Assembly (NCBI RefSeq): GCF_002834145.1
Contig: NZ_PHNT01000003.1
Span: forward strand, 62,247-126,246
Length of the DNA: 64,000 nucleotides
Source: Roseovarius salinarum
Lineage (GTDB): Bacteria; Pseudomonadota; Alphaproteobacteria; Rhodobacterales; Rhodobacteraceae
Direction: 5' to 3'
Shown piece by piece: positions 1-64,000 of the stretch. Every line of letters starts with the position of its first letter. Positions within the stretch are counted from its first letter, which is position 1. The position numbers were made by a program, and so were the translations under genes. The notes below the pieces were generated by a model. That model ran no database searches. It saw only the letters and a program-made list of their open reading frames with translations, and was not told the DNA's origin.

Positions 1-96
1 ATCAAGGAAATGCTGCGCCAGCGCAAGGCGGCCGGGGCCCTGCGGGAAGACGCATTCGACGACATAGAAACGGAACCCGGTTCCCAGGAGGACTGA
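1..96 (+). CDS. rimP: RimP ribosome maturation factor, C-terminal end
   Basis: Only the last 31 residues are in the window; the frame is open from base 1 and stops with TGA at 94-96. The fragment is a basic stretch (KEMLRQRKAAG) followed by an acidic tail, as in the C-terminal extension of alphaproteobacterial RimP. RimP helps 30S subunit maturation. The identification rests mainly on position: rimP directly precedes nusA in this conserved operon. The nusA ribosome-binding site (AGGAGG, 86-91) lies inside the last codons, so the two are translationally close. Confidence 0.75.
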   Translation: MKEMLRQRKAAGALREDAFDDIETEPGSQED

Positions 97-99
97 ACA

Positions 100-1716
100 A
101 TGGCGATCACCTCTGCCAACCAGCTTGAACTTCTGCAGACCGCCGAGGCGGTGGCGCGCGAAAAGATGATCGACCCCGCGCTGGTGGTCGAGGCGATGGA
201 GGACAGCCTCGCCCGGGCCGCCAAGAGCCGCTACGGCTCCGAGATGGACATCCGCGTCTCGATCGACCGCAAGACGGGCCGGGCGACCTTCACCCGCGTG
301 CGCACCGTCGTCGAGGACGACGAGCTGGAAAACCACCAGGCCGAGATGACGGTCGAGCAGGCCAAGCAGTACATGGACGACCCGAAGGTCGGTGACGAGT
401 ACGTCGAGGAAGTCCCCCCCGTCGACATGGGCAGGATCGCCGCGCAGTCAGCCAAGCAGGTCATCCTGCAGAAGGTGCGCGAAGCCGAGCGCGACCGCCA
501 GTACGAGGAGTTCAAGGACCGCATCGGCACGATCATCAACGGTGTCGTCAAGCGCGAGGAATACGGCAACGTCATCGTCGACGTCGGCCGCGGCGAGGCG
601 ATCCTGCGTCGCAACGAGAAGATCGGCCGCGAAAGCTATCGCCCGAACGACCGTATCCGCTGCTACATCAAGGACGTCCGGCGCGAGGCGCGCGGCCCGC
701 AGATCTTCCTGAGCCGCACCGCACCGGAGTTCATGGCCGAGTTGTTCAAGATGGAGGTGCCCGAGATCTACGACGGCATCATCGAGATCAAGGCGGTCGC
801 GCGCGACCCGGGCAGCCGCGCGAAGATCGGCGTCGTCTCCTACGACGGCTCCATAGATCCGGTCGGCGCCTGCGTGGGCATGCGCGGCAGCCGCGTGCAG
901 GCCGTGGTCAACGAGCTTCAGGGCGAAAAGATCGACATCATCCCGTGGAACGAGGACCAGCCGACGTTCCTGGTGAATGCGCTGCAGCCGGCCGAGGTGT
1001 CCAAGGTGGTGCTCGACGAAGAGGCCGAGCGCATCGAGGTCGTCGTCCCCGACGATCAGCTCAGCCTGGCGATCGGGCGCCGCGGGCAGAACGTGCGCCT
1101 GGCCAGCCAGCTCACCGGTCTCGACATCGACATCATGACCGAAACCGAGGATTCCGAGAAGCGCCAGAAAGAGTTCGAGGAGCGCACGAAGCTGTTCATG
1201 GACACGCTCGACCTCGACGAGTTCTTTGCGCAGCTTCTGGTCTCCGAAGGGTTCACCAACCTCGAGGAGGTCGCCTATGTCGACCTCGACGAACTGCTGG
1301 TGATCGACGGTGTCGACGAGGACACCGCCAACGAGCTCCAGGCCCGCGCGCGCGACGTGCTCGAGGCGCAGGCGCGCGAGGCGCTGGAGACGGCGCGCGA
1401 ACTTGGGGTCGAGGACAGCCTGGTTGAATTCGAGGGCCTGACGCCCCAGATGATTCAGGCGCTGGCCGAGGACGGCATCAAGACGCTGGAAGATTTCGCG
1501 ACCTGCGCGGACTGGGAACTCGCCGGCGGCTGGACGACCGTCGATGGTGAGCGCGTCAAGGATGACGGGATCCTGGAACCCTTCGACGTTTCGCTGCGGG
1601 AAGCCCAGGATCTTGTGATGTCGGCCCGTGTCATGCTGGGATGGGTCGATCCCTCCGAGCTGGAGGCCGAGGCTGCGGAAGACGGCGAAGCCACCGCCGA
1701 GGAGGCTGAAGCCTGA
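100..1716 (+). CDS. nusA: Transcription termination/antitermination factor NusA
   Basis: The 538-aa product has the NusA order: an N-terminal RNA-polymerase-binding domain (about 1-125), an S1 RNA-binding domain (about 135-200, with [18 protein letters not shown]), two KH domains (about 200-350, including [15 protein letters not shown] and [18 protein letters not shown]) and a C-terminal part with helix-hairpin repeats and an acidic tail, as in proteobacteria that carry the extra acidic repeats. NusA modulates pausing, termination and antitermination. The ATG at 100 has a strong AGGAGG 9 bases upstream. It is the second gene of rimP-nusA-ylxR-infB. Confidence 0.97.
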
Positions 1717-1739
1717 TCGCCGACGCCGGGAGTCATAGC

Positions 1740-2372
1740 ATGAGCCGCGGTGGCCGCACGAAGGATCGCAGTACCGGTCCCGAACGCAAGTGCATCGCCA
1801 CCGGCGATGCCCGGCCGAAGACGGGGCTGATCCGGTTCGTCGTTGCGCCCGACGGCCGGATCGCCCCGGATCTCGCCGAGAAGCTGCCGGGGCGGGGAAT
1901 CTGGGTTTCGGCCGACCGGGCCGCGATCGATCGGGCGGTGACCAAGGGCCTGTTCGCGCGGGCGGCGCGCCAGAAGGTCGAGGCGCCCGCCGACCTGGCC
2001 GACCGGGTCGAGGCGCAGCTCGCGCGGCGCGTCGTCGAGTTGATCAGCCTCGCGCGCAAGAGCGGCGAGGCCGTCGCCGGCTACGAGAAGGTCAAGGCCT
2101 TCCTCGATACGGACGCGGCGCAGGTGCTGATTCAGGCCTCGGACGGATCGGCGCGGGGAAAATCGAAGCTGAGCACGCCGTACCGGGGCCGTTTCATCGG
2201 TTGGCTGACGGCAGCGGAGCTCGGCCGGGCCTTCGGGCGGACCACCGCGGTGCATGCGGCACTGGGTGCTGGCGGTTTGGCCCAACGTGTTGTAGAGGAG
2301 GCGGCAAGGTTGCAAGGCCTGCGCGTCTCGGACGGCGGGACGACCCGCCGGAAAGGAAGTAGAACCAGATGA
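1740..2372 (+). CDS. YlxR-type RNA-binding protein with C-terminal L7Ae-like domain
   Basis: The 210-aa protein starts with a YlxR (DUF448) domain, recognisable by the [20 protein letters not shown] segment (about 15-34) and the [13 protein letters not shown] motif. The second half (about 90-185) resembles an L7Ae/L30e-type RNA-binding fold ([21 protein letters not shown]). This two-domain form is common in alphaproteobacteria, whereas in Bacillus the two parts are separate genes (ylxR, ylxQ) at the same operon position. A role in RNA binding or transcription/translation coupling is inferred. Its stop overlaps the infB start (ATGA, 2369-2372). Confidence 0.9.
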
Positions 2373-4843
2373 GCGACAACGACGGAAAGAAGACTTTGGG
2401 TGTGCGTGGCGGTCCTCGCTCGGGGAACGTGAAGCAGAGCTTCAGCCACGGGCGGACCAAGAACGTCGTGGTGGAGACCAAGCGCAAGCGTGTCGTCAAG
2501 CCCAAGCCCGGTACGGGGCAGGGCCAGGGACAGGCGTCGCAGGGCAAATCCGCGGCGTCGTCGTCGGACTCGTCGAAGCGCCCGGCCGGGATCTCGGATG
2601 CCGAGATGGAGCGCCGGATGAAGGCGCTCCAGGCCGCCAAGGCCCGCGAGGCCGAGGAAGCCGAGCGTCGCGCCGAGGAAGAGCGCCAGCGCGAGCAGGA
2701 GCGCCAGCGCCGCCGCGAAGAGGCCGAGGCGCGCGAACGCGAGCAGCGCGAGGCCGAGGAACGTGCAAAAGCCAAGGCCGAGGAAGAAGAGCGCCGCAAG
2801 CGCGAGGCCGAAGCCTCCGCGCAGGAACCGCAGCAATCCGAAACCCAGAAACCCGCCCCGACCAAGCCGGCGCCCGCGCGCAAGCAGGAGAAGGAGCGCG
2901 ACCAGAACCGCGGCAAAGGCAAGGGAAAGGGTGGCGACGGTCGCCGTTCGGGCAAGCTGACCCTGAACCAGGCGCTGTCCGGCGGCGAGGGCGGCCGGCA
3001 GAAATCGCTGGCCGCGATGAAGCGGAAGCAGGAGCGCGCGCGGCAAAAGGCGATGGGCGGATCCGCCGAGCGTGAGAAGATCGTGCGCGAGGTGCAACTT
3101 CCGGAAACGATCGTCGTGTCCGAACTCGCCAACCGCATGGCCGAACGCGTCGGCGACGTCGTCAAGGCGCTGATGCAGAACGGCATGATGGTCACGCAGA
3201 ACCAATCGATCGACGCCGACACGGCCGAACTCATCATCGAGGAATTCGGCCACAAGGTCGTGCGTGTCTCCGACGCGGACGTCGAGGAGGTCATCGACCA
3301 GGTCGAGGACAACCCCGAGGACATGAAGCCGCGTCCGCCCGTCATCACCGTGATGGGCCACGTCGACCACGGCAAGACCTCGCTTCTGGACGCGGTCCGC
3401 AATGCCAAGGTCGTGTCGGGCGAAGCCGGCGGCATCACCCAGCATATCGGCGCCTATCAGGTAGAGACCGATGGCGGGTCCACGCTGACCTTCCTCGACA
3501 CGCCGGGGCACGCCGCCTTCACGTCGATGCGCGCACGGGGCGCGCAGGTCACCGACATCGTGGTGCTGGTCGTCGCGGCCGATGACGCCGTGATGCCGCA
3601 GACGGTGGAGGCCATCAACCACGCCAAGGCGGCCGAAGTGCCGATGATCATCGCCATCAACAAGTGCGACAAGCCCGAAGCGAACCCCGACAAGGTGCGC
3701 ACCGACCTGTTGCAGCACGAGGTCGTGGTCGAATCGATGTCCGGCGACGTTCAGGATGTCGAGGTTTCGGCCCAGTCGGGACAGGGTCTCGACGAGCTTC
3801 TGGAATCGATCGCGTTGCAGGCAGAGATCCTTGAACTCAAGGCCAACCCGGACCGCGTTGCCGAAGGGGCCGTGATCGAGGCGCAGCTGGACGTGGGCCG
3901 CGGCCCGGTGGCCACCGTCCTGGTGCAGAAGGGCACGCTGAAGCGCGGTGACATCTTTGTCGTGGGCGAACAGTGGGGCAAGGTCCGCGCCCTGATGAAC
4001 GACCGCGGTGAACGCGTCGAGGAGGCCGGCCCGTCCGTGCCTGTCGAGGTTCTGGGTCTCAACGGCACGCCCGAGGCGGGCGACGTGCTCAACGTCGTCG
4101 AGACCGAGGCGCAGGCGCGCGAGATCGCCGAATACCGCCAGGAGGCCGCCAAGGACAAGCGTGCCGCCGCCGGCGCCGCGACAACGCTGGAACAGCTCAT
4201 GTCGCAGGCCAAGGAGAACGAGAACGTGGCCGAGTTCCCCATCGTGGTGAAGGCCGACGTCCAGGGCTCGGCCGAGGCGATCGTGCAGGCGATGGAGAAG
4301 ATCGGCAACGATGAGGTGCGCGTGCGCGTGCTTCACTCCGGCGTGGGTGCGATCACGGAATCGGATATCGGCCTTGCCGAAGCCTCGGGCGCCCCGGTGT
4401 TCGGCTTCAACGTCCGCGCCAACGCCCCGGCCCGCAGGAGTGCCAACCAGAAGGGGGTCGAGATCCGATATTACTCGGTCATCTACGACCTGGTCGACGA
4501 CGTGAAGGCGGCCGCCAGCGGTCTGCTGGGCGCGGAGATCCGCGAGAAGTTCATCGGCTATGCGGAGATCAGGGAGGTCTTCAAGGTCTCCGGCGTCGGC
4601 AAGGTCGCCGGCTGCCTGGTCACCGAAGGGATCGCGCGGCGCTCGGCCGGTGTGCGCCTGCTGCGGGACGACGTCGTGGTCCACGAGGGCACGCTGAAGA
4701 CGCTCAAGCGCTTCAAGGACGAGGTAACCGAGGTTCAGTCCGGTCAGGAATGCGGCATGGCGTTCGAGAACTACGAAGACATCCGCAAGGGCGACGTGAT
4801 CGAGATCTTCGAGCGCGAAGAGGTCACGCGTACGCTCGAATGA
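2369..4843 (+). CDS. infB: Translation initiation factor IF-2
   Basis: The 824-aa GTPase delivers initiator fMet-tRNA to the 30S subunit. Residues about 70-200 are a long, highly charged Arg/Glu-rich coiled-coil linker. An IF2_N segment follows (about 245-300), then the G domain with G1 GHVDHGKT at about 330, G3 DTPGHAAF and G4 NKCDKPEA, then the beta-barrel domains and the C-terminal fMet-tRNA-binding domain. The start overlaps the stop of the YlxR gene by four bases, indicating coupled translation. A hairpin at 4869-4899 follows the stop. Confidence 0.98.
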
Positions 4844-4868
4844 TCTGGTATCGGTTTTTCGGGAATGC

Positions 4869-4899
4869 GAAAGGGGCGGCCCGTCGGGTCGCCCCTTTC
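4869..4899. terminator. Hairpin terminator between infB and the small convergent gene
   Basis: A stem with arms GAAAGGGGCG and CGCCCCTTTC encloses a loop of about 11 bases, 25 bases after the infB stop. On the plus strand the descending arm runs into a short T-containing stretch, but the U tract is weak. The hairpin sits between convergent genes and may serve both directions. Confidence 0.65.
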
Positions 4900-4915
4900 A
4901 TCTTGTGGGGTCGGT

Positions 4916-5050
4916 TCAGGCAGCTTTGGCGACCGGGCGGCCGGCATACACGCGCGGACCCACCCGCACCTGGATCCGGCCATCCGGAAGGGTGCGGACG
5001 AATTCGCCCTGCACCGAGACACAGCTGCCGAGCGTTATTGTTCGAAGCAT
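4916..5050 (-). CDS. Small conserved-looking protein of unknown function (44 aa)
   Basis: The minus-strand frame begins MLRTITLGSCVSVQGEFVR and ends GRPVAKAA; it is 44 codons plus TGA. I recognise no domain, and no function is proposed. Support for it being real: a purine-rich GGGAGA ribosome-binding site sits 8-13 bases before the ATG, the frame fills the space between the infB hairpin and the mutT side, and its short alternating hydrophobic/charged sequence looks like a compact beta protein rather than the Arg/Pro-rich text typical of shadow frames here. I have a vague recollection of similar short proteins next to infB in related genomes, which I cannot verify. Confidence 0.6.
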   Translation of the reverse strand: MLRTITLGSCVSVQGEFVRTLPDGRIQVRVGPRVYAGRPVAKAA

Positions 5051-5163
5051 CGGTCGTTCTCCCGCATCTCTCTCCTGTTCCAGAGATAGGTAGTCTTGGT
5101 AAAAATTCGACTAACCGGCGGGTAACCTTTTCGTCATGGGAACGGGACACAGCGCGAAGGCAG

Positions 5164-5562
5164 TCACAACCAGTCGCGCAGAACAGGGATGAGCGGCAGG
5201 TCGGCCGGCGGCATCGGGTAGGATCGCAGATCGGCGACGCGCACCCATTTGAGCGCCTGCCCCTCGCGCGGCTGCGCCGTGCCCTGCCACTTGCGGCAGG
5301 CGAAAAGCGGCATCAACAGGTGGAAATCCTCGTAGGCATGGCTGGCGAAACTCAGCGGCGCGAGGCAGCTGTCCCAGGTTTCGATCCCCAGCTCTTCATG
5401 CAGTTCGCGGATCAGCGCCGCTTCGGGCGTCTCACCGGGGTCCACCTTGCCGCCGGGAAATTCCCAGAGGCCGGCCATTGTCTTGCCCTCGGGACGCCGG
5501 GTGAGAAGGATCCGGCCTTCGGGATCGATCAGCGCCACGGCCGACACGAGAACGATCTTCAT
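5164..5562 (-). CDS. mutT: MutT: 8-oxo-dGTP diphosphatase (Nudix hydrolase)
   Basis: The 132-aa protein has a complete Nudix box, GGKVDPGETPEAALIRELHEEL, positioned at about 37-59 as in MutT (written here only as its recognisable span; key residues are G, E, R, E, E, E and L). MutT removes 8-oxo-dGTP from the nucleotide pool and prevents A:T to C:G changes. The start overlaps the argJ stop by four bases (5559-5562), the usual argJ-mutT arrangement in Rhodobacteraceae. Substrate specificity within the Nudix family is inferred from similarity and context. Confidence 0.88.
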   Translation of the reverse strand: MKIVLVSAVALIDPEGRILLTRRPEGKTMAGLWEFPGGKVDPGETPEAALIRELHEELGIETWDSCLAPLSFASHAYEDFHLLMPLFACRKWQGTAQPREGQALKWVRVADLRSYPMPPADLPLIPVLRDWL

Positions 5563-6788
5563 GAGCGGTAATCGGCGTTGATATCGATGTAACCGTGGGT
5601 AAGATCGCAGGTCCAGACCAGCGCCGTGCCGCCACCAAGGGCAAGGTCCACGTGAATCGTGATTTCACTGTTCTTCATGTAGGCTGCTGCCTCGGTTTCC
5701 TTATAATCAGGGCTGACCTGTCCATCACATGCCACGAGCTGGTCGCCGAACCAGATCGCCAGCGAATCCCGGTCGGCGCGGGCACCGGACTTGCCAACCG
5801 CCATAACGATACGGCCCCAGTTCGGGTCTTGCCCGGCGATCGCCGTCTTGACCAGCGGCGAATTGGCGATCGCCATGGCGTGGCGGTGCGCGTCGTCATC
5901 GCTGGCCGCGCCGGTAACCGAGACCTCGATGAACTTGGTCGCACCCTCACCGTCGCGCACGACCTGATGGGCGAGGTCGAGCATGACGCGGCGCAAACCC
6001 TCCATGAAGGCCAGACTGTTGTCCGTTACCCGAATCCCCGACGCCCCGGTCGCGGCCACCAGCAGGGTGTCGGAGGTCGAGGTGTCGCTGTCCACGGTGA
6101 TGCAGTTGAAGGTCGACGCGTTGAGCACGGAAACCATCGACTGAAGCTGCGGCTGTTCGATCACCGCGTCGGTGAAGATGTAGACCAGCATGGTCGCCAT
6201 ATCCGGCGCGATCATGCCCGAGCCCTTCGCGATCCCGGCGATATGCACCGTCTGACCGTCCACCGTGACGGTGGTGGTCGCCCCCTTCGGAAAAGTGTCC
6301 GTTGTCGTGATCGCGCGGGCGGCCTCTTCCATGCCGCCGGGTGCCAGCGCAGCGGCCAGCTCTCCCACCTTTCCCGTGATCCTCTCGTACGGCAGCGCCT
6401 CGCCGATCACGCCGGTCGCGCTGGAAAAGACGCGCTCGCCCGGAAGCCGGAGCTGATCGGCGACCGCGCCGGTGATGGCTTGCGTCGCCTGCACGCCCGC
6501 ACGCCCGGTGAAGGCGTTGGCATTGCCGGAGTTGACGATGATCGCGGCACCGGCGGCGCTGTCGCCGCCGATCTTGGCCTGGCAATCCAGCACCGAGGCG
6601 GCACGGGTCGCCGAGCGCGTGAACACCCCCGCCACTGCCGTTCCCGGCGACAGCTTCGCCAGCATGACATCGGGTCGGCCGTGGTAGCGCACGCCGGCCT
6701 CCGCCGTCGCAAGGGTCACGCCGCCAACCTTCGGCATCCGGGGAAATGCCGCCGGGGCGAGCGGCGAGACGATAGGGCGCTTGCCCAT
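5559..6788 (-). CDS. argJ: ArgJ: bifunctional ornithine acetyltransferase / N-acetylglutamate synthase
   Basis: The 409-aa enzyme transfers acetyl groups from acetylornithine to glutamate (cyclic arginine pathway) and can make N-acetylglutamate. The self-cleavage site is visible as KGSGMIAPDMATMLVY: Thr199 would become the N-terminal nucleophile of the beta chain. Other family marks are NSGNANAFTG (about 86-95) and the C-terminal DLTHGYIDINADYRS. It lies two bases downstream of the PPIase gene and overlaps mutT, so the three are probably one transcript. Confidence 0.96.
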   Translation of the reverse strand: MGKRPIVSPLAPAAFPRMPKVGGVTLATAEAGVRYHGRPDVMLAKLSPGTAVAGVFTRSATRAASVLDCQAKIGGDSAAGAAIIVNSGNANAFTGRAGVQATQAITGAVADQLRLPGERVFSSATGVIGEALPYERITGKVGELAAALAPGGMEEAARAITTTDTFPKGATTTVTVDGQTVHIAGIAKGSGMIAPDMATMLVYIFTDAVIEQPQLQSMVSVLNASTFNCITVDSDTSTSDTLLVAATGASGIRVTDNSLAFMEGLRRVMLDLAHQVVRDGEGATKFIEVSVTGAASDDDAHRHAMAIANSPLVKTAIAGQDPNWGRIVMAVGKSGARADRDSLAIWFGDQLVACDGQVSPDYKETEAAAYMKNSEITIHVDLALGGGTALVWTCDLTHGYIDINADYRS

Positions 6789-6790
6789 GT

Positions 6791-7648
6791 TTACTGCTCC
6801 AGAAGCTCGGTGCGGTTGAGCAACGACGGGTCGAATGCGTTCGCCTCCGGGCGGTCGACGTCGGCCGCGTCGGTCAGCTTCTGGACATGTGCGTCGACCG
6901 CAGCCTCGCGCAGTTCCTGCTCGATCTCGCCGCGCACCTCCTCGAGTTCCGGCAGGTCCTTCATCCGCGTGTCGTCCAGGCGGATGACGTGCCAGCCGAA
7001 CTGGGTCTTCACCGGGTCGGACACTTCGCCGGGTTCAAGCGCCATCGCGGCTTCCTCGAAGGATTCGACCATCATGCCCTGGCTGAACCAGCCCAGATCG
7101 CCGCCGTTGGACCCCGACGGGCCGGTCGATTTCTCGCGCGCCAGCTCGGCGAAATCGGCGCCGCCGGCCAGGTCCTCGGCGATCGCCTTCGCCTCGTCCT
7201 CGGATTCGACGAGGATATGCGCGGCCTTGTACTCGCGCTCGGGTTCCGCGTCGGCGTACTTTTCCTCGAAGGCGGCCGCGACGGCTTCCTCGTCCGTGGC
7301 TTCGGCGACGACGTCTTCCAGGGCGTCGCCGGCGATGATGGCGCGGCGCTCGTTCTCGATACGGATCTGCGCGCGCTTCGAGATCTCGCCGTCCGTCGAT
7401 TGCGCCAGGACGGTCTGTTGCACCAGCTGGTCCAGTATGCCGTTGAACAGGACCTTCGCGGGCAACTGGGCGTATTGCTGCGGCAGGCTGGTGCGCAGAG
7501 AGATCATGTGCCCCAGCGTGATCTCGGTGCCGTCCACGGTCGCCACCACGGTTTCGGCCGTGGGGGCATCCTCGGCCGCGGCGGGCAGGCCGAGCGGCGC
7601 GACCGCGAGCAGCGAGATGGCCGAGAGGCGTTTGAGGCGATTGAGCAT
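6791..7648 (-). CDS. Exported parvulin-type peptidyl-prolyl cis-trans isomerase
   Basis: The 285-aa product has an N-terminal signal peptide (basic start MLNRLKRL, hydrophobic core, AAA-E cleavage region near residue 25). A chaperone-like helical region follows, and a parvulin/rotamase domain at about 130-235 (AAHILVESEDEAKAIAEDL; GDLGWFSQGMM; FGWHVIRLDD). It should act in the periplasm on folding of exported or outer-membrane proteins, like SurA or PpiC-type proteins. It is read divergently from secA, a sensible pairing of export and periplasmic folding. The ribosome-binding site AAAGGAA precedes the ATG. Confidence 0.92.
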   Translation of the reverse strand: MLNRLKRLSAISLLAVAPLGLPAAAEDAPTAETVVATVDGTEITLGHMISLRTSLPQQYAQLPAKVLFNGILDQLVQQTVLAQSTDGEISKRAQIRIENERRAIIAGDALEDVVAEATDEEAVAAAFEEKYADAEPEREYKAAHILVESEDEAKAIAEDLAGGADFAELAREKSTGPSGSNGGDLGWFSQGMMVESFEEAAMALEPGEVSDPVKTQFGWHVIRLDDTRMKDLPELEEVRGEIEQELREAAVDAHVQKLTDAADVDRPEANAFDPSLLNRTELLEQ

Positions 7649-7697
7649 TGCGTGTTCCTTTGCGTTTCCTGCTTGGAGCGTCGCGCGGCGCGTGACG

Positions 7698-7726
7698 TTG
7701 ACACTGTCTCGGCGGCCCCTTACATC
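7698..7726 (+). promoter_or_regulatory. Candidate sigma-70 promoter for secA
   Basis: A perfect -35 box TTGACA (7698-7703) is followed after 17 bases by TACATC (7721-7726). The predicted transcript would carry an untranslated leader of about 100 bases before the secA ATG at 7834. SecA expression is leader-controlled in enterobacteria; no SecM-like reading frame was seen here. Confidence 0.6.
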
Positions 7727-7833
7727 GCGAAGGCATCACGACAGGGCCGGCCCGCGCCCCTTGTAGGGCTGCAGGTATTGCGGGGCAAGCGATTGCCTTT
7801 CACGAACAGGCGAAACACCGGAACGGATGGAAC

Positions 7834-10542
<2,709 letters not shown>

Positions 10543-10621
10543 CACCTGCGGCGGACAGGTTTGCCGAATTGTGCCGCGCCGCTGCCACAACACGGCCCGA
10601 ATCGCCCGCTAGCCACGCCCC

Positions 10622-11734
10622 ATGCGGGCACTCGTTCACAGATCACAAATTGCGCGACGGATCATCATCGCCGGCGGCACGCTCGGCATGGCGCTGGGCG
10701 CGGGGTTTCTCATGCAAACGATCCTCGTCGACCGGCCGGCGACATCCCCGGTCGCGACGGCCTCGTCCTCTGTCGTGCCCGTCTCGCGCGATGGCAAGGA
10801 ACAGGCCGCCGGCGCGGGGCAGACGGGACAGAGGGCGCCGACCGGCCAGATGGTCGACGGCGCGGACTTGACCGCGAAGAACCCCGACCTCGACCTTTCG
10901 GATGTCGCCCTGACGTCGGCGCTGCCGGCGCCCCCGGCGGAGGCCCCGATTCCGGGCGGCCCGGACGGCCCGCGCGTGGTGCGGGCCTCGATGGGGGCCG
11001 AGGCGACGACACCCGTGGCGGATGTTCCCGAGGAAAAGCCCTCCGGCCAGTTTCCCTGCGACCTGTCACTCGAGGCCCGCGTCACAGGGGCCGCGATGGT
11101 CGATCTCAGCCTCGGTGCCCCCTGCATGGTCAACCAGAGGGTCACCCTGCACCATCACGGCATGATGATCACCGCTTCGACCGACGAGTCCGGGCAGGCG
11201 GAGCTTCGGGTGCCGGCACTGGCCGAAAACGCGGTCTTCATCGCGTCCTTCCCGGCAGGTGACAGCGCTATCGCCCGGGCCGAGGTGACGTCTCTGGAAT
11301 TCTATGACCGGGTTGTCGTTCAGTGGCAGGAACCGGGCGGACTTCAGGTTCATGCGCTTGAATACGGTGCCGGGTACGGTGAAGACGGCCACGTCTGGAA
11401 CGGCGCGGCACGTGACATTTCCGCGGCTGTCGAGGGCGCTGGCGGGTTTCTTGCCCGGCTGGGCGCCTCCGAGGTGCCCGAAGCGCGGCTTGCGGAGGTC
11501 TACACCTTTCCCTCGGGCACCGCGAAACGTGAGGGTCGCGTGGTCCTTAGCCTCGAAGCCGAAGTGACCCGGGGCAATTGCGGGCGCGATGTGGCCGCTC
11601 AGGCGTTGCAAGTGTTTCGCGGTGCAAAGGCACAGGCGCGCGAGATCGAGCTTGCCATGCCCGATTGTGACGCGGTGGGCGATTTTCTGGTGTTGAAAAA
11701 GGCGCTTGATGACCTGAAGATCGCGCGCAACTGA
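10622..11734 (+). CDS. Uncharacterised membrane-anchored protein
   Basis: I do not recognise a named family. The 370-aa product has a short basic N-terminus, one hydrophobic segment (about 14-34: IIIAGGTLGMALGAGFLMQTI), a low-complexity Ala/Pro/Thr linker to about residue 140, then a compact C-terminal part containing four cysteines (PCDLSLEARV, APCMVNQRV, GNCGRDVAA, PDCDAVG). One membrane anchor with a periplasmic domain is the likely topology. It lies 79 bases after secA and 24 before a PstS/OmpA-type protein, so the two may be co-expressed and act at the envelope. Function is unknown. Confidence 0.82.
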   Translation: MRALVHRSQIARRIIIAGGTLGMALGAGFLMQTILVDRPATSPVATASSSVVPVSRDGKEQAAGAGQTGQRAPTGQMVDGADLTAKNPDLDLSDVALTSALPAPPAEAPIPGGPDGPRVVRASMGAEATTPVADVPEEKPSGQFPCDLSLEARVTGAAMVDLSLGAPCMVNQRVTLHHHGMMITASTDESGQAELRVPALAENAVFIASFPAGDSAIARAEVTSLEFYDRVVVQWQEPGGLQVHALEYGAGYGEDGHVWNGAARDISAAVEGAGGFLARLGASEVPEARLAEVYTFPSGTAKREGRVVLSLEAEVTRGNCGRDVAAQALQVFRGAKAQAREIELAMPDCDAVGDFLVLKKALDDLKIARN

Positions 11735-11758
11735 AGGGTTGCGATCGGGGATCGTTGA

Positions 11759-13330
11759 GTGAAAGGCGGAGCATGTGCGGCGCTGGGCGCCGCACTCGTT
11801 TTTCTTGGTGTGGCCACAGCGGCCCGCGCGCAGGACGTCACGCTGACGTCGCGTGACGGGGATGTCGAGATCTCGGGCGACCTGCTGGGTTTCGACGGCG
11901 AGTTCTACCGCGTGGAAACCATCTATGGCGAATTGACGGTGGACGGATCCGGTGTGCTTTGCGAAGGGCCGGGGTGTCCCAACCTCGAGCACTACGTCGC
12001 GCGCACCACGATTTCCGGCGCCCCGGCGATGGGGCGGGTTCTGATGCCGGCGCTGATCGAGGCCTTCGCGCTGCGTCGGGGCATGAGAAGCCGGCGCGAA
12101 AACCTTGGCCCGGGCCGGTTCCGCTATGTCCTGTCGGACAGCGAAAGCGGTCGGGAGGTCGGTCGCTTCTCCGTTCGCATGACCGACAGCGAGGAAGGAT
12201 TCGCCGATCTGCTGGCCAACGAGGCCGATATCGTCATGTCGCGCCGACCCGTGCGCGACGACGAACTGCAACGCTTCCGCGAAGCCGGCGTCGGGGATCT
12301 GTCGGAGGCGGCGCGCAGCCGTGTCCTGGCGCTGGACGCCCTCGTGCCGCTTGTCGCGCCGGACAATCCTGTCGCGCAGATCGGCCTTTCCGAACTCGCG
12401 GGCGTACTTGCCGGAGAGGTAGAGAACTGGAAGGCTCTGGCGCCAGACAAGGCGCCGGACGCACCCATCGACGTACATCTCGCCGAGGCCCAGTCGGGCC
12501 TTGGGCAGGCCGTCAGGGATCAGCTCCTGACCCCTGGGGGCGGCGGCGCCACGCCTTCGGCGAACCGGCACGAGGCGGCGCGGGAGGTTGCGGCCGCGGT
12601 CGTCGGCGATCCCTTCGCGCTGGGGGTCGGAACATTGTCGGCGTCGGGAAGCGCGCGGAAGCTGGCGCTTGACGGGGGCTGTGGCCAACGCCTTCGCGCC
12701 ACGCGGCAGACGGTCAAGACCGAGGACTACCCGCTGACGGCGCCGCTGTTTCTTTACACGCCCGCCCGTCGGTTTCCCAAGCTGGTGCGCGAATTCCTTG
12801 CGTTCGCGACGTCTCCCGAGGCGCAGATGGTCATCCGCCGCGCCGGTTTCGTCGACCAGGCGCCCGAGGAAATCCCGATTGCTGCGCAGGGCCGCCGGCT
12901 GGCCAATGCGGTTTCCAACGCCGGGACCGAGATCAACCTCATCGAACTCAAGCGCATGATCCGTGTTCTTTCTCCGCTGCAGCGTTTGACGACCACCTTC
13001 CGGTTCGAGGCCGGGTCGGTGCAGCTCGACCCGCAGTCACGCTCCAATGTGCTTCGGCTGGCGCGGGCGCTGGAGCGCGGCACCTTCGACACGCGGCGCC
13101 TGGTCTTCGTCGGTTTCAGCGACGGCGCCGGGCCGACGAGGGCCAACCGCAGGATTTCACGGCGGCGGGCCGAGGCGGTGCGCGAGGCGGTGCTGGCGGC
13201 CGCGACGACGGCCGACACGGACCGGCTCGAGATCAGCACCGAAGCTTTCGGCGAGGCCATGCCGATGGCCTGCGACGACAATGCCTGGGGCCGGCGGATC
13301 AACCGGCGGGTCGAGATCTGGGTGCGCTAG
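11759..13330 (+). CDS. Periplasmic PstS-like binding domain fused to OmpA C-terminal domain
   Basis: The 523-aa product starts at GTG (11759) and has a signal peptide (MKGGACAALGAALVFLGVAT, cleavage near ARA-Q). Residues about 60-385 look like a phosphate-type substrate-binding fold (PAMGRVLMPALIEAFAL; VMSRRPVRDDELQRF; LVREFLAFATSPEAQMVI). Residues about 405-523 are an OmpA/MotB peptidoglycan-binding domain (FVGFSDGAGPTRANRRISRRRA; NRRVEIWVR). A periplasmic ligand binder tethered to peptidoglycan is inferred; the ligand is unknown. There are no pst transport genes nearby. Its stop overlaps the convergent radC stop. Confidence 0.87.
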   Translation: MKGGACAALGAALVFLGVATAARAQDVTLTSRDGDVEISGDLLGFDGEFYRVETIYGELTVDGSGVLCEGPGCPNLEHYVARTTISGAPAMGRVLMPALIEAFALRRGMRSRRENLGPGRFRYVLSDSESGREVGRFSVRMTDSEEGFADLLANEADIVMSRRPVRDDELQRFREAGVGDLSEAARSRVLALDALVPLVAPDNPVAQIGLSELAGVLAGEVENWKALAPDKAPDAPIDVHLAEAQSGLGQAVRDQLLTPGGGGATPSANRHEAAREVAAAVVGDPFALGVGTLSASGSARKLALDGGCGQRLRATRQTVKTEDYPLTAPLFLYTPARRFPKLVREFLAFATSPEAQMVIRRAGFVDQAPEEIPIAAQGRRLANAVSNAGTEINLIELKRMIRVLSPLQRLTTTFRFEAGSVQLDPQSRSNVLRLARALERGTFDTRRLVFVGFSDGAGPTRANRRISRRRAEAVREAVLAAATTADTDRLEISTEAFGEAMPMACDDNAWGRRINRRVEIWVR

Positions 13331-14094
13331 AGGTATCCCGCTGCCCTGAAACTGACCTCGCATGCCTTTCCGATCACCAGGTGGTCGTGAAGGGCGAGTC
13401 CCAGTGCCTTGGCGGCCTCCTCGATCTGCCGGGTCATGGCGATGTCCGCCTCTGACGGCGTCGGGTCACCGGACGGATGGTTGTGAACAAGGATCAGCGC
13501 GCTGGCGTTGAGTTGCAGCGCGCGCTTGACCACTTCGCGCGGGTAGACGGGCACATGGTCGACGGTGCCGCGCGCCTGTTCCTCGTCAGCGATCAGCACG
13601 TTCTTCCGGTCGAGGTAGAAGACCCGGAACTGTTCGGTGTCGCGATGGGCCATCGCGGTGTGGCAGTAATCCAGAAGCGCATCCCACGACGAGATGACCT
13701 GCCGGCGCATCACCCGCGCGCGCGACAGCCTGTGCGCGGCGGCCTCGACGATCTTGAGTTCGCAGATCACCGCGGGGCCGACGCCCGGTTCGGCGGCAAG
13801 CTGGTCGTTCGGGGCCGAGAGAACGCCGTTGAAATCGCCGAAGCGGTCCAGCAACTGGCGCGCCAGCGGCTTGACATCGCGCCGCGGAATGGCGCGGAAG
13901 AGCACCAGTTCGAGCAGTTCGTAGTCGGGCACCGCCCGCGCCCCGCCCGACAGGAACCTGTCGCGCAACCGTTGCCGGTGATCGCGGAGATAGGAGGGCG
14001 GCCGGGCGGCGGCCGCCGGGGCCGCCTGCACCGCGGCTTTATCCGGCGCGAACAGCGGCAGGGGCGTTTCGTCGAAAGCGCGGCGGCGTGACAT
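13327..14094 (-). CDS. radC: RadC family protein (JAB/MPN+ domain)
   Basis: The 255-aa protein has an N-terminal helix-hairpin-helix-like segment (about 45-115) and a C-terminal JAB/JAMM metalloprotease-like domain. The metal-binding motif is visible in ALILVHNHPSGDPTPSEAD (H-x-H and the distal D), with the earlier E of the VIC-type strand region. RadC was named for DNA repair, but the role of the family remains uncertain. Its stop codon shares the CTAG palindrome with the convergent PstS/OmpA gene, so the two coding regions overlap by four bases. Confidence 0.93.
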   Translation of the reverse strand: MSRRRAFDETPLPLFAPDKAAVQAAPAAAARPPSYLRDHRQRLRDRFLSGGARAVPDYELLELVLFRAIPRRDVKPLARQLLDRFGDFNGVLSAPNDQLAAEPGVGPAVICELKIVEAAAHRLSRARVMRRQVISSWDALLDYCHTAMAHRDTEQFRVFYLDRKNVLIADEEQARGTVDHVPVYPREVVKRALQLNASALILVHNHPSGDPTPSEADIAMTRQIEEAAKALGLALHDHLVIGKACEVSFRAAGYL

Positions 14095-14148
14095 GGCCCG
14101 AGCGTGCCGCCGCGCGGTTGACCAATCGTTAACGCCGACCCGCGCGGC

Positions 14149-14865
14149 TCAGAAAAGCAGCCCCCAGACGATCGGCAGCAACAATGCCGTCGCCAGGGCG
14201 TTGAGGCCCATGGCCAGGCCGGAAAAGGCGCCCGCCGTTTCGTTGACCTGCAACGCGCGGGCGGTGCCGATGCCATGACTGGCCGTGCCGATGGCCAGTC
14301 CGCGCGCCTTCCAGTCGCGCACGCCGATCAGGTCGAGCAGATACGGCCCGGCCATGGCACCGAGAATGCCGGTGACAATGACGATCACGGCCGTCAGCGA
14401 CGGCAGGCCGCCGATCTGTTCGGCGATCGCCATGGCAACCGGTGCCGTCACCGATTTCGGTGCAAGGGAGGCAAGGATCGCTTCGGTTCCCCCCAGCGCC
14501 CAGCCGACACCCACCGCCGACAGAATTGCCGTCAGCGACCCGCACAGCAGGCTGGCGCCGATAGCGACCGCGGATTGCCGCACATGGTGCCATTGCCTGT
14601 AGAGCGGCACGGCCAGCGACACGGTTGCCGGGCCCAGCAGGAAATGCACGAACTGCGCGCCCTCGAAGTAGGTGGCGTAATCGGTGCCGGTGGCCAGCAG
14701 AACCAGCACCACGAGGATGACTGCCCCGAGAACGGGGTTCAGCAGCGGGCGGCGTCCGCCCTTTTCGAACACCCAAGTCGCGGCCTGGAAGGCCAGCAGC
14801 GTCAGGGTGAGGTGAAACAGCGGCGACGCGCTGAGGTAGACCCATGTTTCCTGCAGGTCAGGCAT
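14149..14865 (-). CDS. lrgB: LrgB/CidB family membrane protein
   Basis: The 238-aa very hydrophobic protein has about six to eight predicted membrane segments. Typical LrgB marks are GPATVSLAVPLYRQ, ALGGTEAILASLAPKSVTAPVAM and KARGLAIGTASHGIGTARAL. LrgB works with LrgA; the pair has been linked to murein hydrolase/holin control and, in plants and some bacteria, to glycolate or pyruvate transport. Its start overlaps the lrgA stop by eight bases, indicating a two-gene operon. Confidence 0.92.
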   Translation of the reverse strand: MPDLQETWVYLSASPLFHLTLTLLAFQAATWVFEKGGRRPLLNPVLGAVILVVLVLLATGTDYATYFEGAQFVHFLLGPATVSLAVPLYRQWHHVRQSAVAIGASLLCGSLTAILSAVGVGWALGGTEAILASLAPKSVTAPVAMAIAEQIGGLPSLTAVIVIVTGILGAMAGPYLLDLIGVRDWKARGLAIGTASHGIGTARALQVNETAGAFSGLAMGLNALATALLLPIVWGLLF

Positions 14866-15205
14866 CCCTGCCCCCGCGCGTGAGCCAGCGCATCAGCAGG
14901 GCCGTGACCGCGATGGCCAGCAGCGTGCTGGCGATCAGCGCCCCGCCCAACGGCAGCAGCCCTTCACCCAGCAACCGGAAATGCAGGATGACGCCGGCGC
15001 CGGCCGGCACGAAGAGCAGCGACATGGCGCTCAGCAGGCCGTCCGCCGTGCGTTCCAGATCCTCGGGCGCAGAGCCGCGCACCATCAGGTAACACAGGAG
15101 CAGCACCATGCCGACGACCGGTCCGGGGACCGGCAGGGCGAAGACGCCGGTGAGCGTCTCCCCGACCAGTTGGCAGGCGAAAATCAGTGTCAGATATGGC
15201 AACAT
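14858..15205 (-). CDS. lrgA: LrgA/CidA family holin-like membrane protein
   Basis: The 115-aa protein has four membrane segments and the family signature PVPGPVVGMVLLLCYL at about 26-41, followed by LLFVPAGAGVI. It is the small partner of LrgB. GGGAGG sits a few bases before the ATG. The leader contains an 8-bp inverted repeat (CTCGGGCC at 15226-15233 against GGCCCGAG at 15249-15256), which may be regulatory or a second stop for dnaJ transcription. Confidence 0.92.
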   Translation of the reverse strand: MLPYLTLIFACQLVGETLTGVFALPVPGPVVGMVLLLCYLMVRGSAPEDLERTADGLLSAMSLLFVPAGAGVILHFRLLGEGLLPLGGALIASTLLAIAVTALLMRWLTRGGRDA

Positions 15206-15280
15206 GGCGACCTCCCGTCTTGTGTCTCGGGCCGAGCCTTCTTGGCCCGGCCCGAGGGATCAAGGAAAAAGGGCAGCCGC

Positions 15281-15321
15281 AAAAAGGAAACACCTGCCGC
15301 GCGCGAGCGTTGGCAGGTGTT
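15281..15321 (-). terminator. Rho-independent terminator of the dnaK-dnaJ operon
   Basis: On the minus strand, 28 bases after the dnaJ stop, a perfect 10-bp stem (AACACCTGCC / GGCAGGTGTT, 15289-15321) with a 13-base loop is followed by TTTCCTTTTT. This is the clearest intrinsic terminator in the window. Confidence 0.85.
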
Positions 15322-15349
15322 CCGGCATCCATGCTGCGCAGGTCGCGCG

Positions 15350-16501
15350 TCAGCTTTTCATGCTGTCCCAGAAGGACTTTATCGACGACAGGAAGCTGTT
15401 GCTTTCGGGGTTGTTGTCTTCGGACATGCCCTCGAATTCGCGCAGCAGCTCCTTCTGGCGACTGGTGAGGTTCACCGGCGTCTCGACGGCCAGTTCGATG
15501 AACATGTCGCCGTGGCCACCGCCGCGCAGCGCCGGCATCCCCTTGTTGCGCAGCCGCATCTGGCGGCCCGACTGGCTTCCGGCCGGGATCTTCACCCGGC
15601 TGCGTCCGCCGTCGATCGTGGGGACCTCGATGTCGCCGCCAAGCGCCGCGGTTGTCATCGACACCGGCACGCGACAGAAAAGGTTGGTGTCCTCGCGTTC
15701 GAAGATCTCGTGGCGGGCCACGTCGATGAAGATGTAGAGATCGCCCGGCGGGCCGCCGCGCATGCCGGCTTCGCCCTCGCCGGCAAGACGGATCCGCGTG
15801 CCGGTCTCGACGCCTGCGGGGATGTTGACCGACAGTGTCCGTTCCTTTTCGACACGCCCGTTGCCACCACAGGTACGGCACGGGTTCTTGACGATCTGGC
15901 CCATGCCCGAACACGTCGGGCAGGTGCGTTCCACGGTGAAGAATCCCTGCTGCGCGCGCACCTTGCCCATTCCCGAACAGGTGGGACAGGCCGTGGGTTC
16001 CGCGCCGCCTTCGGCGCCGGAGCCGTCGCAGGACTCGCAGGGCACGGCGGTGGGCACCGTGATGGATTTCTGGAGGCCGGTGTAGGCCTCCTCGAGCGTG
16101 ACACGCAGGTTGTACCGCAGGTCGGAGCCGCGTGCGGCCCGGTTGCGGCCGCCGCCCGCGCGGGCGCCCATGAAATCGCCGAAGAGATCGTCGAACACGT
16201 CCGAGAACGCGCTGGCGAAATCGCCCTGGCCGGGTCCAAAGCCGCCGCCCGGGCGTGCGCCGCCGCCCATGCCGCCCTCGAACGCCTCGTGGCCGAACCG
16301 GTCGTAGGCCGCCCGCTTGTCGGCATCCTTGAGCACGTCGTAGGCCTCACCGGCCTCCTTGAACTCCGCCTCCGCGTTCGGGTTGTCGCCGTTGCGGTCG
16401 GGGTGCAGTTCCTTCGCCTTGCGGCGGTAGGCTTTCTTGATCTCGTCGGCCGAGGCGTTCCGTGAGACGCCGAGCACCTCGTAGTAGTCGCGTTTGGCCA
16501 T
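15350..16501 (-). CDS. dnaJ: Chaperone DnaJ (Hsp40)
   Basis: The 383-aa co-chaperone stimulates DnaK ATP hydrolysis. Domains in order: J domain 1-70 with the HPD motif ([12 protein letters not shown]), a Gly/Phe-rich linker (about 75-115, [15 protein letters not shown]), a zinc-finger region with four CXXCXGXG-type repeats ([41 protein letters not shown]) and the C-terminal substrate-binding domains. It lies 74 bases after dnaK and is cotranscribed with it; a hairpin separates the two. Confidence 0.98.
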
Positions 16502-16531
16502 CGAAGAGCTCCCTGGTTTAAGCGCGACGAA

Positions 16532-16553
16532 GCCGGCCCGATGGGGGGCCGGC
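16532..16553 (-). other. Hairpin between dnaK and dnaJ
   Basis: The arms GCCGGCCC (16532-16539) and GGGCCGGC (16546-16553) form a perfect 8-bp GC stem in the 74-base spacer. No U tract follows on the minus strand, so it is more likely an mRNA-processing or stability element, or a partial attenuator giving more DnaK than DnaJ, than a full terminator. Confidence 0.5.
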
Positions 16554-16575
16554 TCCGCGGAACCTGTCGGACGCG

Positions 16576-18492
16576 TCAGCCGCGCTTGTCGTCGTCCAGA
16601 TCCTCGAAGTCGGCATCGACGATATCCTCGTCACTCGAGGACTCACCTTCGCCCGTCTCCTTCGGCTCTTCCTGGCCCTCTTCCTGGCCGGCCTTGTAGA
16701 TGGCCTCGCCAAGCTTCATGGAAGCCTCGGTCAGGTTCTGGATACCGGCCTTGATCTTCTCGGCATCGTCCTTCTCGAGTTCCTCCTTGAGGGCCGAAAC
16801 CGCCAGCTCGATCGCCTCGACGGTCGAGGGGTCGACCTTGTCGGAATGTTCCTCGAGCGACTTCTCGGTCGAGTCGATCAGGCTTTCGGCCTGGTTCTTC
16901 GTCTCGATGAGTTCCTTGCGCTTCTTGTCTTCCTCGGCATGCTCCTCGGCGTCCTTGACCATGCGTTCGATCTCGCTCTCGTCGAGGCCGCCGGACGCCT
17001 GGATGGTGATCTTCTGTTCCTTGCCGGTGCCCTTGTCCTTGGCCGACACGTTCACGATGCCGTTGGCGTCGATGTCGAAGGTCACCTCGATCTGGGGCAT
17101 GCCGCGCGGCGCCGGCGGAATGTCCTCGAGGTTGAACTGGCCGAGCAGCTTGTTGTCGGCCGCCATCTCGCGTTCACCCTGGAAGACCCGGATCGTCACC
17201 GCGCTCTGGTTGTCCTCGGCGGTCGAGAAGATCTGGGACTTGTTCGTCGGGATCGTGGTGTTGCGGTCGATCAGCCGGGTAAACACGCCGCCCAGCGTCT
17301 CGATGCCGAGGCTCAGCGGCGTCACGTCGAGCAGGACAACGTCCTTCACGTCGCCCTGGAGCACGCCGGCCTGGATCGCGGCGCCCATTGCCACGACCTC
17401 GTCGGGGTTCACGCCCTTGTGCGGCTCCTTGCCGAAGAACTTGGTGACTTCCTCGACGACCTTGGGCATGCGGGTCTGCCCGCCGACGAGCACGATCTCG
17501 TCAACGTCGTCCGCCTTGATGCCCGCGTCCTTCAGAGCGGCCTTGCAGGGGTCGATGGACTGCTTGATGAGGTCGCTCACCAGGCTTTCCAGCTTGGCGC
17601 GCGTCAGTTTCATCACCATGTGCAGCGGTTGGCCGGTGGCGCTGTCCATCGAGATGAACGGCTGGTTGATCTCGGTCTGGCTGGAGCTGGACAGCTCGAT
17701 CTTGGCCTTTTCCGCCGCTTCCTTGAGGCGCTGCAGGGCCATCTTGTCCTGCGTCAGGTCGATGCCGTGCTCTTTCTTGAACTCCTCGGCGAGGTAGTTG
17801 ACGATCCGCATGTCGAAGTCCTCGCCGCCGAGGAACGTGTCCCCGTTGGTGGCTTTCACTTCGAACAGGCCTTCGTCGATCTCGAGGATCGTGATGTCGA
17901 AGGTGCCGCCACCAAGGTCATACACGGCGATGGTGTGCGATTCGTCCTTGTCCAGGCCATAGGCCAGCGCGGCCGCCGTCGGCTCGTTGATGATGCGCAG
18001 AACCTCGAGCCCGGCGATCTTGCCGGCATCCTTGGTGGCCTGGCGTTGCGCGTCGTTGAAATAGGCCGGCACGGTGATGACCGCCTGCGTGACCTCTTCG
18101 CCGAGGTAGCTTTCGGCGGTTTCCTTCATCTTGCCGAGGATGAAGGCGGAAATCTGCGCCGGCGAGAACTTTTCACCCTTGGCTTCCACCCAGGCGTCGC
18201 CCTGACCGCCATCGACGATCTTGAACGGCATGTTCTTGTTGTCCTTGGCGAGATCCGAGTCGTCCACCCGGCGCCCGATCAGGCGCTTGACGCCGAAGAT
18301 CGTGTTTTCGGGGTTGGTGACGGCCTGACGCTTGGCCGGCTGGCCGACGAGGCGTTCGTCGTCGGTGAAGGCAACGATCGAGGGTGTGGTGCGCGACCCT
18401 TCCGCGTTCTCGATGACGCGGGCCTGGCTGCCATCCATGATGGCGACGCAGCTGTTCGTGGTACCCAGGTCAATGCCGATGACTTTGGACAT
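16576..18492 (-). CDS. dnaK: Chaperone DnaK (Hsp70)
   Basis: The 638-aa Hsp70 starts at [21 protein letters not shown]. The actin-like ATPase domain (1-385) shows [16 protein letters not shown] and [12 protein letters not shown]-type motifs, followed by the substrate-binding domain ([15 protein letters not shown], about 390-500), the helical lid and an acidic tail. The frame is open for 45 more codons upstream, but that stretch covers the heat-shock promoter and has no Hsp70 similarity, so the ATG at 18492 is used. It is the first gene of dnaK-dnaJ and divergent from alkB. Confidence 0.98.
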
Positions 18493-18598
18493 GTTTTTCA
18501 ATCCCTTCTTCTTGAGGCGACATCGGGGGCCCGACCCGTTTCGGCATCGGTGCCCCGAATTGTTTGCGGCCGGGTGCACCCTGACCGCGTTTCCGGCG

Positions 18599-18628
18599 TA
18601 TATAGGCAGACCGCCCAAGGCCTGCAAG
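18599..18628 (-). promoter_or_regulatory. RpoH (sigma-32) heat-shock promoter of dnaK
   Basis: On the minus strand CTTGCAG (18622-18628) is followed, 18 bases after CTTG, by CCTATATA (18599-18606). This matches the alphaproteobacterial RpoH pattern (CTTG, 17-18 bases, CYTATNT). It lies about 106 bases before the dnaK start, exactly where the only functional heat-shock promoter would be expected. Confidence 0.75.
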
Positions 18629-18698
18629 CCGGCGTCTTGCGCCGATCTTGCAAATTCCGTCCGGTTCCATGACCTGTAGAGATAACAGGAGGAAGCCC

Positions 18699-19307
18699 AT
18701 GGTCACGCCGAGTTTCCGCCTGCGCGGATTCGACATCCACAAGGAATTCCTCGACCGCGAGGCGCAGGTGGCGCTGCTGGACGATCTGCGTGACGTGGTC
18801 GCGCGTGCGCCCCTTTTCTCGCCGCGAACGCCTCGGGGCAAGCCGATGTCGGTGCGAATGACATCCGCCGGCACCTACGGCTGGTATTCCGACGGCGCGG
18901 GCTACCGCTACGAACGCCGCCACCCCGACGGGCAGCCCTGGCCGCCGATTCCGGAACGGGTGCAGGCGATCTGGTCGGCGCTGGTATCGCCCAACCGGGG
19001 GCCGGATTGCTGCCTTGTCAATTTCTATGACGCCAGGGCCCGCATGGGGTTGCACCAGGATCGAGACGAGGCCGATTTCTCGTGGCCGGTGCTGTCGGTG
19101 TCGCTGGGCGATGATGCGCTGTTCCGTATCGGCAACGCCACGCGGGGCGGAAAGACGGAATCGCTTTGGCTCCATTCGGGGGACGTGGTCGTCATGGGCG
19201 GCGATGCACGCCTGACCTACCACGGCGTTGACAGGATCCGGCCCGGGACCTCGACGCTGCTGCCCGACGGCGGCCGGATCAACCTCACGCTGCGGGTGGT
19301 CGACTGA
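18699..19307 (+). CDS. alkB: AlkB-type 2-oxoglutarate/Fe(II) dioxygenase (DNA alkylation repair)
   Basis: The 202-aa protein reverses N1-methyladenine/N3-methylcytosine damage by oxidative demethylation. The iron ligands are visible as H119-x-D121 (GLHQDRDE) and H175 (LTYHGVDRI), and the 2-oxoglutarate-binding arginines sit in the C-terminal [20 protein letters not shown] is typical of AlkB. The ATG at 18699 was chosen over an upstream in-frame start at 18648 because AGGAGGA lies 5-11 bases before it and the upstream 17 residues have no family similarity. It is divergent from dnaK. Confidence 0.95.
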
Positions 19308-19331
19308 CAGGGGCCCGGGCGCGCGTGCGCC

Positions 19332-20153
19332 TCAACGGCGCGCTTCCCAGCTGGGTGATGCGTGCTGCCTTGTATAGAACTCGCCCATCATGCCGATCAC
19401 GATCATCACCGTGCCGACGATAAGGGGATATTCGATGCTGGTGTAGCGTGGGAAATAGTTGACGAACACGAAACCGCGGCACTGGTCGATAAGGTGGAAC
19501 AGCGGGTTCCAGTCGAACATCGCCAGCATGAAGCCCGGCAGCGTGTTCACCACGAACATCTTTCCGGAGGCGATCATGTTCGCCCGGCGGTACACCGTCT
19601 GGAAGATTTCCACGAACCGCGGAAACCAGGGTTTGAGAGCCAGCAGAACCAGCCCCAGCGCGAGCCCCGTGAACCATGCCCCGAGAAACATGCCGAACGC
19701 CGGGAACGGTTGATGGATTTCGAAGGGCGTGAAGGCGACGTGATAGATGAAAAGGATCAGGAACAGCGTCAGTACCTGGATGTAGAGCGATCCCAGCGCT
19801 GCCGCGGAAATCGAAATGATCGTGTTCATCGGCGCGTGCTTCATCATCGCCGATGTCGGCCCCTCCGACCCCACGACCGCGCCCAGCGTCTTGACGTGCG
19901 TCAGGTAGAGGAAGATCCCCGACATGAGGTAGATCAGGAAATCGCCGCGCAGGGCGGCTCCCTTCAACCCGAGGATCGAGAACATCACGTAGAAGGCCGC
20001 GACGAAGATCACGGCCTGCAAGATGTTGAAAAGGATCGCCAGCAGCGCGTTGTTGTGCGTCTTCCGCACCTCGCGGACGGTGGCGTGATAGATCAGTTCG
20101 CCGATCGACGCAGCGGACTGAAGCGCGGTTTTTCGGCGGATCTGCTGAAACAT
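19332..20153 (-). CDS. ABC-2 type polysaccharide export permease (KpsM/Wzm-like)
   Basis: The 273-aa protein has about six membrane segments (for example LLAILFNILQAVIFVAAFYV and LTLFLILFIYHVAF) and resembles the permease half of capsule/O-antigen ABC exporters. The usual ATPase partner (KpsT/Wzt) is not adjacent: alkB lies on one side and cysQ, read divergently, on the other. It would form the inner-membrane channel for a finished glycan. The exact substrate class (capsule, O-antigen or teichoic-acid-like) cannot be told from the sequence. Confidence 0.82.
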   Translation of the reverse strand: MFQQIRRKTALQSAASIGELIYHATVREVRKTHNNALLAILFNILQAVIFVAAFYVMFSILGLKGAALRGDFLIYLMSGIFLYLTHVKTLGAVVGSEGPTSAMMKHAPMNTIISISAAALGSLYIQVLTLFLILFIYHVAFTPFEIHQPFPAFGMFLGAWFTGLALGLVLLALKPWFPRFVEIFQTVYRRANMIASGKMFVVNTLPGFMLAMFDWNPLFHLIDQCRGFVFVNYFPRYTSIEYPLIVGTVMIVIGMMGEFYTRQHASPSWEARR

Positions 20154-20288
20154 GTCACCCTGCGCTGCGGCCTGCCCGGATTATCGCAAGAACGTCTTGC
20201 CGTTTTGTTGTTGCCCCATCATAAGGGGCGCCGGGCAATTCTTCAACTGCGGGCCACGCCAGGCCCGCCGGCAAGCAGGACGCATCAA

Positions 20289-21086
20289 TTGGATTATCAA
20301 GACCTTGAAAGGGAAATGCGCCGCCTCGCCCTGGAGGCCGGCGACCGGATCATGGAGATCTACGATGCCGACGATTTCGGTGTGCGCGCCAAGGCGGATG
20401 AAAGCCCCGTTACCGAGGCCGACGAAGCCGCGGACGAAATCATTTCCGCCGGTTTGACCGCGGCTTTCCCGGGTGTGCCGCTGGTGACCGAGGAACAGGC
20501 GGCCTCGCACGACCTGGCGGCCGAGACGTTCCTGATCGTGGACCCGCTTGACGGAACGAAGGAATTCGTCAACCGGCGGGGCGATTTCACGGTCAACATC
20601 GCCTACGTCGAGAACGGCGAACCGATGCGCGGGCTGGTGTATGCGCCGGCGCGGCAGCGCATGTTCTACACCACCGCCGACGGCCGGGCCGTCGAGGAGG
20701 CCGGCCCTTTCGACAAGTGCACCATCGGAGAGCGGCGCCCGATTTCTGTGGGTGAGCCGGACAACGATTCCCTGATGGTGGTGGCCAGCAAATCGCACCG
20801 CGATGCCGCCACCGACGATTACATCGGCAAGTACAACGTGCGCGACATGACAAGCGCCGGCTCGTCGCTGAAGTTCTGCCTCGTCGCGACCGGTGAGGCC
20901 GACCTTTATCCGCGCCTGGGTCGCACAATGGAATGGGACACCGCCGCCGGTCAGGCCGTGCTGCGCGCCGCGGGCGGCCGCGTGGTGCGGTTCGACACGC
21001 ATGAGCCGCTGACGTACGGAAAGGCGGGCCATGCCAACCCGTTCTTCATTGCCCATGCACCGGGGGTGACGCTGCAGGTGCCGTGA
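20289..21086 (+). CDS. cysQ: CysQ: 3'(2'),5'-bisphosphate nucleotidase
   Basis: The 265-aa enzyme hydrolyses PAP, the inhibitory by-product of PAPS-dependent sulfation, to AMP. Inositol-monophosphatase-family metal motifs are present: TEEQAAS, VDPLDGTKEFVNRRGDFTVN (about 82-101) and EWDTAAGQAVLRAAGG. The start is taken as TTG at 20289, with AGGA 8 bases upstream; an ATG at 20316 is possible but has a ribosome-binding site only two bases away. The frame is open far upstream across the permease gene without any family similarity. It overlaps kdsB. The link to the downstream sulfotransferase is a plausible functional pairing. Confidence 0.93.
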   Translation: MDYQDLEREMRRLALEAGDRIMEIYDADDFGVRAKADESPVTEADEAADEIISAGLTAAFPGVPLVTEEQAASHDLAAETFLIVDPLDGTKEFVNRRGDFTVNIAYVENGEPMRGLVYAPARQRMFYTTADGRAVEEAGPFDKCTIGERRPISVGEPDNDSLMVVASKSHRDAATDDYIGKYNVRDMTSAGSSLKFCLVATGEADLYPRLGRTMEWDTAAGQAVLRAAGGRVVRFDTHEPLTYGKAGHANPFFIAHAPGVTLQVP

Positions 21087-21886
21087 TGTCCGTGCTCGTC
21101 GTCATCCCGGCGCGCTATGCGTCCTCGCGCTATCCGGGCAAGCCGCTCGCGATGCTGACCGGCGCGACCGGCACGGCCAGAAGCCTGATCGAGCGCTCGT
21201 GGGAAGCCGCGTGCCGGGTGACCGGCGTGGACCGCGTCGTGGTGGCGACCGACGACGATCGCATCCGCGCGGCCTGCGATCGGTTCGGCGCGGAGGTCGT
21301 GATGACATCGCCCGACTGTGCCAACGGGACCGAGCGCTGCGCCGAGGCGCACGCTGCGCTGGGCGGGGACCATGACGTCGTTGTCAACCTGCAGGGCGAT
21401 GCCCCGCTGACGCCCGCCTGGTTCGTCGAGGAGCTTGTCGCCGGCCTGCGCGCCGACACCGGTGCCGATGTCGCCACGCCGGTTCTGCGGTGCGACGGTG
21501 CCGCGCTTTCGGGGTTCCGCGAGGACCGCCGGCACGGGCGCGTCGGAGGGACGACCGCGGTCTTCGACCGGAACCGGCGCGCGCTCTACTTCTCGAAGGA
21601 AGTGATCCCCTACACGGCGGATGTCTATGGGCCCGAAGCGCCGACGCCGGTGTTTCACCACGTGGGCGTCTATGCCTACCGCCCCGCGGCATTGGCCGGG
21701 TATCCGGAGTGGGCGCCCGGGCCGCTCGAGGCGCTGGAAGGGCTTGAGCAGTTGCGGTTCCTCGAACGCGGTCAAACGGTCCTGTGCGTCGAGGTCGAGG
21801 CGCGTGGCCGGCAATTCTGGGAACTCAACAATCCCGAGGACATCGGCCGTATCGAGGACATGATGGCGGGCATGAACATGCCCTGA
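21086..21886 (+). CDS. kdsB: 3-deoxy-manno-octulosonate cytidylyltransferase (CMP-Kdo synthetase)
   Basis: The 266-aa enzyme activates Kdo with CTP. It shows the nucleotidyltransferase start VLVVIPARYASSRYPGKPLA, the ATDDDRI motif, NGTERCAEA and NLQGDAPLTP, plus the C-terminal WELNNPEDIGRIE. NLQGDAPL replaces the more usual NVQGDEPL, so it may be a KpsU-like or otherwise specialised copy. The ATG at 21086 overlaps the cysQ stop (TGATG); a GTG one codon upstream is an alternative. Kdo is used for lipid A core and for capsule linkers. Confidence 0.88.
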   Translation: MSVLVVIPARYASSRYPGKPLAMLTGATGTARSLIERSWEAACRVTGVDRVVVATDDDRIRAACDRFGAEVVMTSPDCANGTERCAEAHAALGGDHDVVVNLQGDAPLTPAWFVEELVAGLRADTGADVATPVLRCDGAALSGFREDRRHGRVGGTTAVFDRNRRALYFSKEVIPYTADVYGPEAPTPVFHHVGVYAYRPAALAGYPEWAPGPLEALEGLEQLRFLERGQTVLCVEVEARGRQFWELNNPEDIGRIEDMMAGMNMP

Positions 21887-22078
21887 GACACGCCTGGGCG
21901 GCGCATGGCCAGATGCCGTCACGCGATTGCCGCCTTGCGTCAGTTTTCCCGTCTTGGAAACGGCGTGTTTTGTCGATATTGGGGAGGCAAGGGGTGACGT
22001 CCCCGCGATCGCCGCCAGGCCATTTCGGCTGATCCGTCGGAGCGATCAGAATTTTGGTCACAGGACCCGGAGCGCATT

Positions 22079-22972
22079 ATGCAGAACAAGGTGACGAAGG
22101 CGATTTTGCCGGTTGCGGGTCTGGGGACCCGTTTTCTTCCGGCGACGAAGTCGGTACCCAAGGAGATCATGACGCTGGTGGACCGTCCGCTGGTCCAGTA
22201 TGCGATCGACGAGGCGCGCGCGGCGGGGATCAAGGAATTCATCTTCGTGACGTCGCGCGGCAAGGGGGCGCTGGAGGATTACTTCGACGCGGCGCCGCAG
22301 CTCGAGCAGCAGCTTCGCCAGAAGGGCAAGGACGCGCTTCTCGATCTTCTCAAGTCGACGAACATGGACAGCGGCGAGGTGGCCTACCTGCGCCAGCACA
22401 AGCCGCTGGGGCTGGGCCACGCGGTGTGGTGCGCGCGGCGCCTGATCGCGAACGAGCCCTTCGCGGTGATCCTGCCCGACGACGTGATCGCGGCCGAGCA
22501 GCCGTGCCTTGCGCAGATGGTCGAGGCGCACGCCGAGACGGGGGGCAACATGGTCGCGGCGATGGAGGTTCCGGAGGCGCGGACGTCGTCCTACGGCATT
22601 CTCGACGTGGCCGAGGACATGGGCTCGGTGGTGTCGACGCGCGGGATGGTCGAGAAGCCGGCGGCGGGCGAGGCGCCGTCGAACCTTGCGGTGATCGGGC
22701 GCTACATCCTGACGCCCAGGGTGCTTCAGAAGCTCAACCGGAAGAAGGCGGGCGCGGGCGGCGAGATCCAGCTGACCGACGCGATCGCGGACGCGCGCGA
22801 CGACGGCGACGACGTCTGGGGCTACCGCTTCCGCGGCGAGCGGTTCGACTGCGGCTCGAAGGCGGGCTTCCTGCAGGCGACGGTGGCCTTCGCGCTGGCC
22901 CGCGACGACCTGCGCGACGACCTCGCCCGCTACCTCGCCGAGGTCGTCAACGCCGACCGCGCCGCGCAGTGA
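22079..22972 (+). CDS. galU: UTP-glucose-1-phosphate uridylyltransferase
   Basis: The 297-aa enzyme makes UDP-glucose. Family marks are ILPVAGLGTRFLPATKSVPK (about 9-28), the uridine-binding LGLGHAVWCAR, and the closing FDCGSKAGFLQATVAFAL. It precedes galE by 17 bases, so the pair would supply UDP-Glc and UDP-Gal. The 192-base gap before it probably holds a promoter; I could not pick one confidently. Confidence 0.97.
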   Translation: MQNKVTKAILPVAGLGTRFLPATKSVPKEIMTLVDRPLVQYAIDEARAAGIKEFIFVTSRGKGALEDYFDAAPQLEQQLRQKGKDALLDLLKSTNMDSGEVAYLRQHKPLGLGHAVWCARRLIANEPFAVILPDDVIAAEQPCLAQMVEAHAETGGNMVAAMEVPEARTSSYGILDVAEDMGSVVSTRGMVEKPAAGEAPSNLAVIGRYILTPRVLQKLNRKKAGAGGEIQLTDAIADARDDGDDVWGYRFRGERFDCGSKAGFLQATVAFALARDDLRDDLARYLAEVVNADRAAQ

Positions 22973-22989
22973 ACCCGACGGGGCCGGGC

Positions 22990-23973
22990 ATGCAGAAGGT
23001 TCTGGTCACCGGGGGCGCGGGATACATCGGCAGCCACGCCTGCAAGGCGCTGGCCGCGGCGGGCTACCTGCCGGTGACCTACGACAACCTGTCGACGGGC
23101 TGGGCGGAGGCGGTCCGGTTCGGCCCGCTCGAACGCGGCGACCTGACCGACCGGGCGCGCCTCGACGCGGTTTTCGCCCGGCACGCGCCGGTTGCCGTGA
23201 TGCATTTCGCTGCCCTCAGCCAGGTGGGCGAGGCGATGCGGGAACCTGCACTCTACTGGCGCAACAACCTGTGCGGGTCACTCACGCTGGCCGAGGCCGC
23301 GGCGGCGGCCGGTTGCCGGGATTTCGTTTTTTCCTCCACCTGCGCCGTCTACGGGGATCACGACGGGGTCACGCTGGACGAGGCGACACACCAGGCGCCG
23401 CTCAACGCCTATGGCGCGAGCAAGCGGGCGGTGGAGGACATGCTGCGTGACATGGGTGCGACGCACGGGCTGCGGACGGTCATCTTTCGTTATTTCAACG
23501 TGGCCGGCGCGGATACGGATGGCGATGTGGGCGAATGGCACATGCCCGAGACGCATCTGGTGCCGCTCGCGCTGGCCGCGGCGGCCGGTGACCGGGGCGC
23601 GCTGACGATCCACGGCACGGACTATCCCACGCCGGACGGAACCTGCATTCGCGATTACGTGCACGTCAGCGATCTGGTCGATGCGCACCTCTCGGGCCTC
23701 GCCCGGCTTCGGTCGGGGGGCGGCGGCGGCGTGTTCAACCTGGGCACCGGGCAGGGGTTTTCCGTCCGCGAGGTGATCGAGGAAGCCGGCCGCGTGACGG
23801 GCCGGCCCGTGCCGGTGACGGAAGGCCCGCGGCGCGACGGCGATTGCACGCGCCTGGTATCGGGGTCGGCGCAGGCTGCGACCGACCTCGGCTGGACGCC
23901 CGAACGCTCCGACCTCGAAACCATGATCGGCGACGCCTGGAGGTGGTACCGGGGCGGCGGATACGCGGGGTAA
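22990..23973 (+). CDS. galE: UDP-glucose 4-epimerase
   Basis: The 327-aa short-chain dehydrogenase-type enzyme interconverts UDP-glucose and UDP-galactose. It has the NAD-binding VTGGAGYIGSHACKAL (about 6-21), the catalytic SSTCAVYGD and YGASKRAVE (Y-x3-K), and IRDYVHVSDLVDAHL. A longer open frame exists upstream over galU but has no family similarity, so the ATG at 22990 is used. The glycosyltransferase genes follow on the same strand after 31 bases. Confidence 0.96.
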   Translation: MQKVLVTGGAGYIGSHACKALAAAGYLPVTYDNLSTGWAEAVRFGPLERGDLTDRARLDAVFARHAPVAVMHFAALSQVGEAMREPALYWRNNLCGSLTLAEAAAAAGCRDFVFSSTCAVYGDHDGVTLDEATHQAPLNAYGASKRAVEDMLRDMGATHGLRTVIFRYFNVAGADTDGDVGEWHMPETHLVPLALAAAAGDRGALTIHGTDYPTPDGTCIRDYVHVSDLVDAHLSGLARLRSGGGGGVFNLGTGQGFSVREVIEEAGRVTGRPVPVTEGPRRDGDCTRLVSGSAQAATDLGWTPERSDLETMIGDAWRWYRGGGYAG

Positions 23974-24004
23974 AGTCCCGCAGCGCGCAGGGAGACGCAC
24001 GGGG

Positions 24005-25027
24005 ATGGAGCGCATCGCGGACCCTGTCATGGCCTACCGGCTTCGCTGGAAACGCCGCCGGCTGCTTCACCGGGCATTCCGCAAGCGGCGCCAGCTTGCG
24101 ACGGTCGCCGATCGCACGGGCCGGATCGGCCCCGGCGACATCCTTGCCGCCTCGACGGTGCGCAACGAGGCGATCCGGCTGCCGTACTTCCTGGACCATT
24201 ACCGTCGGCTGGGCGTCGATCACTTCCTTTTCGTCGACAACGGCAGCGACGACGGCACCGCCGCCTACCTTGCGCAGCAGCCCGACGTTTCGCTGTGGTC
24301 CACCCCCCACAGCTACAAGCTGTCGCGCTTCGGGCTGGACTGGTTGACGTGGCTGCAGATGCGCCATGCGCACGGCCACTGGTGCCTGACGCTCGATGCC
24401 GACGAGATCCTCGTCTATCCCTATCACGACACGCGCCCCCTGCCGGCGCTGACGGAATGGCTGGAGCGTGCCGGGGCGGAGTCCTTCGGGGCGCTGATGC
24501 TGGACATGTATCCGAAAGGGCCGGTCAGGTCGCAGGTCTACGATGCCGGCCGCGACCCTTTCGAGATTCTGTGCTGGTTCGACAGCGGCAATTACACGAT
24601 CACCCGCCAGGAAAAGCATTGGAACCTCTGGGTGCAGGGCGGTCCGCGCGCGCGGCTGTTCTTCGCCGACCGGCCGCGCCGGGCGCCGACGATGAACAAG
24701 GTGCCGCTGGTCCGGTGGCACTGGCGGTATGTCTATGTGAACTCGACCCATGCGCTTCTGCCGCGACGCCTGAACCTGGTCTACGACGAAGCCGGCGGCG
24801 AGAAGACGTCGGGTGTCTTGCTGCACACCAAGTTCCTGCACACGATCGTGGAGAAATCGGCCGAGGAAAAACGCAGGCGGGAGCATTTCGCCAACAGTGC
24901 GCTTTACGACAGCTACTATGACAGCCTGATGGAAAACCCGGACCTGTGGGATCCACAGTCCACCCGGCTGCGGAGCTGGCGCCAGCTGGAGGCGATGGGG
25001 CTGATGTCGCGGGGGGGATGGATCTGA
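24005..25027 (+). CDS. Glycosyltransferase (Glyco_tranf_2_4 type), first of two paralogues
   Basis: The 340-aa protein has an early catalytic region with TVRNEAIRLPYFLDHYRRLG (about 51-70), DNGSDDGTAAYLA and a metal-binding DxD-like DADE (LTLDADEILVYPY). It is clearly paralogous to the gene at 25220 along its whole length (shared DMYPKG, WVQGGPRAR/WIQGGPRAR, LLHTKFL, LGLMSKG/MGLMSRG). The donor and acceptor sugars are unknown. GGAG lies before the ATG. It follows galE directly. Confidence 0.88.
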   Translation: MERIADPVMAYRLRWKRRRLLHRAFRKRRQLATVADRTGRIGPGDILAASTVRNEAIRLPYFLDHYRRLGVDHFLFVDNGSDDGTAAYLAQQPDVSLWSTPHSYKLSRFGLDWLTWLQMRHAHGHWCLTLDADEILVYPYHDTRPLPALTEWLERAGAESFGALMLDMYPKGPVRSQVYDAGRDPFEILCWFDSGNYTITRQEKHWNLWVQGGPRARLFFADRPRRAPTMNKVPLVRWHWRYVYVNSTHALLPRRLNLVYDEAGGEKTSGVLLHTKFLHTIVEKSAEEKRRREHFANSALYDSYYDSLMENPDLWDPQSTRLRSWRQLEAMGLMSRGGWI

Positions 25028-25219
25028 CCGAGGCGCCCCCGGTGGCCCGGTCAAAACCGTTTACCCATGCGCCGATAGCGCCTATTCTGCCCGGGAACCC
25101 GGCGAAGACCGGGATCGTCATGCCGGAGTTCCCGCAACAGGGACGCGGCGGACTGAGGCGCGTTAACCGCCCGTTGTCGGCAGGCGGGCGATGATCGGGG
25201 CAAGGACGGAACTTGGGGC

Positions 25220-26230
25220 GTGAGCTTGTGGCAGTCATACCGGATGCGCCTTCGGCGCAAGCACGCCAGGGCACGTGCCTTTCGCAAGCATTTCTCGCTG
25301 ACGCCCGTCGTCAATCGGACGCGCGCGATCCGGCCGGGCGACATCCTGCTGTTTTCCACCTTCCGCAACGAACGCGTCCGGCTGCCCTATTTCCTGCGGT
25401 ATTACCGCGAGATGGGGATCTCGCATTTCCTCATGGTCGACAATGCCAGCACGGACGGCGGGCGTGATTACCTGGCCGAACAGGAGGATGTGTCGCTCTG
25501 GTCCACCGGGGCCAGTTACAAGCGGTCACGGTTCGGGGTAGACTGGCTGAACTGGTTGCAGTCCCGCTACGGGCACGGACACTGGACGCTGGTCGTCGAC
25601 CCCGACGAGTTCTTCGTCTACCCGTTCTGCGACACGCGGCCGATCCGGGCCCTGACGGACTGGCTCGACGTCTCGTCGATCCGGTCGTTCAGCGCGATGT
25701 TGCTGGACATGTATCCCAAGGGGACGATCAACGCGACGCCCTACTCTGCGGGGCAGGATCCGTTGGAGATCGCGTCGTGGTTCGATCCGGGAAACTACAC
25801 GATCGAGAAGAACCATTTCTACGGGAACCTCTGGATCCAGGGCGGCCCGCGGGCGCGCGTGTTCTTTCGCGATGCACCGGGCCAGGCGCCCGCGCTCAAC
25901 AAGATCCCGCTGGTCAAGTGGCACCGGCGCTATGCCTACGTCAGCTCCACCCACATGCTGCTGCCGCGGGGGCTCAACCTGGTTTACGACGAATGGGGCG
26001 GTGAGAGGGTCAGCGGCATGCTGCTGCACACCAAGTTCCTCGATACCTTTCCCGCCAAGGCGCGCGAGGAAATGGCGCGGCGCCAGCACTATGCCAACAG
26101 CAAGGAATACGCGGCCTATTCCGAAGGCCTTGCCGAGCAGACGGAGCTTTGGTGCAAATGGTCGGAGAAGTATATAAACTGGCGCCAGCTCGAGATCCTG
26201 GGCCTTATGTCCAAAGGAAACTGGGCATGA
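25220..26230 (+). CDS. Glycosyltransferase (Glyco_tranf_2_4 type), second paralogue
   Basis: The 336-aa protein starts at GTG. It aligns end to end with the preceding glycosyltransferase; the DxD-like motif here is DPDE (LVVDPDEFFVYPF) instead of DADE. Other shared motifs are STFRNERVRLPYFLRYY, DNASTDGGRDYL and NIPLVKW/NKIPLVKWHRRYAYV. It probably arose by tandem duplication, after which the copies may have changed acceptor. A 192-base spacer separates the two copies, and the GT14 gene follows 19 bases downstream. Confidence 0.88.
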   Translation: MSLWQSYRMRLRRKHARARAFRKHFSLTPVVNRTRAIRPGDILLFSTFRNERVRLPYFLRYYREMGISHFLMVDNASTDGGRDYLAEQEDVSLWSTGASYKRSRFGVDWLNWLQSRYGHGHWTLVVDPDEFFVYPFCDTRPIRALTDWLDVSSIRSFSAMLLDMYPKGTINATPYSAGQDPLEIASWFDPGNYTIEKNHFYGNLWIQGGPRARVFFRDAPGQAPALNKIPLVKWHRRYAYVSSTHMLLPRGLNLVYDEWGGERVSGMLLHTKFLDTFPAKAREEMARRQHYANSKEYAAYSEGLAEQTELWCKWSEKYINWRQLEILGLMSKGNWA

Positions 26231-26249
26231 CGGGAAAGGACGGGTTCGC

Positions 26250-27944
26250 GTGAGTGTCGGGATCGTCATGCTGGTGCACACCGCGTTCGGCCGGGCCGAG
26301 CAGGTGATCCGGCACTGGGCCGCCTCGGACTGCCCGGTCGTCATTCACGTCGATCGACGGGTGCCCGCGAAGACCTACAACGGTTTCGTCAAGCGGCTGT
26401 CCGATCTTCCCGACGTGGCATTCTGCGCGCGCCACCGGTGCGAATGGGGAACCTGGGGCATCGTGGCTGCCACCCAGGACGCCTCCGAGATGATGCTGGA
26501 GCGCTTTCCGCAGGTTCGGCACGTCTACCTGGCGTCGGGGTCCTGCCTGCCGTTGCGGCCGGTGCAGGAGTTGATCGACTATCTCGCCGCGCGACCGCAA
26601 ACGGACTTCATCGAATCCGCCACGACGACCGATGTGCCGTGGACCATCGGCGGGCTGGAGCACGAACGCTTCACCCTTCGGTTCCCGTTTTCCTGGAAGA
26701 AGCGGCGCTGGCTTTTCGATGCCTACGTTGCTCTGCAACGCAAGCTGGGATTGAAACGGCGGCTGCCCGCGGGGATCGAACCGCACATGGGCTCGCAGTG
26801 GTGGTGCCTGACGCGGCAAACGCTTTCGGCCATCCTGCAGGATCCCGAGCGCGCCACTTACGACCGGTTCTTCAGCAAGGTCTGGATACCCGACGAAAGC
26901 TATTTCCAGACGCTGGCGCGGCTGTACTCGCGGCAGATCGAAAGCCGGTCGCTCACGCTGTCCAAGTTCGATTTCCAGGGCAAGCCGCACATTTTCTACG
27001 ATGACCATCTGCAGTTGCTGCGCCGGTCCGACTGTTTCGTGGCGCGCAAGATCTGGCCCTATGCCGACAAGCTTTACGATGCCTTCCTGACCGACGAGGC
27101 TGGTGCGATGAAGCGCGCCGAACCCAACCCCGGCAAGATCGACCGGGTCTTCGCCAAGGCGGTCGAGCGGCGCACACGCGGCCGGCCGGGGCTGTTCATG
27201 CAGTCGCGTTTTCCCGCCGCCGCGCAGGAAAACGGGCTTACATGTGCGCCCTATTCCGTCTTCGAAGGGTTCAGCGACCTGTTCGAGAATTTCGAAACCT
27301 GGCTTGCAAAGATGACGGGCGCACGCGTTCACGGGCATCTTTTCGCGCCGGAACGCGCGGAATTCGCCGGCGGGCACGGCACGATGAACGGCGCGCTCAG
27401 CGACAGCGCCAAGCTGCGTGACCGCAATGCGCGTGCCTTCCTGTCGAACCTGATCTGGAACACCCGGGGCGAGCGCCAGTGTTTCCAGTACGGTCCGCGC
27501 GACAAGCGGGCCATCGAATGGGATCTCGCGACTGACCGCAACGCGCAGATCTCGGTGATCACCGGCGCCTGGGCCGTCCCCCTTTTCAAGTCCAATCTCA
27601 ACTTCGCCGACATACGGAAGGAAGCCGCCCGCCTGCAGAAGGTCGAAAGCGCCCACCTTGATGTTCTGCGGTCACAATGGTCCAGGGCGCGGATCCGGGT
27701 GTGGACGATGGCCGAGTTCGTCGAGGCACCGATGGAGCCTTTGCAGACCGTGATAGACGAGATCGGCCAGCAAAGCGCGCGCGGCCTGGCCGAGGTCCCG
27801 CGCATGACCGATCTGACCGGGTTTGGCCAGTTCCTGCAGAACCTGAAGAACCAGGGGATGCACCCTTACCTGATGGGCGATTTCTCGGCCGAGCCGATGG
27901 TCGAGGCGTCCGAGCCGGCACGCAAGCCCTATGTGGTGAAGTAA
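26250..27944 (+). CDS. GT14 (core-2/I-branching) glycosyltransferase with C-terminal DUF5927-type domain
   Basis: The 564-aa protein starts at GTG (26250). Residues about 1-260 resemble core-2/I-branching beta-1,6-N-acetylglucosaminyltransferases: VMLVHTAFGRAEQVIRHW, VIHVDRRV, the LASGSCLPLRP motif, MGSQWWCLTR and the WIPDESYFQTL region with its acidic pair. The rest (about 290-560) matches my recollection of the DUF5927 extension found with such enzymes in Rhodobacteraceae and has no known activity (GHLFAPERAEFAGG; SVITGAWAVPLFKSNL). Donor and acceptor are not deducible. It is four bases upstream of the sulfotransferase and almost certainly cotranscribed with it. Confidence 0.85.
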   Translation: MSVGIVMLVHTAFGRAEQVIRHWAASDCPVVIHVDRRVPAKTYNGFVKRLSDLPDVAFCARHRCEWGTWGIVAATQDASEMMLERFPQVRHVYLASGSCLPLRPVQELIDYLAARPQTDFIESATTTDVPWTIGGLEHERFTLRFPFSWKKRRWLFDAYVALQRKLGLKRRLPAGIEPHMGSQWWCLTRQTLSAILQDPERATYDRFFSKVWIPDESYFQTLARLYSRQIESRSLTLSKFDFQGKPHIFYDDHLQLLRRSDCFVARKIWPYADKLYDAFLTDEAGAMKRAEPNPGKIDRVFAKAVERRTRGRPGLFMQSRFPAAAQENGLTCAPYSVFEGFSDLFENFETWLAKMTGARVHGHLFAPERAEFAGGHGTMNGALSDSAKLRDRNARAFLSNLIWNTRGERQCFQYGPRDKRAIEWDLATDRNAQISVITGAWAVPLFKSNLNFADIRKEAARLQKVESAHLDVLRSQWSRARIRVWTMAEFVEAPMEPLQTVIDEIGQQSARGLAEVPRMTDLTGFGQFLQNLKNQGMHPYLMGDFSAEPMVEASEPARKPYVVK

Positions 27945-27948
27945 CGCG

Positions 27949-29379
27949 ATGGTGGGCCCTTTCGATTATTTCGTGGTGTTCGCGGAGATGCGCACAGGGT
28001 CCAATTTCCTCGAGGCCAACCTCAATGCGTTCGATTCCTTCGAGTGCCACGGCGAGGCGTTCAACCCGCATTTCATCGGGAATCCCAACCGCGACCACAT
28101 CCTCGGGGTCACGCGCTCGATGCGCGAGGCCGCCCCTGCCGAACTGATCGCGCGGATCAAGAGCCATAGCCAGGGCCTGGGAGGGTTCCGGTTCTTTCAC
28201 GACCACGATGCGCGCGCGTTCGAGATCTGCCTGGCCGATCCGCGCTGCGCCAAGATCGTCCTGACCCGCAACCCGGCAGAAAGCTACGTGTCGTGGAAGA
28301 TCGCCCAGCAAACCGGGCAGTGGAAGCTGACCAACGTCAAGCGACGAAAGCCCGGCAAGGCCCGCTTCGATGCCGCCGAATTCGACCGGCACGTCACCGA
28401 ACTCCAGGCGTTCCAGATGCGAATCCTGCACGGGCTGCAGACGACGGGGCAGACGGCCTTTTATCTCGCCTACGAGGATCTGGGCGACCTGGACGTCATC
28501 AACGGGCTGGCGCGGTTCCTCGGCAGCCGGGAGCAACTGGACCGGCTTGATGGGGCCCTGAAGATACAGAACCCGGGCGCGCTGACCGAAAAGGTGACCA
28601 ACCCGAAGGAAATGGAGCGCGCGCTGTCGCGGCCCGACCGGTTCAACCTGACCCGCACGCCGAATTTCGAACCGCGCCGCGGCCCCGCGGTACCGGCCCA
28701 CGCTGCGGGCCTGCATGCGCCATTGCTTTACATGCCGGTGCCGGGTGGGCCGGTGACAGAGGTGCGCGGCTGGCTGGCCGGGCTTGACGATGTTACGCCG
28801 GAGGACTTGCGGACCGGCTTCAACCAGAAGGATCTGCGCCGCTGGAAGCGCCAGTCGCCGGGCCACCGGAGTTTCACCGTGCTGCGGCACCCGGTGGCAC
28901 GCGTCCACACCGTGTTCTGCACCCGGATCCTGCACCCGGGCCCCAACGCGCTGCCGGAGATCCGAAAGACCTTGCGCAATTTCTACAAGCTTCCGATTCC
29001 TGCGCGCGGACCCGGAGAAAGCTATGATCGCGATGCGCATCGGGCGGCCTTCGTGGCCTTCCTCGATTTCCTCCGCATGAACTTGTCCGGTCAGACAGGT
29101 GTTCGTGTCGATGCCGGCTGGGCGACGCAGGAGGCCGTGCTGCAGGGGATGGCGCAGGTTCTCCTGCCCGACATGATCGTGCGGGACGCAGAGATGGAGG
29201 CCTACCTGCCCGCGCTGGCCATGCAGGTGGGATATCCGGCCGCCGGGCCACCCGGAACGCCGGGCCCGGATGTGCCCTTTCCGCTTGCCGAGATCTACGA
29301 CCAGGACATCGAGGACAGGGTCGCGGCGATCTATCACCGCGATTACGTCATGTTCGGGTTCGGCCCCTGGAGAGGCTGA
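27949..29379 (+). CDS. Two-part sulfotransferase-like protein
   Basis: The 476-aa protein begins with a sulfotransferase domain: a PAPS 5'-phosphosulfate loop-like AEMRTGSNFLEANL (residues 12-25) and a 3'-phosphate motif KIVLTRNPAESYVSWKIA (102-119), similar to Stf0/NodH types. After a linker (about 225-255) a second half carries another 3'-phosphate-like motif, FTVLRHPVARVHTVFC (309-324), but its presumed first loop (MPVPGGPVTEVRGWL) lacks the usual basic and Ser/Thr residues. So one active and one degenerate domain are inferred. Its position after the GT14 gene suggests sulfation of the glycan made here. Confidence 0.82.
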   Translation: MVGPFDYFVVFAEMRTGSNFLEANLNAFDSFECHGEAFNPHFIGNPNRDHILGVTRSMREAAPAELIARIKSHSQGLGGFRFFHDHDARAFEICLADPRCAKIVLTRNPAESYVSWKIAQQTGQWKLTNVKRRKPGKARFDAAEFDRHVTELQAFQMRILHGLQTTGQTAFYLAYEDLGDLDVINGLARFLGSREQLDRLDGALKIQNPGALTEKVTNPKEMERALSRPDRFNLTRTPNFEPRRGPAVPAHAAGLHAPLLYMPVPGGPVTEVRGWLAGLDDVTPEDLRTGFNQKDLRRWKRQSPGHRSFTVLRHPVARVHTVFCTRILHPGPNALPEIRKTLRNFYKLPIPARGPGESYDRDAHRAAFVAFLDFLRMNLSGQTGVRVDAGWATQEAVLQGMAQVLLPDMIVRDAEMEAYLPALAMQVGYPAAGPPGTPGPDVPFPLAEIYDQDIEDRVAAIYHRDYVMFGFGPWRG

Positions 29380-29381
29380 GG

Positions 29382-29400
29382 CGTTCAGGCTGCCTGAACG
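29382..29400. terminator. Possible small hairpin between convergent genes
   Basis: A perfect 8-bp stem (CGTTCAGG / CCTGAACG) with a 3-base loop lies just after the sulfotransferase stop and overlaps the last codons of ptsN. There is no T tract on either side, so termination is only a possibility. Confidence 0.35.
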
Positions 29401-29849
29401 GCCTGTGCTTCGGTCAGGATGGTGTGCAGCGTCGCCGGGTCGTTGTTGGCGCGCAGTTTCGAGCGGATGGCCGGGTCACGCAGCGTGCGCGAGACAAGCG
29501 CCAGAGCCTTGAGGTGCTTCACCCCAGCGTCGTGCGGCGCGAACAGCGCGAACGCCAGGTCGACCGGCTGGCGATCGACCGACTCGAAATCGACGGGTTT
29601 TTCCAGCAGCACCATCGCGCCCACGACATCGTCCAGCCCGTCGAGGCGCGCGTGGGGCAGGGCGACACCCTGCCCGACACCCGTGGGCCCGAGGCTTTCG
29701 CGTTCCTGCAACGCCTCGACGGCTTCGGTCGCTGACACGGCATAGCTTGTCGCGGCGATATCGGCCAGTTCGTGGAGCAGCCGCTTCTTGCTCGAGGCGG
29801 CGGAAACCACGCGGACGGCCTCGGGTTTGAGGATCATTGAGATATCCAT
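29385..29849 (-). CDS. ptsN: PtsN: EIIA-Ntr phosphotransferase regulatory protein
   Basis: The 154-aa EIIA-type protein accepts phosphate on His66 (GVALPHARLDGL). It belongs to the regulatory nitrogen PTS, which controls potassium transport, metabolism and envelope processes rather than sugar uptake. The frame has the family start with conserved RESLGPTGVGQGVALPHAR. It follows hpf by 42 bases, the order found in many proteobacteria. Confidence 0.94.
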   Translation of the reverse strand: MDISMILKPEAVRVVSAASSKKRLLHELADIAATSYAVSATEAVEALQERESLGPTGVGQGVALPHARLDGLDDVVGAMVLLEKPVDFESVDRQPVDLAFALFAPHDAGVKHLKALALVSRTLRDPAIRSKLRANNDPATLHTILTEAQAVQAA

Positions 29850-29891
29850 TCGTCTCGGATCGTTGCGACGGTGCGGGCGGCGTTGCCCCGG

Positions 29892-30455
29892 TTACGGGTC
29901 GATCCAGCCAATGTTGCCATCATCCCTGCGGTAGACCACGTTCAACCCGTCGTTTTTCTCGTTGTGGAAAACGAGCACTGGCGCCCCGGCGAGTTCCATC
30001 TGCATTACCGCTTCGCCGACCGAAAGAGACGGGATCTTGGTCTCCATCTCGGCCACGATCACGGGTTGCAGGCTCTCCGGTTCCGAATCCTCGCCTCCGT
30101 CTCCAGTCGCGAGGATATATGAGGACGCCCCGGAGAGTTCAACCGGCTGCGCGCGCTCTCGGTGGTGGTCCTTCAGGCGTCTCTTGTACCGGCGAAGCTG
30201 CTTCTCGAGCTTGTCACAGCACTTGTCGAAGGCCGAATAGATCTCGTGGGCGTGGGCCTTGGCCTGGGCCGTCAGGCCGGTGGAAAGATGCACGATGGAC
30301 TCGCAGACGAACTCGTTCGCGCTCTTGGAAAAGATGATGTGCGCGTCGGTCGGCCTTTCGGCGTATTTGGCCACGGCGGTGCCCAGCTCCTCCTTGACGT
30401 GGGTTTGAAGGGCATCGCCGATGTCGATCTGCTTTCCGCTTATCTGGTAGCGCAT
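29892..30455 (-). CDS. hpf: Ribosome hibernation promoting factor, long form
   Basis: The 187-aa protein has an N-terminal S30AE domain (1-100; MRYQISGKQIDIGDALQTHV) and a C-terminal domain (about 130-187; SVGEAVMQMELAGAPVLVFHNEKN) that drives 100S ribosome dimer formation. The ATG at 30455 was chosen because AGGAG lies five bases upstream and it gives the canonical start; an upstream in-frame ATG would add seven residues. It is upstream of ptsN and downstream of lptB. Confidence 0.95.
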   Translation of the reverse strand: MRYQISGKQIDIGDALQTHVKEELGTAVAKYAERPTDAHIIFSKSANEFVCESIVHLSTGLTAQAKAHAHEIYSAFDKCCDKLEKQLRRYKRRLKDHHRERAQPVELSGASSYILATGDGGEDSEPESLQPVIVAEMETKIPSLSVGEAVMQMELAGAPVLVFHNEKNDGLNVVYRRDDGNIGWIDP

Positions 30456-30624
30456 CTTTTCTCCTTTTCTTGACATCTCGGGGCACAGCGAAATGGATAC
30501 CGGCCGCCGGCCGGAAGGTCAGCCCCGAATGCAGGAACATGACCTCCGCCCGGCGCGCCGGAACGCGGGCCGGCGGCGGGCCCGGGTCGTTGAAGGCGCG
30601 GAAATCACGGAAGCCATGCCACCA

Positions 30625-30653
30625 ATTGAGGCGCTTTCCGGGTGGCTTGTCAA
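30625..30653 (-). promoter_or_regulatory. Candidate promoter for hpf-ptsN
   Basis: On the minus strand TTGACA (30648-30653) is followed after 17 bases by CTCAAT (30625-30630), in the 246-base gap after lptB. The -10 is imperfect. It would give hpf a leader of about 160 bases. Confidence 0.45.
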
Positions 30654-30701
30654 TGCGCGCAGCCGGCGCCACGCGTGAATTCCCTGCGCCATGCGGGGGC
30701 C

Positions 30702-31460
30702 TCAGTAGATCTTGAAGGTGTCGCCGAGATAGACGCGGCGGACGTTCTCGTTGGCAACCACCTCGTCCGGCGTGCCCGACATCAGGACCTGCCCGTCGTG
30801 CAGGATGTAGGCCCGGTCGACGATCTCCAGCGTCTCGCGCACGTTGTGGTCGGTGATGAGGACGCCGATCCCGCGGTTGCGCAGGTCGGCGACGAGGTGG
30901 CGTATGTCGCCGACCGAGATCGGGTCGACCCCGGCGAACGGCTCGTCGAGAAGAAGGTAGCGCGGATCGGCGGCAAGGCAGCGCGCGATCTCGACCCGGC
31001 GGCGTTCCCCGCCCGAAAGCGCCATCGCGGGGGCACGGCGCAGGTGCTCGATGGAGAACTCCGACAGCAACTCCTCGAGCCTCTCGCGCCGCTTGTGGCG
31101 ATCGGGCTCGGCGACGTCGAGAATGGCGCTGATGTTGTCCTCGACCGACATGCCGCGAAAGATGGACATCTCCTGCGGCAGGTAACCGATTCCGAGCTTG
31201 GCCCGGCGGTACATTGGCAGCGTCGTGACCTCGCGCCCGTCCAGCCGAACGTGCCCGCCCTCGGGCTGGACCAGCCCGGCGATGGCGTAGAAGGTCGTCG
31301 TCTTGCCCGACCCGTTGGGGCCGAGCAGGGCCACGACCTCGCCCTGCCGCAAGGTGAGCGAGACCTCCCGGATCACCACGCGGCGGCGGTAGCTCTTGCG
31401 CAGGTTCTCCACCGTCAGGCCGGTGTTCTCGTGGGCGATATGAAGGTCCGGGGCTGCCAC
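30702..31460 (-). CDS. lptB: LPS export ABC transporter ATPase LptB
   Basis: The 252-aa ATPase powers LPS extraction from the inner membrane with LptFG. Walker A is GPNGSGKTTTFYAIAG, the signature LSGGERRRVEIARCL, and Walker B LLLDEPFAGVDPI followed by the switch His in VLITDHNVRET. The start is GTG at 31460, four bases after the lptA stop. It is in the lptC-lptA-lptB operon. Confidence 0.96.
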   Translation of the reverse strand: MAAPDLHIAHENTGLTVENLRKSYRRRVVIREVSLTLRQGEVVALLGPNGSGKTTTFYAIAGLVQPEGGHVRLDGREVTTLPMYRRAKLGIGYLPQEMSIFRGMSVEDNISAILDVAEPDRHKRRERLEELLSEFSIEHLRRAPAMALSGGERRRVEIARCLAADPRYLLLDEPFAGVDPISVGDIRHLVADLRNRGIGVLITDHNVRETLEIVDRAYILHDGQVLMSGTPDEVVANENVRRVYLGDTFKIY

Positions 31461-31464
31461 GCGG

Positions 31465-31956
31465 TCAGTCCCCTGCGCCGATCACGGTCTTGACCCGGCC
31501 CGAGATCCGTGCCGTGCCGGCGACGGTGTCGACGGTCATGCGCTCGGCCGTGAGTGTCGTGTTGCGCTGGACCAGCAGCACGTCCCCGCGCATGTCGATG
31601 GTGCCGTTCTCGACGTCGTAATCGGCGCGCGCGGCCTCTGCCGCGTCATCGCCGCTGACGAGTGTCACGCCACCCGTCGCCTCGAGCCGTGCGATCCGGT
31701 CGCTGTTCTCGCGATAAATGACCCGCACCCGCGGCGCCGACAACCGCATGTCGCCCTGCCCGATGAACACGTCGCCGGTGAATTCCGCCGCGCCGTCGTT
31801 CTGGTTGACCGTCAGGTTGTCCGCGCTGATCTCGACGGGAAGATCGCGCGCCTGCCCTGCGCCGCCAAAGGCGACTTCGGCGCCCTGTGCCGCGGCGGGC
31901 TGCGCCGCCATGGTGGCCAGGGCCAGGAAAGCGGCCAGAAGGGTCAGTCGGTGCAC
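31465..31956 (-). CDS. lptA: LptA: periplasmic LPS bridge protein
   Basis: The 163-aa protein has a signal peptide (LTLLAAFLALATMAAQPAAA) and the OstA-like beta-jellyroll repeats (VEISADNLTVNQNDGAAEF; DMRLSAPRVRVIYRE). It forms the periplasmic bridge that carries LPS to the outer membrane. The GTG start at 31956 is used because it leads directly into the signal peptide; the frame is open further up, inside lptC. The junctions before and after lptA share the sequence TGACCGCGTG. Confidence 0.93.
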   Translation of the reverse strand: MHRLTLLAAFLALATMAAQPAAAQGAEVAFGGAGQARDLPVEISADNLTVNQNDGAAEFTGDVFIGQGDMRLSAPRVRVIYRENSDRIARLEATGGVTLVSGDDAAEAARADYDVENGTIDMRGDVLLVQRNTTLTAERMTVDTVAGTARISGRVKTVIGAGD

Positions 31957-31960
31957 GCGG

Positions 31961-32575
31961 TCAATCCCCGGATTTCGCCGGCTTGTATACCAGCTTGACT
32001 CCGTTTGCAAAAATCAATTCGGCGTCGTCGCTCCCGGGGCGTGACGTCAGCCGCATGCGTCCGGCCTCGAGCCGACCGGCCGGTGCCTTGCCCGAAACCG
32101 CGCCCTTCGATTCGGCGAACAGCTGGTCATAGCTTGTCGCAAGCGCTTCGGTGTGCAGGCTGTACCCGGCGGAGGTTTCGAAGGTGACGTCGCCCCTGAG
32201 GTCTGCAGTCAGCGCAGCCTGGTCGATCTCTGCCGTTTCCGCGCGCATCTCGATCACCGTGCCGCCGGTCAGCCGAACATCGGTGCGCACCTTCCGGGCG
32301 ATGATCCTTTCCTTGTGGTCCGGGTGGGGGCGGGCGCTGTCGGCCGACAGCGAAACCTGGTCTCCGCCAGTGGTGACGCCGGCGAAAGTGGGGCGTGTGG
32401 CGCCCTGGTCGCGCGCACGTTTCTGAACGTCGACTGCAGCTGCGGGGATGGAGCGGGACGGATCCACGGAGCGCGAGAGCATGAAAACCGTCGACAGTAT
32501 CCCCAGCGCCGCCAGTGGCAGCAGGATCTTCATCCACGCCACCATGTTGGAATAGAAATTGTCGCGCCACGTCAT
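31961..32575 (-). CDS. lptC: LptC: inner-membrane LPS export protein
   Basis: The 204-aa protein has one N-terminal membrane anchor (about 14-33, MKILLPLAALGILSTVFML) and a periplasmic LptC/OstA-like beta domain (SADSARPHPDHKERIIARK; LRGDVTFETSAGYSLHTE). It links LptB2FG to LptA. It starts five bases after the exonuclease stop, and lptA follows. Confidence 0.9.
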   Translation of the reverse strand: MTWRDNFYSNMVAWMKILLPLAALGILSTVFMLSRSVDPSRSIPAAAVDVQKRARDQGATRPTFAGVTTGGDQVSLSADSARPHPDHKERIIARKVRTDVRLTGGTVIEMRAETAEIDQAALTADLRGDVTFETSAGYSLHTEALATSYDQLFAESKGAVSGKAPAGRLEAGRMRLTSRPGSDDAELIFANGVKLVYKPAKSGD

Positions 32576-32580
32576 GGTGG

Positions 32581-33192
32581 TCAGTGGGCGAAGATGTCGA
32601 TGTCGGGCCAGCCGGCGAGATCCAGGCGTGCCCGGGTCGGCAGGAAATCGAAACAGCTCTGTGCCAGTTCCGCCCGTCCCTCGCGCGCGAGCCGCGTGTC
32701 GAGCGCGGCGCGCAACTGGTGAAGGTAAAGAACGTCCGAGGCCGCGTACTCGAGCTGTGCGTCGGTCAGCGTTTCCGCGCCCCAGTCCGAGGATTGCTGC
32801 TGTTTCGAGATGTCGATTCCCAGCAGTTCCTGCAGCAGGTTCTTGAGCCCGTGGCGGTCGGTGTAGGTGCGCACCAGCTTGCTGGCGATCTTGGTACAGT
32901 AGACCGGCCCAGCAAGCGCCCCGAAAGCGTGGTAAAGCACGGCGATGTCGAAGCGTCCGAAATGGAACAGCTTGAGAACATCGGGGTTCTCGATAAGCGC
33001 CTCGAGGTTGGGCGCCCGGCTCTGCCCCTGCTCGACCTGTACCATGTGCGCGTGGCCGTCACCGCCAGACAGCTGGACAACACAGAGCCGATCCCGGTGC
33101 GGATTGAGCCCCATGGTTTCACAGTCGATGGCAACGACCGGCCCGAGGTCGAGCCCATCGGGAAGATCGGTCTTGTGCAGGTGATTGGCCAT
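32581..33192 (-). CDS. Ribonuclease D-like 3'-5' exonuclease
   Basis: The 203-aa protein is a DEDD-type exonuclease: ExoI DCETMGL (23-29), ExoII in HFGRFDIAVL, and ExoIII AASDVLYLHQL. It lacks the HRDC domains of full-length RNase D, as is usual for this short alphaproteobacterial form found before lptC. RNA trimming is the likely role. Confidence 0.92.
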   Translation of the reverse strand: MANHLHKTDLPDGLDLGPVVAIDCETMGLNPHRDRLCVVQLSGGDGHAHMVQVEQGQSRAPNLEALIENPDVLKLFHFGRFDIAVLYHAFGALAGPVYCTKIASKLVRTYTDRHGLKNLLQELLGIDISKQQQSSDWGAETLTDAQLEYAASDVLYLHQLRAALDTRLAREGRAELAQSCFDFLPTRARLDLAGWPDIDIFAH

Positions 33193-33590
33193 GCCGGTTC
33201 CGGAAGCGAAAACGAGATGCGCGACAGATATGCGTTCGGTGGGCGGAGGGCAACACCGTCGCCGATGAGCAAGCGATGTTCTGTCATGTCGCCACCGGTT
33301 TCGACCCGGGTCACAGGGGCGTCAGGCGGGCCGCAACACGGTCAACGCATTCCGCCCGAGCGGGGGGGTCATGCGGAACCCGGGCCGGTCCTCCGCGCCA
33401 TGCTCGAACCTGCGCGAAACCCGATGGCGACGACCCGGCCCGCAAGTCGCGAAAACGAGAACCTGGAGCGGCACAAAAGCGGGACGGGGCCAGGTGGGGG
33501 TGCAGCGGCCCAAGGGTGTATGGTTGGGCGGATGCGCGCGAGCGGTGCCTCGACCATATCCGGAAATATCAGTAGCTTACGGGAATTTTA
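33193..33590. other. 398-base stretch with no recognisable gene
   Basis: Between the exonuclease and the tRNA there are only short frames with Arg/Pro-rich text and no convincing ribosome-binding site or family. The stretch should contain the promoter for the exonuclease-lpt operon; I could not choose a site. A small RNA cannot be excluded. Confidence 0.5.
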
Positions 33591-33677
33591 TGGTGCCCAG
33601 GAGTGGACTCGAACCACCACGTCCATACGGACACTAGCACCTGAAGCTAGCGCGTCTACCAATTCCGCCACCTGGGC
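33591..33677 (-). tRNA. tRNA-Leu (anticodon CAG)
   Basis: Read on the minus strand, the acceptor arm GCCCAGG pairs with CCTGGGC, followed by A and an encoded CCA. The D arm contains GGAATTGGTAGACGC, typical of leucine tRNA. The anticodon stem CTAGC/GCTAG holds the loop TTCAGGT (anticodon CAG), and there is a long variable arm (GTCCGTATGGAC) and a T loop GTTCGAGTC. The 87-base length fits a class II tRNA. It reads CUG codons, which dominate Leu usage here. Confidence 0.95.
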
Positions 33678-33694
33678 AGGTGTCGTGGCGACGG

Positions 33695-33723
33695 CGTTTA
33701 GACGCGGTGCGCAACGCTGTCAA
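33695..33723 (-). promoter_or_regulatory. Promoter of tRNA-Leu
   Basis: On the minus strand a perfect TTGACA (33718-33723) is followed after 17 bases by TAAACG (33695-33700), ending 17 bases before the mature tRNA 5' end. Spacing and position are ideal. Confidence 0.7.
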
Positions 33724-33825
33724 CGGGCTTTTTCGTCGAAACCGCGGGAAGGCGCATTCGTCTTGTCCAAGTCCGCCCTGACGGGTAGTTAGGGGCACGA
33801 CAGAAAACAGCCCGGAGGCCAGCGC

Positions 33826-34812
33826 ATGTCAAAGCTCGTGACCATTTTCGGCGGCTCGGGGTTCGTCGGCCGTTACATCGCGCTGCGGATGGCGCAGGCG
33901 GGCTGGCGCGTGCGCGTGGCGGTGCGCAATCCTCACGAGGCGATCTTCGTCAAGCCTTATGGCGTCGTGGGCCAGGTCGCGCCCGTGGCCTGCAACATCC
34001 GCGACGATGACAGCGTGCGCGCGGTGACGCGCGGCGCGGATGCCGTTGTGAACTGCGTCGGCACCTTCGACCGCAAGGGGCGCAACAATTTCTATGCCGT
34101 GCAGCACGAGGGCGCGGCACGCATTGCGCGCATCGCCGCCGAGGAAGGCGTGGACCGGCTCGTCCACATCTCGGCGATCGGGGCGGACCCCGACTCCGAA
34201 AGCATCTATGCGCAGACGAAGGCAAAGGGCGAGGCCGCGATCCGGGATCACTTCCCGCATGCGGTCATCCTGCGCCCCTCGGTCATCTTCGGGCCGGAGG
34301 ATGCGTTCTTCAACCGCTTTGCGGCAATGACGCGCTGGGGGCCGATCCTGCCGGTCGTGGGCGGCGACACGAAATTCCAGCCGGTCTATGTGGATGACGT
34401 CGCGCATGCCGCCGCGATGGGCGTCCTTGGCGAGGCGGCGCCGGGTATCTACGAACTGGGTGGGCCCGACGTGAATACCTTCCGCGAATTGATGCAGCAG
34501 ATGCTGCAGGTGATCCGCCGCCGCCGCGCGATCGTCAACATTCCGTTCTGGATGGCGTCGATCCTCGGCTGGTTCATGGAACTCGCGCAGACGGTGACGC
34601 TGGGCCTGTTCCCGGCCCAGATCACCCGAGACCAGGTCCAGAGCCTCAAGGTGGACAACGTGGTCGCCGCCGATGCTCAGGGATTCGAGGCGCTGGGGAT
34701 CGAGCCGATGTTGCTCGAGGCGGTTCTTCCCGACTACCTCTGGCGGTTCCGCGCGGCCGGCCAGTATTCGGATATTCACGAATCGGCGGAAAACTTGCGC
34801 ACCGGGGGCTAG
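33826..34812 (+). CDS. NDUFA9-like NAD(P)-binding protein (atypical SDR)
   Basis: The 328-aa protein has the Rossmann start VTIFGGSGFVGRYIALRMAQ (5-24) and lines such as VDRLVHISAIGADPDSESIY, YAQTKAKGEAAI and ILRPSVIFGPEDAFFNRF, close to the mitochondrial complex I accessory subunit NDUFA9 family. The bacterial relatives have been proposed to help complex I or quinone-related metabolism, but no nuo genes are nearby. GGAGG precedes the ATG. It is convergent with uppP with a four-base gap. Confidence 0.88.
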   Translation: MSKLVTIFGGSGFVGRYIALRMAQAGWRVRVAVRNPHEAIFVKPYGVVGQVAPVACNIRDDDSVRAVTRGADAVVNCVGTFDRKGRNNFYAVQHEGAARIARIAAEEGVDRLVHISAIGADPDSESIYAQTKAKGEAAIRDHFPHAVILRPSVIFGPEDAFFNRFAAMTRWGPILPVVGGDTKFQPVYVDDVAHAAAMGVLGEAAPGIYELGGPDVNTFRELMQQMLQVIRRRRAIVNIPFWMASILGWFMELAQTVTLGLFPAQITRDQVQSLKVDNVVAADAQGFEALGIEPMLLEAVLPDYLWRFRAAGQYSDIHESAENLRTGG

Positions 34813-34816
34813 CGGG

Positions 34817-35620
34817 TCAGCCGTAGGCGATGGCCAGCAGAACGAGGCCCAGCGCGACGCGGTAGATCACGTAGGGCGTGAAGCTGACGCGGCGCAGCAA
34901 CCGCATCATCACCGCCAGCGCCAGTAGCGCGGCCAGGAAGGCAAGCAGCGCTGCCAGAAGGCCGTCGCGTGCCGCCGCCACGTCGGCCCGAAGCGCAACC
35001 TCGCTTGCCATGAGCACGCCGCTGGCGATGATCGTCGGAATCGACATCAGCATCGCGAGTTTGGCGGCGTCGTGCCGGCCATAGCCGAGCGCGCGGGCGC
35101 CCGTGATCGTGATGCCCGACCGGGATGTGCCGGGAATCAGCGCCAGCGCCTGCCAAAGGCCCATCCTGATGGCGTCGCGCAGTGTCCAGTCGGCCTGGCT
35201 TTTGATCGAAGCGCCGCGTTGATCCATCCAGTAGAGCAGGAGGCCGAAAAGCAGCATCGCCCAGCCGATCACGGCGACCGAGCGCAGGACGTCGCTGAAC
35301 CCCGTGAGATTGAGTGCCAAGCCGACCACGATCACCGGGATCGCGGCGACGAGAAGCAGGAACGCCAGCCGAGCGCCGGGCGTGTCGATCCGGCCGGTCA
35401 GGAGCCGCGGCAGGCCACCAAGCGCGCCGCGCACGTCCGGCCAGAAATAGACGATTACCGCCAGAAGCGTGCCGACGTGGGCGGCGACGTCGATGACCTG
35501 TCCCTGATCGTCGAAGCCACCGAGCCTGGGCAGCAGGATCAGGTGTCCTGAAGAGGAGACCGGCAGGAACTCCGTAAGGCCCTGAATCACGGCGACGATG
35601 AATAGATGGAAAAGGGTCAT
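34817..35620 (-). CDS. uppP: Undecaprenyl-diphosphatase UppP (BacA)
   Basis: The 267-aa, roughly eight-helix membrane enzyme recycles the lipid carrier for peptidoglycan and glycan synthesis. Catalytic motifs are QGLTEFLPVSSSGHL (about 13-27) and LIPGTSRSGITITGA. The start MTLFHLF at 35620 is preferred to an upstream in-frame ATG at 35674, which adds a charged stretch unlike the family. The carrier it recycles is needed by any glycan pathway encoded in this region. Confidence 0.95.
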   Translation of the reverse strand: MTLFHLFIVAVIQGLTEFLPVSSSGHLILLPRLGGFDDQGQVIDVAAHVGTLLAVIVYFWPDVRGALGGLPRLLTGRIDTPGARLAFLLLVAAIPVIVVGLALNLTGFSDVLRSVAVIGWAMLLFGLLLYWMDQRGASIKSQADWTLRDAIRMGLWQALALIPGTSRSGITITGARALGYGRHDAAKLAMLMSIPTIIASGVLMASEVALRADVAAARDGLLAALLAFLAALLALAVMMRLLRRVSFTPYVIYRVALGLVLLAIAYG

Positions 35621-35841
35621 CGGGACGGGCCTGCGCTGCTGCCGATGCCACCTATATCGCATCGACGTGAACATGAAAGGGCACTTTTAGGTCCGAAGCG
35701 GACTGAAAATCTTGGCAAATTGCGGCCCTGATGCTGCGCTGCGGCTATGAAACTGTATTTTAGGTAAGCCTGTATGCCTTTTCTTTCCCCTCGACATAAA
35801 TTACAAGGTCAAGGCTGGAACAGGAAAACGGAGTTCGTGCC

Positions 35842-37275
35842 GTGGCGAAGCAACCGATGATGAAGTTCGTGACCGTCGGGCGGGACATGCCCGAAAAGCG
35901 CGAAGCGGCGGACCGCCGGCAGGATTTCCACGAGATCTATGCCGAGTACGCCGACGCCAAGGCGCGCGAACAGGCCGGCCGGTGCAGCCAGTGCGGCGTG
36001 CCCTACTGCCAGACGCATTGCCCGCTGCACAACAACATCCCGGACTGGCTGCGCCTGACGGCCGAGGGGCGCCTGCGCGAGGCCTACGAAACCAGCCAGG
36101 CCACCAACACCTTCCCCGAGATCTGCGGGCGAATCTGCCCGCAGGACCGGCTGTGCGAAGGTAACTGCGTCATCGAGCAGGCCGGCCACGGCACGGTCAC
36201 CATCGGGCAGGTGGAGAAGTATATCACCGACACCGCCTGGGAGCAGGGCTGGGTGGACGTGCCCGCCCCCGATCACGAGCGGGCCGAATCGGTGGGAATC
36301 ATCGGGGCCGGCCCCGGCGGGCTGGCGGCCGCCGACGTGCTGCGCCGCGCGGGCGTGCAGGTGACGGTCTATGACCGTTACGACCGTGGCGGCGGGCTGA
36401 TGACCTACGGCATCCCCGGCTTCAAGCTGGAAAAGGAGGTCGTGATGCGGCGCATGGACCAGCTGGAAAAAGGTGGCGTGGCGTTCGAACTGAACTGCGA
36501 CGTGGGCACTGACATGTCTTTCGATGACATCCGGTCCGGGCATGACGCCGTGCTGATCGCCACGGGGGTCTACAAGTCGCGCGATCTGCAGGGCCCCGGA
36601 TCGGGGGCGGCGGGAATCGTCCGTGCCATCGATTACCTGACGGCCAGCAACCGTGTCGGGTTCGGCGACAGCGTCCCCGAGTTCGACAGCGGCGAGCTGA
36701 ACGCGCAGGGCAAGCGCGTCGTGGTCATCGGTGGCGGCGACACCGCGATGGACTGTGTGCGCACTGCGGTCCGGCAAGGCGCGACTTCGGTCAAGTGCCT
36801 CTATCGCCGGGACCGTGACAACATGCCCGGGTCCCAGCGCGAGGTCGCGAATGCCGAGGAAGAGGGCGTGGATTTCAAATGGCTCAGCGCCCCCAAGGGT
36901 TTTGTCGGCGACCCGGTGACGGCCGTGAAGGTCCAGCAGATGCGGCTGGGCGCCCCGGACGCCACCGGACGCCAGAGCCCCGAGGAAATCGAGGGCGCCG
37001 AATACGACGAACAGGCCGACCTGGTGATCAAGGCCCTGGGCTTCGAGCCCGAGGACCTGCCCGCGCTCTGGGATCAGCCCGAGCTGGAGGTGACGCGCTG
37101 GGGCACCGTCAAGGCAGAGTTCACGACCGGGCGCACGGCGATGGAGCGGGTTTATGCCGTGGGCGACATCGTGCGGGGCGCGAGCCTGGTTGTCTGGGCG
37201 ATCCGCGACGGCCGTGACGCGGCCCAGGCGATCCTTGATGACCTTGGGGGCGCGACGGCCATGGCCGCCGAATAA
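35842..37275 (+). CDS. gltD: Glutamate synthase small (beta) subunit
   Basis: The 477-aa flavoprotein passes electrons from NADPH to the large subunit. It has N-terminal iron-sulfur cysteines (CSQCGVPYCQTHC and CGRICPQDRLCEGNC), an FAD-binding IIGAGPGGLAAADVLRRAG and a second nucleotide-binding VVVIGGGDTAMDCVRTAVRQG. The start is GTG (MAKQPMMKFV), with GGAG shortly upstream. It precedes gltB by 64 bases. Confidence 0.97.
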   Translation: MAKQPMMKFVTVGRDMPEKREAADRRQDFHEIYAEYADAKAREQAGRCSQCGVPYCQTHCPLHNNIPDWLRLTAEGRLREAYETSQATNTFPEICGRICPQDRLCEGNCVIEQAGHGTVTIGQVEKYITDTAWEQGWVDVPAPDHERAESVGIIGAGPGGLAAADVLRRAGVQVTVYDRYDRGGGLMTYGIPGFKLEKEVVMRRMDQLEKGGVAFELNCDVGTDMSFDDIRSGHDAVLIATGVYKSRDLQGPGSGAAGIVRAIDYLTASNRVGFGDSVPEFDSGELNAQGKRVVVIGGGDTAMDCVRTAVRQGATSVKCLYRRDRDNMPGSQREVANAEEEGVDFKWLSAPKGFVGDPVTAVKVQQMRLGAPDATGRQSPEEIEGAEYDEQADLVIKALGFEPEDLPALWDQPELEVTRWGTVKAEFTTGRTAMERVYAVGDIVRGASLVVWAIRDGRDAAQAILDDLGGATAMAAE

Positions 37276-37339
37276 CGCCGCACCGCGGACCGCCCAAAAG
37301 GAAAACCGGCCCACCCGGCCAGAAGAAGGGTAACCTGAC

Positions 37340-40300
37340 ATGACGAAGCTGGATCGCGACTGGAAAACCGCAGAGGACGCCAAGCGCCGGTGGCTGGCCG
37401 AAAACGGGATGTACCGCGAGGAAGAGGAACACGACGCCTGCGGCGTCGGGCTTGTGGTATCGCTTGATGGCAAGCCCAGCCGCCGCGTGGTCGAGGCCGG
37501 AATCAACGCCCTCAAGGCGATCTGGCACCGCGGTGCCGTGGATGCCGACGGCAAGACGGGTGACGGCGCGGGCATGCATATCCAGATCCCGGTGCCCTTC
37601 TTCTACGACCAGGTCCGCCGCACTGGCCACGAGCCGCACGAGGACCGCCTGATGGCAGTGGGCCAGGTCTTCCTGCCGCGCACCGATTTCGGGGCGCAGG
37701 AGACCTGCCGGACCATCGTGGAAACCGAAGTGCTGCGCATGGGGCACACGATCTATGGCTGGCGGCACGTCCCGGTGGACATCACCTGCCTCGGGGAAAA
37801 GGCCAACGCCACCCGTCCGGAGATCGAGCAGATCCTGATTTCCAACGCCAAGGAGATCGGCGAGGAGGAGTTCGAGCGCGAGCTTTATGTCATACGCCGC
37901 CGGATCGAGAAGGCCGCAAGCCGCGCGGGTATCAATGAGATTTACATCGCCTCGCTGTCGTGCCGGTCGATCATCTACAAGGGCATGATGCTGGCCGAGC
38001 AGGTCGCCGTGTTCTACCCCGACCTGATGGACGAGCGGTTCAAGTCCAGCTTCGCGATCTACCACCAGCGGTATTCCACCAACACCTTCCCGCAATGGTG
38101 GCTGGCCCAGCCGTTCCGCATGCTGGCCCACAACGGCGAGATCAACACGCTCAAGGGCAACCTGAACTGGCTGAAGAGCCACGAGATCCGCATGGCCTCC
38201 TCGGCCTTCGGGGACATGGCCGACGATATCAAGCCGATCGTCGCCGGCGGGTCGAGCGACTCGGCGGCGCTGGATTCGGTGTTCGAGGTCCTGGTGCGCG
38301 CCGGCCGCAGCGCGCCGATGGCCAAGACGATGCTTGTGCCCGAAAGCTGGTCGAAGCAGGCGCGTGAACTGCCGCAGGCGTGGCGCGACATGTATTCCTA
38401 CTGCAACTCGGTGATGGAGCCGTGGGACGGCCCCGCCGCGCTGGCGATGACCGACGGCCGCTGGGTCTGTGCCGGGTTGGACCGCAACGGGCTGCGCCCG
38501 ATGCGCTATGTCGTCACCGGTGACGGGTTGGTGATCGCCGGTTCGGAGGCCGGCATGGTGCCCGTCGACGAGGCATCGGTGCGCGAGAAGGGCGCGCTGG
38601 GTCCGGGCCAGATGCTGGCCGTCGACATGAAGAAGGGCGAGCTGTTTCACGATACCGAGATAAAGGACAAGCTGGCGCGCGCGCTTCCGTTCGGCGACTG
38701 GGTCGGCAAGATAAATGACCTTGAGAAGAAGCTGTCGGGCGTGGCGGAATCCCCGATGTTCACCGGCAGCGAGCTGCGCAAGCGCCAGATCGCCGCCGGC
38801 TACTCTGTCGAGGAACTGGAGCAGATCCTCGCACCGATGGCAGAGGACGGCAAGGAGGCCGTGGCCAGCATGGGCGACGACACGCCCAGCGCGGTCCTGT
38901 CCAAGAAATACCGGCCGCTGAGCCACTATTTCCGGCAGAACTTCAGCCAGGTGACGAACCCGCCCATCGACAGCCTGCGCGAATTCCGGGTCATGAGCCT
39001 GAAGACGCGGTTCGGCAACCTCAAGAACGTGCTCGACGAATCCAGCAGCCAGACGGAAATCCACGTTCTGGAATCGCCCTTCGTCGGCAACGCGCAGTGG
39101 GACGCGCTGATGCGCGAACTCGAGGGCGCGGTGGTCGAGATCGACTGCAGCTTCGCCCTGGGCAAGGGGTCGCTGCGCGAGGGCCTGGAACGCATCCGGT
39201 CGGAGGCCGAAGACGCCGTGCGCTCCGGTGCCGGGCACCTGGTGCTGACCGATCACCACTCCGGCGTGGCGCGGGCCCCGATGCCGATGATCCTCGCGAC
39301 CTCGGCGGTGCACAGCCATCTCACGCGGCGCGGGTTGCGGACGTTCTGCTCGCTTGGCGTGCGCTCTGCCGAATGCATCGACCCGCACTATTTCGCCGTG
39401 CTGGTGGGGGCGGGCGCGACCGTGGTCAACCCCTACCTGGCCGAGGACAGCCTTGCCGACCGGATCGACCGCGGCCTCATCGACGGCACGCTGACCGAAG
39501 CCGTGGCGCGCTACCGCGCGGCCATCGACCTCGGGATCCTCAAGATCATGTCCAAGATGGGCATCAGCGTGATCTCGTCCTACCGCGGCGGGCTGAACTT
39601 CGAGGCCGTGGGGCTGAGCCGGGCGATGTGCGCCGAGTACTTCCCCGGCGTGGTCAGCCGCATCAGTGGCATCGGCGTGAGCGGCATCCAGACCAAGATC
39701 GAGGAGATCCACGCCCAGGCGTGGCGCGGCGGCCAGAACGTGCTGCCCATCGGCGGGTTCTACAAGATGCGCAGCTCGGGCGAGACGCATGCGTGGGGGG
39801 CGCAGTCCATGCATCTGATGCAGATGGCCTGCAACAAGGCCAGCCACGAGATCTGGAAACAGTACAGCGCCAAGATGCAGGCCAATCCGCCGATCCACCT
39901 GCGCGATCTGCTGGCGATCAAGCCGTTGGGCACCCCGGTGCCGATCGAGGAGGTGGAAAGCGTCACCACGATACGCAAGCGCTTCGTCACGCCGGGCATG
40001 AGCCTTGGTGCGCTTTCGCCCGAGGCGCACAAGACGCTGAACGTGGCGATGAACCGGATCGGCGCGCGCTCGGATTCGGGCGAGGGGGGCGAGGACCCGG
40101 CGCATTTCGTGCCCGAACCAAACGGCGACAATCCGTCGGCCAAGATCAAGCAGGTGGCCTCGGGCCGCTTCGGGGTGACCGCGGAATACCTCAACCAGTG
40201 CGAGGAGCTGGAGATCAAGGTTGCACAGGGCGCCAAGCCCGGCGAGGGCGGCCAGCTGCCGGGCATGAAGGTGACCGAGCTGATCGCGCGGCTGCGCCAC

Positions 40301-41872
40301 TCGACGCCCGGCGTGACGCTGATCTCGCCACCGCCGCACCATGACATCTATTCGATCGAGGATCTCGCGCAGCTGATCTACGATCTGAAACAGATCAATC
40401 CGCGCGTGAAGGTCTGTGTGAAACTGGTTGCGCAGTCGGGCGTGGGCACCATCGCGGCGGGCGTGGCCAAGGCCAAGGCCGACGTGATCCTTGTGTCGGG
40501 CCACAACGGCGGTACCGGGGCATCGCCGGCGACCTCGATCAAGTATGCGGGCCTGCCCTGGGAAATGGGCGTGACCGAGGCGCACCAGGTCCTGTCGGTC
40601 AACAACCTGCGCGGCCGCATCACGCTGCGCACCGACGGGGGGCTGCGCACGGGCCGCGACATCGTGATGGCCGCGATGATGGGCGCCGAGGAGTACGGTA
40701 TCGGCACCGCTGCCCTGATCGCGATGGGCTGTATCATGGTGCGCCAGTGCCAGTCCAACACCTGCCCGGTGGGCGTCTGCACACAGGACGAACGCCTGCG
40801 CTCCAAGTTCACCGGCAACGCCGACAAGGTCGTCAACCTCATCACGTTCTACGCGCAGGAGGTGCGCGAGATCCTGGCGTCGATCGGCGCGCGTTCCCTC
40901 GACGAGGTGATCGGCCGCGCGGATCTCCTGACGCAGGTCAGCCGGGGCAGCGCGCATCTCGACGATCTCGATCTCAATCCGATGCTCATCACCGTGGAGG
41001 GCGCGGAGAAGGTCAGATACGACGGGAAGCGCGCGCGCAACGAGGTCGACGACACGCTTGACGCCGAGATCGTGCGCGACGCGCAGCGGTTCCTCGAGGA
41101 CGGCGAGAAGATGCAGCTTTCCTATGCGGTGCAGAACACGCACCGCACGGTCGGCACGCGGGTTTCCAGCCATATCGTGCGCAACTTCGGGATGCGCAAC
41201 GCCCTGCAACCCGACCACCTGACGATCAAGCTGTCGGGCAGCGCGGGGCAGTCCCTGGGCGCTTTCGCGGCACCGGGCCTGAAGCTCGAGGTGTCGGGCG
41301 ACGCGAACGATTACGTCGGCAAGGGGCTGTCGGGCGGAACCATCGTCGTGCGCCCGCCCATGGCCAGCCCGCTGACCGCCGCCGACAACACGATCATCGG
41401 CAACACCGTGCTGTACGGCGCGACCGGCGGCTATCTTTTCGCCGCGGGCCGTGCCGGCGAGCGGTTCGCGGTGCGCAACTCGGGCGCGCATGTGGTGATC
41501 GAGGGCTGCGGCTCCAACGGCTGCGAATACATGACCGGCGGTGTCGCCGTGATCCTGGGCCGGGTCGGGGCCAACTTCGGCGCCGGGATGACCGGCGGCA
41601 TGGCCTACCTCCATGATCCGGAAGGGCGCGCGGAGACGGTCATGAACATGGAAACGCTCGTCACCTGTCCCGTGCGCGAGGCGCACTGGCTGTCGGAACT
41701 CAAGGGCCTGATCGAGCGTCACGCCGATGAAACCGGCAGCCGGAAGGCGCGCGACATCCTGCAGAACTGGGACTTCGAGCGCGACAATTTCCTTCAGGTC
41801 TGTCCGAAGGAGATGCTCGACAAGCTCGATCATCCGCTCGGCATCGAGGACAGCGCCGTGCCGGCCGAGTAG
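37340..41872 (+). CDS. gltB: Glutamate synthase large (alpha) subunit
   Basis: The 1510-aa enzyme makes glutamate from glutamine and 2-oxoglutarate. The N-terminal amidotransferase nucleophile is Cys34 (HDACGVG), implying a 33-residue propeptide. The central and FMN-binding synthase domains follow (GVTLISPPPHHDIYSIEDL), with the 3Fe-4S cysteines in RQCQSNTCPVGVC, and a C-terminal beta-helix domain (GSNGCEYMTGGVAV). The length is normal. It is the largest gene in the window and forms an operon with gltD for ammonium assimilation. Confidence 0.98.
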   Translation: MTKLDRDWKTAEDAKRRWLAENGMYREEEEHDACGVGLVVSLDGKPSRRVVEAGINALKAIWHRGAVDADGKTGDGAGMHIQIPVPFFYDQVRRTGHEPHEDRLMAVGQVFLPRTDFGAQETCRTIVETEVLRMGHTIYGWRHVPVDITCLGEKANATRPEIEQILISNAKEIGEEEFERELYVIRRRIEKAASRAGINEIYIASLSCRSIIYKGMMLAEQVAVFYPDLMDERFKSSFAIYHQRYSTNTFPQWWLAQPFRMLAHNGEINTLKGNLNWLKSHEIRMASSAFGDMADDIKPIVAGGSSDSAALDSVFEVLVRAGRSAPMAKTMLVPESWSKQARELPQAWRDMYSYCNSVMEPWDGPAALAMTDGRWVCAGLDRNGLRPMRYVVTGDGLVIAGSEAGMVPVDEASVREKGALGPGQMLAVDMKKGELFHDTEIKDKLARALPFGDWVGKINDLEKKLSGVAESPMFTGSELRKRQIAAGYSVEELEQILAPMAEDGKEAVASMGDDTPSAVLSKKYRPLSHYFRQNFSQVTNPPIDSLREFRVMSLKTRFGNLKNVLDESSSQTEIHVLESPFVGNAQWDALMRELEGAVVEIDCSFALGKGSLREGLERIRSEAEDAVRSGAGHLVLTDHHSGVARAPMPMILATSAVHSHLTRRGLRTFCSLGVRSAECIDPHYFAVLVGAGATVVNPYLAEDSLADRIDRGLIDGTLTEAVARYRAAIDLGILKIMSKMGISVISSYRGGLNFEAVGLSRAMCAEYFPGVVSRISGIGVSGIQTKIEEIHAQAWRGGQNVLPIGGFYKMRSSGETHAWGAQSMHLMQMACNKASHEIWKQYSAKMQANPPIHLRDLLAIKPLGTPVPIEEVESVTTIRKRFVTPGMSLGALSPEAHKTLNVAMNRIGARSDSGEGGEDPAHFVPEPNGDNPSAKIKQVASGRFGVTAEYLNQCEELEIKVAQGAKPGEGGQLPGMKVTELIARLRHSTPGVTLISPPPHHDIYSIEDLAQLIYDLKQINPRVKVCVKLVAQSGVGTIAAGVAKAKADVILVSGHNGGTGASPATSIKYAGLPWEMGVTEAHQVLSVNNLRGRITLRTDGGLRTGRDIVMAAMMGAEEYGIGTAALIAMGCIMVRQCQSNTCPVGVCTQDERLRSKFTGNADKVVNLITFYAQEVREILASIGARSLDEVIGRADLLTQVSRGSAHLDDLDLNPMLITVEGAEKVRYDGKRARNEVDDTLDAEIVRDAQRFLEDGEKMQLSYAVQNTHRTVGTRVSSHIVRNFGMRNALQPDHLTIKLSGSAGQSLGAFAAPGLKLEVSGDANDYVGKGLSGGTIVVRPPMASPLTAADNTIIGNTVLYGATGGYLFAAGRAGERFAVRNSGAHVVIEGCGSNGCEYMTGGVAVILGRVGANFGAGMTGGMAYLHDPEGRAETVMNMETLVTCPVREAHWLSELKGLIERHADETGSRKARDILQNWDFERDNFLQVCPKEMLDKLDHPLGIEDSAVPAE

Positions 41873-41937
41873 GCCCGAACACCTTGGTGATTCCGCCCCT
41901 GCGGCGCATACTGGTTTGCGTCAAAGGGGGAATCGTC

Positions 41938-42306
41938 ATGAAAACCTGGATTGCGGCCTGCGCGGTGCTCGCCGGTCTCGTGTTGGCCAGTGCGGCTGCC
42001 GCGGGACAGTGCGGATACCGGTATTGTTGGGGGGCTGTCGGCTTCGGACCCGGCGGGGTCCATGGCTATGCCTATGGTCAAAGGTCGGAACAGGCAGCCT
42101 ACAATGTCGCCGCCGAGGGGTGCGGATGGGACTGCACGAACATCAAGACGTTCCACAACGCCTGTGCCGCGATGGCCGTCGGGCACGATGGCGGCTGGGG
42201 CTGGGCCCATGACAGCATCCGCGCCCGCGCCGAGACGGCCGCACTGAACCATTGCGGGCAGCACACCTACAACTGCCGAGTCGTCGTCTGGTCCTGTTCG
42301 CGGTAA
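41938..42306 (+). CDS. Secreted DUF4189-type cysteine-rich protein
   Basis: The 122-aa product has a signal peptide (MKTWIAACAVLAGLVLASAA) and a mature domain with paired cysteines and the lines GYAYGQRSEQAAYNVA, FHNACAAMAVGHDGGWGW, AETAALNHCG and CRVVVWSC, as in DUF4189 proteins. Eight or so cysteines in a periplasmic protein suggest disulfides. Function is unknown. The ATG at 41938 follows AAAGGGGGA; an earlier in-frame ATG would place the signal peptide inside the protein. Confidence 0.85.
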   Translation: MKTWIAACAVLAGLVLASAAAAGQCGYRYCWGAVGFGPGGVHGYAYGQRSEQAAYNVAAEGCGWDCTNIKTFHNACAAMAVGHDGGWGWAHDSIRARAETAALNHCGQHTYNCRVVVWSCSR

Positions 42307-42370
42307 TGCGCCCGGCCCGGCCGCGACAGGCGGTTTTGCATTCGCCGGCTTGCCGCTATAGCTGGGCCGG

Positions 42371-43084
42371 ATGGCCGGGAAACGAAAAGGAAAAGGGGCG
42401 CGGATGACGCCGCTGCGTTGGCTGCGGCGCTGGACGCTGCGATTTGCCGCGATCTGCGTGACGGTCGTGGTTCTCGTGGTGCTGTCGCACCGGTTCCTGG
42501 ACCCCGGGCCGACCTACTACATGAAGCAGGAGGCCGCCCGCCTCGGCGGGATCCAGCATGACTGGGTGGCCCTCGAATCGGTGGCGCCGGTCATGGCGCG
42601 GTCGGTTGTCGCGGCGGAGGATTCCGGGTTTTGCACGCACTGGGGTTTCGACGTGGCTGCGATCCGCGCGGCCCTGGCCGAGGGGGCCGGCCGCGGCGCG
42701 TCGACGATCAGCCAGCAGGTCGTCAAGAACGTCTACCTCTGGCAGGGTCGCAACTGGGCGCGCAAGGCGCTCGAGGCGCTGATCACGCCGGCGGTGGAGG
42801 CGCTCTGGCCCAAGCGCCGCATCGTGGAGGTCTATCTCAACGTGGCCGAGTTCGACCGGGGCGTTTTCGGCATCGGCGCCGCGGCGCGCCATCATTTCGG
42901 GGTGGCCCCGACGGACCTGAGCGCCCGGCAGGCGGCGCGGCTGGCCGCCGTTCTGCCCGCGCCGAAACGCCGCTCGGCCGTCGACCCGGCACCGCGCCTG
43001 CGCAAGCGCGCGGCGGCAATCATGGACGGCGCGGCCACGATCGAGGCGGACGGGCGGGCCGCCTGTTTCGCGCCACGGGAATGA
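42371..43084 (+). CDS. mtgA: Monofunctional peptidoglycan glycosyltransferase MtgA
   Basis: The 237-aa protein polymerises lipid II into glycan strands. It has one N-terminal membrane anchor (about 21-40) and the GT51 motifs VVAAEDSGFCTHWGFD (with the catalytic Glu), RGASTISQQVVKNVYLW and KRRIVEVYLNVAEF. SGFCTH replaces the more usual ANFxxH. The ATG at 42371 gives a cytoplasmic basic stretch before the anchor. Confidence 0.94.
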   Translation: MAGKRKGKGARMTPLRWLRRWTLRFAAICVTVVVLVVLSHRFLDPGPTYYMKQEAARLGGIQHDWVALESVAPVMARSVVAAEDSGFCTHWGFDVAAIRAALAEGAGRGASTISQQVVKNVYLWQGRNWARKALEALITPAVEALWPKRRIVEVYLNVAEFDRGVFGIGAAARHHFGVAPTDLSARQAARLAAVLPAPKRRSAVDPAPRLRKRAAAIMDGAATIEADGRAACFAPRE

Positions 43085-43183
43085 GCGGCGGTGCAGCGCC
43101 GCGCTGTCGCCCCGATCGAGGATTGAAACCCGCTCCGCTTCGGGGCATTGAGGACACGCTTCCCGAAAGGTTACCAAGGTTTC

Positions 43184-43849
43184 ATGGCCAAGCTCTATCA
43201 CGTCCCGCTTTCGCCTTTCTGCCGGAAGGTTCGACTGAGCCTGGCCGAGAAGAAGATCGAGTGCGAGCTGGTCGAAGAACGCTACTGGGAAAAGCATCCG
43301 GATTTCCTGCGCCGCAATCCGGCGGGCAAGGTGCCGGTGCTGCGCATGGAAGGCATGGTGATGCCCGAAAGCGCCGCGATCTGCGAATACCTGGAGGAAA
43401 AGCACCCCGAGCCGCCGCTTATGCCCAAGGGCGCCGCGGCCCGTTACGAGGTGCGCCGGCTGGTGGCCTGGTTCGATGACAAGTTCCACCACGAGGTCAC
43501 GGCGAACCTGTTGTACGAACGCGTGAACAAGAAGGTCACGGGGCAGGGGTTTCCCGACAGCACCAACGTCAAGGCGGGTGCGCGGGCAATCAAGTACCAT
43601 CTCGATTACATGGGCTGGCTGCTGGACCATCGCCGCTGGCTGGCGGGCGACACGATGACCCTGGCGGATTTCGCGGCCGCTGCGCATCTTTCGGCGCTGG
43701 ACTACATATCGGATGTGGACTGGCACCGCAGCGAGACGGTCAAGGACTGGTACGCCAAGATCAAGTCGCGGCCGGCGTTCCGCGGTATCCTGGCCGATCA
43801 GGTGCCGGGGTTCCCGCCGCCGGCGCATTATGCCGACCTCGATTTCTGA
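43184..43849 (+). CDS. Glutathione S-transferase family protein
   Basis: The 221-aa protein has a thioredoxin-like N-terminal domain (MAKLYHVPLSPFCRKVRLSL; NPAGKVPVLRM; PESAAICEYLEEKHP) and an all-helical C-terminal domain ending in TLADFAAAAHLSALDY. Ser/Cys at the SPFC site is the likely glutathione-binding residue. The ATG at 43184 is chosen over a TTG at 43148. The substrate is unknown. Confidence 0.9.
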   Translation: MAKLYHVPLSPFCRKVRLSLAEKKIECELVEERYWEKHPDFLRRNPAGKVPVLRMEGMVMPESAAICEYLEEKHPEPPLMPKGAAARYEVRRLVAWFDDKFHHEVTANLLYERVNKKVTGQGFPDSTNVKAGARAIKYHLDYMGWLLDHRRWLAGDTMTLADFAAAAHLSALDYISDVDWHRSETVKDWYAKIKSRPAFRGILADQVPGFPPPAHYADLDF

Positions 43850-43865
43850 ACCGAACCGCGCGGTC

Positions 43866-43926
43866 GGGGGCGCTGCCCCCGTCGCCCTGCGGGCGACTCC
43901 CCCGGAGTATTTCGGGCAAGATGAAG
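43866..43926 (+). repeat. Rhodobacteraceae-type intergenic hairpin element
   Basis: The element has two back-to-back perfect hairpins: GGGGGC/GCCCCC with a 3-base loop (43866-43880) and GTCGCCC/GGGCGAC with a 3-base loop (43881-43897). They are followed by a tail containing CCCCCGGAGTATTT and GGCAAGATGAAG (to 43926). I recall closely similar sequences between genes in many Rhodobacteraceae genomes; this is recollection, not a search. The tail runs almost into the queG start, so the last bases may serve as its leader. Confidence 0.6.
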
Positions 43927-43927
43927 C

Positions 43928-44974
43928 ATGCATGCCTTGAAGGACAAACTGGTGACGCGGGCCCTTGAGGAAGGGTTCGATGCGGCCCGTGTCTGCCGGC
44001 CATGGGACGTGGGCCACGTGCCGGCGCGGCTGGCCGAGTTCCTCGAACGCGGGCGGCACGGGCAGATGCGCTGGCTCGCCGAGCGGGCGCACTGGCGGGG
44101 CGATCCGCACGCGCTTTGGCCCGAGGCGCGCTCGGTCATCATGCTCGCCGAAAGCTACACGCCGGACCATGACCCGATGTCGGTTCTGGAACAGTCCGAC
44201 CGGGGGGCGATTTCGGTTTATGCGCAGAACCGCGATTACCACGACATCGTCAAGAAGCGGCTCAAGCGGCTGGCGCGCTGGCTGATCGCCGAGGCGGGTG
44301 ACGGCGTGGAGGTCAAGGTGTTCGTGGACACCGCGCCGGTGCCGGAAAAGCCGCTGGGGCAGGCGGCGGGCCTGGGCTGGCAGGGCAAGCACACCAACCT
44401 GCTGAGCCGGCAGCTGGGCAACTGGTTCTTCATCGGCTCGATCTTCACCACGCTCGACCTGCCGGCCGACCCCGTCGAGACCGATCACTGCGGGTCTTGC
44501 CGGGCATGCCTGGACGTCTGTCCGACCGATGCCTTTCCCGCGCCCTACCAGCTCGATGCGACGCGCTGCATCTCGTATCTGACGATCGAGCATCGCGGGC
44601 CGGTGGACGAGGCGCTGCGCCCTTTGTTGGGCAACCGGATCTACGGCTGCGACGATTGCCTGGCCGTCTGCCCGTGGAACAAGTTCGCGCAGGCCGCGCG
44701 CGAGCAGCGCTATCATGCGCGCGAGGACCTCGTCGCGCCGCCGCTGGCCGAGCTGGCCCGGCTGGATGACGCGGGGTTTCGTGCGAAGTTCTCGGGCAGC
44801 CCGATCAAGCGGATCGGGCGCGACCGTTTCGTGCGCAACGTCGCCTACGCCATCGGCAATTCCGGCGACCCGGCGCTTTTGCCCGTGGCGCAGGATCTGT
44901 GCGAGGATGCCGATACGACCGTTGCCGACGCGGCGCGCTGGGCTGTCGCGCGGCTGTCGGGGACCGCGGGTTGA
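43928..44974 (+). CDS. queG: Epoxyqueuosine reductase
   Basis: The 348-aa enzyme reduces epoxyqueuosine to queuosine in tRNA, the last step of the pathway. It contains the cobalamin-binding N-terminal region with [20 protein letters not shown], and two 4Fe-4S clusters in [16 protein letters not shown] and [14 protein letters not shown]. The C-terminal HEAT-like repeat is present. GTCC-type motifs of related enzymes are absent, which favours QueG. Confidence 0.95.
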
Positions 44975-45073
44975 GCGCAACCTTTCCGTTTGCGGCGCGA
45001 TACGGCGCAAACGGGCCAGAGGGGGCGCGCCGGATGCCCAATCTGACCACGGGACACCGCAAGGAGCGCACCG

Positions 45074-46267
45074 ATGCAAGCATCCCAACGATTCGACAGC
45101 GATATCGCCAACCGTCTCGATGGCTTGCGCGAGGACGGGCTTTACAAGAGCGAGCGTGTCATCACCTCGATGCAGGCCGGAGAGGTGGCGCTTGAAGGGG
45201 GCGGCGCGGCGATCAACCTGTGCGCCAACAACTACCTCGGGCTGGCCGACGATGCGCAGGTGATCGATGCGGCGCACGACGCGCTTGACCGGTACGGCTA
45301 TGGCATGGCCAGCGTGCGCTTCATCTGCGGCACGCAGGAGGAGCACAAACTGCTCGAGGCGCGGATCGCCCGGTTCCTGGGCAAGGCGGACTGCATCCTC
45401 TATCCCAGCTGTTTCGACGCGAACACGGGTCTGTTCGAGACGCTCCTGGGCCCCGACGACGCGGTGATCTCGGACGCGCTGAACCATGCGTCGATCATCG
45501 ACGGGATCCGGTTGTGCAAGGCGCAAAGGTATCGCTATGCCAATTCCGACATGGCGGACCTGGAACGCTGCCTGCAAGAGGCACGGCACGCGCGGCATCG
45601 GCTGATCGCAACCGACGGGGTGTTCTCGATGGATGGCACCTATGCCCGGCTCGACGAGATCTGCGATCTTGCCGACCGCTACGATGCGCTGGTGATGGTG
45701 GATGATTGCCATGCCACCGGTTTCGTGGGCGAGACCGGCCGCGGCACGCCGGAGAAATTCGGCGTGACCGACCGTGTGGACATCGTCACGGGCACGCTGG
45801 GCAAGGCGCTGGGCGGGGCCTCGGGCGGCTACACCGTGGCCTCGGTGCCGGTGGTGGACTGGCTGCGCCAGAGGTCGCGGCCTTACCTGTTTTCCAACAC
45901 GCTGGCGCCGGTGATTGCCGGCGCTTCACTGAAGGTCTTCGAAATGCTCGAGGCGGGGGCGGACCGGCGCGCGCGCATTTGGGACAACGCGGCCCATTTC
46001 CGCGAACGGATGGACGCGCTGGGCTTCGAGTTGCTGCCGGGCGACCACGCGATCATCCCCGTCATGCTGCGTGATCCGCAACTGGCACAGACCATGGCTG
46101 CGCGCCTTGGCGATCACGGCGTCTATGTCACGGCATTCAGCTTTCCGGTCGTGCCCGAACATCAGGACCGCATCCGAACGCAGATGAGCGCGGCGCACAG
46201 CCGCGAGATGCTGGACACCGCCATCGCGGCCTTTGAAACCGTGGGCCGCGAGCTGGAGATCATCTGA
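45074..46267 (+). CDS. kbl: Glycine C-acetyltransferase (2-amino-3-ketobutyrate CoA ligase)
   Basis: The 397-aa PLP enzyme of the alpha-oxoamine synthase family splits 2-amino-3-ketobutyrate with CoA into glycine and acetyl-CoA. The PLP lysine is K244 in [29 protein letters not shown] supplies the cofactor Asp and His. AAGGAG precedes the ATG. It overlaps tdh by one base (TGATG), and the two enzymes form the threonine-to-glycine pathway. Confidence 0.97.
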
Positions 46268-47304
46268 TGGACAACCGCATGACGGCGCTGGTCAAGGCGA
46301 AACCCGAGGCGGGGTTGTGGATGGAGCGCGTGCCCGTGCCCGAGCCGGGGCCCAACGACGTGCTGATCCGGGTGCGCAAGTCGGCGATCTGCGGGACCGA
46401 CGTGCACATCTGGAAATGGGACGAGTTCAGCGCGAAGACGGTGCCGGTGCCGATGGTCGTTGGCCACGAGTTCGCTGGCGAGATCGTCGAGACGGGCGCG
46501 GCCGCGAACAAGTACCGCATCGGCCAGCGCGTCTCGGGCGAGGGGCACATCGTTTGCGGGGTCTGCCGCAACTGCCGGGCGGGGCGCGGTCACCTTTGCC
46601 GCAACACGAGGGGCGTGGGCGTGCACCGCCCCGGGAGTTTTGCCGAATACCTCTGCATCCCCGAGGACAACGTCGTGCCGCTGCCCGACGACATCCCCGA
46701 CGAGATCGGCGCGATCCTCGACCCGCTGGGCAACGCGGTGCACACGGCGCTGAGTTTCGACCTCGTGGGCGAGGACGTGCTGGTGACCGGCGCGGGACCG
46801 ATCGGGATCATGGGCGCGCTGGTGGCCCAGCGCGTGGGCGCGCGCAAGACGGTCATCACCGACATCAATGCCTATCGCCTCGACCTGGCGCGGACCCTCG
46901 GCGTGCAGCACGTCGTGGATGTCTCATCGGAATCCCTGCGCGACGTGATGGACGAGATCGGAATGACCGAAGGCTTCGATGTCGGGCTGGAGATGTCGGG
47001 GGCCGCCCCGGCGATGCAGCAGATGATCGCGCGGATGAACAACGGCGGGAAGGTGGCGCTCCTGGGCATCGCGCCCACCGAGTTCCCGGTCGACTGGAAC
47101 ACGGTGATCTTCAGGATGTTGCAGATCAAGGGCATCTACGGCCGGGAAATGTTCGAAACCTGGTACAAGATGATCGCCCTGCTGCAAAGCGGGCTGGACG
47201 TGAACGGGGTCATCACGCACCGCATCCCGATCGACGATTTCGAGGACGGCTTCGCCGCGATGCTGTCGGGCGATGCCGGAAAGGTCGTGATGGACTGGGG
47301 CTGA
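46267..47304 (+). CDS. tdh: L-threonine 3-dehydrogenase
   Basis: The 345-aa zinc alcohol dehydrogenase-type enzyme oxidises threonine to 2-amino-3-ketobutyrate for Kbl. Catalytic zinc ligands start at Cys42 ([10 protein letters not shown]) with [10 protein letters not shown]. Structural zinc cysteines are in [16 protein letters not shown], and the NAD-binding [16 protein letters not shown] follows. It is translationally coupled to kbl. Confidence 0.97.
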
Positions 47305-47350
47305 CGCGGGTTTGCCGCCGCGGACGGTATCGCCTCCGCGCCGTCTGGGC

Positions 47351-47460
47351 GCCTTCGGCGGGGATACTGGGCGAACTGACGCGACCGGGGAGTTTTCCGC
47401 CGACTGATCGCGTTCGGGGTTGGCATCGGGGCCGAACGGGCCATCTTTGGGCCAGAAGAC
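47351..47460 (+). repeat. Possible degenerate relatives of the intergenic hairpin element
   Basis: The gap between tdh and msrB holds GCCTTCGGCGGGGATACTGG (47351-47370) and CATCTTTGGGCCAGAAGAC (47442-47460). Both resemble parts of the intergenic element as I recall it from this family (a CGG-rich hairpin, then a GATATTTT-like string, then CCAGAAGA). The match is loose. Confidence 0.3.
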
Positions 47461-47474
47461 AGGGGAATGCGACA

Positions 47475-47924
47475 ATGGCGGACTACGAAAGACGGCCCGA
47501 GGTGATCGCGGCGCTCGACCCCGAATCCTACCGCGTGACACAGGAGAACGGGACGGAGCGGCCGGGTACCGGCGAGTACCTGCACACGGCCGAGCCGGGG
47601 ATCTACGTCGACATCGTATCGGGCGAGCCGCTGTTCGCCTCGTCGGCGAAATACGACTCGGGCTGCGGCTGGCCGAGTTTCACCAGGCCCGTGGAGCCCG
47701 CGCACGTGGTGGAACGCCAGGACACCAGCCTTGGCATGGTGCGCACCGAGGTGCGCAGCCGCCACGGCGACAGCCACCTTGGCCACGTCTTTCCCGACGG
47801 GCCGCGCGCGGCCGGTGGCTTGCGCTATTGCATCAACTCGGCCAGCCTGCGGTTCATCCATCGCGATGACATGGAAGCCGAAGGCTACGGCGACTACCTG
47901 GACCAAGTGGAGGACGTGACATGA
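47475..47924 (+). CDS. msrB: Peptide-methionine (R)-S-oxide reductase MsrB
   Basis: The 149-aa enzyme repairs methionine-R-sulfoxide. Motifs: [15 protein letters not shown], the [16 protein letters not shown] His motif, and the catalytic Cys in [11 protein letters not shown]. The CxxC zinc pairs of the zinc-type MsrB are absent, so this is the zinc-free form, with the cysteine of SGCGW as the likely recycling residue. It overlaps msrA by four bases (ATGA). A long upstream open frame over tdh is not coding. Confidence 0.95.
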
Positions 47925-48436
47925 CCGAACGCGCGATTCTGGCCGGGGGCTGCTTCTGGGGCATGCAGGACCTGATCCGCAAGAAGGATGGCGTGATTTC
48001 CACGCGCGTGGGGTATTCCGGCGGCGACGTGCCCAACGCCACCTACCGCGATCATGGCACGCACGCCGAGGCGGTCGAGATCGTTTTCGACCCCGCGAAG
48101 ATCAGTTTTCGCGAGCTTCTCGAACTCTTCTTCCAGATCCATGACCCGACCACGCCCAACCGGCAGGGCAACGACATCGGCATGTCCTATCGTTCGGCGA
48201 TCTACTTTACCAACGAGGCCCAGAAGGAGGAAGCCCTGCGCACCATCGCCGACGTGGAGGCCAGCGGGCTGTGGCCCGGCAAGGTCGTGACCGAGGTGGA
48301 GCCGGCCGGAGATTTCTGGGAGGCCGAACCGGAGCACCAGGACTACCTGCAGAAGCATCCCGGCGGCTATACCTGTCACTTCCCGCGGCCGGGCTGGGTG
48401 CTGCCGCGGTCGGACCGGTCGAAAAGGTCGGCGTAG
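47921..48436 (+). CDS. msrA: Peptide-methionine (S)-S-oxide reductase MsrA
   Basis: The 171-aa enzyme repairs methionine-S-sulfoxide. The catalytic Cys is in [11 protein letters not shown] (about 8-18); [12 protein letters not shown] and [19 protein letters not shown] are family motifs. Its last 61 bases overlap, on opposite strands, the end of the acyl-CoA synthetase gene. The final residues (RSDRSKRSA) extend past the usual PGW end of the family, so the overlap comes from short C-terminal tails on both genes. Confidence 0.95.
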
Positions 48437-49914
48437 TCGGCGCGCAGGGCGGCCTTCTGCACCTTGCCCATGGTGTTTCGCGGCAGTTCGGGCAGGAAGC
48501 GGATTGCCTTGGGCTGCTTGAACCGCGCGAGGCGGTTTTCTAGGGCGGCGGCGATGTCATCGGCCGTCAGACGGGCGTCGGCGCGCACCACGGCGGCGAT
48601 GACGGCCTCGCCAAGGTCGGGATGCGGCACGCCGACGACGGCTGATTCCGAGATCCCGTCGATGGCGTCGATCTCGGTCTCGACCTCCTTCGGGTAGACG
48701 TTGAAGCCGCCAGAGATCACCATGTCCTTGGCGCGGCCGACGATGGTGACGTAACCGTCCGCGTCGATGAATCCCTGATCTCCGGTGATGAACCAGCCGT
48801 CGGGGCGCAGTTCCTCTGCCGTCTTTTCCGGCATCTGCCAGTAGCCCTGGAAGACGTTGGGGCCGCGCACCTCGATCACCCCGATCTCGCCCTGGGCCAC
48901 CTCGCGGTCGCCGTCCATGATGCGCAGTTTAACGCCCGGCAGCGGAACGCCCACCGTGCCGGCGCGCCGTTCGCCGTCATGGGGGTTCGAGGTGTTCATG
49001 TTGGTTTCGGTCATGCCGTAGCGTTCGAGGATCCGGTGGCCGGTGCGCGCCTCCCACGCCTCGTGCGTGGCCGCCAGCAGCGGTGCCGACCCCGATATGA
49101 ACAGCCGCATGCTGGCCGCCCGTTCGCGGGTGAGGCGCGGATCGTCCAGAAGCCGCGTGTAGAAGGTGGGTACGCCCATCAACGCGGTGGCGCCCGGCAT
49201 CGCGTCGAGGATGGCGTCGGCATCGAATTTCGGCAGGAAGTGCAGCGCGCATCCCGAAAGCAGCGCCACGTTGGTGGCCACGAAAAGCCCGTGCGTGTGA
49301 AAGATCGGCAGGGCGTGGATCAGCACGTCGTCGGGCGTGAACCGCCAGAAATCGCGCAGAACCTCGGAATTCGACGAAAGGTTCGCATGGCTGAGCATCG
49401 CGCCCTTGGACCGGCCCGTGGTGCCCGAGGTGTACAGGATCGCGGCGAGGTCGTCCGCACCGCGGGCGGCGGCCTCGAATCCGGGCTCTCGTGCCTCGGC
49501 TGCCTGCGACAGCGTGCCGGAACCGTCGGCGCCCAGCGTGAACAGCCGGGCATTGCCGGCGAGCGGGGCGATCTCGGCTTCGCGGGCCGGGTCGCAGACA
49601 ACGACGCGCGGTGTCGCATCGGTCAGGAAGTAGTCGACCTCCGCGCCGGTATAGGCGGTGTTGAGCGGCAGGAACACGCCGCCTGCCATCACCGTGCCAA
49701 GGTAGAGTTGAAGCGCCTCGATCGATTTCTCGACCTGCACCGCGACGCGGTCGCCGGCGGCGAGCCCGGCGCCGGCAAGCACGCCGGCGATGCGCTCGGC
49801 GCCCTCGAACAGCGCGGCATAGGTGATATCCGGCCGTGCGGGCTGCGTGGCAAAGACCTTGTCCGGCGCGCCGGCCGCGGCAAGGCGGTGAGCGAGGTGA
49901 TTGCCGTCGTACAT
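48376..49914 (-). CDS. Malonyl-CoA synthetase-like acyl-CoA ligase
   Basis: The 512-aa adenylate-forming enzyme has the AMP-binding motif [38 protein letters not shown], the [12 protein letters not shown] hinge region and the catalytic Lys near the end ([15 protein letters not shown]). The overall length and the [12 protein letters not shown] start fit MatB-type malonyl-CoA synthetase; other short-chain acids remain possible. The start at 49914 is used, since the open frame upstream antiparallels the EamA exporter gene. Confidence 0.85.
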
Positions 49915-50026
49915 CGCGTTCTCCTGCGTGCGCTGCGCCCCGTTGTCCAAGGCGCGCGCGGTGAACGCAAGGGCCCGATTGACCTTTCGGCCGGGCCGAT
50001 GCAGGCAGTGTGTGAAAGGACGCGCG

Positions 50027-50953
50027 ATGCATCCCCTCAAGGGAATATTCCTCAAGCTCGCCTCGGTGGCGCTGTTCGTCGTCATGGCCGCGATGGTCAA
50101 GGCCGCGGTTGCCCACGACGTGCCGCCGGGCGAGGCGGTGTTCTTCCGCTCGGCGCTGGCGATCCCCGTGATCCTGGTCTGGCTGCGTGTGCGCGGCGAG
50201 TTCTCCACCGGTCTGCGCATGGCCTCGCCCGGGGCGCACCTGCTGCGCGGGCTGTTCGGCACCGCCGCGATGGGCATGTTCTTCGCCGCGCTGGGCCTGC
50301 TGCCATTGCCGGAGGTCACGGCGCTTGGCTACACCGCGCCGCTGCTCACGGTGATCTTCGCCGCGCTTTTCCTGGGTGAGCGGTTGCGGCTGTTCCGCCT
50401 TGGTGCCGTGGTCGTGGGGTTCGCGGGCGTGCTCATCATGCTGTCGCCGCGGATCGGCGCGTTTGACGCGGGCGCGCTCGGCACCGGGGCAACGCTGGGC
50501 GCGGGGCTTGTGCTGCTGGGCGCGACCTTCCGCGCGCTGGCGCAGATCGCGATCCGTCACATGGTGGCGACCGAGGGCACTGGCGCCATCGTCTTCTGGT
50601 TCTCGGTCACCTCGGCGGTGCTGTCGCTGTTGACCCTGCCTTTTGGCTGGGTGGTGCCCACTGGCAACGAGCTCTGGCTGCTTGTCGGCGCGGGGCTGCT
50701 GGGCGGCGTGGCGCAGATTTTCCTGACCTCGGCCTACCGTTTCGCCCACGCCAGCGTGGTCGCCCCGTTCGACTATGCCTCGATGCTGGTGTCGATTGCG
50801 ATCGGTTACGCGGTCTTCGACGAGGCGCCGACATGGCCGATGCTGGGGGGTGCGGCATTGGTGATCGCGGCCGGCATCGTCATCATGTGGCGCGAGAACC
50901 GCCTGGGGATGGCCCGCGACAGGGCGCGCGCCGCGCGCACGCCCCAGGGCTGA
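50027..50953 (+). CDS. EamA/DMT-superfamily exporter
   Basis: The 308-aa membrane protein has about ten predicted helices and two EamA repeats (about 8-140 and 155-290; ALGYTAPLLTVIFAALFLGERL; HASVVAPFDYASMLVSI). Such proteins often export amino acids or related metabolites; the substrate here is unknown. GAAAGGA lies eight bases before the ATG. It is divergent from the acyl-CoA ligase gene and convergent with the polyamine operon. Confidence 0.9.
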   Translation: MHPLKGIFLKLASVALFVVMAAMVKAAVAHDVPPGEAVFFRSALAIPVILVWLRVRGEFSTGLRMASPGAHLLRGLFGTAAMGMFFAALGLLPLPEVTALGYTAPLLTVIFAALFLGERLRLFRLGAVVVGFAGVLIMLSPRIGAFDAGALGTGATLGAGLVLLGATFRALAQIAIRHMVATEGTGAIVFWFSVTSAVLSLLTLPFGWVVPTGNELWLLVGAGLLGGVAQIFLTSAYRFAHASVVAPFDYASMLVSIAIGYAVFDEAPTWPMLGGAALVIAAGIVIMWRENRLGMARDRARAARTPQG

Positions 50954-50958
50954 GCGGC

Positions 50959-52287
50959 TCAGCCGCCCGTCAGCGTCGCCCACAGGTAGGGCGGCCAGAG
51001 CGCCGCGCGCCGGAAACGGCCCAGCGGCCAGCGTCGCGGCGGCGTGGCCAGGATCTCGGGATACGGGTGGCGCGGCGCGCGGTCGAGCGCGAGGTCGGCC
51101 AGGAGCGCCCCGGCGTAGCTGCCCATGGCAATACCGTTTCCGTGATACGAAAGCCCGGCGAAGGCACCGGGCATCCCCGGGATCGCGCCGGCGAAGGGTG
51201 TCAGCCCCCGGGCGAGGCTGAGCAGCCCGTTCCAGCTGTGCGGCGTTTCCACATGCGCCCAGGCCGGGAACATTGCCTCGAAATGCGCGCGGATCCTGCG
51301 GTGCATGGCCGCGTCGGCGCGCGGACCGCTGAACAAGCCGCCCCGCATCCCGAACAGGAAGCGACGATCGGGCATCAGGCGGAAATAGTGCAGGAAGAAC
51401 CGGTCGTCATAGGCCATCTGCGCCGTGGACCATCCCTGCGCGGCAATCTCTTCGTCGGTCAAGGGGCGGGTGACCAGCACGTTGGACTGGGCGGGCAGGT
51501 AGCGCGCGCCGATCCAGCCGGGCAGGTCGTCGGAGGAATACCCGTTTGTCGCCACGATCAGCCGCCGGGCCGTCACCGTCGCGTTCGGCGTGGTGAGGGT
51601 GAAATTGCCACCCTGTTTCGCGATGCCTTGCACCGGGCTGTGCGCGAACACATGCGCACCGGTCTCCGTGCCCGCACGGGCGAGGCCAAGGGTGTACTTC
51701 AGCGGGTTGATCGCGAAACCCACCGGGGTCGTCATCGCGCCGTGAAATCCCCCGCCCATGCCGTGGGCGGGCAGGTCATCGGGGGCGATCAGCCTGGGTG
51801 CGACGCCCAGGTCGGCCTCGATCCGGCGGGCCTCGGCCTCGAAGCCGCGCATCGCCGAAGGCGTGTGGGCCATCACGGTTTCGCCGTCCGAGTGCCGATC
51901 CGCATCGATGTCGTGCGTCTGAAGCGTTTCCGCGACAAGGTCCACCGCGGCGCGTTCGGCCCTGCGGTAGGCGCGCCGCGCCGCCGCGCCGAACCGCCGC
52001 CGCATTGCCGCATCGCCCGCCGCGGATCCGCCAAGGCAGCAGAATCCGCCGTTGCGGCCCGAGGCGCCCCAGCCGGGCGTTTCTGCCTCGAACACGGCGA
52101 CATCCGCCCCGGCCTGCGCAAGATGCAGCGCGGCCGTCAGCCCGGTGAACCCGCCGCCGACCACGGCGACATCGGCGCGCACGCGCCCTCCGGCGGAAGG
52201 AAACGCGGGGTCCGTGGCCGTGGTCGCCCAGAAACACCGTGCCCGTGGCCCGGGGCCGTAGGCGTGGTCGGGGAAAACGCGCCTCAT
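50959..52287 (-). CDS. FAD-dependent oxidoreductase (PuuB-like, DAO family)
   Basis: The 442-aa protein has the FAD-binding VAVVGGGFTGLTAALHLAQAG (about 37-57), the GRNGGFCCLGG motif and the C-terminal FAGLSYHGNGIAMGSYAGAL, as in gamma-glutamylputrescine oxidase PuuB and related DAO enzymes. It is the last gene of the polyamine transport operon, overlapping the potI stop by four bases. Oxidation of an imported (glutamyl)polyamine is the natural inference. Confidence 0.85.
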   Translation of the reverse strand: MRRVFPDHAYGPGPRARCFWATTATDPAFPSAGGRVRADVAVVGGGFTGLTAALHLAQAGADVAVFEAETPGWGASGRNGGFCCLGGSAAGDAAMRRRFGAAARRAYRRAERAAVDLVAETLQTHDIDADRHSDGETVMAHTPSAMRGFEAEARRIEADLGVAPRLIAPDDLPAHGMGGGFHGAMTTPVGFAINPLKYTLGLARAGTETGAHVFAHSPVQGIAKQGGNFTLTTPNATVTARRLIVATNGYSSDDLPGWIGARYLPAQSNVLVTRPLTDEEIAAQGWSTAQMAYDDRFFLHYFRLMPDRRFLFGMRGGLFSGPRADAAMHRRIRAHFEAMFPAWAHVETPHSWNGLLSLARGLTPFAGAIPGMPGAFAGLSYHGNGIAMGSYAGALLADLALDRAPRHPYPEILATPPRRWPLGRFRRAALWPPYLWATLTGG

Positions 52288-53102
52288 GCCTGCTGTTCGG
52301 CCGCACGCTCCTCGGCCTGAAGGCGCAGGCTGGCGCGCTTGGTGATCAGCGAGGCCGTGACCACCCCCGTGGCGACGATGGCGATCAGGATGGTCGACAG
52401 CGCGTTGATCTCCGGACTCACGCCCAGCCGGATCGACGACCAGATCTTGATGGGCAGCGTGGTGGCAGAGGGCCCGGCGGTGAAGCTCGCGATCACGAGA
52501 TCATCGAGCGACAGCGTGAAGGCCAGGAGCCAGCCCGAGATCACCGCCGGCGCGATGATCGGCAGCGTGACCAGCCGGAACGCCTCGCCCGGCGAGCAGC
52601 CGAGGTCAAAGGCGGCTTCCTCGAGCGACCGGTCGAAGGTCGCGAGCCGCGAGGACACGACAACCGAGACGTAGCACATGGAAAACGTCGTGTGCGCAAG
52701 GATGATAGTGAACACGCCCCGGTCCAGACCGATGCCGATGAACAGCAGCAGCAGCGACAGGCCGGTGATCACCTCGGGCATCACCAGCGGCGCGTAGATC
52801 ATGCCGGAAAACAGGGTGCGGCCCCAGAAACGGCCGGCACGCACCATCGTCAGTGCGGCCATGGTGCCCAGGACGGTGGCCACGGTGGACGAGACGACCG
52901 CCACCTGCAGCGTGACCCAGGCCGCATCGAGGAAGGCCTCGTTGCGGATCAGCTCGCCGTACCATTTCGTGGAAAACCCCGCCCAGACCGTCACCAGTTC
53001 GGAGCGGTTGAAGCTGTAGACGATCAGGATGAGCATCGGCAGGTAAAGGAAGGTGAACCCGAGCGTGAGCGACGTCGTGTTGAACCATGTCACCCGCCTC
53101 AT
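52284..53102 (-). CDS. potI: Polyamine ABC transporter permease PotI/PotC type
   Basis: The 272-aa permease has six membrane segments and the binding-protein-dependent permease loop EEAAFDLGCSPGEAFRLVTLP. The start is MRRVTWF at 53102, overlapping the potH stop (ATGA); the open frame further upstream is inside potH. It forms a heterodimeric channel with PotH. Confidence 0.93.
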   Translation of the reverse strand: MRRVTWFNTTSLTLGFTFLYLPMLILIVYSFNRSELVTVWAGFSTKWYGELIRNEAFLDAAWVTLQVAVVSSTVATVLGTMAALTMVRAGRFWGRTLFSGMIYAPLVMPEVITGLSLLLLFIGIGLDRGVFTIILAHTTFSMCYVSVVVSSRLATFDRSLEEAAFDLGCSPGEAFRLVTLPIIAPAVISGWLLAFTLSLDDLVIASFTAGPSATTLPIKIWSSIRLGVSPEINALSTILIAIVATGVVTASLITKRASLRLQAEERAAEQQA

Positions 53103-53989
53103 CCCTCGGCCTCCCGCTGCTTCTGCTCGTTGCGCTGGAACAGCACGATCGGGATGATCAGGATCAGCAACAGGATCACGGCCACGGCCGAGGCCACGGG
53201 CCAATCACGGTTCTTGAAGAACTCGTCCCACAGCACCTTGCCGATCATCAGCGTCTTGGACCCGCCCAGCAGCGCGGGAATGACGAATTCGCCCACCGTC
53301 GGGATGAAGACCAGGAAACAGCCCGCGACCACCCCGTTGCGCGACAGCGGGAAGGTGACCAGCCAGAACGCCGTCAGCCGCGAACAGCCCAGGTCCTCCG
53401 CCGCCTCCAGCAGCGAGGCGTCCATGCGCTCCAGCGCGGCATAGATCGGCAGGATCATGAAGGGCAGGTAGGTGTAGACGATGCCGATGTAGACCGCGAT
53501 GTTGGTGTTCAGGATGGTCAGCGGCTCGCTGATCGCGCCCAGTGCCAGCAACAGCTGGTTGAGGTAACCTTCGCCCGACAGGATGCCCATCCACGAATAG
53601 ACCCGGATCAGGAAACTGGTCCAGAACGGCAGGATCACGAGCATCATCAGCGTCGGCCGCCAGTGATCGGGGGCGTTGGCCATGCCGTACGCGATCGGGT
53701 AGCCCACCAGAAGAGTCAGGAACGTGGCGACGGCCGCGATGCGCAGCGATGACAGGTAGGCCTTCCAGTACAGGTCGTCGGTGGTCAGGAAGACGAAATT
53801 CTCGAAATCGAGCCCGGCGAAGAAGCGCTTTGTGCCCTCCCAGCCGGCCGAAAGGTCCAGCGTCGGCGTGTAGGGCGGGATCGACAGCGCGATGTCCGAC
53901 AGGCTGATCTTCAACACGATGATGAACGGCACAAGGAACAGCGCCAGCAGCCAGGCATAGGGCAGGACGATCAGGGCGAACCGGCGCAT
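53099..53989 (-). CDS. potH: Polyamine ABC transporter permease PotH/PotB type
   Basis: The 296-aa permease has an N-terminal anchor (LIVLPYAWLLALFLVPFIIV), a periplasmic segment and further membrane helices. The coupling loop is ASLLEAAEDLGCSRLTAFWLV. It lies three bases after the potG stop and overlaps potI, so the operon order is potF-G-H-I and the oxidase. Confidence 0.93.
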   Translation of the reverse strand: MRRFALIVLPYAWLLALFLVPFIIVLKISLSDIALSIPPYTPTLDLSAGWEGTKRFFAGLDFENFVFLTTDDLYWKAYLSSLRIAAVATFLTLLVGYPIAYGMANAPDHWRPTLMMLVILPFWTSFLIRVYSWMGILSGEGYLNQLLLALGAISEPLTILNTNIAVYIGIVYTYLPFMILPIYAALERMDASLLEAAEDLGCSRLTAFWLVTFPLSRNGVVAGCFLVFIPTVGEFVIPALLGGSKTLMIGKVLWDEFFKNRDWPVASAVAVILLLILIIPIVLFQRNEQKQREAEG

Positions 53990-53992
53990 CGG

Positions 53993-55117
53993 TCAGTCCT
54001 CCAGCAGCACGGCGGCGGTGTCCGTCCAGCTCAGCCAGACGGTATCTTCCCAGGTGAAGGTGCGCCGCGACAGGCGGCGGGTGTTGGCCGTCTGGGCCTT
54101 GATCACCTGACCGCCGGGCAGTTCGACGTGATAGGTCGAGATGTTGCCGAGGTAGGCGATGTCGAGGATCTTCCCCTGGAGGGCGTTGCGCTTGTCCCGG
54201 GGTTTCTCGGCGGTGATCGAGACCTTCTCGGGCCGGATCGCCAGGTGGCAGGCCTGTCCCTTGGCGAATGTCTTGTCCGTCTCGGCGTAGAGCGGCGGCT
54301 GGCCTTCCGCGAAAGCGATCTCGTAGCCGGCCTCGCGCGGGGTTGCCGTGCCTTCGATGATCGTGACGTCGCCGATGAAATCCGCCACGTAGACCGAGCT
54401 GGGGTGCTCGTAGATCCTGTCGGGCGTGTCGGCCTGGACGATCTTGCCGTGGTCCATAACGGCAACGCGGCTGGCCACGGTCATCGCCTCTTCCTGGTCG
54501 TGGGTGACGATGACGAAGGTGGTGCCGGTCTTTTCCTGGATGTCCATCAGCTCGAACTGGGTGTCCTGGCGCAGCTTGGCGTCCAGCGCGCCCAGCGGTT
54601 CGTCAAGCAGCAGCAGTTTCGGCGCCTTGGCAAGGCTGCGGGCAAGTGCCACGCGCTGGCGTTGCCCGCCCGAGATCTGGTGCGGCTTGCGGCGGGCGAA
54701 TTTCTCGAGCCGTGTGAGCTTGAGCATGCGGTCCACGCGCTCGGTGATGGCCGACTTCTCCATGCGGTCGCGCTTCAGTCCGAAGGCGATGTTTTCCCAG
54801 ACGCTCAGGTGCGGGAACAGCGCGTATGACTGGAACATCATGTTCACCGCGCGCTTGTTGGGCGGAATGGGCGCGATGTCCTGCCCGTCGAGCAGGATGC
54901 GCCCCTCCGTTGGCGCCTCGAACCCGGCGAGCATGCGCATCATCGTCGTCTTGCCGCAGCCCGAGGGGCCCAGCAGGGCGAAGAATTCGCGTTCGTAGAT
55001 ATCCAGTGTCTGGTCGTCGATCGCGGTGAAATCGCCGAACCGCTTGGTGACACCCTGGAACTGGATGAGCGGTGTCGCGTCGGGATCGTTCCAGGGCTCG
55101 AAGACGGTCTGGGTCAT
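53993..55117 (-). CDS. potG: Polyamine ABC transporter ATP-binding protein PotG/PotA type
   Basis: The 374-aa ATPase has Walker A LLGPSGCGKTTMMRML (about 47-62), the Q-loop, signature ISGGQRQRVALARSL, Walker B LLLLDEPLGALDAKL and a C-terminal TOBE domain (about 290-374; AIRPEKVSITAEK). The start MTQTVFEP at 55117 is chosen; the open frame upstream covers the hairpin after potF. It energises spermidine/putrescine-type import. Confidence 0.94.
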   Translation of the reverse strand: MTQTVFEPWNDPDATPLIQFQGVTKRFGDFTAIDDQTLDIYEREFFALLGPSGCGKTTMMRMLAGFEAPTEGRILLDGQDIAPIPPNKRAVNMMFQSYALFPHLSVWENIAFGLKRDRMEKSAITERVDRMLKLTRLEKFARRKPHQISGGQRQRVALARSLAKAPKLLLLDEPLGALDAKLRQDTQFELMDIQEKTGTTFVIVTHDQEEAMTVASRVAVMDHGKIVQADTPDRIYEHPSSVYVADFIGDVTIIEGTATPREAGYEIAFAEGQPPLYAETDKTFAKGQACHLAIRPEKVSITAEKPRDKRNALQGKILDIAYLGNISTYHVELPGGQVIKAQTANTRRLSRRTFTWEDTVWLSWTDTAAVLLED

Positions 55118-55140
55118 CGCATTCCCCGCCTGTATGATAA

Positions 55141-55167
55141 GGCCCGCGCGCGGGTCGCGCGCGGGCC
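55141..55167 (-). other. Strong hairpin between potF and potG
   Basis: An 11-bp perfect GC stem, GGCCCGCGCGC (55141-55151) and GCGCGCGGGCC (55157-55167), with a 5-base loop, is followed on the minus strand by TTATCATAC. It lies just after the binding-protein stop and is the type of element that stabilises the upstream mRNA and lowers readthrough, giving more PotF than transporter. Confidence 0.7.
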
Positions 55168-55176
55168 GGCAAGGCC

Positions 55177-56262
55177 TCAGGTGCCCGATTTGATCTTGGT
55201 CCACAGCCGGGTGACCGTGCGCTGCACCCGCGCCGGGTATGGCGTGGTGGTGTACAGGTTCTCCAGCGTGTCCTCGTCGGGGTAGACGGCCGGATCACCG
55301 ATCACGTCCTCGATCAGGTACTGCTGCGACGTCTTGTTGCCGTTGGCATAATAGACGTAGTTGGACGCCTGCGCGATGTTCTTCGGGTCCAGGATGAAGT
55401 TGATGAACTGGTGCGCGCCGTCCGGGTTGGGCGCGTCGGCGGGGATCGCCATCATGTCGAACCACATCAGCGCGCCCTCCTTCGGGGCGTTGTAGGCGAT
55501 GTTGACGTCGTTTTCCGCCTCCTCGGCACGCCAGCGCGCCTGCAGCACGTCGCCGGACCAGCCGAAGGCCACGCAGATGTCGCCGTTGGCCAGCGCGGTG
55601 ATGTATTCGGAACTGTGGAATTTCTGCACGTGGGGGCGGACCGGCGCCAGCACGTCTTCGGTCTTGGCGATGACCTCCGGGTCGTGGCTGTCGGGATCCT
55701 CGCCCAGATACGCCAGCGCGGCGGGGATCATCTCGGCCGGCGCATCAAGGAAATGCACGCCGCATTCCGAGAGCTTTTCCATGTTCTCCGGATCGAAGAT
55801 CAGCTCCAGCGAGTCGATCGGCGCGTCCTCGCCCAGCGCGGCCTTCACCTCGTCGACGTTCACGCCGATGCCGGTGGTGCCCCACATGTAGTTGACGGCG
55901 TATTCGTGGCCGGGATCGTAGGCGGCCGTCCGTTCGCGGATCACGTCCCACAGGTGCTTGGCGTTGGGCAGCTTGTCATAGTCCAGCTTCTGGAACGCGC
56001 CGGCCGAGATCTGGCGCTTGAGGAAGGTGCCCGAGGGCACGACGACATCGTAGCCCGATCCGCCGGCCAGCATCTTGGTTTCCAGCACCTCGTTGCTGTC
56101 GAAGACGTCATAGACGAGGTCCAGCCCGGTTTCTTCCTCGAATTTGTCGAGCAGGTCCTCGTCGATGTAATCCGACCAGTTGTAGACGCGTACCTCTTCG
56201 GCGCTTGCCGCCGCGGCACCGAAGGCCAGCGCGCTGGCGGCGGTCAGTAGCAGGTGTTTCAT
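55177..56262 (-). CDS. potF: Polyamine periplasmic binding protein PotF/PotD type
   Basis: The 361-aa protein has a signal peptide (MKHLLLTAASALAFGAAAASA) and the SBP family start VRVYNWSDYIDEDLLDKFEE, with SGYDVVVPSG and AVNYMWGTTGIGVN, residues typical of spermidine/putrescine binding proteins. It captures the polyamine for PotGHI. It is the first gene of the minus-strand operon and lies downstream of an operator-like palindrome at 56305-56316. Confidence 0.94.
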   Translation of the reverse strand: MKHLLLTAASALAFGAAAASAEEVRVYNWSDYIDEDLLDKFEEETGLDLVYDVFDSNEVLETKMLAGGSGYDVVVPSGTFLKRQISAGAFQKLDYDKLPNAKHLWDVIRERTAAYDPGHEYAVNYMWGTTGIGVNVDEVKAALGEDAPIDSLELIFDPENMEKLSECGVHFLDAPAEMIPAALAYLGEDPDSHDPEVIAKTEDVLAPVRPHVQKFHSSEYITALANGDICVAFGWSGDVLQARWRAEEAENDVNIAYNAPKEGALMWFDMMAIPADAPNPDGAHQFINFILDPKNIAQASNYVYYANGNKTSQQYLIEDVIGDPAVYPDEDTLENLYTTTPYPARVQRTVTRLWTKIKSGT

Positions 56263-56304
56263 GTGACTCTCCCGTTGGTTGGCAGTTTTGCCTGCCCTGG
56301 GTGG

Positions 56305-56316
56305 ATTTGATCAAAT
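56305..56316. promoter_or_regulatory. Operator-like palindrome ATTTGATCAAAT before potF
   Basis: A perfect 12-base palindrome lies 43 bases upstream of the potF ATG and 79 bases before the GntR gene. On the minus strand a TTGCCA, 17 bases, TCAAAT arrangement would place the promoter -10 inside the palindrome. A near-identical copy precedes the aminotransferase gene, so it is the probable binding site of the intervening GntR regulator. Confidence 0.6.
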
Positions 56317-56394
56317 TTTTCCACCCGTGGCAATATGGCAATGTTTTCACGCAGCCGCTAGACTCGCAAGCTCAGAGATCGCGGGGGTTCGGCG

Positions 56395-57102
56395 ATGGCC
56401 GGAACGAGACAGCAGATTGCAGGAAATGTGGACAACGGCGCCGAAGGCGCCACACGCTTGCCCGCGCACGAGGTGATCTACCGCCAACTGCGCGACATGG
56501 TGCTGTTCGGCGATCTCACGCCGGGGGAGCCGGTGACGATCAAGGGGCTCGCGGACCGGCTCGGCGCCGGCATGACCCCTGTCCGCGAGGCGATTCGCCG
56601 CCTGACGGCCGAGGGCGCGCTGGATTTCCAGGGGAACCGCCGCGTTTGCGTGCCGATCCTCGGAGCGGACGGTATCAGCGAAATCACTCTTGCACGGCAA
56701 TGGGTTGATCCACATCTCGCGCTTCGGGCGACGGAGCACGCCGGGCTCGAGGACATGACCGAACTGGCCGAGATCGATGCCACGCTCGACGCCGCCATAG
56801 CGCGCGGTGACCTGCGCGCCTACCTCGAGCAGAACTACCGGTTTCACAGGCGCCTGTACGAGCTGGCCCGCTCACCGATCCTCGCCGATCTCGCGCAGGG
56901 ACTCTGGCTGCGCTTCGGGCCGTCGCTGCGGGTCGTCTGCGGGCGGATGGGCACGCAGAACCTGCCGGACAGGCACAAGGACATGCTGGATGCCATGCGG
57001 GCGCGCGATGCCGAGGCCGCGGCCCGCGCGATCCGTGAGGACGTCATCCAGGGGATGGAACAGGTGCGCCGGTCGCTCGCGGATCCGGGCGTGTCCGCGT
57101 GA
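56395..57102 (+). CDS. GntR/FCD-family transcriptional regulator
   Basis: The 235-aa protein has an N-terminal winged helix (about 22-85; ADRLGAGMTPVREAIRRLTAEGAL) and a C-terminal all-helical FCD ligand-binding domain (about 95-225; YLEQNYRFHRRLYELARSPIL, with metal-binding His candidates). It is divergent from potF and followed by the aminotransferase gene, so it most likely senses a polyamine or its breakdown product and controls both flanking units. The AGGA-like upstream signal is weak. Confidence 0.9.
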   Translation: MAGTRQQIAGNVDNGAEGATRLPAHEVIYRQLRDMVLFGDLTPGEPVTIKGLADRLGAGMTPVREAIRRLTAEGALDFQGNRRVCVPILGADGISEITLARQWVDPHLALRATEHAGLEDMTELAEIDATLDAAIARGDLRAYLEQNYRFHRRLYELARSPILADLAQGLWLRFGPSLRVVCGRMGTQNLPDRHKDMLDAMRARDAEAAARAIREDVIQGMEQVRRSLADPGVSA

Positions 57103-57107
57103 TTCGA

Positions 57108-57135
57108 TTGACACCAAAAAATTTGATCATATTCT
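57108..57135 (+). promoter_or_regulatory. Promoter of the putrescine-type aminotransferase
   Basis: TTGACA (57108-57113) and TATTCT (57130-57135) are separated by 16 bases, starting six bases after the regulator stop. The spacer holds ATTTGATCATAT (57121-57132), so a bound repressor would block polymerase directly. Confidence 0.65.
57121..57132. promoter_or_regulatory. Second copy of the GntR operator-like palindrome
   Basis: ATTTGATCATAT shares ten of twelve bases with the site before potF and lies between the -35 and -10 boxes. The pair brackets the regulator gene on both sides, which is the usual geometry for a local repressor. Confidence 0.6.
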
Positions 57136-57198
57136 GGCATCGGTCGGAAAGGGCGTTCCGGCCACCCGTCTTCCTCGCGCCAGAAAAAGGGGCCCATG

Positions 57199-58596
57199 AT
57201 GTCGACCATCACCAACCACCTGCCGACCGACGAGTTGCAGGCACTGGACGCCGCGCATCACATGCACCCCTTCACCCACGGCGCGGAACTGGCGGGCAAG
57301 GGCGCGCGCGTGATCACCCGCGCCCGGGGTGTCACCCTGACAGACAGCGAAGGCAACGACATCCTCGACGCCATGGCGGGGCTTTGGTGCGTCAACGTCG
57401 GCTACGGCCGCGACGAACTGGCCGACGCGGCCGCGCGCCAGATGCGGGAACTGCCCTACTACAACACCTTCTTCCAGACGACCCATGTGCCCGCCATCGC
57501 GCTGGCGTCGAAACTGGCCGAACTGGCGCCGGGCGACCTGAACCACGTGTTCTTCGCCGGCTCGGGCTCCGAGGCGAACGACACCAATATCCGGCTCGTG
57601 CGCACCTACTGGGCGCAGAAGGGCAGGCCCGACAAGAAGGTCATCATCAGCAGGAAGAACGCCTATCACGGGTCGAGCGTCGGCAGCGCGTCGCTTGGCG
57701 GCATGGGCGGAATGCACGCGCAGGGCGGGCTGCCGATCCCCGGCATCCACCACATCGACCAGCCCAACTGGTGGGCCGAGGGGGGCGACATGACCCCGGA
57801 GGAATTCGGCCTGGAGCGTGCCCGCCAGCTCGAGCAGGCGATCGCGGAGCTGGGCGAGGACCGCGTCGCTGCCTTCATCGCCGAGCCGGTTCAGGGTGCG
57901 GGGGGCGTCATCGTCCCGCCCGACAGCTACTGGCCCGAGATCCGGCGTATCTGCGACAAGCACGACATCCTGCTGATCGCCGACGAGGTCATCTGCGGCT
58001 TCGGCCGCACCGGCAACTGGTTCGGAAGCCAGACGGTGGGCTGGCGGCCCGACATCATGACCATCGCCAAGGGCCTGAGCAGCGGCTACCAGCCCATCGG
58101 TGGTTCCATCATCAGCGACGAGATCGCCGAAGTCATCGGCGACACGGAATTCAACCACGGCTACACCTACTCCGGCCACCCCGTCGCCTGCGCCGTGGCA
58201 CTGGAAAACCTGCGCATCCTCGAGGAAGAGGGTATCGTGGACCGCGTCCGCGACCGGACCGGGCCCTATCTCAAGGAGAAATGGGAAGAGCTGACCGACC
58301 ACCCGCTGGTCGGCGAGGCGAAGATCGTCGGGCTGATGGGCTCCATCGCGCTGACGCCGGACAAGGCGGCGCGCGCGCCCTTCGCCGCCGGCCCCGGGGC
58401 CGCCGGGCTGATCTGCCGCGAGGCCTGTTTCGCCAACAACCTGGTGATGCGGCATGTCGGCGACCGGATGATCATTTCGCCGCCGCTGGTCATCGAACCC
58501 GCCGAGATCGACACGCTGATCCACCGGGCGCGCGCGGCGCTCGACCAGACGCATGCGCGGCTTCGCGACGAGGGGTTGATGAAGGCCGCGAGTTGA
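57199..58596 (+). CDS. Class III aminotransferase, putrescine/polyamine-pyruvate type
   Basis: The 465-aa PLP enzyme has the class III layout: DSEGNDILDAMAGLWCVNVGYG, the FFAGSGSEANDTNIRL motif, LLIADEVICGFGRTGNWFG and the PLP lysine in TIAKGLSSGYQPIGG. It resembles SpuC-type putrescine:pyruvate aminotransferases. With the transporter and PuuB-like oxidase nearby, polyamine catabolism is the likely role; beta-alanine/omega-amino-acid transamination is possible. Two adjacent ATGs (57196 and 57199) could start it. Confidence 0.86.
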   Translation: MSTITNHLPTDELQALDAAHHMHPFTHGAELAGKGARVITRARGVTLTDSEGNDILDAMAGLWCVNVGYGRDELADAAARQMRELPYYNTFFQTTHVPAIALASKLAELAPGDLNHVFFAGSGSEANDTNIRLVRTYWAQKGRPDKKVIISRKNAYHGSSVGSASLGGMGGMHAQGGLPIPGIHHIDQPNWWAEGGDMTPEEFGLERARQLEQAIAELGEDRVAAFIAEPVQGAGGVIVPPDSYWPEIRRICDKHDILLIADEVICGFGRTGNWFGSQTVGWRPDIMTIAKGLSSGYQPIGGSIISDEIAEVIGDTEFNHGYTYSGHPVACAVALENLRILEEEGIVDRVRDRTGPYLKEKWEELTDHPLVGEAKIVGLMGSIALTPDKAARAPFAAGPGAAGLICREACFANNLVMRHVGDRMIISPPLVIEPAEIDTLIHRARAALDQTHARLRDEGLMKAAS

Positions 58597-58642
58597 GGGG
58601 CAGCCTTGAGCGCCCGGCGTCATGGCGTTAACGACATGACGC

Positions 58643-59041
58643 ATGAGTGACGACACCGGCGTGACATCCGAAACCTCCGAAGGCCCGACCGCCCGGTTGC
58701 GGATTCGCGTGGTCTTTGACGGCGGGTTCATGATGGGGCCCGGCAAGGCCGATCTGCTTGAACTGATCCGCGACACCGGCTCGATCTCCGCCGCCGGACG
58801 GCGGATGGGGATGAGCTACAAACGCGCCTGGACCCTCGTGGAGACCATGAACGCGGGCTTCTCGGCACCGGTGGTCGAAAGCACCCGTGGCGGCGCGCGG
58901 GGCGGCGGCGCGCGGTTGACCGAGACGGGCGCGACGGCTCTCGGGCATTACCGCGCGCTGGAGGCGGCCTGCGGTGCGGCCGCGGCGCCCGATCTCGCCG
59001 GGCTTTCCGGGCTGCTGGCCGATATTCCCGGCGAAAAATAA
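58643..59041 (+). CDS. One-domain ModE-like molybdate regulator
   Basis: The 132-aa protein contains only the ModE-type winged helix (about 20-115): KADLLELIRDTGSISAAGRRMGMSYKRAWTLV followed by RGGARGGGARLTETG, given here as the span of the motif (key residues SISAAGRRMGMSYKRAW). The C-terminal molybdate-binding TOBE/Mop domains of full ModE are absent. It precedes modA by 60 bases and is very probably its regulator, although how it senses molybdate is unclear. Confidence 0.88.
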   Translation: MSDDTGVTSETSEGPTARLRIRVVFDGGFMMGPGKADLLELIRDTGSISAAGRRMGMSYKRAWTLVETMNAGFSAPVVESTRGGARGGGARLTETGATALGHYRALEAACGAAAAPDLAGLSGLLADIPGEK

Positions 59042-59068
59042 CGCTTGCTCCGGCGAAGTCGGTTTGCA

Positions 59069-59088
59069 ATATGTCCTGCGAAACATAA
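59069..59088. promoter_or_regulatory. Mo-box-like operator before modA
   Basis: ATATGT (59069-59074) and ACATAA (59083-59088) form an imperfect inverted repeat with an 8-base spacer. A TTGCTC, 17 bases, AATATG promoter-like arrangement would overlap it. The position and shape resemble the ModE binding sites (Mo-boxes) described in proteobacteria. Confidence 0.5.
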
Positions 59089-59101
59089 CGACGGGGGATT
59101 C

Positions 59102-59854
59102 ATGTCCTTGTTCCGGCTTGCCGCGGCGGTCGTGCTGGCGTTGACGGCCGCTCTGCCAGCCCGCGCCGACGAAGCACTCGTCGCGGTGGCCTCGAATTTC
59201 GCCGAGGTTGCCGAGGCGCTGGAGCCCGGCTTCGAGGCCGGGACCGGGCACAGCGTGACCCTGGCAACCGGGTCGACGGGCAAGCTTTATGCCCAGATCA
59301 CCAAGGGTGCGCCCTTTGACGTTCTGCTCGCCGCCGATCAGGCACGCCCCGAACGTCTGCTTGCGGAAGGCCACGCCGTGGCGGGGGCACGCTTCACCTA
59401 CGCAACCGGTCGGCTGGTGCTGTGGAGCGCGGACCCCGGCCGCGTGGGCGAGGACGGCGCCGCGACGCTGCGCGGCGGGGATTACGACTTTCTCGCCATC
59501 GCCAACCCCGATCTTGCGCCCTACGGGCTGGCCGCGCGGCAGGCGCTGACCGCGCTGGGCCTGTGGGAGGCCGTGCAGCCGAACATCGTCATGGGCCAGA
59601 ACATCGGGCAGGCGTTCTCGATGGTCGCCACCGGCAACGCCGAGCTGGGGCTGGTGGCGAAATCGCAGGCCGTGTCGCCGCGCAACGATACCCGCGGCAG
59701 CGCTTGGGCGGTGCCCGCCGACCTGCACGCGCCGATCCGGCAGGATGCCGTTTTGCTGGATGGCGACAACGCCGCCGCGCGCGCATTCCTCGACTACCTG
59801 AAGGGCGATGCCGCGCGCACCGTGATCGCGCGTTTCGGCTACGGGGACGGCTGA
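59102..59854 (+). CDS. modA: Molybdate-binding periplasmic protein ModA
   Basis: The 250-aa protein has a signal peptide (MSLFRLAAAVVLALTAALPARA, cleaved near ADE) and the ModA start VAVASNFAEVAEALEPGFE, STGKLYAQITKGAPFDVLLAAD and NIVMGQNIGQAFSMVATGNAE. It captures molybdate (or tungstate). The ATG at 59102 is used because it opens the signal peptide and GGGGG precedes it; the open frame starts further upstream. It is the first gene of modABC. Confidence 0.94.
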   Translation: MSLFRLAAAVVLALTAALPARADEALVAVASNFAEVAEALEPGFEAGTGHSVTLATGSTGKLYAQITKGAPFDVLLAADQARPERLLAEGHAVAGARFTYATGRLVLWSADPGRVGEDGAATLRGGDYDFLAIANPDLAPYGLAARQALTALGLWEAVQPNIVMGQNIGQAFSMVATGNAELGLVAKSQAVSPRNDTRGSAWAVPADLHAPIRQDAVLLDGDNAAARAFLDYLKGDAARTVIARFGYGDG

Positions 59855-59858
59855 GGCG

Positions 59859-60536
59859 ATGGAATGGCCCGAGCTCGGCCCGCTGTGGCTCACGGTCCGG
59901 CTGGCGGCCGTCACCACGGGCATCCTGCTGGTTCTGGGCACGCCGCTGGCGTGGTGGCTGGCGCACACCCGAAGCCGCCTGAAACCGGTGGCCGAGGCGA
60001 TCACGGCGCTGCCGCTGGTGCTGCCACCCACCGTTCTGGGTTTCTATCTTCTCGTGTTCCTCAGCCCCGAGGCACCGCTGGGCGCGGCTTGGCGCGATGT
60101 GACCGGCGCGGCCTTGACGTTCTCGTTCGCCGGGCTTGTGGTCGCGTCGGTCCTCTATTCGCTTCCGTTCACCGTGCAACCGTTGCAGGCGTCGTTCGAG
60201 ACCATCGGCCGCCGCCCGCTCGAGGCCGCAGCGGCGCTGGGTGCGGGGCCGCTCGACCGGTTCCTCACGGTCGCCTCGCCGCTCGCGCTGCGGGGCTACC
60301 TGACCGCGCTGGTGCTGAGCTTTGCCCATACCGTCGGAGAGTTCGGCGTGGTGTTGATGGTGGGCGGCAACATCCCGGGGCGAACCAAGGTCATCTCGAT
60401 CGCGATCTACGAGCACGTCGAGACGCTCGACTACGCGCAGGCGCACGCCCTTTCGGCGGTGCTGCTGGCGTTTTCCTTCGCGGTTCTGGTGGGTGTCTAT
60501 GCCGTCAACCGCCGTTTCCCGGTGCACGTGGGATGA
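59859..60536 (+). CDS. modB: Molybdate ABC transporter permease ModB
   Basis: The 225-aa permease has five to six membrane segments, starting with WLTVRLAAVTTGILLVLGTPLAWWLA-type text (key spans GPLWLTVRLAAVT and LAWWLAHTRS), and the coupling loop EAAAALGAGPLDRFLTVASP. It starts four bases after modA and overlaps modC by four bases (ATGA). Confidence 0.95.
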   Translation: MEWPELGPLWLTVRLAAVTTGILLVLGTPLAWWLAHTRSRLKPVAEAITALPLVLPPTVLGFYLLVFLSPEAPLGAAWRDVTGAALTFSFAGLVVASVLYSLPFTVQPLQASFETIGRRPLEAAAALGAGPLDRFLTVASPLALRGYLTALVLSFAHTVGEFGVVLMVGGNIPGRTKVISIAIYEHVETLDYAQAHALSAVLLAFSFAVLVGVYAVNRRFPVHVG

Positions 60537-61642
60537 GCACGCTGTCGCTCGATATCACGCTGGAGCGGCCGGACTTCGCGCTGTCGGTCACGCATGCCTT
60601 TCCCGCGGCGGGGCTGACGGCGGTGTTCGGCCCCTCGGGCAGTGGCAAGACCACGCTGCTGCGCGTGATCGCCGGGTTCGAGCCCGGTGCACGCGGCACC
60701 GTGCGGTTCGACGGCGCGCTCTGGCAGGGGCCGGGGCGGTTCGTGCCACCGCATCGGCGCGGCGTTGGCTATGTGTTCCAGGAGCCGCGGCTGTTCCCGC
60801 ACCTGAGCGTTTCCGGGAACCTGGCCTATGCCGAACGCCGGGCGCGCCGCGCCGGGCGGCGGCCCGACCGCGCCAGGGTGGAGGATGGTCTCGACCTAGG
60901 GCCGCTTCGGGACCGGCGGCCGGCGCAGCTGTCGGGCGGCGAGGCGCAGCGCGTGGCCATGGCGCGCGCGCTTCTGACCGACCCGAAGCTGATGCTGATG
61001 GACGAGCCGCTGTCCGCGCTGGATGCCGCACGAAAGGACGCGATCCTGCCCTACATCGAGGCGATCCGCGACCGGCTGGGCGTACCGATCCTGTTCGTCA
61101 GCCATTCCGTGCCCGAAGTCGCGCGGCTGGCCGACACCGTGGTGCTGTTGAAGGCCGGGCAGGTGGCAGGCCAGGGTTCCGCCGAGGAGGTGCTTTCCGA
61201 TCCGGCGCTTGCACCCAGCTTCGGGGTGCGCGAGGTGGGGTCCATTCTGACCGCGCGGGTCACGGTGCAACACGACGACGGGCTGACGGAAATGGCCCTG
61301 CCCGACGGGCAGACGCTGTTCCTGCCGCGCGTCGCGGCCGCGCCGGGCCAACCGATACGCGCGCGCATCGCGGCGCATGACGTGATCCTGTCGCGTGACC
61401 GGCCCGAGGGGCTGTCGGCGCTCAACGTCCTGCGGGGGACCATCGCCGAGCTGCGCCGCGGCCCGGGGCCGGGCGTGATCGTGCGGTTGCGGGTGGGCGA
61501 CGCGGACCTTCTGGCGCGCGTCACCCGGCGGTCGGCCGATGCCCTGGGCCTGCGCGAAGGGCTGGCCTGCCACGCCGTGGCCAAGACCGTTTCGGTCGCC
61601 GCGGCCGACATCGGCCTCGGCACCGCGTCGCTCAGTCCTTGA
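60533..61642 (+). CDS. modC: Molybdate ABC transporter ATP-binding protein ModC
   Basis: The 369-aa ATPase has Walker A FGPSGSGKTTLLRVIAGFE, the signature LSGGEAQRVAMARAL, Walker B LMLMDEPLSALDAARKD and the His-switch LFVSHSVPEVARLAD. A C-terminal TOBE/Mop-like domain follows (about 300-369). It is the last gene of modABC; its 3' end overlaps the convergent doeA stop by 11 bases. Confidence 0.95.
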   Translation: MSTLSLDITLERPDFALSVTHAFPAAGLTAVFGPSGSGKTTLLRVIAGFEPGARGTVRFDGALWQGPGRFVPPHRRGVGYVFQEPRLFPHLSVSGNLAYAERRARRAGRRPDRARVEDGLDLGPLRDRRPAQLSGGEAQRVAMARALLTDPKLMLMDEPLSALDAARKDAILPYIEAIRDRLGVPILFVSHSVPEVARLADTVVLLKAGQVAGQGSAEEVLSDPALAPSFGVREVGSILTARVTVQHDDGLTEMALPDGQTLFLPRVAAAPGQPIRARIAAHDVILSRDRPEGLSALNVLRGTIAELRRGPGPGVIVRLRVGDADLLARVTRRSADALGLREGLACHAVAKTVSVAAADIGLGTASLSP

Positions 61643-62816
61643 CGCACAGGGCGCGGGGACGGTTGCAGAAGGTCTCGGCCGGCGCGTCCTCGCGGATCAG
61701 GATCGACTCGGTGATCTCGAGCCCCCAGTCGTCCATCCAAAGTCCCGGCATGAAGTGGAATGTCATGCCCGGCTCCAGCACCGTTTCGTCCTCGGGCCGC
61801 AGAGAGATCGTTCGCTCGCCCCAGTCGGGCGGGTAGCTCAGCCCCACGGGATAGCCGCAGCGCGCGCCGCGCTCGATGCCGGCGCGTTCCAGCGGCGCGG
61901 CCAGGGCGTTGGCGATGTCACAGGCGCGGTTGCCGGCGCGCGCGACCTCGAGGCCGGCCTCCAGCCCCTCGACCAGCGCCTTTTCCGCCTCGCGCATGAA
62001 GGCGGGCGGCCGGCCCAGGAAGATCGTGCGGCACAGCGGCGCGTGGTAGCGCCGGTAGCAGCCGGAAATCTCGAAGAACGTCGCCTCGCCCGTCTCGAAG
62101 GGGCGGCCGTTCCACGTCAGGTGGGACGCGGCGGCATCGGTCCCCGAGGGCATCAGCGGCACGATGGCAGGGTAGTCGCCCCAGGCGCCCTCGACCCCGC
62201 GGATGCCGTCGCGGAAGACCTCGGCCACCACCTCGTGCTTGGGCACGCCGGGGTCCACCCGCTCCATCAGGCCATCGATGATCTTTTCGGAAATGGCCGC
62301 GGCCTTGCGCATGAAGGCCAGCTCCTCTTCGGATTTCACGGCGCGCTGCCAGTTCACCAGGGCCGTCGCGTCGGCAATGGTGGCATCCCCCAGTTCGGCC
62401 AGCAGCACCTGGTGCGCCTTGGCAGAGAAGTAATAGTTGTCCATCTCCACGCCGATGCGTGCCTGCCCGGCGCCGGCATCCTTCAGCCTGGCGGCAAGAT
62501 CCTGCATCGGGTGGCGCACGGTGGACTGCACGAAATTGTCGGCGTAGGTCCAGATGCGGTCATCGCCCATCCAGACGGTGCGCAGCGCGCCGTTGCCGTC
62601 CTGCCGGCGACCCCACCAGACGGGGTCGTCCTCCGCGAAGACGATCACGCCCTGGTGCACGTAGAACGACCATCCGTCATAGCCTGTCAGCCAGTTCTGG
62701 TTGGACGGGTCGGTGACAAGCAGAACGTCGAGCCCCGCGGCCTGCATGGCGCGTTTCGTCCTGTCCAGTCGCCGCCGGAATTCATCATGCGAGAAGGGGA
62801 GGTCTTTCCGGATCAT
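61632..62816 (-). CDS. doeA: Ectoine hydrolase DoeA (M24 peptidase family)
   Basis: The 394-aa protein has the M24 creatinase/prolidase fold: N-terminal NQNWLTGYDGWSFYVHQGV and the C-terminal pita-bread domain with TFFEISGCYRRYHAPLCRT and FHFMPGLWMDDWGLEITESI. It opens the ectoine ring to N-acetyl-diaminobutyrate. The full-length similarity pattern and the neighbouring eutB point to DoeA rather than a generic aminopeptidase. AAGGA precedes the ATG by eight bases. Confidence 0.9.
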   Translation of the reverse strand: MIRKDLPFSHDEFRRRLDRTKRAMQAAGLDVLLVTDPSNQNWLTGYDGWSFYVHQGVIVFAEDDPVWWGRRQDGNGALRTVWMGDDRIWTYADNFVQSTVRHPMQDLAARLKDAGAGQARIGVEMDNYYFSAKAHQVLLAELGDATIADATALVNWQRAVKSEEELAFMRKAAAISEKIIDGLMERVDPGVPKHEVVAEVFRDGIRGVEGAWGDYPAIVPLMPSGTDAAASHLTWNGRPFETGEATFFEISGCYRRYHAPLCRTIFLGRPPAFMREAEKALVEGLEAGLEVARAGNRACDIANALAAPLERAGIERGARCGYPVGLSYPPDWGERTISLRPEDETVLEPGMTFHFMPGLWMDDWGLEITESILIREDAPAETFCNRPRALCVKD

Positions 62817-62983
62817 GTAGCTGTCCTTGTCGTTGCGCGGATGGCGCCACTAGAGGGATATCCCGGCGGGGCTGCCCCAACAAATACGTCGCGCCGGTGT
62901 CGTTTTTGGCAAATTGCATGTCGCAGAGTTGACGGTAGCCTGATCCGGCCTCAACAGTGACAGCGATCCGTGAAGGGGTACAA

Positions 62984-63985
62984 ATGCAGCCCACGCTTGC
63001 CGATATTCATGCCGCGGCCAACGCGATCGCGGGTGTGGCCGACGCCACGCCACTGGTGCCCTCACCATTCATGGGCGCGCGCTGCAACGGGGATTTCCTG
63101 CTGAAGCTGGAGAACATGCAGCCGATCGGCGCGTTCAAGTTGCGCGGTGCGCTGAACGCCGTGGCCGGCGTGCCGGATGCCGCCGGTGTGACGTGCTGTT
63201 CCACCGGCAACCACGGGCGCGGCGTGGCCTATGCGGCGCGCCAGCGCGGACTGCGGGCGGTGATCTGCATGTCCGAGCTGGTGCCGCAGGTCAAGGTGGA
63301 CGGCATCCGCGCGCTGGGCGCCGAGGTGCGCATCACCGGCCGCAGCCAGGACGAGGCGCTGGCGGAATCGCGGCGGCTGGTCGAGGCGGAGGGGCTGGTG
63401 GAAATCTCGCCTTTCGACGATCCGCGTGTCATCGCCGGGCAGGGCACCATCGGACTGGAGATCATGTCGCGCCGTCCGGACATCGAGACGCTGCTGGTGC
63501 CGCTGTCGGGCGGTGGCCTGGCCGCCGGGGTTGCGTTGGCGGCCAAGGCGATCAAGCCCGACGTTCGGGTGGTCGGCATCTCGATGGACCGCGGCGCGGC
63601 GATGTACCAAAGCCTGCGTGCCGGACATCCGGTGGACGTGGAGGAGGTGCCGAGCCTCGCCGATTCCCTGGGCGGCGGGATCGGGGCGGACAACAGGCTG
63701 ACCTATCCGATGTGCCGCGACCTGCTGGACGGCACGATGCTCGTGACCGAGGAAGAGATCTATCACGCGATGCAGGTGCTCTATTACGAGGACCGGCTCG
63801 TGGCCGAAGGCGCCTGCGTCGTCGGGCTGGCGGCGGTCCTGTCGGGCAAACTGGCACCGAAACCGCCGGTGGCCACGATCGTGACGGGTCGCAACCTCGA
63901 CATGGAGGTATTCACCCGCGTCGTGACGGGGCAGGACGTGACGCTGGGCGACAAGATCGTGAAGGGGCAAGCCTATGGGACATGA
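62984..63985 (+). CDS. eutB: EutB: PLP-dependent dehydratase of hydroxyectoine catabolism
   Basis: The 333-aa threonine-dehydratase-like enzyme has the PLP lysine K51 (GAFKLRGALN), the glycine-rich SGGGLAAGVALAAK and a CSTGNHGRGVAYAARQ motif. In hydroxyectoine users EutB acts on the hydroxyectoine-derived intermediate together with EutC. Context (divergent doeA, the following cyclodeaminase-type start) supports EutB over generic threonine dehydratase. GAAGGGG precedes the ATG at 62984. Confidence 0.87.
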   Translation: MQPTLADIHAAANAIAGVADATPLVPSPFMGARCNGDFLLKLENMQPIGAFKLRGALNAVAGVPDAAGVTCCSTGNHGRGVAYAARQRGLRAVICMSELVPQVKVDGIRALGAEVRITGRSQDEALAESRRLVEAEGLVEISPFDDPRVIAGQGTIGLEIMSRRPDIETLLVPLSGGGLAAGVALAAKAIKPDVRVVGISMDRGAAMYQSLRAGHPVDVEEVPSLADSLGGGIGADNRLTYPMCRDLLDGTMLVTEEEIYHAMQVLYYEDRLVAEGACVVGLAAVLSGKLAPKPPVATIVTGRNLDMEVFTRVVTGQDVTLGDKIVKGQAYGT

Positions 63986-64000
63986 CGTATGCATACTGAC
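63975..64000 (+). CDS. eutC: Probable start of eutC (ornithine-cyclodeaminase-like), cut by the window end
   Basis: Starting at ATG 63975, inside the end of eutB, the open frame reads MGHDVCIL and reaches the window end. A very good ribosome-binding site (AAGGGG, 63962-63967) lies seven bases upstream. EutC follows eutB in known hydroxyectoine clusters and members of its family often begin with a short lead into an ILT-type strand. Too little is present for certainty. Confidence 0.5.

Follow-up and report, generated by a model that had tools for sequence, protein, structure and literature searches.

In Cobetia marina KMM 1449, a sulfated capsule cluster of about 70 genes has been published that contains kpsETMD, kpsSC, cysNC/D, cysQ and a sulfotransferase; it carries its own cysN/C and cysD, and its sulfated capsule product is structurally proven (PMC11766843). 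The sulfated capsule cluster of Vibrio sp. KMM 8419 has no kpsC, the available text of its description leaves cysQ unmentioned, and its authors found no similar organisation in public genomes (PMC11641403). In the E. coli group 2/3 (kps) capsule pathway, export relies on KpsMT, KpsE and an OPX protein, and the Kdo transferases are KpsS and KpsC (PMC12220298).

Here, we analysed a locus of Roseovarius salinarum (assembly GCF_002834145.1, contig NZ_PHNT01000003.1). The window, i.e., the whole stretch of 64,000 nucleotides that was analysed, covers positions 62,247 to 126,246 of the forward strand, and the block under study lies at 19332-29379 of this window, whose numbering is used below. The first-pass annotation had assumed that such a combination of genes was not described as one system, an assumption contradicted by the Cobetia cluster. 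Within one open-licence library, no publication was found that joins Rhodobacteraceae, sulfotransferase and lipopolysaccharide, and the term roseobacter was absent among the best 15 of 299 matches for roseobacter sulfated polysaccharides or sulfotransferases. A link to the capsule genes of the R. capsulatus gene transfer agent was considered but could not be established; the available text describes rcc01081-01086 and wza/wzb/wzc and names no sulfotransferase or glycosyltransferase (PMC10218006).

Gene content of the block and its counterparts elsewhere in the genome

Profile searches and the reading of open reading frames recovered every gene that had been named for this block. The block starts with an ABC-2-type polysaccharide export permease (19332..20153, minus strand) resembling KpsM and VexB (NCBIfam VexB 6.1e-15, KpsM 2.7e-6; neither comes near its curated cut-off). 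It contains hydrophobic segments, is the sole such protein within the block, and is oriented divergently from the remaining genes, all on the plus strand. Antisense within the permease gene lies a match to the Ruegeria cis2 sRNA (Rfam RF02645, 19437..19589, plus strand, 90.2 bits against a gathering threshold of 50). In Ruegeria pomeroyi, cis2 is listed as antisense to SPO0040, an "ABC transporter, permease" (PMC4809877 Table 1). The match thus marks a putative sRNA, and coding conservation by itself could also produce it.

The plus-strand genes begin with cysQ (20289..21086), encoding the 3'(2'),5'-bisphosphate nucleotidase that removes PAP (TIGR01331, 266.6 bits, cut-off 228.8), and kdsB (21083..21886), encoding CMP-Kdo synthetase (NF003950, 345.8 bits, cut-off 234), which overlap by 4 bp. 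These are followed by galU for UTP-glucose-1-phosphate uridylyltransferase (22079..22972; TIGR01099, 319.3 bits, slightly below the cut-off of 326.8) and galE for UDP-glucose 4-epimerase (22990..23973; TIGR01179, 393.9 bits, cut-off 262.3). The start of cysQ is inferred and is probably the TTG at 20289, and that of galE probably the ATG at 22990; the family scans took the two genes from 20274 and 22978, respectively. Then come two PF13704 glycosyltransferase genes, GT2a (24005..25027, 1.5e-34) and GT2b (25220..26230, 4.7e-33), a gene fusing a GT14 (Branch) domain to DUF5927 (26250..27944; PF02485 2.7e-18, 66.9 bits, cut-off 23.4; PF19349 6.3e-161, 534.8 bits) and the sulfotransferase gene, ST (27949..29379). 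The minus-strand genes ptsN, hpf, lptB, lptA and lptC (29385..32575), identified by open-frame reading and homology across loci and including LPS transport genes, are the usual right-hand neighbours and are probably outside the module.

As in Cobetia, cysQ and a sulfotransferase lie together with polysaccharide genes, while PAPS synthesis genes are absent from the block. The R. salinarum genome has one ATP sulfurylase/APS kinase fusion on another contig (C1), its sole APS kinase match. Both of its CysH homologues carry CC...CxxC, which we take to be the APS-reductase signature, so sulfate assimilation need not use PAPS. Sulfotransfer_1 gave four matches elsewhere in the genome; since these are other sulfotransferases, PAPS and CysQ have further users. 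APS kinase was tried as a discriminator and discarded, since it is near-universal and hence not diagnostic: in raw counts, it occurs in 232 of 248 genera, among them 194 of the 201 that have ST together with DUF5927 (7/201 show none) and 31 of the 40 with neither.

KpsS-, KpsC-, KpsE-, KpsT- and VexA-like genes are found in the same genome away from the block. The Kps-type parts are spread over contig C23, two sites on contig C6, and contig C1, and no single Kps cluster was found in this genome. PF05159 (KpsS/C) matched once with 182.4 bits and a further four times within an adjoining open frame of 1081 residues, so that both Kdo transferases, KpsS and KpsC, have a PF05159 candidate; the KpsS-like gene scored 204.6 bits against the KpsS model (cut-off 600), and the KpsC-like frame matched nothing in NCBIfam. 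There are two KpsE-KpsT-like pairs, neither with an adjacent KpsM. The KpsE-like genes reached 241.3 and 180.4 bits (TIGR01010, cut-off 437.5), and the best curated matches of the adjoining ATPases were TagH/VexC, under cut-off. The VexA-like outer-membrane export protein passed Poly_export (57.8 bits, cut-off 28). All matches to KpsM, KpsE, KpsT, KpsS and VexA stay below the curated equivalog cut-offs. Across the family, PF05159 is present in 200 of 201 genera with ST and DUF5927 versus 19 of 40 with neither (raw counts).

Conservation of the locus in Rhodobacteraceae

The core of the block is the trio GT2b, GT14-DUF5927 and ST. The three genes are contiguous and on the same strand in 129/129 loci examined, and they occur together in 100/100 loci from 100 genera, which were chosen from long contigs and from the better-scoring ST matches, those listed out of 205. 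ST has matches in 205 of the family's 248 genera and DUF5927 in 204; both are found in 201, ST only in 4, DUF5927 only in 3 and neither in 40 (phi 0.90), these genus counts, like those above, being raw and without correction for shared ancestry. Sampling 385 genomes across the class gave five DUF5927 matches, all of them within Rhodobacteraceae. The module is unlikely to be carried on plasmids: a search of 72,556 plasmid records gave no match for the permease and a single distant one for ST (31.1% identity, 49% of the query).

Upstream of the trio, cysQ and galU are each present in 94 of the 100 loci and the KpsM/VexB-like permease in 86, the latter count being a minimum, since the extracted stretches end close to the permease gene. 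The expected co-conservation thus holds for the trio and largely for cysQ, galU and the permease. The whole 10 kb stands less well as one unit: GT2b-GT14-ST is constant, but kdsB (58/100), galE (66/100, some of them weak matches) and a second GT2 copy (40/100) vary. This second copy never occurs with the GT4 gene, the marker of the alternative cassette. The slot between galU/galE and GT2b holds either of two glycosyltransferase cassettes that exclude each other, GT2a in R. salinarum and a GT2+GT4 pair in other genera, and a quick tree indicates that the cassette was switched at least 8 times. In 8 of 29 congeners, with roughly 10 kb read upstream, the trio occurs without cysQ, galU and the permease. 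The proposal that CysQ ties the two ends of the block together is therefore not supported in spite of its frequency near the trio, because these congeners keep the trio without cysQ and because PAP arises in other metabolism too.

The predicted sulfotransferase and its partner glycosyltransferases

ST passes no Pfam cut-off (Sulfotransfer_2 E 0.003, Sulfotransfer_1 E 0.32). Its closest solved relative by sequence profile is PDB 9vki, annotated "LPS sulfotransferase NodH" (8.6e-14). The AF2 model (pLDDT 87.9) shows two domains, residues 1-231 and 246-476. The predicted fold of the N-domain superposes on Stf0 (1tex) with a Z of 12.4 and an rmsd of 3.9 over 196 aligned residues; the Foldseek list includes guanylate kinases too, at weaker scores. 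By sequence profile and predicted N-half fold, the last gene is thus a predicted sulfotransferase. In this half, R15-T-G-S-N19, G35-E36, R107 and S115 are invariant in 101/101 alignment rows. We take R15-T-G-S-N19 to be the 5'-phosphosulfate loop and R107...S115, eight apart, to be the 3'-phosphate motif. The PAPS-binding motifs therefore appear intact, and the N-half is predicted to transfer sulfate from PAPS.

The second domain lacks canonical PAPS motifs: position 321 varies (A30 H18 S10 D10 E9) and the loop motif is lost. By itself, the C-half scores 20.1 bits with Sulfotransfer_2, below the cut-off of 22. An internal duplication is not supported, as comparison of the two halves gave a probability of 10.2% over 44 columns; hence, assigning the C-half to the sulfotransferase type depends on the sub-threshold Pfam match. 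ST accordingly resembles trehalose sulfotransferase Stf0 and NodH in N-domain fold and PAPS motifs, and differs from both by a fused, degenerate C-terminal domain of about 230 residues. It is very unlikely that the last gene encodes an inactive scaffold of PAP/PAPS fold for GT14. The C-half without PAPS motifs and the failure to pass any Pfam cut-off would suit such a role, but the N-half keeps G35-E36 and both phosphate motifs (5' and 3') in every alignment row, which argues against it.

D127-x-D129-E130 of GT2b and W212-I-P-D-E216 of GT14 are likewise present in 101/101 rows, the latter presumably being the acidic catalytic motif of the Branch domain. GT14 resembles xylosyltransferase 1 and core-2 GlcNAc transferase in Branch domain fold: human xylosyltransferase 1 is the nearest solved sequence (profile 9.3e-7) and the only named PDB sequence relative of the GT14 profile, and the predicted structure matches 2gam with a Z of 12.0, searches with the whole GT14-DUF5927 model having covered residues 1-241. 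Unlike these two enzymes, which contain no DUF5927, the R. salinarum protein is fused to this domain. The strand-helix order of DUF5927 looked like that of a sulfotransferase fold, a candidate that was rejected after profile comparison with the N-half (probability 12.8%, E 0.0022) and C-half (probability 0.5%) of ST. No mention of DUF5927 was found within one open-licence library, and no transmembrane segments were found in GT2b, GT14 or ST. To our knowledge, the DUF5927 fusion and the two-domain sulfotransferase are enzymes without known function.

Proposed pathway and comparison with known systems

We favour, at a probability of roughly 45%, a reading in which the locus belongs to a Kps-type pathway whose genes are dispersed and which makes a conserved sulfated surface glycan; the locus would build and decorate this glycan. 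Genes, motifs, order and co-conservation are read from sequence, and from them we infer the acceptor, sulfation, export route and surface location. GalU and GalE would supply UDP-Glc and UDP-Gal, and KdsB CMP-Kdo. The cassette glycosyltransferases, followed by GT2b and GT14-DUF5927, would assemble the saccharide at the cytoplasmic face, and the ST N-domain would sulfate it with PAPS as donor; the degenerate C-domain probably assists in holding either the acceptor or its partner GT14. The by-product PAP would be cleared by CysQ, and export could proceed through the KpsM/VexB-like permease together with the KpsT-, KpsE-, VexA/KpsD-, KpsS- and KpsC-like proteins encoded elsewhere. Against this reading stand the eight congeners with neither permease nor cysQ beside the trio, the PF05159 matches in nearly half of the genera without the trio, and the lack of clustering of the Kps genes.

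The main rival, possible although somewhat doubtful, is that the trio acts on the core oligosaccharide of LPS, or on some other constant glycolipid, instead of a capsule: GT2b and GT14 would add outer sugars, ST would sulfate one of them, and flipping and Lpt transport would follow. The lpt neighbours fit LPS equally well. Directly to the right of ST, ptsN and hpf are each found in 89 and lptA and lptC each in 86 of the 100 loci, ptsN-hpf-lptBAC adjoins the trio in 14 of 16 congeners checked, and six of the eight congeners without the left block still carry the lpt neighbours; however, this synteny may be old and neutral, and the genes are missing there in 2/16. A single copy that is nearly universal is easier to reconcile with an invariant core than with a capsule that varies, ST has a protein annotated LPS sulfotransferase NodH as its nearest solved relative, and KdsB is a core LPS enzyme, but the permease is of KpsM/VexB kind and the Kps-type genes track the trio. 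That the trio alone is the functional unit, with cysQ, kdsB, galU, galE and the permease as conserved neighbours in no shared pathway and another target such as a secreted glycolipid or protein, seems unlikely. The congeners lacking the left block, the many loci without kdsB or galE and the relationship of GT14 to a protein xylosyltransferase speak for it; the frequency of cysQ and galU beside the trio and the placement of both alternative cassettes exactly between galU/galE and GT2b speak against it.

The results suggest that a sulfated surface sugar, apparently unstudied, is common to most Rhodobacteraceae genera. More speculatively, and with considerable doubt, the trio might form a family-wide sulfoglycan whose sulfated tip stays the same while the inner structure beneath it is of either of two interchangeable kinds. 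The inner part would have been replaced again and again, as in serotype switching, and selection would have preserved the tip, perhaps because a phage, gene transfer agent or algal host uses it as a receptor or point of contact. If the proposed glycan exists, one dedicated sulfated surface glycan would be common to most genera of a family that is very abundant in the sea, the contacts of phages, gene transfer agents and algal partners with these cells would gain a defined target, and DUF5927 would gain a pathway. The view would then shift from a single strain's odd capsule to a family core function with exchangeable parts.

Compared with the E. coli kps pathway, R. salinarum has candidate counterparts of KpsMT, KpsE, the OPX protein and KpsS/KpsC, but in no single cluster and below the curated cut-offs, whereas the available text on E. 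coli describes the pathway without a sulfotransferase (PMC12220298). With the Vibrio sp. KMM 8419 cluster (PMC11641403) it has putative Kps-type export, PAPS genes, sulfotransferases and UDP-Glc supply in common; with that of Cobetia marina KMM 1449, putative ABC export genes of Kps type, kpsSC-like genes, cysQ, glycosyltransferases and a predicted sulfotransferase. In contrast to the latter, described as one cluster in one genus, the R. salinarum Kps genes are dispersed, the PAPS genes lie elsewhere, the trio is constant and family-wide, and the system is known here from its genes (PMC11766843). The combination of Kps, cysQ and sulfotransferase is thus already known from Cobetia; new here is its dispersed, family-wide form with a constant trio.

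Gene order around the sulfotransferase and its conservation

In the window, on contig C23 of the 3.4 Mb host genome, cysQ, kdsB, galU, galE, GT2a (24005-25027), GT2b (25220-26230), GT14-DUF5927 (26250-27944) and the sulfotransferase gene ST (27949-29379) follow one another on the + strand, and a KpsM/VexB-like permease gene (19332-20153, - strand) diverges from this run. Computed with the start codons as tested, cysQ and kdsB overlap by 4 bp, the GT2b-GT14 and GT14-ST gaps measure 19 and 4 bp, and wider gaps of 192 bp each lie 5' of galU and 5' of GT2b. Promoter-like matches occurred at chance level (1 found vs 1.3 expected). A convergent ptsN-hpf-lptBAC group lies 5 bp past the end of ST. The Rfam Ruegeria cis2 sRNA matches at 19437-19589 (+), antisense within the permease gene, and one match per locus was found in 6/6 loci scanned from other genera, where presence and not permease overlap was scored. 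Conserved coding sequence may be the whole cause of this match; the R. pomeroyi original is described, in the part of the source available, as antisense to SPO0040 and validated by RT-qPCR (PMC4809877).

Stretches of up to 20 kb from 100 genera, drawn from among the matches listed, were compared by tblastn, and GT2b, GT14 and ST were each detected in 100/100 loci. To the left of this trio, cysQ and galU were found in 94 loci each, the permease in 86, galE in 66 (some weak) and kdsB in 58, all lower bounds because stretch edges cut in. To the right, ptsN and hpf occurred in 89 each, rnd in 87, and lptA and lptC in 86 each; the lptB count (92/100) takes in other ABC ATPases. The trio lies on a single strand with gaps below 100 bp in all 100 genera and in 29/29 congeners. 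The layout of the window, with two GT2 copies (three in one case), recurs in 21 of the 29 congeners read upstream of ST. In the other eight, cysQ, galU and the permease were not found in the stretch read upstream, which makes the trio the smallest constant unit. Upstream genes were inspected in four of these eight; one locus scanned by profiles (L284) carries regB, SCO1/SenC and regA. The downstream ptsN-hpf-lptBAC-rnd group is kept in 6/8 trio-only congeners and missing in two, and is kept in 8/8 other congeners checked. Thus, the first-pass annotation's proposal that CysQ ties the export and sugar end to the sulfotransferase end holds as a usual association across genera, not as an obligatory one. 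In two congeners (L295, L296), the trio is separated from the lpt group as well as from its usual left-hand genes.

Cassettes and taxonomic spread

The slot between galU/galE and GT2b holds a second GT2 copy in 40 of the 100 loci and a GT4 gene, c12, in 59; the two never share a locus, and both are missing from one. Nearly always, c12 is accompanied by c15, a further GT2 gene (57 loci, one of these with two GT2 copies). The cassette gene families are PF00534 and PF00535. A tree built from four neighbour genes (85 loci) implies at least 24 changes of the cassette state, close to the 26 that shuffled labels give. Well-supported branches alone force 8 changes on this tree, and 11 and 13 on the GT14 and ST trees, all being quick trees with a single support measure. 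The cassette was therefore exchanged or differentially lost many times, with the frame kept.

ST is present in the source genome and 35/35 congeners, and in 0/24 genomes from other families in the same sample. With one genome per genus of Rhodobacteraceae, ST was detected in 205/248, a few of these matches being weak or partial (e.g., G235, 4.7e-5; G273, 1.9e-5), and DUF5927 in 204/248. Both occur in 201 genera, ST only in 4, DUF5927 only in 3 and neither in 40 (phi 0.90, shared ancestry ignored). A class-wide sample of 385 genomes gave five DUF5927 hits, namely the source genome and four others of Rhodobacteraceae. The closest named relatives of ST (best 80 of 593 confirmed) are chiefly from Roseovarius and other Rhodobacteraceae. 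Records titled Nocardioides, Flavobacteriia and Cytophagaceae (L223, L228, L241) contain the locus at about 60% identity and are probably mislabelled or contaminated. No mention of DUF5927 was found in the open-licence literature searched.

The sulfotransferase and PAPS supply

No Pfam model attains its cut-off with ST. PDB 9vki (LPS sulfotransferase NodH) was matched at 8.6e-14 by a 42-sequence ST profile and at 1.2e-5 by the single sequence. The AF2 model (mean pLDDT 87.9, pTM 0.51) comprises two domains joined by a weak linker (232-245). Its N-domain matches Stf0 (1tex, Z 12.4), and the listed structural rows are nearly all named sulfotransferases. Foldseek gave E ≤ 0.001 for three chains only, all sulfotransferases, with guanylate kinases lower down. 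Among 101 aligned sequences, R15-T-G-S-N19, G35-E36, R107 and S115 of the N-domain are invariant (101/101). The C-domain lacks the loop motif and varies at the residue eight after R313, and its H314-P315 is invariant.

The genome encodes one ATP sulfurylase/APS kinase fusion and two CysH homologues, both with CC...CxxC, which we take to mark the APS-reductase type; if so, PAPS would serve sulfotransferases. Since APS kinase is near-universal in Rhodobacteraceae, these genes are consistent with glycan sulfation and not diagnostic of it. Sulfotransferases besides ST exist in the genome, and two adjacent Sulfotransfer_1 genes (L001/L002, G000:C58:140444-142068) score 93.3 and 79.8 bits.

Possible export route and comparison with known clusters

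Judged from the enzymes of the module, glycan sulfation is likely. Elsewhere in the genome, contig C6 carries a KpsC-like frame side by side with KpsS-like and VexA-like genes, the latter for export. At a distance of 66-70 kb lie KpsE- and KpsT-like genes, accompanied by a UDP-galactopyranose mutase gene (TIGR00031 304.6, cut-off 303.75). Near the KpsE-KpsT-Glf genes, an ORF (L263:12612-13526, +) has a start that is sulfotransferase-like by eye and gave neither a Pfam match at E ≤ 0.01 nor an NCBIfam one. A second KpsE-KpsT-like pair on C1 is preceded by a phosphomannomutase gene and a DAHP_synth_1-matching gene, read as putative KdsA, and adjoins an unrelated ArsP_1 permease gene. Neither pair has a KpsM gene beside it, making the window permease a candidate partner. 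PF05159 (KpsS/KpsC) was found in 225/248 genera: in 200 of the 201 that have ST as well as DUF5927 (the one genome lacking it, G271, is 62% complete), and in 19 of the 40 that have neither, several weakly (Fisher 3e-18, shared ancestry ignored). The KpsM/VexB-like permease and this association favour a Kps-type export route for the putative sulfated glycan over modification of the LPS core by the trio, which is rather unlikely, with both readings live.

A cluster of this kind is already known from Cobetia marina KMM 1449, for which the part of the source available describes Kps genes, cysQ and a sulfotransferase gene together with a proven sulfated capsule (PMC11766843). What is new here is that the trio is constant and spread family-wide, and that the cassettes are exchangeable.
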